DNA of 64,000 nucleotides from Micrococcaceae bacterium Sec5.7. Its GTDB lineage: Bacteria > Actinomycetota > Actinomycetes > Actinomycetales > Micrococcaceae. The stretch's first letter is position 1, and each line of letters starts with the position of its first letter. The notes under the pieces were generated by a model, which ran no database searches, was not told the DNA's origin, and was given only the letters and a program-made list of their open reading frames with translations. Position numbers and translations under genes: made by a program. The stretch lies in assembly GCA_039636785.1 (NCBI GenBank), contig CP144169.1, positions 1,302,001 to 1,366,000 of the forward strand. The letters run 5' to 3'. Below, piece by piece: positions 1 through 64,000 of the stretch.

Positions 1-666
1 ATGGACATGCTCATCGGCTCCGGCTCGCTTGACGTCATTGTCATCGACTCCGTGGCTGCTCTGGTTCCGCGTGCGGAAATCGAAGGCGATATGGGCGACA
101 GCCACGTTGGCCTCCAGGCCCGTCTGATGAGCCAGGCCTTGCGTAAGATCACCGGACGCCTGAGCCAGACCAAAACCACTGCCATCTTCATCAACCAGCT
201 CCGTGAAAAGATCGGTGTCTTCTTCGGTTCACCCGAAACCACCACCGGTGGCAAGGCTCTGAAGTTCTACGCCTCCATCCGTATCGACGTCCGCAGGATC
301 CAGACGCTGAAGGAAGGCGCTGATTCGGTCGGCAACCGTACCAAGGCCAAGATCGTCAAGAACAAGATGGCCCCGCCCTTCAAGATCGCTGAATTCGACA
401 TCATCTATGGCCTGGGGATCTCCCGCGAGGGCGGCATCATCGACATGGGTGTTGAGCACGGCATCATCAAGAAGTCGGGTTCCTGGTTCACCTACGACGG
501 CGACCAGCTGGGCCAGGGCATGGAAAACTCCCGCAGGTTCCTGCGTGACAACCCTGAGCTCGCCACTGAACTTGAGCGCCTCATCAAGGAAAAGCTCGGC
601 GTGGGCGTCAAGCCGGCTGCCGAGACCGAAGCAACGCCGAAGCTGAAGGCCGTTGACGGTTTCTAG
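1..666 (+). CDS. recA: Recombinase A, C-terminal part (5' end outside window)
   Basis: RecA forms ATP-dependent filaments on single-stranded DNA, drives homologous recombination and triggers LexA self-cleavage. The window opens inside the gene: the first visible residue matches about position 128 of a roughly 350-residue actinobacterial RecA, so the Walker A part is missing. Visible are the Walker B stretch [10 protein letters not shown] (residues 11-20 here), the L1-L2 region with [30 protein letters not shown] and [17 protein letters not shown], and the C-terminal domain. The ATG at base 1 is an internal methionine, not the start. No intein is seen in the visible part. The stop overlaps recX by 14 nt, so the two are co-transcribed. 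The SOS box expected upstream lies outside the window. Confidence 0.97.
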
Positions 667-1240
667 GGGCAGGCGGCGCTCGGGGTCAGGATTCGCTGGC
701 ACAGGGCCTGACGCGGAGCCAGCGGACGCCTCAGACGGGGTGGCGGATCCCGAACCCGATCTGGCTTCGGCTGCGCGGGCCATCGTGCTGCGGCAGCTGA
801 CCGGTTCCCCCAAGAGCCGGTTGCAGCTGGCCCGCAAGCTTGCAGAGCGGAGTATCCCCGAAGACGTAGTAGAGTCGGTGCTGGACCGCTTCGAAGAGGT
901 TCAGCTTATCGATGACACCGAGTTTGCACAGCTGTGGGTCCGCAACCGCGCGCAATCCCGCAAGCTCGCCAAAGGTGCCCTGCGCCGCGAACTGGCGGAC
1001 AAGGGGATCGATGCCGACACCGCGGCTCTCGCCCTGGAACAGCTCAGCGACGAGGACGAGGAATCAGCGGCACGCCAACTGGTCGAACGTAAAGTCAGGT
1101 CCGGGGTTGATTTCCCCGACCGCGCAGAGCGGGACAAAACCACGCGCCGGCTGGCGTCCATGCTGGCACGCAAGGGTTATCAGCCCTCGCATGCGTTCCG
1201 GATCGTAGGCGAGGTACTGGATGCCGCAGCCGGGCGTTGA
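653..1240 (+). CDS. recX: Regulatory protein RecX
   Basis: RecX binds and restrains the RecA filament. The 195-residue product has a charged, low-complexity N-terminus, then the helical repeats of the family: [20 protein letters not shown], the block [20 protein letters not shown] and a C-terminal three-helix repeat ending in [17 protein letters not shown]. The start used is a TTG inside the last codons of recA (14-nt overlap), which suggests translational coupling. A later start is possible because the first 40 residues are not conserved. The recA-recX order is standard in actinobacteria. Confidence 0.9.
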
Positions 1241-1295
1241 CAGGCTTCACCGCCCGCGCTGCATACAGCCCCGCCCGACCCGGTACCCTTAACAG

Positions 1296-2846
1296 GTGAG
1301 TTTGACCATTCCTTCCCCAGCGGCCGGCACCATCCCTTCAGCAGACATCAGCACGCTGCAGCCCCGCACCTATCAGGTGCGTACTTTCGGATGCCAGATG
1401 AACGTGCACGATTCCGAACGGATGGCGGGCATGCTCGAGGATGCAGGCTACGTGCCGGCAGACGGCAAGCAGGCGGACGTAGTGGTCTTCAACACCTGCG
1501 CCGTGCGGGAAAACGCTGACAATAAGCTTTATGGCAACCTGGGGATGCTGGCCTCGGTCAAGGAAGCCAACCCCGGAATGCAGATAGCCGTGGGCGGCTG
1601 CCTGGCGCAGAAGGACCGCGAGACCATTCTTAAGAAGGCCCCGTGGGTGGATGCTGTCTTCGGTACCCACAATGTGGGGGCTTTGCCGGCGCTTCTGGAC
1701 AGGGCACGGCACAACAATGAAGCCCAGCTGGAGATCCTCGAGTCTTTGGATGTTTTTCCGTCCACGCTGCCCACCAAGAGGGACTCCGTGTACTCGGGAT
1801 GGGTGTCCATCTCGGTCGGCTGCAACAACACATGTACGTTCTGCATCGTCCCGGCGCTCCGGGGCAAGGAGAAAGACCGCCGGCCCGGCGACATCCTTGC
1901 CGAGATCCAGGCGCTTGTCGACGACGGTGCCATTGAAGTGACGCTCCTGGGCCAAAACGTGAATTCGTACGGCGTCGAATTCGGAGATCGCCAGGCGTTC
2001 TCCAAGCTCCTCCGCGCCTGCGGCGAAATCCCGGGCCTGGAAAGGGTGCGCTTTACCAGCCCCCACCCGGCAGCTTTCACCGACGACGTCATCGACGCCA
2101 TGGCCGAAACCCCCAACGTCATGCCCCAGCTCCACATGCCGCTTCAATCCGGCTCGGACAAGGTACTCAAGGACATGAAGAGGTCCTACCGCTCCACAAA
2201 GTTCCTCGGGATCCTGGACAAGGTGCGCGAGAAGATTCCGCACGCTGCCATTTCCACGGACATCATTGTGGGCTTTCCAGGCGAGACGGAAGAGGACTTC
2301 CAGGCAACGCTCGACGTCGTGGAAAAGTCCCGTTTTGCCACCGCCTTCACGTTCCAGTACTCCAAGCGGCCCGGCACGCCCGCGGCGGACCTCCCGGATC
2401 AGCTCCCCAAGGCAGTTGTCCAGGAGCGGTTTGAACGGCTGACCGCTTTGCAGGACCGCATCGCCGCCGAAGAGAATGCAACGCAGCTCGGTCGCCGGGT
2501 CGAAGTTATGGTCACTGCGCAGTCGGGCCGGAAGGCTGAGGAAACGCACCGGTTGTCCGGCCGTTCCCGGGACCAGCGGCTGGTACATTTCTCAGTCCCT
2601 GAAGGCGCCCAGGCTCCCCGCCCAGGCGATTTGGTGACAGTCACCATCACCGATGCGGCGTCCTTCCATCTGGTCGCCGATCCCACGGTTGCCGATTACA
2701 CGCTCAGGCGGTCCCGTGCAGGCGACGCCTGGGACAGGTCGCTGGCCGATTCCTGCGGCGCGCCGGTGCCCGGCGGCGCCGGCAACAACGCCCGGAAGGC
2801 CGGCGTTTCGCTGGGTATGCCTTCTTTGCCTCTTCGTGCCCTCTGA
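1296..2846 (+). CDS. miaB: tRNA-2-methylthio-N6-dimethylallyladenosine synthase
   Basis: MiaB adds a methylthio group to i6A37 of tRNAs, the step after MiaA, whose gene is next. Domains in order: an N-terminal UPF0004 domain with cluster ligands C33, C68 and C102; a radical SAM core with C176, C180 and C183 (CNNTCTFC); and a C-terminal TRAM domain up to about residue 455. The 516-residue length is slightly above the usual 440-510 because of a tail after TRAM. GTG was chosen because a -10 element TACCCT ends 6 nt before it, with no Shine-Dalgarno sequence, as expected for a leaderless mRNA. miaA overlaps its 3' end. Confidence 0.96.
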
Positions 2847-3762
2847 AGCAGTGGCCGCTGACAGGCAGGCACCGCCGCCCGTCATAGCCGTGGTGGGGCC
2901 AACCGGCTCGGGAAAGTCGGACCTCGCCGTGGAGCTGGCGCTCCAGCTGGACGGCGAAGTGATCAACGCCGACTCCATGCAGTTCTACCGCGGTATGGAC
3001 ATCGGCACGGCAAAAATCAGTCTGGCCGAGCGCAGGGGAGTACCGCACCGCATGCTGGATACGCTCGACGTGACTGAGGAAGCCAGCGTCTCGGATTTCC
3101 AGAAGCAGGCCCGAACCGCAATTGCTGACATCCACGGCCGGGGCAAGCGTGCAATCCTTGCGGGCGGATCCGGACTCTATGTCCGCGCAGCACTGGATGT
3201 CCTCGATTTCCCCGGCACGGATCCGGACATCCGGACCAGGCTTGAAGCCGAGCTGGAGTCAGCTGGCCCCGCGCCACTGATCGACAGGCTGCGGGCAGTC
3301 GATCCCGTGTCCGCCGGTAGAGTCGCGGACTCCCGCAGAGTGATTCGCGCCCTGGAAGTTTTTGAACTGACGGGCCGCCCGTTCAGCTCGTTTATGCCCG
3401 GACGCGATTATTACCAGCCGGCGGTCCAGATCGGGCTTGAGGTGGACCGGGAGTTGCTGCGCGAACGACTGGCCCATCGCGTCCATGGGATGGTCAGCAA
3501 CGGGCTGCTCGCGGAAGTGAAGCGGCTTGATGCGGCCGGTCTGCGCCGCGGCAGGACCGCACCGCGTGCGCTGGGCTATGCCCAGTTCCTCCGAGTGCTG
3601 GACGGCGAATCCGATGCGGGGCAGGCCGCGGAGGAAACGATTGTAGCCACCAGGCAGTTCGCCAGGCGGCAGCTGACCTGGTTCCGCGCTGACCCCCGGA
3701 TCCACTGGCTGGACTGGCAGGACCCGGAACTGGTCGCCAAAGCAGCCGCGCTCTGCCACTGA
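2836..3762 (+). CDS. miaA: tRNA dimethylallyltransferase
   Basis: MiaA transfers dimethylallyl from DMAPP to A37 of tRNAs reading UNN codons, giving the substrate of MiaB. The P-loop GPTGSGKS lies near the N-terminus, followed by [17 protein letters not shown] (DMAPP and tRNA site) and the IPPT core. The C-terminal part has the expected [10 protein letters not shown] signature. Length is about 308 residues, normal for the family. The frame is open further upstream through miaB, but only codons after about 2836 look like MiaA. GTG 2836 and GTG 2851 are both possible starts; the first overlaps miaB by 11 nt. Neither has a strong ribosome binding site, so coupling to miaB is likely. Confidence 0.93.
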
Positions 3763-3879
3763 CTTGTTCGCCCTGCGCCGCTGCCCCAGCGCCGCTGCCA
3801 CGGACACCGCCCCCACCGACGCCGCTGCAGTCGGCCGCTGATTTCCCGGGCAGCCCCGGCATGCCGGTAACCTTGAACC

Positions 3880-4824
3880 ATGGATGAGACCCTCGAAGCG
3901 ACCCCTGCGCGAACCGACTCTGACCTGAGCGGTCTCCGCTTCTCGAAGGGGCATGGAACGGGCAATGACTTTGTTCTCATCGCGGATCCTGAAGGCATCC
4001 ACACGATCACAGCAGGCCAGGTCGCCGCGCTCTGCGACCGGCACCGCGGAATCGGCGGAGACGGCCTGATCCGCGCCGTGCCGTCGCGCCTCCTCCCCGA
4101 GGGCCAGGAACTCCTGGCAGCCAGTCCGGACGCCGAATGGTTCATGGACTACCGCAACGGAGACGGCTCACTGTCGGAAATGTGCGGCAACGGTGTCCGG
4201 GTGTTTGTGCATTTCCTGATCGCCGAAGGACTGGTGAAGCTTCCGGCCGGCGGCTCTCTGAACATCGGCACCCGGGCCGGAATCAAGTCCGTTGTCCGCA
4301 CCGGCGACGGCTATGCTGTGGATATGGGGCCGTGGGAGTTCATCTTCCCGGGTGACGCAGCCGCCAAGGCCATGGACTCACTCGTCACCGCCGACGGCCT
4401 GGAAGTCCCGCGTCCGGCGCTGTCCGTCAGCATGGGCAACCCCCACACTGTGGTGGCCCTGGCGGAGTTGTCCGAGCTGGAGGCAACACGGCTGTTCACG
4501 GCGCCGGTCGTCGATCCCGTGCCCGCCAACGGCACCAACGTGGAATTTGTGGTGCCGGCCGAGCCGCTGGTCAACGACGGCGTGGGAACAGTCACCATGC
4601 GCGTCCACGAGCGGGGCGTGGGCGAAACCCAGTCGTGCGGCACCGGAGCCTGCGCTGCAGCCGTGGCGACCCGTCACTGGGCGGGGACCAGCGCACCGGA
4701 TGCCTGGCACATTAACGTTCCTGGCGGCGTCGTCGGCGTTAAATTCTTTCCCGGGGCGGCCGGCCGCGAACATGTTGAACTGAGCGGGCCCGCGGTGATC
4801 GTGGCTAGCGGGACGCTTTCCTGA
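3880..4824 (+). CDS. dapF: Diaminopimelate epimerase
   Basis: DapF interconverts LL- and meso-diaminopimelate for lysine and peptidoglycan synthesis. The two catalytic cysteines are present: C102 in MCGNGVRVF and C253 in QSCGTGACA. The N-terminal substrate loop KGHGTGNDF is also clear. The 314 residues are slightly longer than usual (270-290) because of an insert around residues 68-86. ATG 3880 has a -10 TAACCT ending 6 nt upstream and no Shine-Dalgarno, consistent with a leaderless start. The 3' end overlaps the convergent methyltransferase gene by 20 nt. Confidence 0.96.
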   Translation: MDETLEATPARTDSDLSGLRFSKGHGTGNDFVLIADPEGIHTITAGQVAALCDRHRGIGGDGLIRAVPSRLLPEGQELLAASPDAEWFMDYRNGDGSLSEMCGNGVRVFVHFLIAEGLVKLPAGGSLNIGTRAGIKSVVRTGDGYAVDMGPWEFIFPGDAAAKAMDSLVTADGLEVPRPALSVSMGNPHTVVALAELSELEATRLFTAPVVDPVPANGTNVEFVVPAEPLVNDGVGTVTMRVHERGVGETQSCGTGACAAAVATRHWAGTSAPDAWHINVPGGVVGVKFFPGAAGREHVELSGPAVIVASGTLS

Positions 4825-5419
4825 CGCGCAGGATCCTGAATGATTTTGACGTGCTTTCGCGGCTGACGGTGAACGACTCGTCCAATTCCTCGGCCAGCCA
4901 GCGCTGAAGGGAATCCGCGCCCAGGTTCTTCTGGACCACCAGCCAGGCGGAACCTCCAGCTGCCAGCCGGGGCAGCCACAGCTTCAGCAGCGAATGCAGC
5001 TCATCCTTGCCGATCCGGATGGGTGGGTTGGACCAGATTGTGTCGAAACGCACCTCCGGATCCACCGCCTCCGGCGTGCTGGCTGTGAGGTGGTCAAGCC
5101 CCAGTAAAGCGGCATTTTCATTGGTCAGCGTTACGCAGCGCTCATTGACATCCACGGCATAGACACGTGCATGGGGAGCTCGGAGAGCCATGGTAAGGGC
5201 GATCGGACCCCAGCCGCAGCCGACGTCCAGGAGATTGCCCTTCGGCGAGGGAGCAGGAGCATCGGCGAGCAGCACTGCGGTTCCCTTGTCGATTCCGTCA
5301 GGGCTGAAGATGCCCGACGACGTCTGCAGCCTCCGCTTTTCACCAGCCAGTTCCACGGTCAGCGACTTGCGGGTGAAGGGCCCTGCGGGCGATGCGCTGA
5401 AATAGTGTGCAGACTCCAT
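4805..5419 (-). CDS. Class I SAM methyltransferase, RsmC/MTS type
   Basis: This is a single-domain small methyltransferase of 204 residues. SAM-binding motif I is LLDVGCGWGP (about residues 64-73) and the acidic end of beta-2 is VYAVDVNE. The NPP motif IWSNPPIR (about 131-138) is typical of enzymes acting on base amino groups. It resembles the catalytic domain of RsmC (16S rRNA G1207), but the N-terminal pseudo-domain of enterobacterial RsmC is absent, as in many actinobacterial homologues, so the substrate is inferred. A TAATCT -10 lies 8 nt before the ATG, in the region shared with the divergent hflX leader. Confidence 0.85.
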   Translation of the reverse strand: MESAHYFSASPAGPFTRKSLTVELAGEKRRLQTSSGIFSPDGIDKGTAVLLADAPAPSPKGNLLDVGCGWGPIALTMALRAPHARVYAVDVNERCVTLTNENAALLGLDHLTASTPEAVDPEVRFDTIWSNPPIRIGKDELHSLLKLWLPRLAAGGSAWLVVQKNLGADSLQRWLAEELDESFTVSRESTSKSFRILRVRKASR

Positions 5420-5477
5420 AACTGGCCAGATTAGTTGGCCTCGGGCCCGAAGGGAAACCAGCGGGATGGCCGTCTGC

Positions 5478-5511
5478 TAATCTTGAAGGCATGTTCATGA
5501 TTTTTGAGTAG
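5478..5511 (+). promoter_or_regulatory. Possible promoter and leaderless upstream ORF in the hflX leader
   Basis: A TAATCT -10 at 5478-5483 ends 7 nt before an ATG that opens a six-codon frame MFMIFE with stop at 5509-5511. About 150 nt then separate it from hflX, including a GCGCC/GGCGC hairpin near 5570-5583. Short upstream ORFs with downstream RNA switches are known in front of antibiotic-induced ribosome-rescue genes in actinobacteria, so this may be an attenuator. This is inference from position and spacing. No -35 element is clear. Confidence 0.4.
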
Positions 5512-5659
5512 CCGGACCGGGCACAGCCCCGTCCCGCAGCGACGCAGGTAATCACCTTCCGCTCAGTGCGCCATTAGGCGCCCGTCACACTCATTTCCAA
5601 TTTCGGAACCACTTCTTCCTGCCTCAGCACGGCTGCCGCAGGCACTTCAGGAGGCCTGG

Positions 5660-7333
5660 ATGACCAATAGTCATCAGCCCAGCGCGAATACCGCACCACA
5701 GACAAACAATCGGCACTATTCTGAAGGTGCCGAACCTTCAAAGGAGACCATGACCAGCCAGCACAACCCCGGGTCCGATTCAGCTGCCCAGGACATGAGT
5801 CCTGAGGAGATCCAGGCTGTCATCGACCGGATTCTCTCCAAGGATGTCCCGGCCAGGAACGTCTCCCGTACGGACGCCGACGCAGGGGACGCGGACAGGC
5901 GGGCCCTGTTCGGCAAGGCCCAGGCAATCTCACGACTGGACGAGGAACACACCAGCTACGACGGCGATCAGCAGGACCTGGAAGAACGCCGCGCCTTGCG
6001 CCGTACAGCGGGTCTCTCCACGGAACTTGAGGATGTCACAGAGGTCGAATACCGGCAGCTGCGACTGGAACGTGTGGTCCTTGCCGGGTTGTGGAGCGAA
6101 GGCACACTCGCGGACGCAGAGAACTCGCTGCGCGAGCTCGCCGCCCTTGCCGAAACTGCCGGCTCCGAAGTCCTTGACGGACTGGTCCAGCGCCGCGCCA
6201 AGCCGGACCCCGGAACGTTCCTGGGGTCAGGCAAAGCGCTGGAACTCAAAGAGATCGTGACGTCCACGGGGGCGGATACCGTGGTGGTGGACGCCGAGCT
6301 GGCTCCGTCCCAGCGGCGCGGCCTTGAGGACATCGTCAAGGTCAAGGTCATTGACCGCACAGCACTGATTCTGGACATCTTTGCGCAGCATGCCAAGAGC
6401 CGTGAAGGCAAGGCGCAGGTTGAGCTGGCACAGCTGGAATACCTCCTGCCGCGCCTGCGCGGCTGGGGCGAATCCATGTCCCGCCAGGCCGGTGGCCAGG
6501 TGGGCGGCGCGGGCGCCGGCATGGGCTCACGTGGCCCCGGTGAAACCAAGATCGAGCTGGACAGGCGCCGGATCCGCACCCGCATGGCCAAGCTGCGGCG
6601 CGAGATAGCCGCAATGAAGCCGGCTCGCGAGACCAAACGGGCCAACCGCCGTCGAAATTCAGTTCCGTCAGTGGCCATTGCCGGTTATACCAACGCCGGA
6701 AAATCCTCGCTCCTGAACAGGCTCACCGACGCCGGGGTCTTGGTCGAAAACGCGCTGTTCGCCACCCTTGACCCCACCGTCCGCAAAGCTGAGACCGCGG
6801 ACGGACTTGGCTACACCCTGGCTGACACCGTGGGATTTGTCCGGTCGCTTCCCACCCAGCTGGTGGAGGCATTCCGGTCCACGCTGGAGGAAGTGGCTGA
6901 TTCGGACCTCATCCTGCACGTCGTGGACGCCTCGCACCCGGATCCGGAAGGTCAGATCGCTGCCGTCCGCGCCGTTTTCAGCGAAGTGGATGCACGCAAG
7001 GTCCCCGAGATCATCGTACTGAACAAGGTGGATGCCGCTGATCCGTTTGTGGTGGAGCGGCTTAAGCAGCGCGAACCGCGCCATGTTGTGGTGTCTGCCC
7101 GAACGGGACAGGGAATCGCGGAACTGCTCAAGGCTATCAGCGAAGCCATTCCCAGGCCCGGCGTCAAACTGGAGCTGCTCATCCCTTACGACCGCGGTGA
7201 TCTGATCAGTAAGATCCACGACGCCGATGCAGAGATCCTCAGCCTGGATCACGAAGAAAACGGCACCCGCGCCGTGGTTATGGTCAGGGAGGGCCTCGCG
7301 GCTGAACTGGAATCATTCATCAGCAATGACTGA
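5660..7333 (+). CDS. hflX: GTPase HflX
   Basis: HflX is a ribosome-associated GTPase that splits stalled 70S ribosomes. The 557-residue product has the N-terminal HflX domain (about 150-290), a glycine-rich linker GGQVGGAGAGMGSRGPGE before the coiled coil ELDRRRIRTRMAKLRREIA, then the G domain with G1 GYTNAGKSSL, G3 DTVGFV, G4 NKVD and a C-terminal domain. The first 120 residues are an acidic actinobacterial extension. ATG 5660 has a good AGGAGG at 5649-5654. An internal ATG at 5750 with AAGGAG is an alternative. The end overlaps the helicase gene by 8 nt. Confidence 0.95.
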   Translation: MTNSHQPSANTAPQTNNRHYSEGAEPSKETMTSQHNPGSDSAAQDMSPEEIQAVIDRILSKDVPARNVSRTDADAGDADRRALFGKAQAISRLDEEHTSYDGDQQDLEERRALRRTAGLSTELEDVTEVEYRQLRLERVVLAGLWSEGTLADAENSLRELAALAETAGSEVLDGLVQRRAKPDPGTFLGSGKALELKEIVTSTGADTVVVDAELAPSQRRGLEDIVKVKVIDRTALILDIFAQHAKSREGKAQVELAQLEYLLPRLRGWGESMSRQAGGQVGGAGAGMGSRGPGETKIELDRRRIRTRMAKLRREIAAMKPARETKRANRRRNSVPSVAIAGYTNAGKSSLLNRLTDAGVLVENALFATLDPTVRKAETADGLGYTLADTVGFVRSLPTQLVEAFRSTLEEVADSDLILHVVDASHPDPEGQIAAVRAVFSEVDARKVPEIIVLNKVDAADPFVVERLKQREPRHVVVSARTGQGIAELLKAISEAIPRPGVKLELLIPYDRGDLISKIHDADAEILSLDHEENGTRAVVMVREGLAAELESFISND

Positions 7334-9395
7334 GCTGGTGGCGGGGGAAATCGAAGGCTCGGCAGGCGAGCAGTTCGTGATTGAGCTGCTCGACCGGGCC
7401 GTTGCCGGCATGGGTGGCCAGAGCCGCAGCGGCCAGCATGAGATGGCCAGGCAGGTAGCACGGGCGATCGAAACCGGCGACCACCTGCTGGTGCAGGCAG
7501 GCACAGGCACGGGTAAGTCGTTGGCCTACCTGATTCCGCTTATTGCGCATTCACTGGTCAGCGACAAACCCACTCTGGTGTCCACCGCCACCCTGGCACT
7601 CCAGACACAGATCGTCGGACGGGATCTTCCCCGGTTGCTGGAGACCATCACGCCGGCGCTCGAAAGGCCTGTGAAGATAGCGCTCGTCAAAGGACGCTCC
7701 AACTATGTCTGCAGGCACAAGGTTGAAGGCGGCTTCCCCTCTGAGGAGCCCTCGGAAGGCCAACTGTTTTCCCTGGGTGAGGACACCAGTGTCCCGCATT
7801 TCGCGGCAGCCATCGGGGGTCCGTCGTCGCAGTTCGGGAAGGAGGTTGTCCGGCTGCGCGAATGGGCCGAAAAGACAGCCAGCGGAGACCGCGACGAACT
7901 CCTGCCGGGTGTGACGGACCGTGCCTGGCGCCAGGTGTCGGTCACATCCATGGAGTGCCTCGGGGCGCAGAAGTGTCCCCTCGCGGCGGAGTGTTTCAGC
8001 GAACTTGCGCGGCAGAATGCAGCCGAGGCCGATGTTGTGGTGACCAACCATGCCATGCTGGCCGTCAGCGCGTTCGAAGGGCTTGCCGTCCTGCCTGAGT
8101 ACGACGTTGTTGTGGTTGACGAGGCCCACGAGCTGCAGGACCGTGTGACCGGGGCTGTCTCCGGCCAGCTCTCCGTGGCCATGGTCCAAGCCGCCGCGTC
8201 CGGTGCCCGGAAGAATACAGGCATCACCGTGGACGCCCTCAACGCTGCGGCCGCCAACCTGGAGCTCGCCCTGGCCGGGGTGGCCAGCGGGCTCCTGCCC
8301 AACGGGCTCAATGACGAACAGCTCGACTGCGTTGACCAGCTCCGCGAAGCCTCCAGGGCAGCGCTGTCCGATTCCAAGGGGGACAGTGCAAACACAGCCG
8401 ACGGCGGGAGGCAACTGGCACGTTCACGTCTTCTGGTGATTCTGGAGCTGTGCGAGCGGCTGATCGCCGCTCGGGAAAACCGTGAAGTGGTGTGGTTTTC
8501 CCGGAACAGTACCTTTGACCCGCAACAGGGTTACTCGCAACCCGACGAAACGTCTCCTGCGCTCATCAATGTGGCCCCGCTCAGCGTGGCGGGCCGCCTC
8601 CGGGAGGGCCTGTTTGCCGGACACACCGTAGTGCTGACCTCAGCCACTCTGGCCATTGGCTCAGCCTTTGAACCGCTAGCAGGGGGCCTGGGGCTGGTGG
8701 GCGACGGAGCTCCGAGGTGGACGGGCATCGACGTCGGCTCACCGTTCGATTACCCCAAGCAGGGCATTCTGTACGTGGCCGGGCACTTGCCCAAGCCTGG
8801 CCGGGGCACCTCTCCCGACGCACTTGATGAACTCGAAGCGCTGATCCGTGCATCCGGCGGCGGGGCACTGTGTCTCTTTTCGTCGCGGAGGGCCGCCGAA
8901 GACGCCGCCGAGGCCATGCGCCCACGCCTCGACGTCAGTATTCTCTGCCAGGGTGACTCCACGATGACTTCCCTTGTGAAGCAGTTTGCCGACGAACCCG
9001 ATACCTGCCTGTTCGGCACCATGTCGCTGTGGCAGGGTGTGGACGTTCCCGGCGGTTCCTGCCGGCTGGTGGTCATTGACCGCATCCCGTTTCCGCGACC
9101 GGACGATCCGCTGATGACAGCGCGTTCACGCGCCGTTGCGCAGGCCGGAGGCAACGGTTTTATGTCCGTTTCCGCCACGCACGCTGCCATCAGGCTGGCC
9201 CAGGGCGCAGGAAGGCTCATCCGTTCCACGGGGGACAGGGGTGTGGTGGCGGTACTGGATTCCCGCCTGTCCACGGAACGCTACGGCGGATTCCTCCGGG
9301 CGGCACTGCCGCCGTTCTGGCCCACCACAGACCGAAAAATTGCGTTTGCCGCGCTGGAAAGGCTTGCCAGGGAGCAGTCCTTAGCACAGTCCTGA
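7326..9395 (+). CDS. dinG: DinG-like ATP-dependent DNA helicase (XPD-type, Fe-S)
   Basis: A 689-residue superfamily 2 helicase of the DinG/XPD type, thought to unwind DNA with 5' overhangs during repair. Walker A is AGTGTGKSLAYL and the DEAH box is VVVVDEAHEL. Between them are four cysteines (one in NYVCRHK, three in SMECLGAQKCPLAAECF) that fit the Fe-S cluster. Motif VI is RLAQGAGRLIRS near the end. Start chosen at ATG 7326, which overlaps the hflX stop by 8 nt, so translation is probably coupled. No SOS box is seen near this start. Closest to the YoaA/DinG group; the exact orthologue is uncertain. Confidence 0.92.
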   Translation: MTELVAGEIEGSAGEQFVIELLDRAVAGMGGQSRSGQHEMARQVARAIETGDHLLVQAGTGTGKSLAYLIPLIAHSLVSDKPTLVSTATLALQTQIVGRDLPRLLETITPALERPVKIALVKGRSNYVCRHKVEGGFPSEEPSEGQLFSLGEDTSVPHFAAAIGGPSSQFGKEVVRLREWAEKTASGDRDELLPGVTDRAWRQVSVTSMECLGAQKCPLAAECFSELARQNAAEADVVVTNHAMLAVSAFEGLAVLPEYDVVVVDEAHELQDRVTGAVSGQLSVAMVQAAASGARKNTGITVDALNAAAANLELALAGVASGLLPNGLNDEQLDCVDQLREASRAALSDSKGDSANTADGGRQLARSRLLVILELCERLIAARENREVVWFSRNSTFDPQQGYSQPDETSPALINVAPLSVAGRLREGLFAGHTVVLTSATLAIGSAFEPLAGGLGLVGDGAPRWTGIDVGSPFDYPKQGILYVAGHLPKPGRGTSPDALDELEALIRASGGGALCLFSSRRAAEDAAEAMRPRLDVSILCQGDSTMTSLVKQFADEPDTCLFGTMSLWQGVDVPGGSCRLVVIDRIPFPRPDDPLMTARSRAVAQAGGNGFMSVSATHAAIRLAQGAGRLIRSTGDRGVVAVLDSRLSTERYGGFLRAALPPFWPTTDRKIAFAALERLAREQSLAQS

Positions 9396-9459
9396 TCAGT
9401 AGCCTCGACGCCAGGAGTCCTGATCCCGGCGGGTGGGATGCTGCGTGAGCCGGAAGACA

Positions 9460-10209
9460 TCAGAGGGAACGAAGTACTGAAACAACTTTGCCCATGATGG
9501 TGGCATGGTCGCCGAGTATGGGCTCGTACTGCGTGTTCTGCGGCAGAAGCCAGGTATGGCCGTCACGCTGGCGGAAGGTCTTGACGGTGGCTTCGTCATC
9601 CAGAAGCGCAGCCACGATGTCACCATTGACGGCGTCACTTTGCCTGCGCACCACCACCCAGTCGCCGTCGCAGATTGCCGCGTCCACCATGGAGTCACCG
9701 GCAACCCTCAGCATAAACAGTTCGCCGTGACCCACCAGCTGGCGTGGCAGCGGCATAACGTCCTCAATCACCTGATCGGCAAGGATGGGGCCACCGGCCG
9801 CGATCCGGCCCACCAGGGGCACCATCGCGGTATCCATGGCGCTGGCCAGCTCCGAAACGGACGCGCCGCCAACGCTGTGCAGCCGGTTGTTCTTCCCTGC
9901 ACCGGATGACTTTGCGTTGCCACCGTCCAGGGTGAGCGGCATCAGCACCTCCATGGCGCGCGGACGCTTGGGGTCACGACGCAAATAGCCCAGTTTTTCA
10001 AGCTGTGAAAGCTGATGCGTGACGCTGGACAGACTGGCCAGTCCGACGGTGTCTCCGATCTCACGCATGGACGGGGGATAGCCGTTGTCATTGACGGACC
10101 GCTGGATGGTTTCCAGGATCTTCTTCTGCCGGACGGTCAGTCCCTTGGGCGTCCGTTGTGGCTGCTGGCCCCGCTGGGTAGCCCTGCCACTGGAGGCTTG
10201 TGCTGCCAT
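9460..10209 (-). CDS. lexA: SOS repressor LexA
   Basis: LexA represses DNA-damage genes and cleaves itself when RecA filaments form. The 249-residue protein has an N-terminal winged helix ([13 protein letters not shown] to [19 protein letters not shown]), the cleavage site A138-G139 in GRIAAGGP, and the catalytic pair S173 (AGDSMVD) and K210 (ATVKTF). Start chosen at ATG 10209 (MAAQASS); the open frame reaches 10359, but the extra 50 residues are not LexA-like. Two SOS-like sites upstream suggest autoregulation shared with the divergent LysM gene. Confidence 0.97.
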
Positions 10210-10353
10210 GTTCGCCAACGCCTTTCGGTTGCACCCGGCATCCGCGGCTGCAGTTGCCGGGAACACCTGGTCTGAAATTGTCAGACCCTGCTGATCAACT
10301 GCAGAGGTGGTTGTTATCTGACTCCAAACGTAGGCCAGCCGCAAAGCTTTTTC

Positions 10354-10365
10354 AAACATTTGTTC
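10354..10365. promoter_or_regulatory. Imperfect SOS box (LexA site)
   Basis: AAAC-N4-GTTC here differs from the actinobacterial SOS core GAAC-N4-GTTC at one base. It is the site nearer lexA, about 145 nt upstream of its start. It probably helps autoregulation; this is inferred from sequence and place only. Confidence 0.55.
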
Positions 10366-10420
10366 TAGCGAGTCTCGACAATATTCGTTGATAAGTGCTA
10401 AAACTGAAATAGCAAAGTTC

Positions 10421-10432
10421 GAACATGTGTTC
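10421..10432. promoter_or_regulatory. SOS box (LexA site) for the lexA/LysM divergent promoters
   Basis: GAACATGTGTTC is a perfect match to the core GAAC-N4-GTTC, preceded by C and followed by TA. It lies 115 nt before the LysM gene and 212 nt before lexA, where LexA would control both directions. Confidence 0.85.
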
Positions 10433-10547
10433 TAGTTGATTTCCTGTCGCGAGCGGACATTCGAAAATCCGGGCGCCACAGCAACGCCGGGCAGGCAGTC
10501 ATACAGGCACACCGGGCAGCACAGCATGGTCCAGGAGGGCTCAGTTC

Positions 10548-10931
10548 ATGTCAGCTACATCAGCATTTCAGGATTTAATCTCACAGCCGCCGTCAGAGCC
10601 GTCGGTCAGAAGGGCGCAGCGGAGGCTCCGCCTGACCCATCGTGGCCGGATCGTTCTCATCGGCCTGCCGCTCGTCGTGCTGGTGGCCATCCTGATGTCG
10701 CTGGCCGGGTTCTTCAACGCACCGGCCAAAGCTGCGGATTCTGCGGCGGACCTGTCGGCGACGCCTACAGTCTCCGTGACAGTCCAGGCGGGCGAGTCCC
10801 TTTGGGCCATTGCTACGGCCGTTGCACCTGAGCGGGACCCCCGAGATGTGATTGCGGATATCGTGCAGCTCAACAATCTTGACGCCGGTCGCGTGATGCC
10901 TGGCCAGCAGCTCTTCGTCCCGTTCAAGTAG
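10548..10931 (+). CDS. LysM membrane protein, probable SOS cell-division inhibitor
   Basis: This 127-residue protein has a basic cytoplasmic N-terminus, one membrane helix (about 35-57: IVLIGLPLVVLVAILMSLAG) and an extracytoplasmic LysM domain (about 77-126, SVTVQAGESLWAIA to QQLFVPFK). The place, divergent from lexA behind a perfect SOS box, matches the SOS-induced division inhibitors of Gram-positives (YneA in Bacillus, DivS in Corynebacterium, Rv2719c/ChiZ in Mycobacterium). It is therefore inferred to halt septation during DNA damage. The ATG has AGGAGG 9 nt upstream. No hydrolase motif is seen. Confidence 0.82.
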   Translation: MSATSAFQDLISQPPSEPSVRRAQRRLRLTHRGRIVLIGLPLVVLVAILMSLAGFFNAPAKAADSAADLSATPTVSVTVQAGESLWAIATAVAPERDPRDVIADIVQLNNLDAGRVMPGQQLFVPFK

Positions 10932-11032
10932 GCGTCCCTCCAATTGGATTGCCCCGTCCAAGGACGAGCTTTCAGCAGGGCTTCAGGACGTCATATTTTC
11001 CGGGCACCGGCCCGGGCACTTAAACTGTTCAG

Positions 11033-12151
11033 GTGAGCGACCAGCTAGAACGCCTAAACCGACTTCCCCTCCGGACCAATCTCCGCGGACTGAGCCCCTA
11101 TGGTGCCCCGCAACTGGATGTCCCCATCTTGCTCAACGTCAACGAAAACACCCATGGTGTCCCGGCTGATGTCCGGGCAGCCATCGCCGAGGCTGTTACG
11201 GAAGCCGCTGCGGGACTCAACCGCTACCCGGACCGGGAATTCACTGAACTGAGGGAAGCGCTGGCCGAGTACCTGGGTCACGGTCTCGCAGCGGAAAACA
11301 TCTGGGCAGCGAACGGCTCCAATGAAGTGCTCCAGCAGATCCTCCAGGCGTTCGGAGGTCCGGGTCGCAAAGCACTGGGATTCCCGCCCACGTATTCCAT
11401 GTACCCGCTGTTGGCCAGCGGAACTGACACCGAATACATTGCGGGCCGGCGCGCCGAAGGCTACGGACTGAGCGCCGAATCCGCAGCGCAGCAGGTCCGG
11501 GAGCTGCAGCCGAACATCGTCTTCCTGTGCTCACCCAACAACCCCACCGGCACGGGCCTCGGCCTGGATGTTGTGGACGCCGTTTACGCGGCGGGCGAGG
11601 CCAGCCAGACCATCGTGATCGTTGACGAGGCCTACCACGAGTTCGCACACGACGGCACGCCCAGCGCCCTTACGCTGCTGCCGGGCCGGGAACGCCTCAT
11701 CGTCTCCCGCACCATGAGCAAGGCGTTTGCCCTGGCCGGAGCCCGCCTTGGCTACATGGCTGCAGCACCGGAAGTAGCTGACGCCCTTCGGCTGGTCCGG
11801 CTTCCGTACCACCTCTCCGCTATCACCCAGGCAACAGGACTTGCGGCGCTGCGGCACCGGGAGGCGCTGATGGCCGACGTCCGCGACATCAAGGACCAGC
11901 GGGACCGGATCGTCACGGAACTCACCCGGATGGGACTCAAACCCGCAGCCTCGGACTCCAACTATGTCTTCTTCGGGGGTCTTGCAAACCCGCATGACGT
12001 CTGGCAGGGCCTGCTGGATTCCGGTGTTCTGGTCAGGGACATCGGAATTCCGGGGCACCTGCGCGTTACGGCCGGCACTGAGACGGAAACCACAGCATTC
12101 CTCCAGTCACTCGAAAGCATCCTGAACCGGCAGGCCGCGCTCCCGGCCTAA
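11033..12151 (+). CDS. hisC: Histidinol-phosphate aminotransferase
   Basis: HisC is a PLP-dependent class I/II aminotransferase converting imidazole-acetol phosphate to histidinol phosphate. The 372-residue chain carries [11 protein letters not shown] near the N-terminus (substrate loop), [26 protein letters not shown] and the PLP lysine K230 in [17 protein letters not shown]. The GTG start has a -10 TAAACT ending 6 nt before it, as for a leaderless message. It opens the histidine cluster hisC-hisB-hisH-small ORF-priA. HisD, normally first in actinobacteria, is not upstream; the LysM gene is there instead. Confidence 0.96.
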
Positions 12152-12209
12152 ACTGGAGACTCCACCCCGTCACGTCTTCACCACTCCTTCGTCTAAAGGA
12201 CACATCAAC

Positions 12210-12836
12210 ATGAGCGACCCCGGATCCACGGCTGCCGAGGCCCGGACAGCACGCATGGAGCGTGCCACCAGCGAATCTTCCGTTCTGGTAGAGATCAACC
12301 TCGACGGTACCGGCGTATCGGACATCAGTACTTCGGTTCCTTTCTACGACCACATGCTGACGGCCTTCAGTAAGCATTCACTCATTGACATGACGGTCAA
12401 AGCCACCGGTGACACCCACATTGATGTGCACCACACTGTGGAGGACGTAGCCATTACGTTCGGCGAAGTGCTCCGCACGGCGTTGGGCAACAAGGCAGGT
12501 ATCCGCCGTTTCGGCGAAGCGACCATTCCGCTGGATGAGGCGCTGGCCCATGCGGTGGTGGACGTGTCCGGACGCCCGTACCTCGTGCACGGTGGGGAAC
12601 CTGCCGGCCAGGAATACCACCTGATCGGCGGCCACTTCACGGGCTCGCTGACCCGCCATGTTTTCGAGGCCATTACCCTGCACGCCGGAATCTGCCTGCA
12701 CATGAACGTCATTGCAGGCCGGGATCCCCACCACATCGTGGAGGCACAGTTCAAGGCATTTGCGCGGGCGCTTCGTGCTGCCGTGGAACCGGATCCGCGG
12801 GTTCATGGCATTCCGTCCACCAAGGGCGCCCTGTGA
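12210..12836 (+). CDS. hisB: Imidazoleglycerol-phosphate dehydratase
   Basis: HisB dehydrates imidazoleglycerol phosphate in histidine synthesis. The 208-residue product is the single-function enzyme, without the phosphatase domain of enterobacteria. Metal-binding histidine motifs are seen in [28 protein letters not shown] and [15 protein letters not shown]. The ATG lies in ACATCAACATGAG after a weak AAAGGACA. The stop overlaps hisH by 4 nt (GTGA). Confidence 0.97.
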
Positions 12837-13594
12837 CGGGCAAAATCCTTCAGGGGGGCACCATCGTGAATCCGGCCGCCTCGGCGAAGCCATCGTCGCC
12901 GGAAGGGAAACCGACTGTCACCGTCCTGGACTACGGTTCCGGCAACGTCCGTTCCGCCGTCCGTGCGCTTGAACGGGCCGGCGCCGAAGTCATCCTCAGT
13001 TCCAAGCCGGAGGACGTCCTTAACGCGGACGGCCTCCTGGTTCCCGGCGTGGGAGCCTTCGAAACTGTCATGCGGGAGCTGAAATCCGTGGATGCCATCC
13101 GGATGATCGGCCGCCGGGTTGCCGGTGGCCGGCCTGTCCTGGGCATCTGCGTCGGACTTCAGGTTCTCTTCGAGGCCGGGGTGGAACACGGCACGGAGTC
13201 TGTGGGCATGGGGGAGTGGCCCGGCACAGTCGAGCTTCTTCCTGCGGAAGTTGTCCCGCACATGGGCTGGAACACAGTGAAGGTACCGGGGGGTTCCAAG
13301 CTGTTTGAAGGCGTGGAGAACGAGCGCTTTTACTTCGTTCACTCGTATGGGGTCCAGAAATGGGACTTCGAGGTTTTGCAGCCCCGTATGACTCCGCCCC
13401 TGGTCACCTGGTCGGAACACGGCGCCCCGTTCATTGCCGCCGTGGAGAACGGGCCCCTTTGCGCCACTCAGTTCCACCCGGAGAAGTCGGGTGACGCCGG
13501 TGCGCGTCTCCTGCGCAACTGGGTCTCTGGCCTCCGCAAGGTTTCCGCTGAACCGCTTCCCGGACAGAATCCCACCGCGGAAGAGGCCTCCTAG
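12833..13594 (+). CDS. hisH: Imidazole glycerol phosphate synthase subunit HisH
   Basis: HisH is the glutaminase half of IGP synthase; HisF, its partner, is not in the window. Class I amidotransferase motifs are clear: [10 protein letters not shown], oxyanion-loop PGVG, nucleophile cysteine in LGICVGLQ, and histidine/glutamate in [13 protein letters not shown]. From GTG 12833 the product has 253 residues and overlaps hisB by 4 nt. GTG 12866 with GGGGGG just before it is a realistic alternative (242 residues), since the first residues are not conserved. The 3' end abuts the next small gene with no gap. Confidence 0.95.
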
Positions 13595-13753
13595 ATGTGG
13601 TCCATTGTGCTCATGGGACTCGCCGGCGTGCTGGTGGGGGGCGCCCTGTCCTTCAAACAGCAAAACAAGCCGCTCTGGACCCAGATAGTGTTCTACGTCC
13701 TAGCCGGGATGGCACTGCTGGCGGCCTATCTGCTGACTTTGCCGGGCAACTGA
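13595..13753 (+). CDS. Small two-helix membrane protein in the histidine operon
   Basis: The ATG at 13595 directly follows the hisH stop, with AAGAGG at 13581-13586 as ribosome binding site. The 52-residue frame begins MWSIVLMGLAGVLVGGALSF and ends LLTLPGN. It has two hydrophobic segments (about 3-19 and 31-48) around a polar loop KQQNKPLWTQ. It is too short for usual gene finders, but spacing, codon use and position between hisH and priA make it credible. Function unknown; no known histidine enzyme fits. Confidence 0.75.
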   Translation: MWSIVLMGLAGVLVGGALSFKQQNKPLWTQIVFYVLAGMALLAAYLLTLPGN

Positions 13754-13824
13754 CTCGCCGTGCCCGTTCCCCACGATCAACTTTCTCCACGCTCAACGTC
13801 TCCAATCAAAACTGAGGAACTGTG

Positions 13825-14571
13825 ATGACCACCGCTAACGAGCTGCCGGTACTTGAACTGCTGCCCGCCGTCGACGTTGTGAACGGCCAGGCCGTCCGGC
13901 TGGTCCAAGGCGAGGCCGGCAGCGAGACCAGCTACGGCACGCCGCTGGATGCAGCGCTCAACTGGCAGCAGCAGGGCGCGGAATGGGTCCACCTGGTGGA
14001 CCTTGACGCGGCATTCGGCCGTGGTTCGAACGCCGGGCTGCTGCGCGAGGTTGTGGGCCGGCTGGACATCAAGGTGGAGCTCTCCGGCGGCCTGCGCGAT
14101 GACGAATCGCTGGAAGCCGCACTGGGCCTCGGCGTGGCACGCGTGAACCTCGGCACAGCCGCGCTGGAGAACCCGGAGTGGACCCGCCGCGCCATTGAAC
14201 GCTTCGGTGACAAGATCGCCGTCGGACTGGACGTCCGCGGAACCACACTTGCCGGCCGCGGCTGGACCAAAGAGGGCGGCGACCTCTGGGAGGTTCTGGG
14301 CCGGCTTGAAGAGGCAGGCTGTTCCCGCTATGTGGTCACGGACGTCACAAAGGACGGCACACTTCAGGGCCCCAACGTTGGCCTGCTGCGCCAGATGGTT
14401 GAAAAGACGGGAAAGCCAGTGGTTGCCTCCGGCGGTATCTCGAGTCTGGACGACCTCAAGGTCCTCCGGGCGCTTGTCCCGCTGGGCGTTGAAGGCGCGA
14501 TTGTGGGAAAGGCTCTCTACGCCGGGGCCTTCACCTTGCCGGAGGCACTCGACGTTGCCGGCCGCCGCTAA
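13825..14571 (+). CDS. priA: Phosphoribosyl isomerase A (HisA, probably also TrpF activity)
   Basis: A TIM-barrel isomerase of 248 residues acting on ProFAR. In actinobacteria this protein (PriA) often also does the TrpF reaction of tryptophan synthesis. Seen are [20 protein letters not shown] with the first catalytic aspartate, [32 protein letters not shown] with the second, and phosphate loops VASGGISS and GKALY. ATG 13825 was preferred over the adjacent GTG 13822 because GAGGA sits 7 nt before it. Dual function is inferred from lineage, and no trpF is in the window to test it. Confidence 0.93.
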
Positions 14572-15490
14572 ACGGCCGGACACGGGGCAGCAGGTTCCGG
14601 CCCCGGACGGCGGGCATCCGGCAGGTCAAAATCAGCCCCCGCGCCGGCTTCCGGGACACATCGCGGCGGCCCTGTCAGTGCCGGGCGGAGTAGCTGACTC
14701 TGCGGGTCAGCCGTGGGCTGGGCGCAGCCTGGCCGGCGAAGACGCCCGGGTCCACAATTTTGAGGACGACGACGGCACCGCCGACGCCGGTTATCTGGCT
14801 GCTGTTGCGGCACTCCTTGAGGACCAGGGCGACGAAGCGGCGGTAGTTGCGTCGCTGGCTACGGCCCGGGTATTCGTCCCGATCGTCGCCCAGCTCGCCG
14901 AAGAAGCCGAGGGAGCGGGCGGACTCCATTCGGACAAGCAGGCCGACATGGCACTCGTAACTCTCAAGGCGCCGGACGGGCGGACGGCAATGCCCGTCTT
15001 TACCTCGGCGGAGTCGTTGGCAGCATGGCATCCGGAGGCCCGCCCGGTGGCGGTCTTCGCCGCCCGGGCAGCGCTGTCCGCCGTGGCCGAAGGCGTCGAG
15101 CTGCTGGTCATTGATCCGGGATCGGACATCACCTTTGTGGTGCGTCGGCCGGCCATATGGGCGTTGGCGCAGCAACGGGACTGGACGCCGTCGTACGCTG
15201 ATCCGGAGCTTGCTGAGGCACTGGCCGCGGCCGTGGCGGGGAGTCCGGCCGTGCGGCGGATGGACATCCTGCCGGGCGGCGGCGTTGGATCCTCCACGGG
15301 CAGCGGACGTCCGCTTTCCGGCGGCGGCGCCGGGCCCGAACTCCGGGTGGTGCTCTTCCTGGAAGACGGCCTGGATTCGGCCGGCGTCCAAGGAGTGGTG
15401 GGCGGTCTCCATGAGACGTGGGCACGGAATGAATTGTTTGGTGAACGTGTTGACTCGATCGAAGTCACGTTGAAACGTGCAGCAGAGTAG
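14555..15490 (+). CDS. SseB family protein
   Basis: About 311 residues with the SseB N-terminal domain ([19 protein letters not shown]-like [38 protein letters not shown]) and a C-terminal domain with [14 protein letters not shown]. The role of SseB proteins in actinobacteria is not settled. No ATG fits: the chosen start is TTG 14555, in frame, overlapping the priA stop by 17 nt and preceded by GGAGG at 14541-14545. It sits at the end of the histidine cluster, a common actinobacterial position. Confidence 0.82.
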
Positions 15491-15549
15491 CTGAAGGTCA
15501 GTGCGGGATCATCCTGGTGCTGCCGCCGGCAGGATGAAGGATGTAGTTC

Positions 15550-16851
15550 GTGAATTTCGCTCTTTACCGTGAGCTCCTGGCCGTCCGCCCCGTCAGGCGT
15601 CTCCTGGTGGTCGGCATGGTCGCCCGCATACCGCATTCAGCCGCAGGCGTCCTGTTGACCCTGCACATTGTGCTGACCCTGGACCAGGGATACGCTGCCG
15701 CCGGTGCGGCGGCAGCCGTGATGACCATCGGCATCGCCGTCGGGGCGCCGTGGCGCGGACGCCGCGTTGACACCGTTGGCCTGCGCAAGGCGCTGATTCC
15801 GTCCGTAATCTCCGAGACCGTCATCTGGTCGATCGTTCCGCACGTTGCCTATGAATGGCTCCTACCACTGGTCTTCGTCGGAGGCCTGCTCACGTTGCCC
15901 ATCTTCAGCGTGATCCGTCAGTCCCTGGGTGTTCTGGCCTCCGGCGACCAGCGCAGAACCGCTTTTGCCCTGGACGCAATCACCACGGAGATGGTTTTCA
16001 TGATCGGCCCCGCTGCCGGCGCCATCGTGGCGACCAGCGGCTTCTCTGTCATCGGCCTGACCATTGTCGGCGTTTCCACGTCGCTGGCCGGGCTCTTTCT
16101 GATATGGTTCAACCCCCCGACACGCAGCGCTACACAGGATGCCACGGGCGAAGCTGACCAGCTGGAGGCCGCTGAAGCGGCTGTGGTGGCCGCAGCCCCG
16201 GCCCACCTGCGGGGGGCAGCATCCGAACTGGCCCCGGCAGCCGGGGGCAGCAGCCGCAGGGCAGGCATCAGGCGCACGGTGGCCAACAACTTCACCTGGT
16301 TCACCGCCTCGGTTGCGGCCGTGTTCGCAGTTGCCGCCGGCACAGGCATGGTCCTCAGCGGCACCGATGTAGGGATTGTGGCTGCCCTGGAAACAGGTGG
16401 CCGCCAGGGCGAGATCGGCTTGGTCTTCGTATTCTGGTGCGCGGCTTCGGTGGTGGGCGGGCTGATCTACGGAGCCATGCACCGTCCCATTTCGCCTCTC
16501 CTGCTGCTGCTGGGGATGGCGGCGCTGACCATTCCCATGGGCTTTGCGCAGGACACGTGGGCCCTGTGCCTCTTGTCGCTGCTCCCCGGGCTGTTGTGTG
16601 CTCCGGTGCTGTCTGCCGCGTCAGAGAAAGTGGCAGATCTCGTCAACGAGGCACGGCGGGGTGAAGCCATGGGCTGGTACGGGTCCGCTCTCACAGCCGG
16701 CGTAGCACTGGGTGCGCCGCTGGCTGGCGTCTTCATCGACGGCGTCGGACCGTCCGGCGGCTTCGTTGCAGTAGGCGCGGCGGGAGTGATTCTCTGCCTT
16801 GTCGGCCTGGCGCTCCAGCAGCGCCGCCGGCTGCGCTTTGCCAACGGCTGA
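15550..16851 (+). CDS. MFS transporter
   Basis: A 433-residue major facilitator superfamily protein with about 12 hydrophobic segments in two halves, split by a hydrophilic stretch around 195-240 rich in alanine and glutamate. The intracellular loop after helix 2 has GRRVDTVGLRKAL, an MFS motif A-like sequence. Substrate unknown; export is likely but not shown. It starts at GTG, 59 nt after the SseB gene, and ends just before a strong hairpin shared with the convergent DUF1844 gene. Confidence 0.85.
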   Translation: MNFALYRELLAVRPVRRLLVVGMVARIPHSAAGVLLTLHIVLTLDQGYAAAGAAAAVMTIGIAVGAPWRGRRVDTVGLRKALIPSVISETVIWSIVPHVAYEWLLPLVFVGGLLTLPIFSVIRQSLGVLASGDQRRTAFALDAITTEMVFMIGPAAGAIVATSGFSVIGLTIVGVSTSLAGLFLIWFNPPTRSATQDATGEADQLEAAEAAVVAAAPAHLRGAASELAPAAGGSSRRAGIRRTVANNFTWFTASVAAVFAVAAGTGMVLSGTDVGIVAALETGGRQGEIGLVFVFWCAASVVGGLIYGAMHRPISPLLLLLGMAALTIPMGFAQDTWALCLLSLLPGLLCAPVLSAASEKVADLVNEARRGEAMGWYGSALTAGVALGAPLAGVFIDGVGPSGGFVAVGAAGVILCLVGLALQQRRRLRFANG

Positions 16852-16861
16852 CTTAACCGAA

Positions 16862-16902
16862 GACGACGGCGGGCAGACCCCCGTGGGCCGCCCGCCGTCG
16901 TC
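16862..16902. terminator. Bidirectional terminator hairpin
   Basis: A 13-bp perfect stem (16862-16874 with 16890-16902, arms rich in CGACGGCGGG/CCCGCCGTCG) with a 15-nt loop lies between two convergent genes. There is only a short AT tail on the plus side (TAAATT), typical of actinobacterial terminators. Confidence 0.8.
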
Positions 16903-16940
16903 GTAAATTCAGTGGGGAAAAACGAAGCTGCCGCCGGCCC

Positions 16941-17327
16941 TCAGTTAACTGCTCCGGTGTACTTCTCGCCTGGACCCTTGCCCGGAGCATCAGGGATAGC
17001 TGATTCTTCGCGGAACGCCAGCTGGAGGGAACGCAGCCCGTCGCGCAAGGGTCCGGCGTGCTGGGAACCGATCTCCGGTGCAGAGGCCGTCACGAGGCCT
17101 GCGAGGGCGGTGATGAGCTTGCGTGCCTCATCGAGGTCTTTGAGCTCTTCCGCGTTGTCCTCAGCCGCGAGGCCCAGCTTTACGGCTGCTGCGCTCATAA
17201 GGTGGACGGCGGCCGTGGTGATGACCTCGATGGCCGGCACCTCGGAGATGTCGCGGATCTGCCGGGACACGTCGCCCTGGGCATCAGCGGGCTCGTAAAC
17301 GTGTGAATTACTGTCTGAAGTGCTCAT
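16941..17327 (-). CDS. DUF1844 family protein
   Basis: A small helical protein (128 residues) of the actinobacterial DUF1844 family, usually encoded next to infC, as here. The core is [24 protein letters not shown] and [16 protein letters not shown], with a disordered C-terminal tail. Start at ATG 17327 (MSTSDSNSH); an open extension to 17441 is not conserved-looking. It is divergent from infC. Function unknown; the link with translation genes is only positional. Confidence 0.83.
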
Positions 17328-17594
17328 ACTGGTAAGCTTGTCATAGACCGACTGAATGTCGTTATTTTGCTGTGTGGAAACCCACTGCCGCCAAGGTGCG
17401 GTAAGCGGGTATCTTTCTGTAGAATCGATGTCAGTTTGCAAGCGGAGTTCTCTCCCACCCGCGTCAGCCGTTTTCCCGTCAGGATGTATTTTCCGGGAAG
17501 CAAGGTTGCCGGGTACCTGGTCGGGCAGTTTCTTCAGGCACCAGCCTGCAATAACTGCGTACAGCTTCTCCGGAGGCAGGTACCACCGATCTTC

Positions 17595-17628
17595 GAGGCC
17601 TTCGATTGCTCCGGCAATTGGGGGCCTT
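17595..17628 (+). promoter_or_regulatory. Attenuator-like hairpin in the infC leader
   Basis: Arms 17595-17609 and 17614-17628 form an uninterrupted 15-bp stem (11 Watson-Crick, 4 G-U pairs) closed by a TCCG tetraloop on a C-G pair, a UNCG-type loop. It is followed by CTCTATTTTG, a short T-rich run, and lies 48 nt before the infC start. Terminator shape inside a leader suggests transcription attenuation of infC-rpmI-rplT, as L20 does in Bacillus. The rest of the 17328-17675 interval shows no gene. Confidence 0.6.
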
Positions 17629-17675
17629 CTCTATTTTGCCGGTGGAATACTCACCACAATCACAGGAGCTTTAAC

Positions 17676-18944
17676 ATTAGCGAGCCAAGAATCAATGAGC
17701 GTATCCGCGTCCCCGAGGTGCGGCTGGTCGGCCCTGCAGGCGAACAAGTAGGAATTGTCCGTATTGAGGATGCCCTGCGTTTGGCTGCCGAGTCCGATCT
17801 TGATCTCGTTGAAGTTGCTCCGCAGGCCAAGCCTCCGGTGTGCAAGCTGATGGACTTCGGCAAGTACAAGTACGAGGCCGCCGTCAAGGCACGTGAGGCA
17901 CGCAAGAACCAGACCAACACGGTTCTGAAGGAAATCCGTTTCCGGCTGAAGATCGACACCCATGACTACGAGACCAAGCGCGGGCATGCTCTCCGCTTCC
18001 TCGGAGCCGGTGACAAGGTCAAGGCAATGATCCAGTTCCGTGGCCGTGAGCAGCAGCGTCCGGAAATGGGCATACGCCTGCTCCAGCGTTTTGCTGACGA
18101 CGTGGCGGAAGTGGGCGTTGTTGAGTCCAGCCCGCGTATCGACGGCCGCAACATGGTTATGGTCGTGGGGCCGCTGAAGAACAAGGCTGAAGCCAAAGCA
18201 GAAGCGCGGCGCGCAACACAGCGTGCGGAGGCCAAGGCGCAGAACGAAGCCAGGGCAAACGGCCGCGTTGATGTTTCCGGCGACGACCAGGCTCCTTTGA
18301 CCCAGTCTCTGGCAGACCTGCTTCCGGAAGGCTATGTTATTTCCCCCGAGGAAACTGAGGCGGATTCTGTGACGGATACGGCGGGTGAGGCTCCCGGGTC
18401 TGAAGTAGTTACTGCTGAGGGCGCTGCTGCCGCCGCTGTTGAAACGCCTGCAGAAGTTCCTGAGAAGGAAGCCCCGGCTGCGGCTTCACCGGCTGAAGCG
18501 GCTCCCGTCCAGGAAGCCCCGAAGGCTGCTGCTCCGAAGCAGGAAGCCCCGAAGGCTGCTGCTCCGAAGCAGGAAGCCCCGAAGGCTGCGGCTCCGAAGC
18601 AGGAAGCCCCGAAGGCTGCTGCTTCGAAGCAGGAAGCCCCGAAGGCTGCGGCTCCGAAGCAGGAAGCTCCCAAGGCTGCGGCTCCGAAGCAGGAAGCCCC
18701 GAAGACTGCTCCGGTATCCAACACTGCGGCCGCCGCAAAGCCCGTAGTGGCCAAGGCTGCTCCCGCAGCCGCCAAGGCTCCGGAAGCGCAGAAGCCGGCT
18801 GCCGCAGTTCCAGTGACTCCGAAGCCGGCAGGAGTTCCGGCGCCGCCGCCCAAGCCGGTGGCGAGGCCTGCTGCGCCGAAGCCTGCCGCGAGGCCTGCTG
18901 CACCCAAGGCCGCTCCTAAGCCTGCCAGCAAGAAGACCACCTAG
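17676..18944 (+). CDS. infC: Translation initiation factor IF-3 with long C-terminal extension
   Basis: IF-3 binds the 30S subunit and checks start codons. The chain begins [18 protein letters not shown]; no ATG, GTG or TTG lies in frame near the start of homology, but ATT 17676 has AGGAG at 17664-17668, 7 nt away. ATT is the known, self-regulatory start of infC in other bacteria. N-domain about 1-75 ([20 protein letters not shown]), linker with [11 protein letters not shown]-domain about 85-170 ([14 protein letters not shown]). IF-3 normally ends near 180-200; here about 230 more residues rich in Ala, Pro, Lys and Glu follow, with tandem repeats. First gene of infC-rpmI-rplT. Confidence 0.95.
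18510..18712 (+). repeat. 30-nt tandem repeat in the infC tail
   Basis: Six full copies and one partial copy of a 30-nt unit encode [10 protein letters not shown]. Units differ by single synonymous or near-synonymous changes (GCT/GCG, CCC/CTC) and one Pro to Ser change. The unit keeps the reading frame, so copy number can change without a frameshift. Confidence 0.95.
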
Positions 18945-18991
18945 TTCAAAACTGCGGAAGGCATCGCCTTCAGGCAGTCAGCAACCAGCAT

Positions 18992-19038
18992 GCCGCCCGC
19001 AGGGGCGGCTGCACGAAAGAACTGCAGACAATGTCTGC
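18992..19038 (+). promoter_or_regulatory. Two hairpins between infC and rpmI
   Basis: GCCGCCC (18992-18998) pairs with GGGCGGC (19003-19009) around a 4-nt loop. A second hairpin GCAGAC-AAT-GTCTGC lies at about 19024-19038, ending 9 nt before the rpmI ribosome binding site AAGGAG (19047-19052). They may tune rpmI-rplT translation or mRNA processing; function is inferred. Confidence 0.45.
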
Positions 19039-19062
19039 GGACACGTAAGGAGATCGGTTCCC

Positions 19063-19257
19063 ATGCCGAAGATGAAGACCCACAGCGGTGCTAAGAAGCG
19101 CTTCAAGCTGACCGGTACCGGCAAGCTGCGCCGCCAGCAGGCCAACCGCCGCCACTACCTCGAGCACAAGTCCTCCAGGCTGACCCGCCGCCTTGCCGGC
19201 GACAAGATCGTCTTCAAGGGCGATGCCAAGGTCATCCGGAAGATGCTCGGCATCTAA
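19063..19257 (+). CDS. rpmI: 50S ribosomal protein L35
   Basis: A 64-residue, highly basic protein with the typical start [20 protein letters not shown] and the [10 protein letters not shown] stretch. It is the normal length for L35, a large-subunit protein. Strong AAGGAG 10 nt upstream of ATG. Lies between infC and rplT, the conserved order. Confidence 0.98.
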
Positions 19258-19376
19258 TTTCCAAGTTCACTGACTGACTGCCACCTGGCACCAGTCAACT
19301 GTCAAAAAAGGCTTCTCAGGCCGGCCGGGTTACCGGCAGTAGACGCTTGGGATCAGAATTCTGAAGGAGTACGCAC

Positions 19377-19901
19377 GTGGCACGTGTGAAGAGGGCGGTA
19401 AACGCCCACAAGAAGCGCCGGGTTATTCTCGAACGCGCAAAAGGCTACCGTGGACAGCGCTCACGCCTGTACCGGAAGGCCAAAGAGCAGCTGCTGCACT
19501 CGTTTGTGTACAGCTACGGCGACCGCAAGAAGAAGAAGGGCGACTTCCGTCGTCTTTGGATCCAGCGTATCAACGCTGCTTCCCGCGCCAACGGCCTGAC
19601 CTACAACCGCCTGATCCAGGGCCTGAAGGCCGCTGAGGTCGAGGTTGACCGCCGTATGCTCGCCGAGCTGGCCGTTTCCGACGCCAACGCTTTCGCCGCA
19701 TTGGTGCAGATCGCCAAGGATTTCCTGCCGGCTGACACCTCCGCTCCGGCCGCGACGTCGGCTGAAGTAGCTCCGAAGGCAGTAAAGGCCGCCAAGGCGC
19801 CGAAGGCTGCCAAGGTTGCAGATGCTCCTGAGGCACCGGCCAAGGCTTCCGCTTCCGAGAAGCCGGCGGGTGGCGAAGCACGCCAGCAGATCAAGGACTA
19901 G
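19377..19901 (+). CDS. rplT: 50S ribosomal protein L20 with alanine-rich tail
   Basis: L20 is needed for early 50S assembly and in some bacteria represses its own operon. Residues 1-118 are standard ([60 protein letters not shown]). The protein continues to 174 residues with an Ala/Lys/Pro-rich tail. L20 usually stops near 117-130. GTG start with GAAGGAGT 7-9 nt upstream. Followed closely by the methyltransferase gene. Confidence 0.98.
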
Positions 19902-19926
19902 TAGCAACAGCCACTAAAGTTCTTAT

Positions 19927-20835
19927 ATGAACGAAACCGGGCGCCCGCAAGACTTCCCACTCTCCAACCCCCGAGCTGATCGGATACGGGATGTGGCGAA
20001 ACTTGCAGGGCGTCCGGCCCGTTTAAGGCGCGGGCAGTTTCTCGCGGAAGGGCCGCAGTCAGTCCGGGAAGCACTGGTTCTGCATCGTGAGCGCCTCTCC
20101 GCGGGTGGTCGCGGCGTTGTGCATGAGGTCTACGCAAGTGAATCCTGCCTGGACCGGCTTCCGGAGCTTGAGGGACTGGCCGCTGGCACAAATCTGCGCC
20201 TTGCCACCGATGAAGTGCTGGCGGCCATGGCGGATACCGTGAATCCCCAGGGAATCGTCGCCGTCTGCGGGTTTGTCGACGTGAGTCTTGGGGAAGTGCT
20301 CGACGCCGGACCCCGCCTGATCGCCGTGCTGTGCCAGGTCCGTGACCCGGGAAACGCCGGAACAGTTCTGCGGGCCGCAGATGCTGCCGGCGCCGACGCC
20401 GTTGTCCTGACCGCATCGAGCGTCGACATCTACAACCCCAAGGCCGTCCGTTCTACCGCCGGTTCACTGTTTCATCTTCCGGTGGTACTGGGTGCAGACA
20501 TCGAAGAGCTCGTGGCCGCGTGCAGGTCACGGGGGATAGGCATCCTGGCTGCCGACGGCTACGGTCAACTCAACCTGGACCGGCTCCAGGATGAAAACGC
20601 CGCACGCAGGCTCGGCGGCTCCGCCGAAGTTTCGGTCTACGCACTGGAGAACCCCACTGCCTGGCTCTTTGGCAATGAAGCACAGGGTCTTTCGGACGCC
20701 GAACTGTCCCTGGCCGACCACAGGGTGGCTGTCCCCGTATACGGCGCGGCGGAAAGCCTGAACCTCGGAACGGCTGCCACTGTATGCCTGTATGCCAGCG
20801 CAAGGTCCCAGCAGGTACAGGTGCGGCACGGATAG
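19927..20835 (+). CDS. SpoU/TrmH family 23S rRNA 2'-O-methyltransferase
   Basis: A 302-residue SPOUT methyltransferase. N-terminal substrate-binding domain about 1-125; the catalytic SpoU domain has motif 1 QVRDPGNAGTVLRAADAAGA, motif 2 WLFGNEAQGLS and motif 3 VPVYGAAESLNLGTAA, which make the knotted SAM site. The target is likely a 23S ribose, but which nucleotide is not readable. Its own -10 TAAAGT ends 6 nt before the ATG, so it can be made from a leaderless message apart from the ribosomal operon. Confidence 0.9.
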   Translation: MNETGRPQDFPLSNPRADRIRDVAKLAGRPARLRRGQFLAEGPQSVREALVLHRERLSAGGRGVVHEVYASESCLDRLPELEGLAAGTNLRLATDEVLAAMADTVNPQGIVAVCGFVDVSLGEVLDAGPRLIAVLCQVRDPGNAGTVLRAADAAGADAVVLTASSVDIYNPKAVRSTAGSLFHLPVVLGADIEELVAACRSRGIGILAADGYGQLNLDRLQDENAARRLGGSAEVSVYALENPTAWLFGNEAQGLSDAELSLADHRVAVPVYGAAESLNLGTAATVCLYASARSQQVQVRHG

Positions 20836-20887
20836 TTCGCCGCGGGGCGAACCTGCAGTCCACACAGTGTGCCTCCACGAAGAAGGA

Positions 20888-20907
20888 CCCCGGCTGAATC
20901 GCCGAGG
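20888..20907. terminator. Terminator hairpin between convergent genes
   Basis: CCCCGGC (20888-20894) and GCCGAGG (20901-20907) form a 7-bp stem: complete with one G-U pair on the minus strand, where TCCTTCTT follows, and one mismatch on the plus strand, where CCCCGCTTTT follows. A 7-bp hairpin at 20835-20852 overlaps the rRNA methyltransferase stop and may also help. Confidence 0.45.
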
Positions 20908-20941
20908 CCCCGCTTTTCGCGTTATGTTGGATTGAGGGGAA

Positions 20942-21211
20942 TCAGGACGTGGTCTTGCTGCGTCCGGTGATGGCGCCATAAACGCCGGCCACTACGAGGC
21001 CGCCGACGATCGCCAGGATCCAGGTTCCGATATCGAAGAACCCCATGTCACCCTTGGCGAACAAGAGGTTTCCAATCCAGCCGCCGAGAATCGCGCCAAC
21101 AACGCCCAATACAAGGCTGGTGATCCATCCGCCGCCGACTTTACCGGGCATTACGGCCTTGACGATGGCCCCTACGATGAGGCCGAGAATAATCCAAGCA
21201 AGAAATCCCAT
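20942..21211 (-). CDS. GlsB/YeaQ/YmgE family stress membrane protein
   Basis: An 89-residue, glycine-rich membrane protein with three hydrophobic segments (MGFLAWIILGLIVGAIVKAVM; WITSLVLGVVGAILGGWIGN; GTWILAIVGGLVVAGVYGAI). This matches the transglycosylase-associated/YeaQ family, tied to envelope or acid stress but of unknown mechanism. AAGGAGGAGAC just before the ATG is a very strong ribosome binding site. Confidence 0.88.
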   Translation of the reverse strand: MGFLAWIILGLIVGAIVKAVMPGKVGGGWITSLVLGVVGAILGGWIGNLLFAKGDMGFFDIGTWILAIVGGLVVAGVYGAITGRSKTTS

Positions 21212-21417
21212 GTCTCCTCCTTCATATTCATCGGGAATCGATCCGTCCCGATCATGGCTTCAAGCTAACACACCGCCTTGCTATTGTCAGCAGGCTTAGT
21301 GTTTCAATTTGGTGCGTCTCGGAGCCCGGTACGGGTACGGTATTCATTGGCAGGAATGCAGATAATCTTGCCCGACACTGATGCTCTGTCCCTTAACTCT
21401 GAAGAGGTGAAGCCACC

Positions 21418-22347
21418 TTGGCTGCAAATGGCGGTAACAAGGCGATCGTCGCGGCTCTGGCTGCAAACCTGACCATTGCTGTACTGAAGTTCGTTGCTTT
21501 TGTACTGACGATGTCCTCGTCCATGCTTGCTGAAGCCATCCACTCCATGGCCGATTCCGGTAACCAGGTTCTGCTGCTGGTGGGCGGCAAGCGTGCCAAG
21601 CGGGCCGCCAGCCCCGAGCACCCCTTCGGTTACGGGCGCGAACGGTACATCTACGCGTTCATCGTTTCTATTGTGCTGTTCAGCGTTGGTGGTCTCTTCG
21701 CGCTTTTCGAAGCCTGGGAAAAGATCCAGCACCCGCACGCCATCGAAGGCGATTTCTGGTGGGTGCCCCTCGCCGTCCTTATCGGTGCCATCGTGGCGGA
21801 GTCGTTCTCCTTCCGGACCGCGATCATCGAGTCCAATCACATCCGGGGCACACAGGGCTGGGTGAGCTTCGTCAGGAATGCCAAGCAACCGGAACTTCCT
21901 GTCATTCTTCTGGAGGACCTGGGCGCCCTTCTGGGCCTGGTCTTCGCGCTCTTCGGCGTGGGAATGACGCTCCTCACCGGCGACGGAATTTGGGATGCCC
22001 TCGGAACAGGCATGATTGGCCTGCTGCTGGTGGCCATTGCCGTGATACTCGCTGTGGAGACCAAATCCCTGCTGCTGGGAGAATCAGCCACTAAAGATGA
22101 CTCCGCCAAAATCAGGGCTGCCATCGAAGCCGACGGCACTGCCGTCATCCATCTCAAGACCCTTCACCTCGGTCCCGAGGAACTCCTCGTGGCCGCGAAG
22201 ATCACTGTGGGTGCAGCCGATTCGGGTCAGGCGATCGCCACTTCAATAGACAACGCCGAGGTACGGATCCGCGCGGCGGTTCCGATTGCCCGCGTCATCT
22301 ACCTTGAGCCGGATGTGCAGCGCGTGGAGGCAGGCACCGCCCCTTAG
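21418..22347 (+). CDS. Cation diffusion facilitator family transporter
   Basis: A 309-residue CDF protein that likely exports divalent metal ions by proton exchange. Transmembrane helices fill about 10-200; metal-site residues are in MLAEAIHSMADSGNQ (helix 2) and LLEDLGALLGLVFA (helix 5). A short cytoplasmic domain follows (about 215-309). TTG 21418 was chosen: it follows GAAGAGGTGA at a proper distance and no ATG or GTG fits. Metal unknown. The 3' end overlaps the convergent MFS gene by 4 nt. Confidence 0.88.
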   Translation: MAANGGNKAIVAALAANLTIAVLKFVAFVLTMSSSMLAEAIHSMADSGNQVLLLVGGKRAKRAASPEHPFGYGRERYIYAFIVSIVLFSVGGLFALFEAWEKIQHPHAIEGDFWWVPLAVLIGAIVAESFSFRTAIIESNHIRGTQGWVSFVRNAKQPELPVILLEDLGALLGLVFALFGVGMTLLTGDGIWDALGTGMIGLLLVAIAVILAVETKSLLLGESATKDDSAKIRAAIEADGTAVIHLKTLHLGPEELLVAAKITVGAADSGQAIATSIDNAEVRIRAAVPIARVIYLEPDVQRVEAGTAP

Positions 22348-23552
22348 GCAGCCAGCGGCTTCCGGCGTTCCAGCACACCGCTGATCACTGCAACGGCTAG
22401 ACCGAGGATGGCCAGTCCGGCTCCGACGAGAGCCGGGGCAACGTACCCCCAACCCCAGGCAATGACTACACCGCCCAGGAACGCGCCCAGGGCGTTGGCT
22501 ACGTTAAGGGCGGCATGGTTGAGTGAAGATGCCAGCGACGGCGCGTCCGGTGATGCGTCCAGCAGCCGGGTCTGGAGTGCCGGGACCAGCATGGATCCGG
22601 CAGCACCGACCACAAAGACCATCACAAGCGCTGACCAGGGCCAGTGCACGGCAACGGCATAGACCACCAGGGCCACGGCGATCCCGGGCAAGACCCGGTA
22701 GATGGTACCCATGACAGACTTATCCGCAATCCTGCCGCCCACAATGTTGCCGGCCACCATGCCAAGCCCGTAGAGCGCCACAACAATGGGAAGCATGGAT
22801 GACGGAATGCCGGCCACGGACGTCATGGTGTGCGCAATGTAGGTGTAGGTGGCGAAAAAACCGCCAAAGCCCACGATGCCGATCAGGATGGCCAGCCACA
22901 CCTGCAGCCTCTTGAGCGCAGCCAGCTCGCGTCGGATACTGGCGTCAGGATGGGCCTTCTCGAACGGCACGAAGTTCCACAGCATTGCCAGAGTGACCAG
23001 ACCGATCGCTCCTACGAGCACGAACAGCAGGCGCCAGCCGTAGGTCTGGCCCACCCACGTGGCGATCGGCACCCCAACCACGTTTGAGACCGTCAGCCCA
23101 GCCATCACCATCGAGATGGCCCACCCCCGCCTGGTGGGGGCAACAAGTGAAGCCGCAATGACGGCGGCCACGCCGAAAAACGCTCCGTGCGGAAGGCCGG
23201 CTGCAAACCTTGACACCAGCATGCTGCCGTAGTCCGGAGCAATGTATGAGGTCAGATTGGCGAGACTGAAGAAGAGCATCAGCCCCAGTGCCAGATGCTT
23301 GCGCGGGAGTTTCGCCCCGACGGCTGCCAGCAGCGGGGCTCCGACCACCACCCCAAGAGCGTAAGCGGAGATCAGGTGCCCGGCCTCGGGTGTGCTGATA
23401 TTGAGCCCCCGTTCCACTTCCTTGAGGAGGCCCATCATGGTGAACTCCGTGACGCCGATGCCGAAGCCACCCATGGCCAGGGACAAAAAGGCGAGGGCGA
23501 GGTTCCTGGTGCCGGTCTTGGACGCGGGTGTGGCCTGGGCGGTGGTTGTCAT
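22344..23552 (-). CDS. MFS transporter, AraJ/DHA1 efflux type
   Basis: A drug/sugar-efflux-type MFS protein of about 402 residues with 12 predicted helices. The family pattern MGGFGIGVTEFTMMGLL opens helix 1 and GAPLLAAVGAKLPRKH is motif A. ATG 23552 (MTTTAQATP) was chosen; an open extension to a TTG at 23624 is low-complexity. Upstream, 23625-23744 holds the divergent mutT promoter. Substrate not predictable. Confidence 0.86.
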   Translation of the reverse strand: MTTTAQATPASKTGTRNLALAFLSLAMGGFGIGVTEFTMMGLLKEVERGLNISTPEAGHLISAYALGVVVGAPLLAAVGAKLPRKHLALGLMLFFSLANLTSYIAPDYGSMLVSRFAAGLPHGAFFGVAAVIAASLVAPTRRGWAISMVMAGLTVSNVVGVPIATWVGQTYGWRLLFVLVGAIGLVTLAMLWNFVPFEKAHPDASIRRELAALKRLQVWLAILIGIVGFGGFFATYTYIAHTMTSVAGIPSSMLPIVVALYGLGMVAGNIVGGRIADKSVMGTIYRVLPGIAVALVVYAVAVHWPWSALVMVFVVGAAGSMLVPALQTRLLDASPDAPSLASSLNHAALNVANALGAFLGGVVIAWGWGYVAPALVGAGLAILGLAVAVISGVLERRKPLAA

Positions 23553-23744
23553 GAGCCTGCTTTTCGGGGTGGGTCCGGCTGGCGCCGCGGCTGCGGCGCT
23601 TTGAACCGACGGTGGTGTTCTCAAACGACAGTAGAGTTTCTTAAATCAGATTTGTACACCAGAGGTGCGGGACCGCATATTCCGGGAATTTGAAGTTCCC
23701 GGAGCTGAATCGGCCTTCACCATTCTCCCCCATAGACTGGGGCC

Positions 23745-24182
23745 GTGACTGGACTGATCAATGTAGTGGGCGGCGCGGTACTGGATTCCCTGAAGGAGCC
23801 CACCCGGCTGCTCGTGGCACGGCGCACGGCGCCACCGCGGTTCGCCGGCATGTGGGAATTCCCTGGCGGCAAGGTCGAAGCCGACGAAACAGCCGAGGAC
23901 GCACTTCACCGTGAACTGTGGGAAGAACTGGGCATAAAGGTAGCGCTGGGAACGGAACTGGCGGCCGCATCTGAGTCCGGCTGGCCCCTGAATGCACACG
24001 CGTCCATGCGTGTCTGGTTTGCAGAAATCGCCGACGGTGAGCCGTATCCGCTCGAGGATCACGATGAAGTGCGCTGGGTCCGCATTGACGAAAGTGACGA
24101 AGCTCTCAGCCTGCCGTGGATCCCCGCTGACTTCCCGATTGTCCGGGCGCTCCTCGAGACTCTGGAGCAGCGGGGCAGCTAG
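23745..24182 (+). CDS. mutT: NUDIX hydrolase, MutT (8-oxo-dGTP diphosphatase) type
   Basis: The 145-residue protein has a full Nudix box: G-x5-E-x7-RELWEELGI starting at GGKVEADETAEDALHR (about residues 40-62). Preceding MWEFPGGK and the C-terminal EVRWV/PWIPADFPIV fit MutT proteins that clean oxidised dGTP. The GTG start has a -10 TAGACT ending 6 nt upstream, so it is probably leaderless. It overlaps the convergent radical SAM gene by 4 nt. Confidence 0.88.
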   Translation: MTGLINVVGGAVLDSLKEPTRLLVARRTAPPRFAGMWEFPGGKVEADETAEDALHRELWEELGIKVALGTELAAASESGWPLNAHASMRVWFAEIADGEPYPLEDHDEVRWVRIDESDEALSLPWIPADFPIVRALLETLEQRGS

Positions 24183-25324
24183 AAAAGTGTGGGCTGCCGG
24201 GCAGGAGGCTCCGGGGCCTGGCGGCCATTCCGCTGGCCGCCCTGCCCCGCGGCACCGGCCGCCGGGGGAAGGCTGCCGGCCGGATACCGTGCCTCTTCGC
24301 CACGGGGGTCGTCATTGAGGTCACCGTGGCTGAAGCCGTGGGATCCGGACAATCCGTGCCTCGACTTGAAGTAGCGGATCCTGCCCGCCAGCCACTCCCG
24401 GTACTCCTTGGAAGCGTAGGATCCCGTCCCGTAGAGCCGCCGGTAGCGCCCGGCCAGCTTAGGGTGCCTGACGGTAATCCATTGCATGAACCATTCGCGC
24501 GTGCCCGGCTTCAAGTAGAGGGCGCCAGCTGTAACCCCCGTGGCCCCGGCAGCTGCCAGGGACCCGAAGAGGGCATCGAGGGCTTCGTCGCTGTCCGACA
24601 GCCAGGGCAGGATGGGCATGGCCATGACGCCGCATGGCAGCGCGGCGTCGCGGAGCCTGGAAATGAGTGTCAGCCGCGCGCGCGGTCCCGGGGTGCCAGG
24701 CTCCACCGCTTCCGAGAGCTGCTCATCAGTCATGGCAAGTGAAATGCCCACACCTACCGGGACCTGTGCCGCAGCATGCTTCAGCAGCGGAATGTCCCTG
24801 GCAAGCAGGGTGCCTTTGGTAAGGACGGACAGGGGAGTGCCTGAGTCAGCAAGTGCACCGATGATTCCGGGCATCAGCCGGTACCGGCCTTCGGCGCGCT
24901 GGTACGGGTCGGTATTGGTGCCCAGAGCGACATGGTGATGCCCCCATGACGGCTTGGCCAGTTCCTTCCGCAGGATTTCCGCCGCATTTATTTTGACCAC
25001 CACCTGGCTGTCAAAATCGAGTCCGGCGTCGAATTCCAGATACGTGTGGCTCTTGCGGGCAAAGCAGTAGACGCAGGCATGGCTGCAGCCGCGGTAGGGG
25101 TTGACGGTCCATTCGAACGGCATGCGGGAACCGGCAACCACCTTGTTGAGCACCGTTTTGGCGGTGACCTCATGGAAGGTGATCCCGGAAAACTCCGGGG
25201 TGGAGACGGAACGCACAAGCCCGGCCAGCGGGAGCAGCGCATCCGCGGCCGGGGCGGCCGGGGATACGCTGCTCCCGGTGTTGTCTCCGGGCGCCGGCCT
25301 GAGTGCTTGTGCGTCCCATCTCAT
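24179..25324 (-). CDS. Rv2578c-type radical SAM protein (SplB-like), SOS-linked
   Basis: A 381-residue radical SAM protein with the cluster motif C80-x3-C84-x2-C87 in YRGCSHACVYCFAR, followed by YLEFDAGLDFDSQVVVK and LGTNTDPYQRAEGRYRL. It belongs with the actinobacterial Rv2578c group, distantly like spore photoproduct lyase. From memory, the M. tuberculosis homologue is in the LexA regulon. The final residues RQPTLF resemble the QxxLF sliding-clamp motif. Start at ATG 25324 (MRWDAQALRP), because a -10 ends 7 nt upstream; ATG 25333 would lie inside the SOS box. The substrate is unknown; a DNA lesion is a reasonable guess. Confidence 0.87.
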   Translation of the reverse strand: MRWDAQALRPAPGDNTGSSVSPAAPAADALLPLAGLVRSVSTPEFSGITFHEVTAKTVLNKVVAGSRMPFEWTVNPYRGCSHACVYCFARKSHTYLEFDAGLDFDSQVVVKINAAEILRKELAKPSWGHHHVALGTNTDPYQRAEGRYRLMPGIIGALADSGTPLSVLTKGTLLARDIPLLKHAAAQVPVGVGISLAMTDEQLSEAVEPGTPGPRARLTLISRLRDAALPCGVMAMPILPWLSDSDEALDALFGSLAAAGATGVTAGALYLKPGTREWFMQWITVRHPKLAGRYRRLYGTGSYASKEYREWLAGRIRYFKSRHGLSGSHGFSHGDLNDDPRGEEARYPAGSLPPAAGAAGQGGQRNGRQAPEPPARQPTLF

Positions 25325-25331
25325 GACTACC

Positions 25332-25360
25332 ATTCGAATGTATGTTCGAATTTAAGTCAA
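25332..25360 (-). promoter_or_regulatory. SOS-controlled promoter of the radical SAM gene
   Basis: Read on the minus strand: -35 TTGACT (25355-25360), a 17-nt spacer and -10 TCGAAT (25332-25337). The palindrome TTCGAATGTATGTTCGAA at 25333-25350 fills the spacer and most of the -10. It matches the actinobacterial SOS box TCGAAC-N4-GTTCGA except for one base, so bound LexA would block RNA polymerase. Confidence 0.75.
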
Positions 25361-25424
25361 GGCCCCGCGCTGGTTATGGATCATCCGCAGCTGCACGGTG
25401 ATGAGCTGGCACTAGGCTGGAGCC

Positions 25425-26066
25425 ATGATTCTCATCACCGGCTTCGAGCCGTTTGGCGGTCAAACCACCAATCCCTCATGGACGGCGGCCGTGCAGGCCA
25501 GTGCCATCCTGCAAGCCGAAGGGCTGGCCGTGGCGGCAGTCGAACTGCCCTGCATTTTCGGTGAGTCCATCAGCATGTTGCGGGAAGCACTGGATAGCCG
25601 CCGCCCGGAGCTGGTGATCTGCGTCGGTCAGGCCGGCGGCAGAGACCGGATATCCCTGGAGCGCATTGCCATCAACTGCGACGACGCGCGGATACCGGAC
25701 AATGCCGGCAACCGCCCTGTGGACCGGGAAGTGGTTGCCGGCGGACCGGCTGCCTACTTCAGCACGCTGCCGGTGAAAGCCGTTTTGCAGGCGCTGAACT
25801 CAGCCGGTATGCCCGCCGACGTTTCCCAGACCGCAGGGACTTACGTCTGCAACCACGTCTTCTATGCCCTGATGCATGAGCTGGCGTCCCGCCCCGGTGT
25901 TCGAGGCGGGTTTATCCACATTCCGTTCGAACCCGGGCAGCTGCCGCAGGGGAGCCGTACCCCCGCGCTACCTGTGGATGTTATGGCGCGGGGGCTCGCC
26001 GTCGTCGTTCGAACCGCTTTGACAACCGCAAAGGACATCACGATGGCGGCAGGCGCCACGCACTGA
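25425..26066 (+). CDS. pcp: Pyroglutamyl-peptidase I
   Basis: Pcp removes N-terminal pyroglutamate from peptides in the cytoplasm (cysteine peptidase family C15). The catalytic triad is visible: E79 in RISLERIA, C142 in AGTYVCNHVFY and H165 in GGFIHIPF. FEPFGGQTTNPSW near the N-terminus is also typical. 213 residues is the usual length. A -10 TAGGCT ends 6 nt before the ATG, so the start is probably leaderless. Confidence 0.95.
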   Translation: MILITGFEPFGGQTTNPSWTAAVQASAILQAEGLAVAAVELPCIFGESISMLREALDSRRPELVICVGQAGGRDRISLERIAINCDDARIPDNAGNRPVDREVVAGGPAAYFSTLPVKAVLQALNSAGMPADVSQTAGTYVCNHVFYALMHELASRPGVRGGFIHIPFEPGQLPQGSRTPALPVDVMARGLAVVVRTALTTAKDITMAAGATH

Positions 26067-26080
26067 CGTCATGCACCGGC

Positions 26081-26731
26081 TCAGCCGGCCGGTAAGCCGC
26101 GCAGCTCCCACACGACAGTCACGGCGGCGCTCACGCTGGATTCGCCGGCCTCCACGTTGATTGCTTCGGCGGCCATGGCGCGTTGGATCTTGGCGACGGG
26201 AATAGGCGGCGGCACGTCTGAATGCTGGGTCACGGAGAGAACCCCGCCAAGTTCCGCAGCAGCCAGCGTGGCAAACTGTTGCGCCGAAGCGAGGGCATCC
26301 TGCCAGGCCGCTTCACGGGCCAGCACCGAAACGGCGGCCGCATCGGCAAATCCGAGTTCCAGCCCGTTCAACCTGACGTCGTTGCCACCCGCTTCTACGG
26401 CGGCCGCAATGACCTCCGATGAACCCGCCACGCTGCGGACACGCACGCTGAGGATGCTGGACGCCACATAGCCGGTAACTTTCTGGCCTTCGCCTTCCTG
26501 CCAGGCGAGGTCGGCACGGACGTTCAGCCCCGTGGTGCTGATGTCCGCGTTCCCGACGCCGTGCTGCCGCAGCACGGCCGAGATCGCGGCCGAGACCTTT
26601 CCTGCGTCCGCATAAGCTGCGCCAACGTTGTCCCGCCGGCACTCCACACCGATGGAAAGAGTCAGCAGGTCCGGAACAGCCTCCGCGCTCCCTGCTCCGG
26701 TGACAGTGATGGTTCTTGGGATCCCGCTCAT
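26081..26731 (-). CDS. SIMPL domain (DUF541) protein
   Basis: A 216-residue SIMPL-domain protein (periplasmic BP26/YggE-like fold) without a clear signal peptide. Core features: ITVTGAGSAEAVPDLLTLSIGVE at the N-terminus, GYVASSILSVRVRSV in the middle and AVTVVWEL at the C-terminus. Function unknown; homologues are linked to envelope or oxidative stress. Its ATG overlaps the stop of the upstream gene by one base (TAATG), so the two are coupled. Confidence 0.82.
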   Translation of the reverse strand: MSGIPRTITVTGAGSAEAVPDLLTLSIGVECRRDNVGAAYADAGKVSAAISAVLRQHGVGNADISTTGLNVRADLAWQEGEGQKVTGYVASSILSVRVRSVAGSSEVIAAAVEAGGNDVRLNGLELGFADAAAVSVLAREAAWQDALASAQQFATLAAAELGGVLSVTQHSDVPPPIPVAKIQRAMAAEAINVEAGESSVSAAVTVVWELRGLPAG

Positions 26732-27177
26732 TACGCCTCGATTCCGCCGGCACCTTCGGGAGCCGGCCTTCGTCTGTTGATGTCGATGTATCCGCCGGCT
26801 TCCAGCCCGGCCTGGCGTTCAAAGAAATTGCGCGACGCCGGATTGCCGGTCCGCAGTTGCGACCAGCCGGCGGCGATGAAATAGAACAGCAGAAACGGCA
26901 GACCCAGGCACCATGCGTATTGGGTGCTGTGCTTTTCCTCGTGGCCAAGCAGGACCGGATTGGCCAGGGCCTGCTGACGCTGGCCGCGGTAGAGCACCAC
27001 GTTGCCCACGGCAAACGCGCCGGCAAACGGAAGCCGCCAGCGGTATCCGGTGGCAACGACCAGCCCGCGCGGGCCGGCTGCGATTTCAGTCCGGGCAATT
27101 TTTGCCAGGAGCCATCCCAGCAAGGTGGAAGCATTGAGCATGTTTGCAATCTGCCGCAGCCGCTGTCCGCACGTCAT
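26731..27177 (-). CDS. Small membrane protein with HExxH motif, uncharacterised
   Basis: I do not recognise a named family. The 148-residue protein has a hydrophobic N-terminal part, a possible membrane helix WCLGLPFLLFYFIAAGW (about 89-105), and the motif GHEEKHSTQYAW, an HExxH sequence as in zinc peptidases. NFFERQAGLEAGGYIDINRR downstream could give a third metal ligand (Glu). The layout (HExxH, membrane segment, Glu in an RxA-like helix) resembles compact metallopeptidase-like proteins, but activity is not shown. A -10 TACCAT lies 6 nt before the ATG. In operon with the SIMPL gene. Confidence 0.65.
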   Translation of the reverse strand: MTCGQRLRQIANMLNASTLLGWLLAKIARTEIAAGPRGLVVATGYRWRLPFAGAFAVGNVVLYRGQRQQALANPVLLGHEEKHSTQYAWCLGLPFLLFYFIAAGWSQLRTGNPASRNFFERQAGLEAGGYIDINRRRPAPEGAGGIEA

Positions 27178-27317
27178 GAGGCCATGGTAACGCCGGCCTT
27201 TCCACGCCGCGTGTCATGCAGCGCCGGTCCGGCCGGCCTCAGGTTCGGGCAGCCCCGCACGTTCAATTAGACTGGGAGACAGTGCCTGCCGGTCAGCATC
27301 CGGCGAGCCCTGCCCGT

Positions 27318-27401
27318 GTCATTGAATGACTCCATGCAATGACTTGCCAGTGACGGACGCGCTGCCCGGGAACCGTGCACAGCAGCACCGGTCATTGGCA
27401 A
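27318..27401 (+). promoter_or_regulatory. pheST leader with competing stems
   Basis: GTCATTG occurs at 27318-27324 and 27391-27397, and its complement CAATGAC at 27337-27343 can pair with either. A second stem, TTGCCAGTGAC (27344-27354) with GTCATTGGCAA (27391-27401), is 11 bp with one G-U pair around a 36-nt loop. Alternative pairing of this kind is typical of attenuators. No Phe-rich leader peptide or T-box is visible. Confidence 0.5.
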
Positions 27402-27427
27402 ACCCGACTCGTAGCTAAGAACAGTAG

Positions 27428-28489
27428 ATGACTGAAACTTTGCCGGGCGCTGCCATCCCGAACCCTCTGGATGAAGCCGCCATCACAGCCGCTGTAGACC
27501 ATGCCACCGCCGCGATTGCCGGCGCCGCCTCCCTCGATGAACTCAAGGCCGTGAGGCTTGCCCATACCGGCGAAAAATCGCCGCTGAGCCTGGCCAACCG
27601 CGAAATCGGCGGCCTTTCCAAGGACCAGAAAGCTGCCGCCGGCAAGCTCATGGGCTCCTCCCGCGGGCGGGTCAACCAGGCGCTCGCCGCCCGGACCGCC
27701 GAGCTTGAAGCCGAGAACGATGCACGCATCCTGGTGGAGGAGACCGTGGACGTCACCGCTGCACCGCGCCGCCGCCGCGCAGGTGCGCGCCACCCGCTGT
27801 CCACGCTTCAGGACCGCGTGGCAGACATCTTTGTGGGCATGGGCTGGGAAATCGCGGAGGGGCCGGAAGTCGAATCCGAATGGTTCAATTTCGACGCTCT
27901 GAACTTCAAGCCGGACCACCCGGCACGCGAAATGCAGGACACGTTCTTCGTGGAACCTCCCGAAGCCCACCTGCTGATGCGCACCCACACCTCGCCGGTG
28001 CAGGTGCGTTCCATGCTGGAACGCGAACTTCCCATCTACGTGCTGTGCCCGGGCAAGGTATTCCGCACGGACGAACTCGATTCCACGCACACACCGGTAT
28101 TCCACCAGTTCGAAGGCCTCGCCATAGACCTGAAGCTGAGCATGGCCGATCTCCGCGGGACACTGGAGCACTTTGCCCGCCAGATGTTCGGCGATGAGGC
28201 CCAGATCCGCCTGCGGCCCAACTATTTCCCTTTCACCGAGCCATCCGCCGAGCTGGACATCTGGCACCCCGGCGCCAAGGGCGGACCGCGCTGGATCGAG
28301 TGGGGCGGGTGCGGCATGGTCAACCCCAACGTTCTGCGGGCCGCCGGCATCGACCCCGACATATACTCGGGTTTTGCCTTCGGAATGGGCATCGAGCGCA
28401 CCCTGATGTTCCGCAATGAGGTAGGCGACATGCGAGACATGATTGAAGGCGATGTACGTTTCAGCGAGCACTTCGGGATGGAGATCTAA
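27428..28489 (+). CDS. pheS: Phenylalanine--tRNA ligase alpha subunit
   Basis: The catalytic subunit of the alpha2-beta2 enzyme that charges tRNA-Phe. 353 residues: an N-terminal coiled coil (about 1-110), then the class II core with motif 2 (KVFRTDELDSTHTPVFHQFEG), WIEWGGCGMVNPNVL and motif 3 FAFGMGIERTLM. ATG 27428 was used. pheT follows after 2 nt. Confidence 0.98.
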   Translation: MTETLPGAAIPNPLDEAAITAAVDHATAAIAGAASLDELKAVRLAHTGEKSPLSLANREIGGLSKDQKAAAGKLMGSSRGRVNQALAARTAELEAENDARILVEETVDVTAAPRRRRAGARHPLSTLQDRVADIFVGMGWEIAEGPEVESEWFNFDALNFKPDHPAREMQDTFFVEPPEAHLLMRTHTSPVQVRSMLERELPIYVLCPGKVFRTDELDSTHTPVFHQFEGLAIDLKLSMADLRGTLEHFARQMFGDEAQIRLRPNYFPFTEPSAELDIWHPGAKGGPRWIEWGGCGMVNPNVLRAAGIDPDIYSGFAFGMGIERTLMFRNEVGDMRDMIEGDVRFSEHFGMEI

Positions 28490-28491
28490 CC

Positions 28492-31050
28492 GTGCGTATC
28501 CCACTTTCCTGGCTGCGTGAATTCGCGCAGGTCCCGGCCGATGCAACGGCCGAAGACGTCATGGCGGAGCTCGTCAAGGTCGGTTTTGAAGAAGAAGCAG
28601 TCCACCGCCCCACGGACGCCCTCAAGGGTCCGATCGTGGTGGGCCAGGTCCTGAGTCTGGTCAAAGAAGCACAGTCCAATGGCAAGACCATCAACTGGTG
28701 CCAGGTCCGGGTTGTCCCCGAAGGGCAGGAACAGACCCTCACCGGTGATGGCATCGACCCTTCCGGGGTGCAGGGCATCATCTGCGGCGCCCACAACTTC
28801 GTGGAAGGCGACAAGGTGGTGGTTACCCTGCCCGGCGCCGTGCTGCCCGGCGACTTCCGGATCTCCGCGCGCAAGACCTACGGCCACCTGTCCGCAGGCA
28901 TGATCGCCTCCGTGCGTGAACTCGGCATCGGAGAAGACCACGACGGCATCCTGGTGCTCTCGCGCATCGGCCTGGATCCGGAGATCGGCTCCGACGCCAT
29001 GGAGCTGCTGGGCCTCCACGACCAGGCCGCCGAAATCAACGTGACGCCGGACCGCGGGTACGCGTTCTCCATCCGGGGCGCCGCCCGTGAATACGCCCAC
29101 GCCACCGGAACGTCGTTCACCGACCCGGCGTCCAGGGTCAGCGCCCCGGCATCGCTGTCCGGCGGCCACGGCGTCAAGCTTAACGACGATGCCCCGATCT
29201 ACGGCAAACCCGGTTGTGATCGCTTTGTGGCCCGCACGGTCCGCGGCGTCGACCCCACCCGGCCCACACCGCCGTGGATGTCCTCGCGCCTGCGTCTTGC
29301 AGGCATTCGCTCGATCTCACTGCCAGTGGACATCTCCAACTACGTCATGATCGAGCTCGGCCAGCCGAACCATTGCTATGACCTCGACAAGCTGTCGGGC
29401 GACATCGTGGTCCGCCGGGCCGTGGCGGGAGAGAAGATCATCACCCTGGATGAGAAGGAGCGCACGCTCGACGCCGAGGACCTCCTGATCGCCGACGGCT
29501 CCGGCGCCATCGGCATCGCCGGCGTTATGGGCGGTGGCACTACCGAGGTGTCCGGCACTACCACGAACATCCTCATTGAGGCTGCGCACTTCGATGAAGT
29601 CTCGATTGCCCGGGCCCGCCGCCGCCACAGGCTGCCGTCCGAAGCGTCCAAGCGCTTTGAGCGTGGCGTGGACTGGCAGCTCGGCGGCATTGCCGCCCAG
29701 CGTGTTGTGGACCTGCTCGTCGAGCTCGCCGGCGGCACCGCTGACGAAACGGGTACCGACGTCGGGACCGCTCCCGATGCCGTCACGATAGAGCTGCCCG
29801 CCGGGTACGCCGCGGCCCGGATCGGCATCGACTTCACAGTGGAGCAGATCACCGGGTCCCTCGAGGACCTCGGTGCGGTGGTCCAGAAGAACGAGGTAGC
29901 GGGCTCGTGTGTTTCCTATACAGTCACCGCTCCAAGCTGGCGCAATGACCTGGAAACCAAGGAAGATCTCTCCGAGGAAATCGCGCGGCTGGTGGGTTAC
30001 GAAAACATCCCGGCCACACTTCCCGTCGCGCCGCCGGGCCGCGGGCTGAGCCGTACGCAGCAGCAGAAGCGCCGTCTCGTCCAGGCTCTCGCGGACGCCG
30101 GGTTGACCGAGGTCCTCGCGTACCCGTTCGTTTCCAAGGCGGCCAACAACACCTTCGGCGTGGCTGAGCAGGGAGCCGTCCGTACGGCTGTCAAGCTGGC
30201 CAACCCCATCAGCGAGGAGCACGGTTTCCTGCGCACCTCCGTGCTTCCCGGGCTGATTGAAGTGGCCAAGCGCAACCACTCACGCGGCTTCCGTGACCTG
30301 GCCCTCTACGAAGCGGGACTTGTGTTCCTGCCCGGCGAGGCGGTGGGAACTGCATCGATCCCGCCGCTGGGCGTCAAGCCTGCCGATGAGGTGCTGGATG
30401 CACTGTACGACGGCGTCCCGCACCAGCCGCTGCACATCGGTGCCTTGCTGACGGGTCATGACTCGCCGGCGACGGCCGCCCACAGCCCGCGGGCCTGGGA
30501 CTGGGCCGACGCCCTGGACATCGCGAAGCTCGCCGGCGACGTTCTTGGTGTGGAGATCGTGGTCAGCCAGGGAAGCCACCAGGCGTTCCACCCGGGCCGG
30601 GCCGCGCAGCTATCGCTGCGCTCCGGTGACGTGGTGGGCTACGCAGGCGAGCTGCACCCGAAAGTGCTGGCCGCACATGACATGCCGGCACGGTCGGTTG
30701 CTCTCGAGTTCAACGCCGATGCGCTGTTCGAAGCGGCAGCGGACGTGATCGTAGCCCGACACATTTCCACATTCCCGGTGGCTACCCAGGATGTGGCGCT
30801 GGTGGTGCCGCAGGATGTTCCGGCGGATGAAGTTCTTGCAGCCCTGCGTGAGGGGGCCGGCGAGCTGCTGGAAGACGTCGGACTCTTCGATGTGTATGCG
30901 GGCAAGGGCATCGAGGACGGCAAGAAGTCACTGGCGTTCGGACTTCGGTTCCGGGCACAGGACCGCACACTGACGGCTGACGAAGCCTCAGCTGCCCGCG
31001 AGAGCGCCGTGGCGCTGGCGTTCGAGCGTTTCGGAGCCGTCCAGCGTTAG
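28492..31050 (+). CDS. pheT: Phenylalanine--tRNA ligase beta subunit
   Basis: The 852-residue structural and editing subunit. Domains: B1 (MRIPLSWLREFAQ), EMAP-type tRNA-binding B2 with ICGAHNF (about 40-155), editing B3/B4 (about 215-400), B5 (about 420-490), catalytic-like B6-B7, and the C-terminal FDX-ACB domain starting near STFPVATQDVALVVP. Length is normal. GTG start 2 nt after pheS, so translation is coupled. A terminator follows. Confidence 0.98.
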   Translation: MRIPLSWLREFAQVPADATAEDVMAELVKVGFEEEAVHRPTDALKGPIVVGQVLSLVKEAQSNGKTINWCQVRVVPEGQEQTLTGDGIDPSGVQGIICGAHNFVEGDKVVVTLPGAVLPGDFRISARKTYGHLSAGMIASVRELGIGEDHDGILVLSRIGLDPEIGSDAMELLGLHDQAAEINVTPDRGYAFSIRGAAREYAHATGTSFTDPASRVSAPASLSGGHGVKLNDDAPIYGKPGCDRFVARTVRGVDPTRPTPPWMSSRLRLAGIRSISLPVDISNYVMIELGQPNHCYDLDKLSGDIVVRRAVAGEKIITLDEKERTLDAEDLLIADGSGAIGIAGVMGGGTTEVSGTTTNILIEAAHFDEVSIARARRRHRLPSEASKRFERGVDWQLGGIAAQRVVDLLVELAGGTADETGTDVGTAPDAVTIELPAGYAAARIGIDFTVEQITGSLEDLGAVVQKNEVAGSCVSYTVTAPSWRNDLETKEDLSEEIARLVGYENIPATLPVAPPGRGLSRTQQQKRRLVQALADAGLTEVLAYPFVSKAANNTFGVAEQGAVRTAVKLANPISEEHGFLRTSVLPGLIEVAKRNHSRGFRDLALYEAGLVFLPGEAVGTASIPPLGVKPADEVLDALYDGVPHQPLHIGALLTGHDSPATAAHSPRAWDWADALDIAKLAGDVLGVEIVVSQGSHQAFHPGRAAQLSLRSGDVVGYAGELHPKVLAAHDMPARSVALEFNADALFEAAADVIVARHISTFPVATQDVALVVPQDVPADEVLAALREGAGELLEDVGLFDVYAGKGIEDGKKSLAFGLRFRAQDRTLTADEASAARESAVALAFERFGAVQR

Positions 31051-31068
31051 GCAGACAACCCACTGAAT

Positions 31069-31099
31069 CCCCGCAGCCGTCTGGCTGCGGGGATTTTTT
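31069..31099 (+). terminator. Intrinsic terminator after pheT
   Basis: CCCCGCAGCC and GGCTGCGGGG make a perfect 10-bp stem with a GTCT loop, followed by ATTTTTT. This is the clearest classical terminator in the window. Confidence 0.95.
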
Positions 31100-31362
31100 G
31101 TGTCCTCCATCCTCAGAAGTGCCGTCAGGATCTTCAGCCTCGTGGCCGGCCTCGCCCTCAGCGCCGGTTTTGGGACGTCAAAGTGAAGCCCGGAACGGAA
31201 GCGTGGATCCCTGCAGTAGCTGCGGGGCCACAAACATGTACACGGGCCAGCGCTGGATGGACAGTGCCAACACCAGCTCCGGCGTCGTGTAATTTTGAAG
31301 TGAGGCTACGCGTTTGAAGCGTCGCTACTGTTGTGAAGTGATGCCAGGGAGGCGCGGAATCG
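31100..31362. other. Intergenic stretch without recognised gene
   Basis: About 260 nt between the pheT terminator and the phosphopantetheinyl transferase. Only short frames occur and none looks conserved. The end carries repeated TGAAGTG/TTTGAAGCG-like sequence and a GGGAGG ribosome binding site for the next gene. Decayed coding sequence is possible. Confidence 0.5.
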
Positions 31363-31998
31363 ATGTCATCAGACGTGGTATTCCGCGCCTTCCCGCATAT
31401 CCCGGCAGACGCCCGGCTGCTGGACGGGATTGAACGCCGGCGGGCTGCGGCCATGCGGCCTGAGCCGCGGGCAGCCTTTCTATCCGGACGGGCAGCCCAG
31501 CGCCGGTTTGCGGCAGAACTGCTGGAGATCCCGACGTCGGAACTCGCCGTCCACTACAGCTGTCCCCGCTGCGGCAGCGGGCCTGGAATTGCTCACGGCA
31601 AGCCCGGATACTCCAGCAACGGCGTTCCCTCGCCGCTGTTGCTGAGCCTCTCGCGGGCACCGGGATGGACGCTGGTGGCAGCAGTCGTGTCGCCGGCGCC
31701 GGGACTACGGCTCGGCGTTGACGTTGAAGATCCGCGGCGGATGGACTTCCCCGGATTCGACGCGGTCGCCCTGACGGACTCTGAACGCCGCGACATCGCG
31801 CCTCTCGCCGGCCGGGAACTGCTGAACGAGCGGACCCGGCTGTGGGCCAGAAAGGAAGCCTGGCTGAAGATGACAGGGGAGGGCCTGACTGTGCCGCCGG
31901 CGGACCTCGACGTCCGGTACCGTCCGCAGATCACGGATCTGGAGCCGTCCGTCAGCGGGCTCCCGGACAGTCTGGTGGCCGCGGTCGCGGTCAGCTGA
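31363..31998 (+). CDS. Sfp-type 4'-phosphopantetheinyl transferase
   Basis: Transfers phosphopantetheine from CoA to a serine of carrier domains. In 211 residues: RRAAAMRPEPRAAFLSGRAAQRRFAAELL (CoA site), a CPRCGSGPGIAHGKP stretch, metal ligands in LGVDVED (D120, E122) and WARKEAWLKM (151-160) with catalytic Glu/Lys. Its partner is probably the carrier domain (S576) of the Pls-like synthetase nearby. GGGAGG lies about 10 nt before the ATG. The 3' end overlaps the convergent peptidase gene by 8 nt. Confidence 0.88.
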   Translation: MSSDVVFRAFPHIPADARLLDGIERRRAAAMRPEPRAAFLSGRAAQRRFAAELLEIPTSELAVHYSCPRCGSGPGIAHGKPGYSSNGVPSPLLLSLSRAPGWTLVAAVVSPAPGLRLGVDVEDPRRMDFPGFDAVALTDSERRDIAPLAGRELLNERTRLWARKEAWLKMTGEGLTVPPADLDVRYRPQITDLEPSVSGLPDSLVAAVAVS

Positions 31999-33358
31999 CG
32001 GGCAGCGGCGGAAGGGCTTCTTCAAACAGCCACGGATGGAGCAGGGACTCGGAATCGATCCCGGTGACCCGGTCTGCGGTCAGGATGAACTCGGCCGTCG
32101 ACACGGAGCCGTGGCGATTGCCCCGCGTCCATTCCTGAAGGAGCGCAAAGAAGACCAGATCTCCGCACCGGGTGCGGAGAGCGTGCAGTGCAAGGGCGCC
32201 GCGCTTGTACACCCGGTCATCGAACATGAGCTCAGGCCCCGGATCGCCCACCAGGAGATCCTGGATTCCCTCGCCTAGTTTCCGCCACGCTGCCCGCGCC
32301 CTGTCCGCCGCCGACATGACGCCTGCTTCTTCGGACCAGATCCATTCGGCGTAGCAGGCAAAACCTTCGTGCAGCCAGATGTCCCGCCACGAGCTGACGG
32401 TCAGCGAATTGCCGAACCACTGGTGCGAGAGTTCGTGGGCTATCAGGCGCTGGGATTCCCAGCCATGGTCCAGATGGTTGCGGCCCAGAATGGAAAGCGT
32501 CTGGGCTTCGAGGGGGATCTCGAGCTCGTCCTCGGTAACTACCACCGTGTATTCCGGGAACGGATATGGGCCGAAGCAGTTGATAAACGTACGCATCATG
32601 TCAGGCTGGCGGGCCAGTCCTTCGCGCGCGCCGTTGACCATCGCCGCCCCGACGGCGGCGAATTGGGGCACGCTGCCCGGTGCGCTGCCACGGTTGAGCG
32701 CCACGATGTCGTACCGGCCGATCTGAACCGTGGCGAGGTAGGTGGCCATCGGTTCGATCTGCTCGTACGTCCACGTTTCCCGGCTGGATTTTCTGCTGTG
32801 CACCACCAGCCGGCCATTGCAGACCGCCCTGTAGTTGCCATCTGTGGTCACCGAGATCCGGTAGCTCGATTTGTGCCGGGGATGATCGTTGCAGGGGAAC
32901 CACGAGGCCGCCCCGTTGGGCTGCCCGGCCACCAATACGCCGTCCGTGAGTTCTTCCCAGCCCACCTCGCCCCAGAGCCCCTTGCGGGGTGCCGGGTTGC
33001 CCTCATAGCGGATGTCCAGCGTAAAGTCGTCGCCGGCCTCAAGCGCCTCATCCGGCACGATCACCAGCTGCTCGGCCCGCTGGCTGAATCTGCGGATCTT
33101 CCTGCCGTTCAGCTGGACCTTGACGGCACGCAATCCGGTCAGGTCCAGCACTATCGCTGAAGACCCCCGCAAGGCAACGGCCTCCAGCACCGCACGGCCG
33201 CTGAGCCGGTTGCTGGCAAGCTTATAGTCAAGGTCCAGTTCGTAGCGGGACACCCGGAACGCATCGGTGCCCTGTCCCGGCATGTACGGGTCCGGTGCGC
33301 CGGCTGATTCGGCCACGGGCGCGGGTGCGCTGATGCCGGGTGATTCTGTGGAACTCAT
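31991..33358 (-). CDS. M1 family zinc metallopeptidase
   Basis: A 455-residue gluzincin with H308-E309-x2-H312 in AHELSHQWFGNSLT and the third ligand E331 in DIWLHEGFACYAEW, the M1 HExxH-x18-E pattern. The exopeptidase loop, GAMEN in classic enzymes, reads EDELEIPLEAQ here. It is a short form lacking the C-terminal helical domain. No signal peptide. Start ATG 33358 (MSSTESPG) has GAGG 8 nt upstream and lies 38 nt after the synthetase stop, so the two form an operon. Known Streptomyces epsilon-polylysine degraders are M1 enzymes, which suggests a trimming or self-protection role; this is inference. Confidence 0.9.
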   Translation of the reverse strand: MSSTESPGISAPAPVAESAGAPDPYMPGQGTDAFRVSRYELDLDYKLASNRLSGRAVLEAVALRGSSAIVLDLTGLRAVKVQLNGRKIRRFSQRAEQLVIVPDEALEAGDDFTLDIRYEGNPAPRKGLWGEVGWEELTDGVLVAGQPNGAASWFPCNDHPRHKSSYRISVTTDGNYRAVCNGRLVVHSRKSSRETWTYEQIEPMATYLATVQIGRYDIVALNRGSAPGSVPQFAAVGAAMVNGAREGLARQPDMMRTFINCFGPYPFPEYTVVVTEDELEIPLEAQTLSILGRNHLDHGWESQRLIAHELSHQWFGNSLTVSSWRDIWLHEGFACYAEWIWSEEAGVMSAADRARAAWRKLGEGIQDLLVGDPGPELMFDDRVYKRGALALHALRTRCGDLVFFALLQEWTRGNRHGSVSTAEFILTADRVTGIDSESLLHPWLFEEALPPLPVS

Positions 33359-33396
33359 ACAACGGGCCTCAAATATTGCGGTCTCGGGAATGGAGG

Positions 33397-36300
33397 CTAC
33401 TTGAGCCGTGGAGCGGGAACCGCCGGTCCCGTCCACGGGCTGACAGGATTGCCCATCCAGTACGTTGCGGCAGGTACGGTTTCCCCCCGCATGACCAGCG
33501 ACGCCGGTCCAACAGTACCGCCGTTGCCGATGGTGGCCCTCGGAAGGATAACGCCGTGAGGACCCATGGTGGCTCCGTCCTCGAGCGTAACAGTGTCCAG
33601 GCTCATGATCCGGTCGTGGAACAGGTGCGTCTGGATCACGCAGCCTCGGTTCACTGTGGAGCTTTCGCCGAGGGTCACAAGGTCCGCCTCGGGCAGCCAA
33701 TAGCTTTCGCACCAGGTACCGCGGCCGATCCTGGCGCCGAGGGCACGGAGCCACCACACGAGGGCAGGGGTGCCGGTGGCGGAGCGCGCGAACCAGGGGG
33801 CGCTGACCATCTCGATGAAGGTGTCCACCACTTCGTTCCGCCAGATGAAAGAGCTCCACAGCGGATGCTCGCCGGCCTTGATCCGACCCACCAGCAGCCA
33901 TTTGGCTGCCACGGCGCTTGCGGCTGCCAGGCCGCCTGCCAGCAGAACCACGAGTCCGCCCAGAACAGCAGCTGCGCCGTAGCTGAAGGCTGTGGCCAAC
34001 CAATCGTAGGCCAGCATTACGCCGGCCGCGAGAGTCACTGTAAGTACTACTGGAACAAAACGGCACAGCTCCCAAAGAGCCCTGGCAATCTTCAGCTTCC
34101 GCGGCGGCTGGAACGTCAGCGTGTTGTCCGATGCAACAGCAGTGCGGCGGAGCCTCACCGGCGGGCTGCCGAGCCACGACGTCCCCGATTTGGCTTTGGC
34201 AGGCGTGGCGGACAGCACCGCTACGAGTGAATTCTTCGGTACGTTCCTTCCGGCCGCGATCATCCCGGAGTTTCCCAGGAAAGAACGTTTGCCGATCTTG
34301 GCGGGGGCAATCTTTATCCAGCCGCCGCCGAGTTCATAGGAGGCCACCATTGTGTCGTCGGCCAGGAACGCACCCTCGCCCACGGTGGTCATCTTGGGAA
34401 CCAGCAGCACTGTGGACGCCTCAACGTTCCTGCCGATTTTGGCGCCGAGCAGCCGGAGCCACACCGGAGTAAACAGGCTCGCGTAGATGGGAAAGAGCAG
34501 ATCGCGGGCCAGATCAAGGACCCGTTCCGTGGCCCACACCTGCCAGCCGATCCGGCTCCGCACGCGGTAGTAGCCTTCCTTGAGGCCTACGCCCAGCAGA
34601 CGCGTCGTGCCCAGGATCAGCAGCAGATTGATCAGGAACCAGGCCAGCGCAGCCACAGGCATGGACACGATCAGCTGCGGGAGCGCCGCGGACAGGGATT
34701 CGTGTCCCCGGATCAAGAGGAAGACCACCAGTGCGGCGGCAGCTGCAGACACATAGGGGATCAAGGCCAGCACTGACGAGGCCGCAGCGAAGGCCACGAA
34801 CCAGAGCCGGCCCACCAGCGTACTGCTGGCGGGTGTTTCCGGCCAGTCATGTTTGGCCTTGCCGCGGCGTTCGGCAGGCGAGCCGGCAACCCATTGGCCG
34901 GCCTTGACCTTGCCGAGTACTGCCGAACCGGGTTCCACCTGTCCGCCTGCCCCGATGCTGGCACCGGGCATCAATATGCTCCGTGTGCCCACCGTGGCGC
35001 CGGCGCCCACGTGGACCGCACCGATGTGAACGAAGTCGCCATCGATCCACCAGCCGGACAGGTCAACTTCGGGCTCAATGTTGCTGCCGCTGCCCAAGGA
35101 CAGTAATCCCGTCACCGGGGGCAGCGAATGCAGATGGACGTTGCTGCCGATTTTGGCGCCGAGCGCCCTCGCGTAGTAGGGCACCCATGGAGCGCTGGCG
35201 AGACTGATCGCGCCGGATAGATCCTGGATCTGCTCGGCCAGCCAGAGACGCAGATGGATCTTGCCGGAGCGCGGATACGTCCCCGGACCCACATTCCGCA
35301 GCAGCGTGCGTGCCGCCGCGATTGAAATACCCATGCGGCCCAGGGGGCTGACAAAAACAAGCCACGAGGCGGCGACCCACCACCAGGACACTGTGGGAGC
35401 TGCCCCGAAGCCGGCCAAAAAGAACAACAGGTTATTTGCGGTCATCAGGTAGGTGAGCCAGCGCATTCCCACCAGGATGTGCAGCGGAATGCCCATGAGG
35501 GTCTGGAAGACCTGGGACTTGAGTGCCGTGGGCCGGACGGACCGTACGGGGGCCGGACCCGTGGCCACGCCATCAGGCAGGGACTGGCGCGCGGTATCAA
35601 TCAGGGCACCGATGCGTGGCGTGGCGTAGATGTCCGCGACCGTGATGGTGGCGTAGCGGACACGCAGCGCCGAGACGAGCTGTGCCGCAGCGAGCGAACC
35701 GCCGCCGTGGGCGAAGAAATCGGCGTCCAGGTTGGGCGCGTTGCTGCCCAGTACCGCGCTCCATTGCTCCACGATCCAGCGTGCATCGTCCGGCAAATTC
35801 AGCGGTGCGGAGTCGGCATCGGCGGCTCCGGAGCCTGCCAGGGGCCACGGCAGTGCATGCCGGTCCACTTTGCCGCTGGTTTTGGTGGGCAAGGCATCAA
35901 CAATGGTCAGCAGGGGAATAAGTGGTGCCGGCAGGCTTACCCCCAGCAGTTCCCGCGCGGCGGCCAGATTGATCTCAATATCTCCTGCGGGCGCCAGGTA
36001 CCCCACCAGGATCTGGTTCCCGGCCGCCGTCGTACGTACCGCTGCCGCCGCACCGGCGACGTCCGGCAGGGACTGCAGAGCGGCGTCGATTTCGCCGAGT
36101 TCGATTCTGCGTCCGCCCAGTTTAACCTGTTCGTCGGCACGGCCCATAAAAACGAGTCCGGCGGCTTCATAGCGGACCAGGTCGCCGGAACGGTAGGCAC
36201 GGTCCCAGCCAAGCGACGGCATGGGTGCATATTTTTCGGCGTCTTTCTGCGGGTCCAGGTAACGCGCCAAGCCCACACCGCCGATGATGAGCTCGCCGAG

Positions 36301-37422
36301 TTCCCCTTCTCCCACCGGTAATCCGTCGGGGCCGACCACGGCAAGATCCCAACCGTCCAGTGGAAGGCCGATCCGGACGGGTCCGGGTCCACCCAGCGGT
36401 GCTGCACAAGCCACCACCGTGGCCTCGGTGGGCCCATAGGTGTTCCAGACTTCGCGGCCGTCGACGGCAAGACGTTCGGCCAATTCAGGCGGGCACGCCT
36501 CGCCCCCGAAGATGAGGAGACGGACATTCTCAAGCGCCTCGGCAGGCCAGAGTGCGGCAAGAGTGGGCACGGTGGACACCACGGTGATGCCATGACTGAT
36601 GAGCCAAGGGCCAAGGTCCATGCCCGTCCGTACCAAGGCACGGGGAGCTGGGACCAAGCAGGCGCCATGCCGCCAGGCAAGCCACATCTCTTCACAGGAG
36701 GCATCGAATGCCACCGACAACCCTGCGAGCACGCGGTCCTGCGGTCCGATTGGCTCGTCCTGCAGGAAGATCCTGGCCTCGGCGTCCACGAACGCGGCGG
36801 ACGAACGGTGCTGTACGGCCACCCCCTTGGGGGTTCCCGTGGACCCGGACGTGAAAATCACCCAGGAATCATCGTCCGGCTGAGCCGTCCGCGGCGCAGC
36901 GAAGGGTCTGGGCCGCTTGCTGCCCGTGACAACTACCCCGTTTGCCCGCAGGATGGCAGCCACCCTGGCCTCGCCGAAAACCAGCTTGGCCCGTTCGTCG
37001 GGATCGTCCGCGTCCACCGGAACATAGGCGGCTCCGATCAGCAGAATGGCCAGGATCGCGACGTAGAGCTCATTGGTGCCCGAGGGGATGCGCACACCGA
37101 TCTTGTCGCCGGCGCCAAGGCCGGCAAGGTGGAGATCGCGGGCAGCAGCACGCACTGCGGTCATCAGTTGTGCATAGCTCAGGGACTGGCGGCCATCGTC
37201 CAGGGCAGACGCATCGGGAAAACCGGCTGCCGTGTCCTGCAGGATATCCACAAGGGTCCGCTCCGGAGGTGCGGCAACGGCCCCCGGCAGTTGGGCTGGA
37301 AACACGGTACGGACTGCGGCAACATCCGGCAGGGCGCCTAACGCAGGGTCCGGGCTACCGACCGGGTTGCCGGCAGACAGAGCAGGTGGCGCGCTGTTGG
37401 TTTGATGTTGCGGCTCAGTCAC
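33397..37422 (-). CDS. Pls/PosA-type single-module NRPS (poly-amino-acid synthetase)
   Basis: A 1,341-residue membrane NRPS. Order: adenylation domain (about 55-535) with IFTSGSTGTPKG, FDASCEEMW (D240), NTYGPTEATV, YRSGDLVR, LGGRRIELGEID and lysine K518 in PTKTSGKVDR; carrier domain (about 545-630) with S576 in FFAHGGGSLAAAQL; then six membrane helices in three pairs (about 680-740, 860-940, 1130-1190) separating three hexapeptide-repeat, acetyltransferase-like domains. No condensation or thioesterase domain. This is the layout of epsilon-poly-L-lysine synthetase (Pls). The pocket read by hand is D-A-E-S-I-G-T-V-V-K, lysine-like. Start: GTG 37422; TTG 37443 is an alternative. Product is predicted, not proven. 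Confidence 0.88.
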   Translation of the reverse strand: MTEPQHQTNSAPPALSAGNPVGSPDPALGALPDVAAVRTVFPAQLPGAVAAPPERTLVDILQDTAAGFPDASALDDGRQSLSYAQLMTAVRAAARDLHLAGLGAGDKIGVRIPSGTNELYVAILAILLIGAAYVPVDADDPDERAKLVFGEARVAAILRANGVVVTGSKRPRPFAAPRTAQPDDDSWVIFTSGSTGTPKGVAVQHRSSAAFVDAEARIFLQDEPIGPQDRVLAGLSVAFDASCEEMWLAWRHGACLVPAPRALVRTGMDLGPWLISHGITVVSTVPTLAALWPAEALENVRLLIFGGEACPPELAERLAVDGREVWNTYGPTEATVVACAAPLGGPGPVRIGLPLDGWDLAVVGPDGLPVGEGELGELIIGGVGLARYLDPQKDAEKYAPMPSLGWDRAYRSGDLVRYEAAGLVFMGRADEQVKLGGRRIELGEIDAALQSLPDVAGAAAAVRTTAAGNQILVGYLAPAGDIEINLAAARELLGVSLPAPLIPLLTIVDALPTKTSGKVDRHALPWPLAGSGAADADSAPLNLPDDARWIVEQWSAVLGSNAPNLDADFFAHGGGSLAAAQLVSALRVRYATITVADIYATPRIGALIDTARQSLPDGVATGPAPVRSVRPTALKSQVFQTLMGIPLHILVGMRWLTYLMTANNLLFFLAGFGAAPTVSWWWVAASWLVFVSPLGRMGISIAAARTLLRNVGPGTYPRSGKIHLRLWLAEQIQDLSGAISLASAPWVPYYARALGAKIGSNVHLHSLPPVTGLLSLGSGSNIEPEVDLSGWWIDGDFVHIGAVHVGAGATVGTRSILMPGASIGAGGQVEPGSAVLGKVKAGQWVAGSPAERRGKAKHDWPETPASSTLVGRLWFVAFAAASSVLALIPYVSAAAAALVVFLLIRGHESLSAALPQLIVSMPVAALAWFLINLLLILGTTRLLGVGLKEGYYRVRSRIGWQVWATERVLDLARDLLFPIYASLFTPVWLRLLGAKIGRNVEASTVLLVPKMTTVGEGAFLADDTMVASYELGGGWIKIAPAKIGKRSFLGNSGMIAAGRNVPKNSLVAVLSATPAKAKSGTSWLGSPPVRLRRTAVASDNTLTFQPPRKLKIARALWELCRFVPVVLTVTLAAGVMLAYDWLATAFSYGAAAVLGGLVVLLAGGLAAASAVAAKWLLVGRIKAGEHPLWSSFIWRNEVVDTFIEMVSAPWFARSATGTPALVWWLRALGARIGRGTWCESYWLPEADLVTLGESSTVNRGCVIQTHLFHDRIMSLDTVTLEDGATMGPHGVILPRATIGNGGTVGPASLVMRGETVPAATYWMGNPVSPWTGPAVPAPRLK

Positions 37423-37504
37423 AGACGAAGTCTCTCTAAGCAAGGTGAACGGAAGGTGACGCAGTTCGCCCCGTGTTTGTCCGGAGTTGGGCTGGCGTTA
37501 CCAC

Positions 37505-38470
37505 TTAAGGAACCAGCAGTACTTTTCCGGTGGTGAGCCGTTGTTCCAAGTCCCTGTGAGCCTGCGCGGCCTCCCCCAGCGGATAGCTGGCTCCGATCCG
37601 GACTTTCAGGCTCCCGTCAGCTGCCGCACCGAAGATTTCAGCGGACCGCCAGCGGCGTTCCTGCGCGTTGAGCAGGAAGTGGCGCATTGTCGGCCTGGTG
37701 ATGCTCAGCGACCCGCCTGAGTTAAGCCGCTGCGGATCGAACGGCGGGACGGGTCCGGATGCTGCTCCGAAAAGGACCAGTGTCCCGCGGGTGCGGAGGC
37801 TGGAAAGCGAGCCGTCGAAGGTGTCTTTCCCCACGCCGTCGTACACCACGTCCACACCGGTGCCGCGGGTGAGCTCCCGGACCGATTGCGCGAATCCTTC
37901 GTACCGCAGCACGTCGTCGGCTCCGGCCTCCCGGGCCAGTGCTTCCTTCTCATCCGAGGAGACCGTGGTGATGACGCGGGCGCCGCGGGACTTGAGCAGC
38001 TGGATCAGCAGGAGTCCAACGCCGCCGGCACCTGCGTGCGTCAGCACGGTGTGTCCGGGTTCCACCCGGAAGGAGGAATTGATGAGGTAGTGGGCCGTTA
38101 TTCCCTGCAACGGGATGGCCGCGGCGGTGAAGTCGTCGACGCCGTCAGGTACGGGCAGCGCCTTCTCGGCGTCCAGCAGCGCATATCCCGCGTAGCAGCG
38201 GGACCCCTCAGCGGTGGCGACGCGGCTGCCCACGGAAATCCCGTCGACGCCGTTGCCCAGTTCCTCAACGGTGCCGGCTGCTTCGGAGCCGGGCGTGAAC
38301 GGGAACGGAACGTTGTATATGCCGCTGCGCTGATAGGTATCAATGAAGTTGACGCCGGCGGCGGCCACCTTGACCAGCAGCTGGCCGGGGCCGGGGACCG
38401 GACGGTCAACCTCGGCAATCTCCAGGACTTCGGGGCCGCCCTGTTGCCGGGCGACGATTGCGTGCATCAT
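37505..38470 (-). CDS. NADPH:quinone oxidoreductase, zeta-crystallin type
   Basis: A 321-residue medium-chain dehydrogenase without zinc ligands. GroES-like part with GVNFIDTYQRSGIY (family mark) and GSEAAG; Rossmann part with THAGAGGVGLLLIQLLKSRGA and the SSDEK loop for NADPH. It reduces quinones to semiquinones or related enals. ATG 38470 (MMHAIV) has GGAGGAGG about 9 nt upstream. A palindrome ACCATCC-TAT-GGATGGT at 38517-38533 overlaps the likely -10 TAGGAT, a possible repressor site. Confidence 0.9.
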   Translation of the reverse strand: MMHAIVARQQGGPEVLEIAEVDRPVPGPGQLLVKVAAAGVNFIDTYQRSGIYNVPFPFTPGSEAAGTVEELGNGVDGISVGSRVATAEGSRCYAGYALLDAEKALPVPDGVDDFTAAAIPLQGITAHYLINSSFRVEPGHTVLTHAGAGGVGLLLIQLLKSRGARVITTVSSDEKEALAREAGADDVLRYEGFAQSVRELTRGTGVDVVYDGVGKDTFDGSLSSLRTRGTLVLFGAASGPVPPFDPQRLNSGGSLSITRPTMRHFLLNAQERRWRSAEIFGAAADGSLKVRIGASYPLGEAAQAHRDLEQRLTTGKVLLVP

Positions 38471-38605
38471 GGGATCTCCTCCTCCGGGCAGGAACTTCCA
38501 ACGACCGGATCCTCAAACCATCCTATGGATGGTCGAGCTGGCGGCGAAGTTCCTGACTCCGGAGTAACAAACGCGTTGTGCAACTTTGAGGCAGAAGCCT
38601 GGGTC

Positions 38606-39694
38606 CTAGTAGCGGCCCGAAACGGCAGCCATGGGGCACTCAAAGCGTCGCCCGGCGGCGAGACCTACCTCGTTCAGGTAACGGACAATGATGCCGTACG
38701 ACTGCAGCAGTGTGGTTTCCGTGTAGGGAATACCGTGCTTGTCGCAGTATTGGCGGACAATCGCTGCCGCACGGTGGAGCTGCGGGCGGGCCATGTCGGG
38801 GAAGAGGTGGTGCTCCGCCTGACGGTTGAGTCCGCCGAGGAGGATGTCCATAAAACGGCCACCGGAGATGTTCCGCGACGTCAGCACCTGGCGGCTGAAG
38901 AAATCCACCCGGCTATCGGCTGGGAGTACCGGCATGCCCTTGTGGTTCGGCGCGAAGGAAGCGCCCATGTAGAAACCGAAGACGGCGAGCTGGACGCCGA
39001 TGAAGGCGAATGCCATACCGAGCGGGAGGAACCAGAAGGCGAGGAAAGGCAATGCGGTCAGGCGGAGGGCCAGGATGGGGATCTCCACCCAGCGGTGGGT
39101 CACCTTGGCGCGCCGGACGATGAACTTGATGGAATCCATTTGCAGGCTGAAGCCCAGGAGAAACAGGAGCGGGAAGAAGAACCAGCCCTGCTTGCGTGTG
39201 AGGAAGGAGAAGCGCCCCTGACGGCCCGCGGCCGCTTCAGTGTGAAACGCCAGGGCGCCCGTTGCGATGTCCGGATCCTTGGAAATGACGTTCGGGTGAT
39301 TGTGGTGCGCCCCGTGCTTCTGCTCCCACCACGAGTAGCTGATTCCCGCTACCGAGGTGGCGAGTATCCGCGCCGACCAGTCATTGGCGCGACGGGAAGC
39401 AAAGATCTGGCGGTGTCCGGCCTCGTGGGCCAGGAAGCACAGCTGGGTACAAAGAATGCCCAGGGCGGCCGCGATCAGCAGCTGGAACCAGCTCTCGCCA
39501 ATCAGGGCGAAACCGAACCAGGTGGCCGTCATCAGGACAACGAGGCACGAAAAGACGCTGATGTAAAAACGACGCCGGCGTTCCAGCAGACCCGCCGCGC
39601 GGACCGTCTTGAGAAGTTCGGAATAACTGAGGACCACGGCATTTGGCTGCCGGACGCGCGTCTTCGGGCGCTCAGAGGTGGAAGTGGGGGCCAT
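38606..39694 (-). CDS. Membrane fatty acid desaturase
   Basis: A 362-residue di-iron acyl desaturase. The three histidine boxes are HEAGH (about 90), HGAHHNH (about 127) and QAEHHLFP (about 295), with four hydrophobic segments placed as in membrane desaturases. The third box begins with Gln, as in front-end and linoleoyl-CoA-type enzymes. It probably adjusts membrane fluidity, such as in cold. ATG 39694 (MAPTSTSERP) with GAGG 9 nt upstream was preferred to GTG 39712. Regiospecificity cannot be read. Confidence 0.88.
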   Translation of the reverse strand: MAPTSTSERPKTRVRQPNAVVLSYSELLKTVRAAGLLERRRRFYISVFSCLVVLMTATWFGFALIGESWFQLLIAAALGILCTQLCFLAHEAGHRQIFASRRANDWSARILATSVAGISYSWWEQKHGAHHNHPNVISKDPDIATGALAFHTEAAAGRQGRFSFLTRKQGWFFFPLLFLLGFSLQMDSIKFIVRRAKVTHRWVEIPILALRLTALPFLAFWFLPLGMAFAFIGVQLAVFGFYMGASFAPNHKGMPVLPADSRVDFFSRQVLTSRNISGGRFMDILLGGLNRQAEHHLFPDMARPQLHRAAAIVRQYCDKHGIPYTETTLLQSYGIIVRYLNEVGLAAGRRFECPMAAVSGRY

Positions 39695-39696
39695 AG

Positions 39697-42077
<2,381 letters not shown>

Positions 42078-42111
42078 TCCCCGCAGCCACCTCCCCAAAG
42101 GAACAGCCTCC

Positions 42112-43068
42112 ATGAATGCCCAGACACGCGAGAACACCTCCATGCTTGATGCGCAGAGCAAAGCCGGCACCCTGATCGAGGCTCTGCCGTGGATCCAGCG
42201 CTTTGCCGGCACCATCATGGTGATCAAGTACGGGGGAAACGCGATGGTCAATGACGACCTCCGGCGTGCGTTTGCCGAGGATGTGGTGTTCCTCCACCAC
42301 GTGGGAATCCACCCCGTGGTGGTGCACGGCGGCGGTCCGCAGATCAATTCGATGCTCAGCCGGCTGGGCATCGAATCCGAGTTCAAGGGCGGACTCCGCG
42401 TCACCACCCCCGAAGCCATGGACGTGGTGCGTATGGTCCTCACCGGCCAGGTGGGGCGTGAACTTGTGGGCCTGATCAACTCGCACGGACCATACGCCGT
42501 GGGTATGTCCGGTGAAGACGGCGGCCTGCTGCGCGCCGTACGCACCGGCACGGTTATTGACGGCGAGGAAGTGGATCTGGGCCTGGTGGGTGAAGTGGTG
42601 GGCGTTAACCCGGAGGGCATTGTGGACATCCTCGATGCCGGGCGCATCCCGGTGATCTCAACGGTGGCCCCCGAGATTGCCGACGACGGCAAGGCCGCCG
42701 GCCAGAACGCAGGCCGGACCACCGGGCAGGTGCTTAACGTCAATGCGGACACTGCAGCGGCTGCCCTGGCGGAAGCCCTGGGAGCATCCAAACTGGTCAT
42801 TCTCACCGACGTCGAAGGCCTCTACGCCAACTGGCCCGACCCGTCATCGCTGATCTCGTCGCTCACAGCGTCTGAACTGCGGGAACTGCTGCCCTCGCTC
42901 GAGTCCGGAATGATCCCCAAAATGCAGGCGTGCCTCAAGGCCGTGGACGGCGGGGTGGAACGCGCCCACATCGTGGACGGCCGCCTGCCGCACTCCATGC
43001 TGCTTGAAACATTTACGACGGCGGGCATCGGCACGCAAGTGGTACCAGACGAGGAAGTAAACGCATGA
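42112..43068 (+). CDS. argB: Acetylglutamate kinase
   Basis: Phosphorylates N-acetylglutamate, usually the arginine-inhibited step. 318 residues of the amino-acid kinase fold: [11 protein letters not shown] (ATP lysine), [23 protein letters not shown] and [12 protein letters not shown]. The N-terminal helix before the kinase core (about 1-30) is typical of arginine-sensitive hexameric forms. Start ATG 42112 has AAAGGA 9 nt upstream. Its end overlaps argD by 4 nt. Confidence 0.97.
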
Positions 43069-44324
43069 GCCCGATAGAGAAGTCCCCTGTGACCGCACTG
43101 GTCGAGGCCCAGGGCCACGGTACCGGGGCGGACTGGCTTGCCCGCTATGCGTCTTCATTGATGGGGGTCTTCGGCACACCGCAGCGGGTGCTGGTGCGCG
43201 GCGCCGGCTGCCTCGTATGGGACGCCGACGGCAAGGAATACCTGGATCTGCTCGGCGGCATTGCCGTCAACGCGCTGGGGCACGCCCACCCGTTTGTGAC
43301 CTCAGTGATTTCCAGCCAGCTGGCCACGTTGGGGCACGTCTCCAATTTCTTCACGAGTCCCACCCAGATTGCCCTCGCCGAGAAACTCCTGTCCCTCACA
43401 AAAGCGCCGGCCGGTTCCAAGGTGTTTTTCACCAATTCGGGCACCGAAGCCAACGAGGCGGCCTTCAAGCTGGCCCGGCGGAATTCAGCGGCCCCGGGCA
43501 ATGCCCCGCGGACCAAAATCATCGCACTGGAGGGTGCCTTCCACGGGCGCACCATGGGAGCGCTGGCGCTGACGGCCAAGGAGGCCTACCGCGCACCCTT
43601 TGCGCCGCTGCCAGGAGGTGTTGTCCACATCCCGTTCGGCGACGTCGAAGCACTCCGCGGCGCTGTTGATGAAACCGTGGCCGCCGTTTTCCTGGAACCC
43701 ATCCAGGGCGAAGCAGGCGTCCGGCCGCTGCCGGCCGGGTATCTGGCTGCGGCCCGCGACGCCACGTCCAGGGCCGGCGCACTGCTGATCCTGGACGAAG
43801 TCCAGACCGGCATCGGCCGCACCGGAAAGTGGCTGGCCAGTGAGGACGCCGGCATCGTCCCGGACGCAGTCACCCTGGCCAAGGGGCTGGGAGGCGGGTT
43901 CCCGGTGGGTGCCCTGATTACCTTTGGCGGGTGGCCGTCGTCGCTGCTCTCCGCAGGCCAGCATGGCACCACCTTTGGCGGAAACCCGGTAGCCACAGCT
44001 GCCGCGCTGGCGACGCTCCACGCCATCGAGAGCCAGGGCGTACTGCAGAATGTTGAACTCGTGGGTGAGTACCTGCGTTCGGCCCTGGCCGGCGTCGACG
44101 GTGTCACAGAGATCCGTGGCGAGGGCCTGCTGATCGGCTTCGACCTCGATGCTGACGTGGCACCTGCAGCCGTTACCGCCGCGCTGGACGCAGGCTTTAT
44201 CATCAACAGCCCGGGCCCGCGCACCATCCGGCTGGCACCTCCGCTCATTCTCACGGTTGAACAGGCGGACCGTTTCATGGCCGCCCTGCCGGCCATCCTC
44301 CAGACCGCAAGGGACGCGCAGTGA
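43065..44324 (+). CDS. argD: Acetylornithine aminotransferase
   Basis: A PLP-dependent class III aminotransferase of 419 residues. [54 protein letters not shown] and the PLP lysine in [15 protein letters not shown] are all present. The GTFGGNP-like [14 protein letters not shown] is also seen. ATG overlaps the argB stop (ATGA) and the end overlaps argF (GTGA), so argB, argD and argF are tightly coupled. Confidence 0.97.
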
Positions 44325-45334
44325 CCTCCTCAACCCGAACCCGTCACTTCCTCAAGGACACCGACCTCAGCCCGGCCGAGCAGGCCGAGGTCCTTGACCT
44401 GGCAGCCCGGATGAAGGCCGCGCCCTACAGCGTCCAGCCGTTCGCCGGCGAAGGAAACGGCCGTAAGACCGTAGCCGTGATCTTCGACAAAACGTCCACG
44501 CGCACCCGGGTGTCCTTCGCTACGGGTGTGGCGGACATGGGCGGCAACGCCCTGATCATCAACCCCGGTGAGGCACAGATCGGCCACAAGGAATCAGTGG
44601 AGGACACCGCCAGGGTGCTCGAGCGGATGGTCTCCACCATCGTGTGGCGGACTTCGGCGCACGCCGGTCTGGTGGCCATGGCGGAAAACTCCAGGGTGCC
44701 GGTCATCAACGCGCTCTGCGACGACTACCACCCCTGCCAGCTTCTGGCAGACCTGCTCGCTGTCAAGGAACACAAGGGTGAGCTCAAAGGCCTCACCATG
44801 AGCTACCTCGGCGACGCGGCCAACAATATGGCCAACTCCTACCTGCTTGCCGGGGTCACCGCCGGAATGCATGTCCGGATCGCCGGTCCCGAAGGCTACC
44901 TTCCCGCAGCAGACATTGTGGCCGCCGCGCAGGAACGAGCTGCTGAAACCGGCGGCTCCGTACTCATCACGACAGACGCGGCCGAAGCGCTCAAGGGCGC
45001 CGACGTCGTGGCCACCGACACCTGGGTGTCCATGGGCCAGGAAGCCGAAAAGGAGGCCCGGCTGGAGCTTTTCCGTGAGTACTCCGTGGATGAGGCCGCC
45101 ATGGCACAAGCTGCGGAAGACGCCGTCGTTCTTCACTGCCTTCCGGCATACCGGGGCTACGAGATTTCGGCCGGTGTCATTGACGGCCCGCAGTCGATCG
45201 TCTGGGACGAGGCCGAAAACCGGCTTCACGCCCAGAAGGCCCTTATGGCGTGGCTCATGCACCGGTCTGGCCTTGCCGTGGTTGAGGGACTGTCGCCGGT
45301 TGAAGGACTCTCGCCCGTTGAGGGACGCGCCTGA
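44321..45334 (+). CDS. argF: Ornithine carbamoyltransferase
   Basis: Makes citrulline from ornithine and carbamoyl phosphate. 337 residues: carbamoyl-phosphate motif STRTR in FDKTSTRTRVSF, DYHPCQLLADL (HPCQ), DTWVSMGQE and the ornithine motif HCLPAYRG, identifying ornithine rather than aspartate as substrate. The final residues are a small duplication (VEGLSP twice, then VEGRA) beyond the usual C-terminus. The argR ATG follows the stop at once. Confidence 0.97.
   Translation: MTSSTRTRHFLKDTDLSPAEQAEVLDLAARMKAAPYSVQPFAGEGNGRKTVAVIFDKTSTRTRVSFATGVADMGGNALIINPGEAQIGHKESVEDTARVLERMVSTIVWRTSAHAGLVAMAENSRVPVINALCDDYHPCQLLADLLAVKEHKGELKGLTMSYLGDAANNMANSYLLAGVTAGMHVRIAGPEGYLPAADIVAAAQERAAETGGSVLITTDAAEALKGADVVATDTWVSMGQEAEKEARLELFREYSVDEAAMAQAAEDAVVLHCLPAYRGYEISAGVIDGPQSIVWDEAENRLHAQKALMAWLMHRSGLAVVEGLSPVEGLSPVEGRA
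45282..45326 (+). repeat. 18-nt tandem repeat at the 3' end of argF
   Basis: The unit GTTGAGGGACTGTCGCCG and a variant copy follow each other, then a half copy, coding VEGLSP-VEGLSP-VEG. It lengthens the C-terminus in frame. Confidence 0.85.
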
Positions 45335-45871
45335 ATGTCCGTCCAGCCAGCGTCGCCGGGCGCGAGCCCGGCCACCAAAACAGCTCGCCAGGCGCGGATC
45401 ACCGCCATCCTGACGGGTGAGTCGGTGCGCTCCCAGGCAGAGCTTGCAGCCCTGCTGGCCGACGACGGCGTCCAGGTCACCCAGGCCACTTTGTCCCGCG
45501 ACCTCGTGGAGCTGGGTGCAGTCCGGGTCCGCGGAAAAGAAGGGGTCCTGGTCTACGCGGTGCCGGGCGAGGGTGGTGAGCGTGCGGCCAAAAGCGGTGT
45601 CACGCAGGAAATCCTCGATGCGCGGCTTTCCCGGCTGTGCGGGGAACTCCTGGTCACGGCGGAGGCCTCGGCCAACATCGCAGTGCTCAGGACCCCGCCC
45701 GGAGCGGCCAACTTCCTGGCACTGGCGATTGACCACTCCGTGATGCCCTCAATCCTTGGCACCATCGCCGGGGACGACACAGTACTGCTGGTCACCCGCG
45801 ATCCGCTCGGCGGCGCCGCCCTTGCCGCCCGCTTCCTCCAGCTCGCGGAAGAAGCCGGCACCGGCCCGTAA
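45335..45871 (+). CDS. argR: Arginine repressor
   Basis: ArgR senses arginine and represses the cluster. 178 residues: N-terminal winged helix (about 14-85, with [20 protein letters not shown] and [15 protein letters not shown]) and a C-terminal hexamer/arginine domain (about 100-172) with [14 protein letters not shown] and [15 protein letters not shown]. The sequence is standard. The site it probably uses is the AT-rich pair before argC. A 97-nt gap separates it from argG, so argGH may have an extra promoter. Confidence 0.97.
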
Positions 45872-45968
45872 CCGAACCAGCCAGCAACATCCACAGACCA
45901 GCCCGCACGACGATGTGTCAGGCTTTCACCAAACAATCAAGAACCAACAAACAATAAGGAGCATTTCC

Positions 45969-48631
<2,663 letters not shown>

Positions 48632-48647
48632 ACGGGCCTGACACCAT

Positions 48648-48710
48648 CTGCGAGGTGGCACTTTGCGGCAGTGATTTCAAAGATCATGGCCGTGACGTGT
48701 CACCTCGCAG
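48648..48710. repeat. Inverted repeat downstream of argH
   Basis: CTGCGAGGTGGCAC (48648-48661) pairs with GTGTCACCTCGCAG (48697-48710), 14 bp with one G-U, around a 35-nt loop. No U tract follows. It may end argH transcription or be a dispersed palindrome; only genome-wide comparison can say. Confidence 0.6.
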
Positions 48711-48749
48711 TGCGTTAACTCTCATTAACTGTCCGCTAGGATGGGCGCC

Positions 48750-49505
48750 ATGACCGGAATCACACCTGAGATGCTTCTCGCCGAACTGCACAAAGCGGCC
48801 GACGTCGTTGCCTCCACTGCAGCCAAGCTCACCGGCGCGGACGTCACGTCGCCCTCGGAACTGCCCGGCTGGACGCGCGGACACGTCCTGGCGCACATTA
48901 CCGGGATCGCCAATGCGATGGCGCGGCAGCTGGAATACGCAGCGCGCGGCAAGTCCGTGGAGCTCTACGACGGCGGTTACGAAGGACGCACCCAAGCGAT
49001 CGAAATGGCCGCCGGACACAGCGCTGACGAACACCGGGCGGATCTGGCTGTGGCGCTGGAACGGGCCCTGCGTGCTTTTGATGCCCTGGACGGACCTGAC
49101 GCGGCGAACGGGGCCGGGTGGCAGATTCCCATTGCGTACCGCGGGGGAGTAGTGCTCGACGGCGGACTGGCCCTGTGGCGCGAGCTGGTGATCCACACGT
49201 CGGATCTCGGCACCGGCCGTGGCCCGGAGACGTGGAGCCGGACGTTCTGTGAACACCTCTTTGATTTCCTGGCCGCCCGTGTCCCCGCCGGCCAGAAGTT
49301 TGTCCTCCTGCCGCTCGGACTTCCTCCGGTGGCAATCGGCAGCGGCGGCCGCTCCACCGCCATCAACGGCATGATCACCGACATTGCAGCGTGGCTTGCC
49401 GGGCGGGAGCCCTCCATGGGCAGCCTCCGGGCATCTGCAGCGGCCGACGGCGTGGACCTCCCGGAGCTTTTGCCGTGGCCGTCCGGGGTGCCGACCACCA
49501 AATAA
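48750..49505 (+). CDS. Maleylpyruvate isomerase family, mycothiol-dependent type
   Basis: A 251-residue DinB/MDMPI-fold protein. LPGWTRGHVLAHITGIANAM and LWRELVIHTSDLG hold the His...Glu-x3-His metal triad of the family. Such enzymes use mycothiol as a cofactor; the substrate of this one is unknown. Two ATGs are possible; 48750 was chosen since TAGGAT ends 7 nt before it while ATG 48741 lies within that -10, so leaderless initiation is likely. Confidence 0.8.
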   Translation: MTGITPEMLLAELHKAADVVASTAAKLTGADVTSPSELPGWTRGHVLAHITGIANAMARQLEYAARGKSVELYDGGYEGRTQAIEMAAGHSADEHRADLAVALERALRAFDALDGPDAANGAGWQIPIAYRGGVVLDGGLALWRELVIHTSDLGTGRGPETWSRTFCEHLFDFLAARVPAGQKFVLLPLGLPPVAIGSGGRSTAINGMITDIAAWLAGREPSMGSLRASAAADGVDLPELLPWPSGVPTTK

Positions 49506-49548
49506 ACCGGTTGCTGTCGATCCCGGACTTCACGTCAGCAGCACTCAC

Positions 49549-50058
49549 TCAGGGGCGGGCCGTATTCTCCTTTTCGCGCGCCAGCAGGCTCTCCTTGACG
49601 CGCAGCCCCCAGCGGAATCCGCCGAGTGTGCCGTCGGTCCTTACCACCCGGTGGCACGGCACAAACAGGGCCGCAGCGTTGAGTGCACAGGCGCTGGCCG
49701 CGGCCCGGACCGCTTTCGGATTTCCGGACAGCTGGGCGTATTCGGTGTAGGTTACCGGCGTTCCCGGGCTGACGGTCCGCAGCACGTCCCAGGCATGGCT
49801 GCGGAAGGGGCCCGATTTCTGCAGTACCCGCACGTTCATGGCCGGTACGGGGTCGCCCGAGTAGAAAGCATCCACGGCCTCGGAAATGGCGCCGAGGTCC
49901 TGGACAGCGTCAAAGTCCTCGGGCATCAGCTCCGGATGGATCTGGCCCGTCAGCTCGGCGGCCTCGGCTGTCCAGCCGGACGCCAGCACGGCGCCTTCAT
50001 GCGCAATGATGGTGAATGGTCCGTCCGGGGTGGTCATGGTCAACAGCTGGGCTTTCAT
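49549..50058 (-). CDS. ogt: Methylated-DNA--protein-cysteine methyltransferase
   Basis: Repairs O6-methylguanine by moving the methyl to its own cysteine. 169 residues; the active site is [11 protein letters not shown], preceded by the helix-turn-helix region and [16 protein letters not shown], with [14 protein letters not shown] after. ATG 50058 overlaps the ada-alkA stop by 4 nt, so both are made from one message. Confidence 0.95.
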
Positions 50059-51548
50059 GTCATCGCCTTCGTTAGGTTGTTGGTCTTCGGGGCTGCAGCT
50101 GCGCGCCACAAGTGCATGGTCGCGTAGGACCGCCAGGGGCTGACCTCGCGGAAATCGAGATTGAGCGGGGATATCCGTACACCGGTCATCTGGCGCTCAG
50201 CCAGGGAGCGGATCCCGTTCCGCACGGCGGCGTCATTTGCCAGGAAGACGTCCGGGGCGCCGATCACACGCATGGCCACGTAGCCCACGGTCCACGGACC
50301 AACCCCGGCCAGCGGCAGAAGCTTGGCCTCCAGGCCGGGCAGATCATCGCCGTAGCCGAAGTCGAGCTCCCCCGATGCCATGGCAGCAGCGGCCGCCCGG
50401 ATGGAATCGATCCGGCGTTGCGGGCCGCGAAGCAGTTCAAAGCCGGTGTCGGCGATCTGGGCTGCGGTGGGAAACATCCGGTGCAGCCCGTCTTCCGGAA
50501 CGAGGCTGTCGCTGCCGGCCGCTGACAACTGGGTCAAGGCGGTTCGTGCCGCTGCCACAGTGATCTGCTGCCCGATCATTGCCCTGATCAGCAGTTCCTG
50601 GGGATCCACGGCGCCCGGCATCCTGATTCCGGGACTTCCCGCAACCACGGCCAACAGCCTCGGATCCGAACCCAGCGCGCCATCAATCGCCACGGGATCG
50701 GCGTCGAGATCAAAAAGCCGGCGGATCCTGCTCAACAGCACGGGGAGATCCCGCAGGTCCACCGCGCTGATGGTGAGCACCAGCGGCCGGCCCGGCGCGC
50801 CGGCGGCAAAATCAACGCTGAAGCGGGCATCGCCGTGGGGGAGCCGCAGCGAGCGGGCGTAGGAGGTTGATGTCCCGGTCTCTATTCCGTGGACGGCCCG
50901 GACGGCCAGGAAGTCAAAAATGCCGGGATCGAACGGCTCGCGGTAGGGGAGGTTGAGCGTCAGTGCAGTGGTCGCTGCCGGCGCCCGCTGATGCCGCGCG
51001 GTTCCACGCAGTGCGGTGGGCGTCATCTCGAAGACTTCGCCTACGGTCTCGTTGAACTGCCTGACGCTGCTGAATCCTGCGGCGAAAGCGATGTCGGCCA
51101 ATTTCATGGGTGTGGATACGAGCAGGGTGCGGGCGGTCTGTGCCCGGCTGGCGCGCGCCAGGGACAGCGGACCGGCGCCAAGTTCGTTGCTGAGGATGCG
51201 GTTGAGCTGGCGGGAGGAATAGCCCAGGCGTGCGGCGAGACCTTCCACGCCGTCGCGGTTGATGACGCCGTCATTGATCAGACGCATGGCGCGCCCGGCG
51301 ATGTCCGAGCGGATGTTCCAGGCAGGCGTTCCGGGAACGGCTTCCGGGAGGCAGCGCTTGCAGGCCCGGTAACCGGCGTCGTGGGCGGCAGCGGAGGTTT
51401 CGTAGAACGTGACATTTTCGGCTTTCGGAGTCCTGGCGGGGCACGAGGGCCGGCAATAGATACCGGTGGTGCGCACCGCCGTGTAGAACTGCCCGTCGAA
51501 ACGGGTGTCGCGTGCGTCGATCGCACGGTAGCGCTGCCAGAAGTCCAT
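50055..51548 (-). CDS. Ada/AlkA fusion: methyl-sensing regulator and 3-methyladenine DNA glycosylase
   Basis: A 497-residue fusion. Ada zinc domain with C32, C36, C63 and C66 (CRPSC and CKRC), where C32 is the likely methyl acceptor; an AraC-type helix-turn-helix (about 85-190, with [20 protein letters not shown]); then an AlkA-type HhH-GPD glycosylase (about 200-497) with [14 protein letters not shown] and catalytic aspartate in FLANDAAV. It should sense methyl damage, activate the operon and excise alkylated bases. Start ATG 51548; the longer frame to 51647 lacks similarity. Confidence 0.93.
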
Positions 51549-51629
51549 CACTCCATCCTGCCAGCTTCCGGAACCCCCTGCTAGCGGAAATCGGACATGG
51601 CCGTGAGCGGCATTCGGTAAAGTCGGAGC

Positions 51630-52283
51630 ATGAGCACGGGCAGCCATTCCGTCGAACCGCGGGTCACTTTGCGCGAGCTGCTGTCCGGAGACGCCCGTAA
51701 GGTTGCCCCGTTGCTTCTGGGATCAACCCTGACCCACGATTCGCCGGACGGAACAGTGTCCGTCCGCATCACGGAAGTTGAGGCATATCTGGGCCCCGGG
51801 GATTCCCGGCATCCGGACCCCGGGTCCCATACATTTCGCGGCCCCACTCCCCGTAACGCCCCGATGTTCGGGCCCGCAGGTCACCTGTACGTGTACTTCA
51901 CCTACGGGATGCACTATTGCGCCAACATCGTCTGCGGTCCCGGCGGCGTAGCATCAGCCGTTTTGCTGCGGGCCGGCGAAGTCATTGCTGGCCACCAGCT
52001 GGCGCTTGCCAGGCGGCCGACATCGAAATCAGCCAGGGATCTTGCCAGGGGGCCCGCGAGACTCGCCACGGCAATGGGACTGACGACGGCGGACAGTGGC
52101 CGGGACGCCCTGGAAGCCCCATTCAACCTCGAGCTGCCGCCGCGTCCCGCCCTGGACACCAGCTCCGGTCCGAGAGTCGGGGTGGCGGGCGCCGGCGGTT
52201 CGGACCAATACCCGTGGCGTTTCTGGATCAGCGGCGATCCAACGGTTTCCAATTACAAGGCCGCGACGGCGCGCCCGGCGTAG
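51630..52283 (+). CDS. DNA-3-methyladenine glycosylase, AAG/MPG type
   Basis: A 217-residue AAG-fold glycosylase that removes 3-methyladenine and similar bases, a second route besides AlkA next door. [18 protein letters not shown]-like [33 protein letters not shown] and [12 protein letters not shown] are family marks. A -10 TAAAGT ends 6 nt before the ATG (probably leaderless). The 3' end overlaps a broken acetyltransferase on the other strand. Confidence 0.94.
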
Positions 52284-52747
52284 TCCTGCGGCAGGGCGAA
52301 CGGGGCGAGCCGCTGCTGAAGGCGTTCCCTGAGCACCGGCCATTCGTGCCGCAGGATCGAGAAGACCGCGGTGTCGGAACGGCCGCCGTCGGGGGCACCG
52401 CGGTGTCCGAGCAGCACCCCCTCAAACTGCGCGCCGAGCCGTTCGATCGCTGCGGCGCTTCGGACATTCCGGGCATCGCAGCGGAAACCAACCCGGTGGA
52501 CGGACAGGACATCAAAGGCGTATGCCAGCAGCATGTGCTTGCTGGCGGGGTTCACGTGGCTGCCCCAGAACTGACGGCCGTAGAACGTGCCGCCTGTCTC
52601 AACCCGCTGCTGCTGGGGCAGATAGTCATAGAGCGACGTGGTTCCAAGCAGCGCACCTGTGCGCTGGTCCGTGACGGCAAAGGGGAATGCGGACGGATCG
52701 TCCAGCCGGGAAAGGAACCACTGGCGGCGTCTGGAAATGGGTAGTCG
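52253..52747 (-). pseudogene. 5'-truncated GNAT acetyltransferase
   Basis: The minus strand keeps a readable RimJ-like GNAT sequence: WFLSRLDDPSAFPFAV, GTTSLYDYLPQQ, the acetyl-CoA part with LLAYAFDVLSVHRV and ARNVRSAAAIERLGAQFEGV, then SDTAVFSILRHEWPVLR. The first about 45-60 residues of the fold are missing, and no ATG, GTG or TTG lies upstream of GTG 52555, which would give only 100 residues. The missing end would run into the apt promoter. A decayed gene is the best reading; an unusual start is not excluded. Confidence 0.65.
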
Positions 52748-52818
52748 CGGTTTTAAGAATGAACATTCGTGAGCGGGCGGTGGAACAAGGCTTTGGTGCC
52801 ACCCAGTAGGGTGGACGG

Positions 52819-53376
52819 GTGAATCAAAGCGAGCCAGGCCAAGTCAAAAGAACCGCGTCTGTGGATGAGCTGATCACCAGCCTCTGCGCCACGGTCCCGG
52901 ATCACCCCAGACCCGGGATCGTCTTTAAGGACCTGAGCCCCGTTTTCGCCGATGCGGTGGCTTTCCGGGCCGTTGTTGACGCGCTGGCGGAGCCGTTCAA
53001 AGGCCAGTTCGACGCCGTTGCAGGTATCGAAGCCCGCGGTTTCCTACTGGCCTCGGCCGCCGCCTATGCCACCGGCACCGGAGTGATAACCGTCCGGAAG
53101 GCAGGCAAGCTGCCCCGGGAGGTCTATTCAGAGGACTATGCCCTGGAATACGGCACAGCCTCGCTTGAGCTGCATACGACCGATGTGCCGGCCGGAAGCC
53201 GGGTGCTGATCCTTGACGACGTCCTGGCAACGGGGGGAACGCTCGGCGCTGCCACGCGGCTGTTCGAGCGATGCGGGGTCCACGTGGCGGGCGTGGGAGT
53301 CGTGATGGAACTCGGTGAGCTGCGCGGTCGCTCAGCATTGACCGGGCACCGCGTCAGGTCGCTCCTCCGCCTCTGA
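52819..53376 (+). CDS. apt: Adenine phosphoribosyltransferase
   Basis: Salvages adenine to AMP with PRPP. 185 residues, type I PRTase; PRPP motif VLILDDVLATGGTLG, GIEARGFLLASAAAYATG and VRKAGKLPREVYSEDYALEYG are typical. GTG start with -10 TAGGGT ending 6 nt before it, another probable leaderless start. In many actinobacteria apt lies by relA; here a HelD-like gene follows after about 105 nt. Confidence 0.95.
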   Translation: MNQSEPGQVKRTASVDELITSLCATVPDHPRPGIVFKDLSPVFADAVAFRAVVDALAEPFKGQFDAVAGIEARGFLLASAAAYATGTGVITVRKAGKLPREVYSEDYALEYGTASLELHTTDVPAGSRVLILDDVLATGGTLGAATRLFERCGVHVAGVGVVMELGELRGRSALTGHRVRSLLRL

Positions 53377-53481
53377 CCGGTGGTCAGCCGCGACCGGTTT
53401 CCGCGTTACTGAAGTTTCAACGCGTTTACGGAAATGGTTGTAGAATGGACGGTCTGTCTTTTGCGATAGGGGAACGTTTTG

Positions 53482-55710
53482 ATGCACGACGCCGATTTGG
53501 CCCAGGAACGCGACTATGTTGCCGGTTTGTACGCACGGCTTGACGAGTTGCGCGACGAAAAACGCACGCAGCTGGCCCAGGTGCGGCGCGCCGGTGCTGT
53601 GGGTACCATGCAGAACGTCTCGGAACGTGACGCTTTTGCGGCGCTGTACGAGGACCGATTGGCGCAACTCGACGCCGTCGACGACCGCCTTGTGTTTGGC
53701 CGGCTGGATCTTGACTCCGGTGAAGCCCAGTACATCGGCCGCATCGGCCTCACCACCGAGGACCTGCAGCGGCTTATGGTGGACTGGCGCGCGCCTGAAG
53801 CCGGACACTTTTACCAGGCCACCGCGTTTGACCGGCAGGGCGTCCGCCGCCGCCGGCACCTGATTCTGCAGGGCCGCGAGGTCAAGGCCATCGAGGACGA
53901 CGTCCTGGATGCCGACATGCTGGCAGACAACGCTTCACTGCAGGGCGAGGGCGCATTGCTCGCAGCGCTGAATTCCAAACGCACCGGGAGGATGTCGGAC
54001 ATTGTCGGCACCATCCAGTCGGAGCAGGACCGCATCATCCGGTCCTCCATTTCCGGGGCCGTTGTGGTCCAGGGTGGTCCAGGCACGGGAAAAACGGCCG
54101 TTGCCCTGCACCGCGCGGCGTACCTGCTGTACACGCACCGTGACCGGCTCAAGTCCGCCGGCGTGCTGCTGGTGGGCCCGTCGTCGTCCTTTATGAAGTA
54201 CATCGAACGGGTATTGCCTTCGCTTGGTGAAACCGGCGTGGTGATGGCGAGCGTCGGCAGGCTGATGCCCGGCATCAACGCTGTGGCAGAGCCGGATTCC
54301 ACCGTGGCCGCCATCAAGGGCCGCCTGGACATGGCTGGCGTGGTGGCCAACGCGGTTGCCCACCGTCAGCGGATTCCCCTGGAAGACCGGATCCTGGACG
54401 TCGACGGACGCCGGCTGGTCCTCACCCCGCGGCAGGTCCGCCGGGCACGCGAACGGGCGCGTTCCACGGGCAAACCGCACAACGAGTCGCGCGTGACTTT
54501 CGTCAAGATCCTGCTCCGCGAGCTGACTGAGCAGATGACGGAGCTCGTGGAGGCCGGCAGCATCGGCAACAATGCGGACCGCTCCTATCTTGCTGAGGAC
54601 GTCCGCACGTCCCGCGACGTCCGCATTGCACTGAATTTGTGCTGGATGCCCTTGACCCCGGAGAAGCTGATCAGCGAGCTGCTCAGCAAACAGTCAGTCC
54701 TGGAGGCCTGCACCCCCAAGCTCACTTTGGAGGAGCGTGCCTTGCTGCTTCGTCCCGCGGACGCCCCGTGGACCGAAGCTGATGTTCCGTTGCTGGACGA
54801 AGCAGCCGAGCTCCTTGGCGAATTGGATCCGGCTGCCGGCCGCGGTCTGGCCCAGCAGGAACATGACCGCGCACGCGACATCGCGAATGCAAAGCAGACT
54901 CTGGTCAATATGGAAACAGCAGGCGTGGACGTCCTGGTGACCGCCGAGGAACTGGTGGACCAGAACCAGGAACGCGAGGCCAGGCTGACGGCAGCCGAGC
55001 GCGCCACAAGCGACCGCACCTGGGCCTTCGGGCACATCGTGGTGGACGAGGCCCAGGAGCTTTCGCCCATGCAGTGGCGGCTCCTGGTTCGCCGCTGCCC
55101 GCTGAAATCGTTCACCATCGTGGGGGACATTGCGCAGACCAGTTCCGTTTCCGGCGCCAATTCCTGGCAGAGTGCCCTGGCGCCGATGTTCGGCGACCGC
55201 TGGCAGCTCGAAGAGCTGACGGTCAACTACCGCACACCGTCCCAGATCGCCGAGGCCGCCGCCCGGATGGCGAACGCAGCGGGCCTCGTGGTTTCAGTGC
55301 CCAAGGCTGTCCGCGAAGGCCGCTGGTCCCCGGTTATTGACCGTGTGCAGCCGGGCAGCATCGTCAGCCGGCTCGTGGAAGTGCTTCCGGAGGAGCTTGC
55401 AGCGCTCGACGGCGGTTTGCTGGCAGTAATTGCCGACGGCCAGCTCCTGCCGGAAGCCACCGCCGCTTTGCGCGCGGTTTACGGACGGCGCGTCGGCACC
55501 GGCGCCGGAAGCTACGAACAGGACGTTGTAGTCATCAGCCCGCGGGAAGCCAAGGGCCTGGAATTCGACGGCGTCGTGGTGCTTGAGCCTTCCATGATGC
55601 TGAACCACAAGCACGGACGGGTCGGAGATCTCTACGTTGCCATGACGCGGCCCACCCAGCGGCTGCGGCTGATCGCGGCTGCCGGAGTCCCGGCAGGCAT
55701 CGAACGCTGA
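53482..55710 (+). CDS. helD: HelD-like UvrD/Rep-type ATPase (RNA polymerase recycling motor)
   Basis: A 742-residue superfamily 1 protein of the HelD group, which removes stalled RNA polymerase from DNA. N-terminal coiled coil (about 1-50: LDELRDEKRTQLAQVRR), Walker A GGPGTGKTAVALHRAAYLLY (198-217), Walker B VVDEAQELSPMQW (about 520), GDIAQTSS and a C-terminal UvrD part with SPREAKGLEFDGVVVLEP and VAMTRPTQRL. Related actinobacterial proteins can protect polymerase from rifamycins. ATG 53482 with GGGGAA 9 nt upstream was preferred over TTG 53479. Confidence 0.87.
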   Translation: MHDADLAQERDYVAGLYARLDELRDEKRTQLAQVRRAGAVGTMQNVSERDAFAALYEDRLAQLDAVDDRLVFGRLDLDSGEAQYIGRIGLTTEDLQRLMVDWRAPEAGHFYQATAFDRQGVRRRRHLILQGREVKAIEDDVLDADMLADNASLQGEGALLAALNSKRTGRMSDIVGTIQSEQDRIIRSSISGAVVVQGGPGTGKTAVALHRAAYLLYTHRDRLKSAGVLLVGPSSSFMKYIERVLPSLGETGVVMASVGRLMPGINAVAEPDSTVAAIKGRLDMAGVVANAVAHRQRIPLEDRILDVDGRRLVLTPRQVRRARERARSTGKPHNESRVTFVKILLRELTEQMTELVEAGSIGNNADRSYLAEDVRTSRDVRIALNLCWMPLTPEKLISELLSKQSVLEACTPKLTLEERALLLRPADAPWTEADVPLLDEAAELLGELDPAAGRGLAQQEHDRARDIANAKQTLVNMETAGVDVLVTAEELVDQNQEREARLTAAERATSDRTWAFGHIVVDEAQELSPMQWRLLVRRCPLKSFTIVGDIAQTSSVSGANSWQSALAPMFGDRWQLEELTVNYRTPSQIAEAAARMANAAGLVVSVPKAVREGRWSPVIDRVQPGSIVSRLVEVLPEELAALDGGLLAVIADGQLLPEATAALRAVYGRRVGTGAGSYEQDVVVISPREAKGLEFDGVVVLEPSMMLNHKHGRVGDLYVAMTRPTQRLRLIAAAGVPAGIER

Positions 55711-55715
55711 GTCCC

Positions 55716-55757
55716 GGCGGGGCGGGCAGTCGGGTAATCCGACGCCTCCGCCCCGCC
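55716..55757 (+). terminator. GC-rich terminator hairpin after helD
   Basis: GGCGGGGCGG (55716-55725) and CCGCCCCGCC (55748-55757) form a perfect 10-bp stem, with an inner GTCGG/CCGAC hairpin. No U run follows. It ends 8 nt before the tyrS -10 element. Confidence 0.7.
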
Positions 55758-55778
55758 AATCCTGCTAACTTAGATCAC

Positions 55779-57092
55779 GTGTCACACCTAACTAATCTCG
55801 AGTCCCAACAGAACGATCCGGGCTTTGCCAATATCTGGCAGGAGCTTAAGTGGCGCGGTCTTGTCCACGTTTCCACCGATGAGACGGAACTGGAGAAACT
55901 CCTCGCCGGAGATCCGGTGACCTATTACTGCGGCTTCGACCCCACCGCCCCGAGCCTCCACCTTGGCAACCTCGTGCAGCTGCTGCTTATGCGGCGGCTG
56001 CAGCTTGCGGGGCACAAGCCTTTGGGGCTGGTGGGGGGGTCCACCGGGTTGATCGGTGACCCTCGTCCGACGGCGGAGCGCACCCTGAACACGAAGGACA
56101 CTGTGTCCGAGTGGGTTGGCTACCTGCAGGCCCAGGTCCGCCGGTTCCTCAGTTTCGAGGGCGACAACGCCGCACGCATGGTCAACAATCTTGACTGGAC
56201 CGCCCCGCTGAGCGCCATCGACTTCCTGCGCGAGATCGGCAAGCACTTCCGCATCGGCACGATGCTCCGCAAGGATGCCGTGGCATCACGTCTCAGCTCG
56301 GACGAAGGCATCAGCTACACGGAGTTCAGTTACCAGATCCTGCAGGGCATGGACTATCTCCAGCTCAACCGCGACTACGGCTGCGTCCTGCAGACCGGCG
56401 GATCTGACCAGTGGGGCAACCTGACCAGTGGCACCGAGCTCATCCGCAAGGTGGAGGGCAGAATTGTCCACGCCCTGGGCACACCGCTCATCACCAACTC
56501 TGACGGAACCAAGTTCGGAAAGAGCGAAGGCAATGCGATCTGGCTTGATCCGGAAATGTGCAGCCCCTACGCCTTCTACCAGTTCTGGCTCAACACGGCA
56601 GATGCCGACGTCGCTGACCGGCTGAAGATCTTCACTTTCCTGAGCAGGGCCGAGATTGAGGCGTTGGAAGTTTCCATCGCAGAACGTCCGTTCGCCCGTG
56701 ACGGGCAGCGGAGACTTGCTTTCGAAGTCACGTCCCTTGTTCACGGCGTGGATGCCACCGAAAAAGTAATCGCCGCTTCCGCTGCCCTGTTCGGTAACGG
56801 TGACCTGTCGGTTCTGGACGAGCAGACGCTGGAAGCTGCCACCGCCGAGCTTCCTTCGGCGCGGATAGCCGCCGAAGGCATGGGCATTATTGATCTGCTC
56901 GTGGCAACAGGCCTTTCAGACAGCAAGTCCGCGGCCCGCCGGACAATCGGTGAAGGCGGTGCCTACGTGAACAACGCCAAGGTGTCAGATCCGGACGCGG
57001 TGATTCCTGTGGAGGAGCTGCTGCATGGCCGGTACCTCCTGTTGCGGAGGGGCAAAAAGAACCTGGCAACCGTTGAGGTTTCAGCACCCTGA
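55779..57092 (+). CDS. tyrS: Tyrosine--tRNA ligase
   Basis: 437 residues, class I. HIGH motif PTAPSLHLGNLV, tyrosine-site SYQILQGMDYLQL, QTGGSDQWGN and the KMSKS motif as KFGKSEGN; an S4 RNA-binding domain at the C-terminus (about 370-437) with SDSKSAARRTIGEGGAYVNN. GTG start with -10 TAACTT ending 7 nt upstream and no Shine-Dalgarno, so probably leaderless. The rrn operon lies directly downstream. Confidence 0.97.
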   Translation: MSHLTNLESQQNDPGFANIWQELKWRGLVHVSTDETELEKLLAGDPVTYYCGFDPTAPSLHLGNLVQLLLMRRLQLAGHKPLGLVGGSTGLIGDPRPTAERTLNTKDTVSEWVGYLQAQVRRFLSFEGDNAARMVNNLDWTAPLSAIDFLREIGKHFRIGTMLRKDAVASRLSSDEGISYTEFSYQILQGMDYLQLNRDYGCVLQTGGSDQWGNLTSGTELIRKVEGRIVHALGTPLITNSDGTKFGKSEGNAIWLDPEMCSPYAFYQFWLNTADADVADRLKIFTFLSRAEIEALEVSIAERPFARDGQRRLAFEVTSLVHGVDATEKVIAASAALFGNGDLSVLDEQTLEAATAELPSARIAAEGMGIIDLLVATGLSDSKSAARRTIGEGGAYVNNAKVSDPDAVIPVEELLHGRYLLLRRGKKNLATVEVSAP

Positions 57093-57112
57093 CCTTCGGT
57101 TACGGGCTGTTT

Positions 57113-57162
57113 ACACGCTCCTTCGCGGCCGATTTGCACGGCTGCGGGGGAGCGTGTAATGT
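57113..57162 (+). promoter_or_regulatory. rrn promoter inside a 45-nt palindrome
   Basis: A 19-bp stem (57113-57131 with 57139-57157, three G-U pairs) closes a 7-nt loop; it looks like the tyrS terminator. The promoter -35 TTGCAC (57134-57139) starts in the loop, and after exactly 17 nt the -10 TAATGT (57157-57162) begins at the last base of the stem. Terminator and rrn P1 therefore occupy the same DNA. Confidence 0.7.
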
Positions 57163-57618
57163 CTTCTGAGTCGCCGCCGCTGAGTGGCGACAACCCCCTT
57201 CAATTGAGAAGCAATTCGTCATGTGTGCAAAGCAGCTGTGCTGCTTGCATGAATGAAGAAAAGCTTCAACTTCTGATGGGCGGATTCATTCCACCAGGTG
57301 AATATCGGGAAAATAACCCGGATTTGCAAAGTGAATATGAATGAAATAAGCTATAAACATCGCAGCGAAGAAATGCGAAACAAAAGAATTCATTGTTTAT
57401 GAATTTGTTTCGAGAATTATTCGAATGTGTCTGTTGTTTGAGAACTCAATAGTGTGCCAAGTTTGTTGATACCGGTTTATTTTATATGAATTGGTTGAAT
57501 TTGCCGGATCCTGCCACCCCGTGGTTGGGGTCTGGTTTTTACAGCTGGTTTCAAATTTTGTGCGGCCTTCACGTCCCGTTTTCCCGGGGGTGTTGGTTGT
57601 GTCTGTTTTTGTTTTACT
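57163..57618 (+). promoter_or_regulatory. rrn leader with possible P2 and boxA-like element
   Basis: AT-rich stretch with no gene. A possible second promoter is TTGCAA (57324-57329), 17 nt, TAAGCT (57347-57352). TGTTGTTTGAGAACTCAATA (57432-57451) is the boxA-like antitermination element seen in actinobacterial rRNA leaders; a near copy lies in the 16S-23S spacer. T-rich and hairpin-forming sequence follows before 16S. Confidence 0.65.
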
Positions 57619-62806
<5,188 letters not shown>

Positions 62807-63010
62807 CACACCACCCGTGAACGGATCCTTCAAAAGACGTTCACACCAAGGGTGGTACAAAGAAACAAGACTGCTTGCGTCCACTATGTGGTTCCCAAAC
62901 AACAAACCCTTACCGGCTTGTTGCAGGGAACACCACAACTGAATAACAACACCACAGTTGTAACACCAGATTTCCCACCCCACACCCCGGTGTGCGGGAC
63001 GGGAGCAAGG
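62807..63010 (+). other. 23S-5S spacer with 23S processing stem, 3' arm
   Basis: The stretch 62873-62903 is complementary to 59511-59541 in the 16S-23S spacer. The remainder shows no gene or tRNA. Confidence 0.7.
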
Positions 63011-63129
63011 GTTACGGCGGTCATAGCGTGGGGGAAACGCCCGGTCCCATTCCGAACCCGGAAGCTAAGACCCACAGCGCCGATGGTACTGCACCCGGGA
63101 GGGTGTGGGAGAGTAGGTCACCGCCGGAC
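63011..63129 (+). rRNA. rrf: 5S ribosomal RNA
   Basis: About 119 nt, from GTTACGGCGGTCATAGCGTG to GGTCACCGCCGGAC; the two ends pair (ACGGCGG/CCGCCG). The central CCGAACCCGGAAGCTAAG is conserved. Confidence 0.96.
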
Positions 63130-63147
63130 AACCATTAAAAAAAGGTC

Positions 63148-63179
63148 GAGAGCCCCCAACCACCAGGTCGGGGGCTCTC
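63148..63179. terminator. rrn operon terminator hairpin
   Basis: GAGAGCCCCC (63148-63157) and GGGGGCTCTC (63170-63179) form a perfect 10-bp stem. On the plus strand no T run follows; seven A before it (63137-63143) give a T run for minus-strand transcripts, so it may work both ways. Confidence 0.85.
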
Positions 63180-63308
63180 CCACATTAACCACCCAACACA
63201 AAACACAACACCACCCCTGCGAGTCCCCCTACGTGTCAGGGTTGGGTGAGGCCAGTACCTCATAGCAACTTCGTCTAATTCGTAGGGCGAGAATCAGGAA
63301 CATCACTA

Positions 63309-63746
63309 ATGTCTATCTCCACAATTTCCCCGGTGCGGGAAGATGGGTCCATGAGTAATCCTGGCCCCCGCGCCGGTGGCCCGAGTCCTCGAAGGTCGTT
63401 CACTCCGGCACAAAAATTAGCCCACCTGGACGCCTACCAGCAGGCCTGTGATGACGGCACCGGCGGCGGAGCCTACCTGCGGAGCGAGGGCCTGTATTCC
63501 TCGCAGATCACCGAGTGGCGCAAGCTCCGTGATGCCGGCGTGCTCGAGGGCAAAAAGCCCGGTGAGACGATCGGCAAACTCACTGCTGAACAAGCAGAAA
63601 TCGCTCGTCTACGCCGGCAGCTGGAGGTGAGTGAACGCAAGCTGGCACGGACGGAAGCTGCGTTATCGATTATGGAAAAAGCACGACAGCTTTTGGAGGA
63701 TATCTCCGAAAGCGCGGAACAACAGCCCTGGTACAAGAAACCCTGA
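63309..63746 (+). CDS. IS3-family transposase OrfA
   Basis: A 145-residue protein with a helix-turn-helix (RSFTPAQKLAHLDAYQQACD to SSQITEWRKLRDAGVL) and a leucine-zipper coiled coil (EQAEIARLRRQLEVSERKLA) that continues to the frameshift region. It binds the IS ends. ATG 63309 used; ATG 63351 (MSNPGPRAG) is an alternative, nearer the usual length. Confidence 0.88.
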   Translation: MSISTISPVREDGSMSNPGPRAGGPSPRRSFTPAQKLAHLDAYQQACDDGTGGGAYLRSEGLYSSQITEWRKLRDAGVLEGKKPGETIGKLTAEQAEIARLRRQLEVSERKLARTEAALSIMEKARQLLEDISESAEQQPWYKKP

Positions 63747-64000
63747 CCAGAGCCTATACCGACCTTACAAAGGCGGACATTCCAACCAGGGAAGCGGCCC
63801 TCCTGGCCGGGATATCGAGGGCCACAGCGACCCGTAAGCCCCGGACACCGGTGACCGATTTGATGCCCGCCTCGGCCCCACTGAACAAGATCAGCCCAGC
63901 CGAACGCGCACGGATCCTGGCCACGGTGAATTCGGAGCGATTCGTGGACCTGCCGCCGGTCCAGATCTACGCCCAGCTCCTGGACGAGGGGATCTATTTG
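63677..64000 (+). CDS. IS3-family transposase OrfB, N-terminal part (runs off window)
   Basis: In the -1 frame the sequence reads ALVQETLTRAYTDLTKADIP, then TREAALLAGISRATATRK and AERARILATVNSERFVDLPP, followed by QIYAQLLDEGIYL, the HTH_21 region before the DDE core. The frame has no good start codon, so it is probably made as an OrfAB fusion by -1 slippage at A5G (63676-63681, GAA-AAA-G in the orfA frame). The catalytic residues lie outside the window. Confidence 0.78.

What the first reader, a model, noticed from the sequence alone, without database searches (positions are those of the whole stretch)
31363..37422. Compact poly-amino-acid locus: Pls-like synthetase, M1 peptidase and PPTase
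The synthetase has the architecture of epsilon-poly-L-lysine synthetase: adenylation and carrier domains, six membrane helices in three pairs, three acetyltransferase-like domains, no condensation or thioesterase domain. Its operon partner is an M1 metallopeptidase, the family of known epsilon-polylysine-degrading enzymes in Streptomyces. A Sfp-type transferase that could prime the carrier is convergent and overlaps by 8 nt. Together they could make, activate and trim a cationic polymer. The assignment of product and the role of the peptidase are inference.
Basis: partly seen in the sequence, partly recalled or inferred. Interest (0 to 1): 0.7.

Follow-up and report, generated by a model that had tools for sequence, protein, structure and literature searches.

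The report
Polylysine-type polymer gene locus in Arthrobacter
This is an Arthrobacter version of a known bacterial gene set for making the antimicrobial polymer epsilon-polylysine, with a peptidase that probably breaks the polymer down and, more unusually, its own switch-on enzyme for the synthetase next door.

Summary
Window 33397-37422 (-) encodes a full Pls/PosA-type synthetase: adenylation, carrier and a three-repeat membrane/acetyltransferase-like region, no condensation or thioesterase domain. The adenylation domain is closest to Streptomyces epsilon-polylysine synthase; its pocket code (DAESIGTVVK) equals that of an annotated Streptomyces Pls and of 80 of 80 close relatives. An M1 peptidase lies 38 nt downstream; a Sfp-type PPTase is convergent and overlaps it by 8 nt.

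The synthetase-peptidase pair (pls-pldII) and Pls homologues in Arthrobacter are in print, so this is a new member of a known kind. M1 lies downstream of the synthetase in 80 of 80 loci. The PPTase link is lineage-limited: adjacent in 24 of 36 Micrococcaceae and 6 of 7 Microbacteriaceae loci, 0 of 37 others. This genome shows only two carriers and two PPTases, implying a dedicated pair. The set sits between pheT and argC; relatives show empty sites and relics there. The M1 lacks the hydrophobic N-terminus of a Streptomyces homologue, so it probably acts inside the cell. Product and activities are inferred, not shown.

The parts
33397..37422 (-). Pls/PosA-type synthetase (A-T-[membrane/acetyltransferase-like]x3), 1341 aa
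   Evidence: TIGR02353 704 bits vs cut-off 423; PF00501, PF00550
35836..37275 (-). Adenylation domain, residues about 50-529; pocket code DAESIGTVVK (lysine type)
   Evidence: Best PDB match 7wew, epsilon-poly-L-lysine synthase, 642 bits; pocket comparison (code positions recalled from PheA)
35596..35781 (-). Carrier (T) domain, residues 548-609, attachment serine about residue 576 (GGGSL)
   Evidence: PF00550 36.9 bits; motif scan
33442..35511 (-). Polymerising region, residues 638-1327: three repeats of membrane helices plus beta-helix
   Evidence: TIGR02353 1-695/695; AlphaFold model; Foldseek hits to hexapeptide acetyltransferases
31991..33358 (-). M1 metallopeptidase, PldII-like, 455 aa, no hydrophobic N-terminus
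   Evidence: PF01433 and PF17900; zinc motif; downstream of Pls in 80 of 80 loci; N-terminus
33359..33396 (-). 38-nt gap between synthetase stop and M1 start (same strand, probable operon)
   Evidence: coordinates
31363..31998 (+). Sfp-type 4'-phosphopantetheinyl transferase, 211 aa, convergent; no other PPTase but an AcpS-sized one was found in the genome
   Evidence: PF01648 41.7 bits; own-genome search
31991..31998 (.). 8-nt convergent overlap of the PPTase and M1 gene ends
   Evidence: coordinates
28492..31050 (+). pheT (phenylalanyl-tRNA synthetase beta): left border of the slot
   Evidence: linkage to M1 in 65 of 75 genomes
37505..38470 (-). Zinc-type dehydrogenase on the right border; present beside argC in most Pls-negative slots examined
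39871..40914 (+). argC, right-hand landmark (argJ follows)

Best explanation
A chromosomal epsilon-poly-L-lysine (or very similar lysine isopeptide) locus of the published pls-pldII kind, carrying its own carrier-activating enzyme. Proposed working: the PPTase converts the apo carrier of the synthetase to the holo form; the adenylation domain activates L-lysine and loads it on the carrier; the three-repeat membrane region joins lysines through side-chain amines and passes the chain outward; the M1 peptidase hydrolyses polymer that is in, or returns to, the cytoplasm, protecting the producer and recycling lysine. Shown here: gene content, domains, pocket residues, conservation, chromosomal slot, carrier and PPTase counts. 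Inferred: substrate, product, export, PPTase specificity and the role and place of M1.
For: TIGR02353 full length far over cut-off. Best solved match of the adenylation domain is epsilon-PL synthase 7wew. Pocket code DAESIGTVVK identical in the window, in Streptomyces sp. NBC_01454 'epsilon-poly-L-lysine synthase Pls', in a Kitasatospora and a Rhodococcus opacus copy, and in 80 of 80 named loci; PMC10522769 section 9 says lysine-activating members have alanine where PosA has Met218, as here. M1 on the same strand downstream of Pls in 80 of 80 loci, with 271-2071 nt between the frames in 5 of them; annotated Streptomyces pls and M1 overlap by 4 bp, as reported for S. albulus pls-pldII (PMC4361855 passage). 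Own genome: one TIGR02353 protein over cut-off, two carriers (an ACP-sized frame and this synthetase), two PF01648 proteins (this and an AcpS-sized frame). In 149 family genomes, 72 of 82 with a TIGR02353 match have two or more PF01648 hits against 21 of 67 without; counted by close M1 relative, 65 of 75 against 28 of 74. Of the 7 of 36 Micrococcaceae loci with no PPTase in view, 7 of 7 genomes hold one.
Against: No product, transcript or enzyme activity is known for this strain. C. variabile Pls gave no epsilon-PL in its own host or in C. glutamicum, only in S. coelicolor under a Streptomyces promoter (PMC8117764), so such loci can be silent. The PPTase is not within the fetched stretch in 37 of 37 loci outside two families. 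21 of 67 genomes without a TIGR02353 match also have two or more PF01648 hits, 6 of them with a single carrier hit. The counts are not corrected for relatedness.
Confidence: 0.82

Rival explanations
1. Same type of enzyme but a different cationic polymer (for example poly-ornithine or poly-diaminobutyrate) or a mixed short isopeptide.
For: The family makes several such polymers (PMC8117764 part 1; PMC10522769 passages). Arginine-pathway genes that pass through ornithine lie nearby, but the same order exists in relatives without Pls.
Against: Pocket identical at all ten positions to an annotated Pls and, compared by eye in the printed alignment, to 7wew; the PosA code has Met where this has Ala and Ser where this has Val.
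Confidence: 0.1
2. The PPTase is a general Sfp-type enzyme that only happens to lie here and serves other carriers.
For: Not linked in 37 of 37 loci outside Micrococcaceae and Microbacteriaceae. One slot without Pls (L099) keeps the PPTase, in a genome with seven carrier hits and a split Pls-like pair.
Against: In this genome no other non-ACP carrier was found. PPTase number tracks Pls in 149 genomes, with the caveat on relatedness.
Confidence: 0.2
3. The M1 enzyme is a general aminopeptidase, or an outside trimming enzyme that sets chain length, rather than an intracellular protective hydrolase.
For: CRISPRi of S. albulus pldII changed chain length, and PldII is described there as outside the membrane (PMC9223678 passages).
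Against: Inactivation of Pld and PldII reportedly left production and length unchanged (Yamanaka 2010 as cited in PMC8506220 passages). No hydrophobic N-terminus in this M1. Constant linkage to Pls argues against a general role.
Confidence: 0.3
4. The locus is a decaying remnant.
For: Fragments and losses exist in relatives: L087, L081; G144 has stops in the synthetase match.
Against: All three window frames are intact and the synthetase is up to 87% identical over most of its length to named Arthrobacter relatives.
Confidence: 0.03

Closest known systems
Streptomyces albulus pls-pldII operon (epsilon-poly-L-lysine)
   Same: Domain order, pocket residues, M1-type peptidase downstream on the same strand (the M1 label is from the NBC_01454 annotation)
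   Different: The Streptomyces pair overlaps by 4 bp, here there is a 38-nt gap; the NBC_01454 M1 starts with an Arg-Arg/hydrophobic stretch, this one does not; a PPTase is adjacent here
Corynebacterium variabile Pls and its peptidase operon (PMC8117764)
   Same: Coryneform Pls plus peptidase; the paper lists Pls homologues in Arthrobacter
   Different: The word phosphopantetheinyl does not occur in that paper (0 occurrences); different genus
PosA, delta-poly-L-ornithine synthetase of Acinetobacter baumannii
   Same: Same family; three-repeat beta-helix and membrane-helix model (PMC10522769 passages)
   Different: PosA is a single-gene operon (passage) with an ornithine pocket (section 9); A. 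baumannii matches are about 31.5% identical over 75% of the query
PDAP synthetase of S. albulus PD-1 (PMC4668381)
   Same: Single-module synthetase with three tandem C-terminal domains (abstract and passages)
   Different: Phe at the key pocket position (PMC10522769 section 9); monomer made by cysteine-synthase- and ornithine-cyclodeaminase-like proteins, and no such gene among the window neighbours scanned

Membership tests
Pls/PosA family NRPS (TIGR02353) | Full-length match to the terminal-domain model over the curated cut-off | tested here: met
   704 bits vs 423, positions 1-695 of 695
Pls/PosA family NRPS (TIGR02353) | Adenylation and carrier domains, no condensation or thioesterase domain | tested here: met
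   Only PF00501 and PF00550 at E <= 0.001
Pls/PosA family NRPS (TIGR02353) | Three helix-pair plus acetyltransferase-like repeats | tested here: met
   AlphaFold model, mean pLDDT 77, three repeats; acetyltransferase hits; helix pair 1 weak by hydropathy
epsilon-poly-L-lysine synthetase (Pls) | Lysine-type adenylation pocket | tested here: met
   DAESIGTVVK identical to an annotated Pls; code positions recalled
epsilon-poly-L-lysine synthetase (Pls) | Makes epsilon-poly-L-lysine | not testable with these tools
   needs biochemistry
PldII-type epsilon-PL degrading enzyme | M1 metallopeptidase next to pls on the same strand | tested here: met
   44.6% identical over 451 aligned residues to the M1 beside Streptomyces NBC_01454 pls
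PldII-type epsilon-PL degrading enzyme | Located outside the membrane (reported for S. albulus) | tested here: not met
   No hydrophobic N-terminus (best 15-residue mean 0.47). A prediction only; hence 'PldII-like', not PldII
PldII-type epsilon-PL degrading enzyme | Cleaves epsilon-PL | not testable with these tools
   needs an assay
Sfp-type PPTase | PF01648 match with G-x-D and W-x-x-K-E-A...K motifs in a protein of about 200 aa or more (motifs recalled) | tested here: met
Sfp-type PPTase | Activates the Pls carrier | not testable with these tools
   only indirect:

The most novel reading that the evidence does not exclude
In Micrococcaceae and some Microbacteriaceae the polylysine locus is a self-contained module: synthetase, an intracellular polymer-degrading M1 enzyme, and a PPTase dedicated to what is often the only non-ACP carrier in the cell. 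The module is gained, lost or eroded at one slot between pheT and argC, and when the local PPTase is lost a copy is kept elsewhere. Lineages whose core metabolism already needs a Sfp-type PPTase (recalled for mycolate makers) do not carry it beside pls.
Probability: 0.5. Interest if true: 0.4.

Novelty: new member of a known kind. Interest (0 to 1): 0.3.

Why it matters
It shows how a common soil genus probably makes a commercial antimicrobial polymer, supplies a likely cognate PPTase for expressing such synthetases in other hosts, and makes the unsettled role of the M1 partner testable because here it appears to be cytoplasmic.

Tried and rejected
Considered and set aside. (1) M1 as part of a general peptidase neighbourhood: the direct neighbours of the locus are pheST on one side and a dehydrogenase, a desaturase and argCJ on the other (a pyroglutamyl peptidase gene lies further off at 25425-26066). 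(2) Poly-ornithine through the nearby arginine genes: the pocket is of lysine type, and the order pheT-dehydrogenase-argC exists without Pls (L088, L089, L091, L092). (3) Chance linkage of M1: 80 of 80. (4) A plasmid-borne locus: 36 plasmid records hold a relative at E <= 1e-50, one of them Arthrobacter (a 1.35-Mb record), but in the family survey 65 of 75 M1-positive genomes have M1 within 8 kb of pheT.

Results against a simple trio. 0 of 37 loci outside the two families have the PPTase in view. 12 of 36 Micrococcaceae loci do not have it adjacent: 5 have a PPTase-like frame elsewhere in the locus (L003, L015, L026, L027, L032; the last three weak, 29-41 bits) and 7 have none in view. Of those 7, L001 ends at a contig edge and its genome has the PPTase beside pheT on another contig; L030 has it beside pheT just past the fetched edge; L018 has it beside pheT on another contig, not within 4.5 kb of its M1; L010, L016, L021 and L034 have one elsewhere. 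Of the 6 Microbacteriaceae positives, three are weak (L060, L067, L072; 20-28 bits). Of 10 TIGR02353-positive genomes with a single PF01648 hit, six were fetched: 5 of 6 show a PPTase-like frame in the slot that the Pfam search missed (two of them only about 30 bits) and 1 does not (L097); G040, G092 and G108 were not fetched, and in G148 the single hit is itself the one beside pheT. The 82 TIGR02353-positive genomes include 7 without a close M1 relative, some of which hold only split Pls-like genes. Eight of the M1 rows have one stop inside the match (G106, G063, G114, G097, G005, G089, G107, G013); whether these are true breaks or shorter ends was not examined. In one search the start of the conserved M1 core was not located by motif in 28 of 80 rows, so the no-signal statement covers 52 rows (5 of them too short to score) plus the window; the highest score among the 52 was 0.88.

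Limits. One search kept the best 80 of at least 594 relatives, so counts of named loci describe close relatives only, with about 6 kb of flank. The family survey is a sample of 149 genomes, drawn evenly; lists of places were cut. The Fisher test ignores shared ancestry. PMC11078813 and PMC12025171 (passages) speak of polylysine only in general or in a reference; PMC12067966 (passages) reports conserved epsilon-PL clusters in Agrococcus and Microbacterium, and the search there for 'phosphopantetheinyl' gave 0 occurrences. One literature search on split synthetases gave nothing used here beyond PMC4668381.
Full report
What is there. On the minus strand, 33397-37422 encodes a 1341-aa synthetase and 31991-33358 a 455-aa M1 metallopeptidase, 38 nt apart; on the plus strand 31363-31998 encodes a 211-aa PPTase whose end overlaps that of the peptidase by 8 nt. 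The synthetase matches NCBIfam TIGR02353 (Pls/PosA family) over its full length at 704 bits (cut-off 423), with one adenylation and one carrier domain and no condensation or thioesterase hit. A model of the last 724 residues from a 28-row alignment (mean pLDDT 77, pTM 0.84) shows three repeats of helices plus strands. Of 11 PDB matches with E <= 0.001, 8 are acetyltransferases and 3 are designed proteins, with target-normalised TM-scores of 0.27-0.57. This agrees with the published model of PosA, three left-handed beta-helices on a helical bundle (PMC10522769, passages). A plain hydropathy scan sees membrane-helix pairs 2 and 3 well and pair 1 weakly.

Substrate. The nearest solved protein is the adenylation domain of epsilon-poly-L-lysine synthase, 7wew (642 bits). 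At the ten pocket positions (placed by motif; the positions are recalled from PheA) the window reads DAESIGTVVK, the same as a Streptomyces protein annotated as epsilon-poly-L-lysine synthase Pls, a Kitasatospora and a Rhodococcus opacus relative, and 80 of 80 named loci. PMC10522769 section 9 (read) gives the PosA code as DMEHNGTVSK and says lysine-activating members have alanine in place of that methionine. The window synthetase is 51.5% identical to the Streptomyces Pls over 1296 aligned residues.

The peptidase. An M1 gene lies downstream of the synthetase on the same strand in 80 of 80 named loci; in 5 of these there are 271-2071 nt between the open frames. In Streptomyces sp. NBC_01454 the annotated pls and M1 genes overlap by 4 bp, as reported for S. 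albulus pls-pldII (PMC4361855, passage). PMC8117764 (parts 1 and 2 of 4 read) describes the pls-peptidase operon in Streptomyces and Corynebacterium variabile, shows epsilon-PL from the C. variabile gene in S. coelicolor, and lists Pls homologues in Arthrobacter. One exception outside the 80: a Rhodococcus opacus plasmid has a Pls gene with no M1 among the 12 annotated features shown. The window M1 is 44.6% identical to the Streptomyces one, which starts with an Arg-Arg and hydrophobic stretch; the window M1 does not. S. albulus PldII is reported outside the membrane (PMC9223678, passages). An intracellular role in this group is therefore my inference. Published results on chain length disagree: CRISPRi changed it, inactivation reportedly did not (Yamanaka 2010 as cited in PMC8506220, passages).

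The PPTase. In the own genome, searches at E <= 0.001 found two carriers (an ACP-sized frame of 87 aa and this synthetase), two PF01648 proteins (this one and a 118-aa AcpS-sized frame) and one TIGR02353 protein over the cut-off. So this PPTase has one obvious client. Among named loci, a convergent PPTase beside M1 occurs in 24 of 36 Micrococcaceae, 6 of 7 Microbacteriaceae (three of the six weak, 20-28 bits) and 0 of 37 others; 29 of 36 Micrococcaceae have one somewhere in the locus (the family of four genera was checked, the rest recalled). In the other 7 Micrococcaceae the genome holds a Sfp-type PPTase in 7 of 7, though for L001 and L030 the gap is an edge effect. In L010 the slot holds a fragment of PPTase while a full-length relative lies elsewhere; in L034 the M1 and pheT frames are 79 nt apart. 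In 149 family genomes, 72 of 82 with a TIGR02353 match have two or more PF01648 hits against 21 of 67 without (Fisher p 7e-13, not corrected for relatedness); by close M1 relative, 65 of 75 against 28 of 74. Among 34 genomes with a TIGR02353 match and exactly two carrier hits, 27 have two or more PF01648 hits. Two searches that paired polylysine with phosphopantetheinyl transferase (4 papers listed, 10 of 16 listed) showed no title or abstract opening that describes this link; only PMC4361855 was looked into for it, and its single mention concerns other genes. So I did not find the link in print, within these searches of open papers.

The slot. The window's neighbours are pheS-pheT on one side and a dehydrogenase, a desaturase and argC-argJ on the other. 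In 65 of 75 genomes with a close M1 relative, M1 lies within 8 kb of pheT. Of 13 Pls-negative slots fetched, 4 (L082, L088, L091, L092) have the pheT and dehydrogenase frames less than 250 nt apart, two (L087, L081) hold Pls fragments, one (L086) has only a weak PPTase-like frame (18 bits), and the other six hold other or unassigned sequence; a further slot without Pls (L099) keeps the PPTase. All 8 genomes sampled from the window's own genus have a TIGR02353 match.

Verdict. A new member of the pls-pldII kind with a probably dedicated PPTase. It is well supported as to gene function by homology, unproven as to product, and of moderate interest mainly for the PPTase link and the apparently cytoplasmic M1.

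Noticed in passing
L102:3392-9000 (+); two such frames also in L105, L106, L107, L108, L109, L110, L115, L119: Split Pls-like pairs in family genomes. In L102 one protein has three tandem carrier domains and hexapeptide repeats but no adenylation domain, and an overlapping next frame carries adenylation and carrier domains; a PLP-dependent (cysteine-synthase-like) enzyme lies upstream, which would fit a diaminopropionate polymer. L101 has the three-carrier protein alone. Domains were scanned only in L101 and L102; the own genome has a single TIGR02353 protein over cut-off.
   Followed up: partly
L113:3165-7466 (-), L114:2993-7255 (-): Pls-type synthetases (L113 27% identical to the window protein) with pocket DFECLSVVTK; Phe at the key position is reported for PDAP synthetase.
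   Followed up: no
L111, L112, L116, L117, L118, L120: A second Pls-like type in the family (45-50% identical in the three measured) with pocket DAESIGTVIK; neighbours were not examined.
   Followed up: no
window 31363-31998; 28 PPTases aligned: The motif that reads S-x-S-H in Sfp (recalled) is S-x-S-R here; Arg in 26 of the 28 rows, the window included.
   Followed up: no
L087:13499-14455, L081:4751-5119, L099:15192-15962: Pls fragments in two Pls-negative genomes at the pheT-argC slot, and a PPTase kept there without Pls in a third genome.
   Followed up: partly
G144:C1:641982-645507: Synthetase match with two stops and M1 match in two pieces: an apparently decaying copy.
   Followed up: no
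plasmid records, e.g. NZ_CP095404.2: Pls relatives on large plasmid records of Rhodococcus, Mycobacterium, Streptomyces and others; the R. opacus copy shown has no M1 neighbour.
   Followed up: partly
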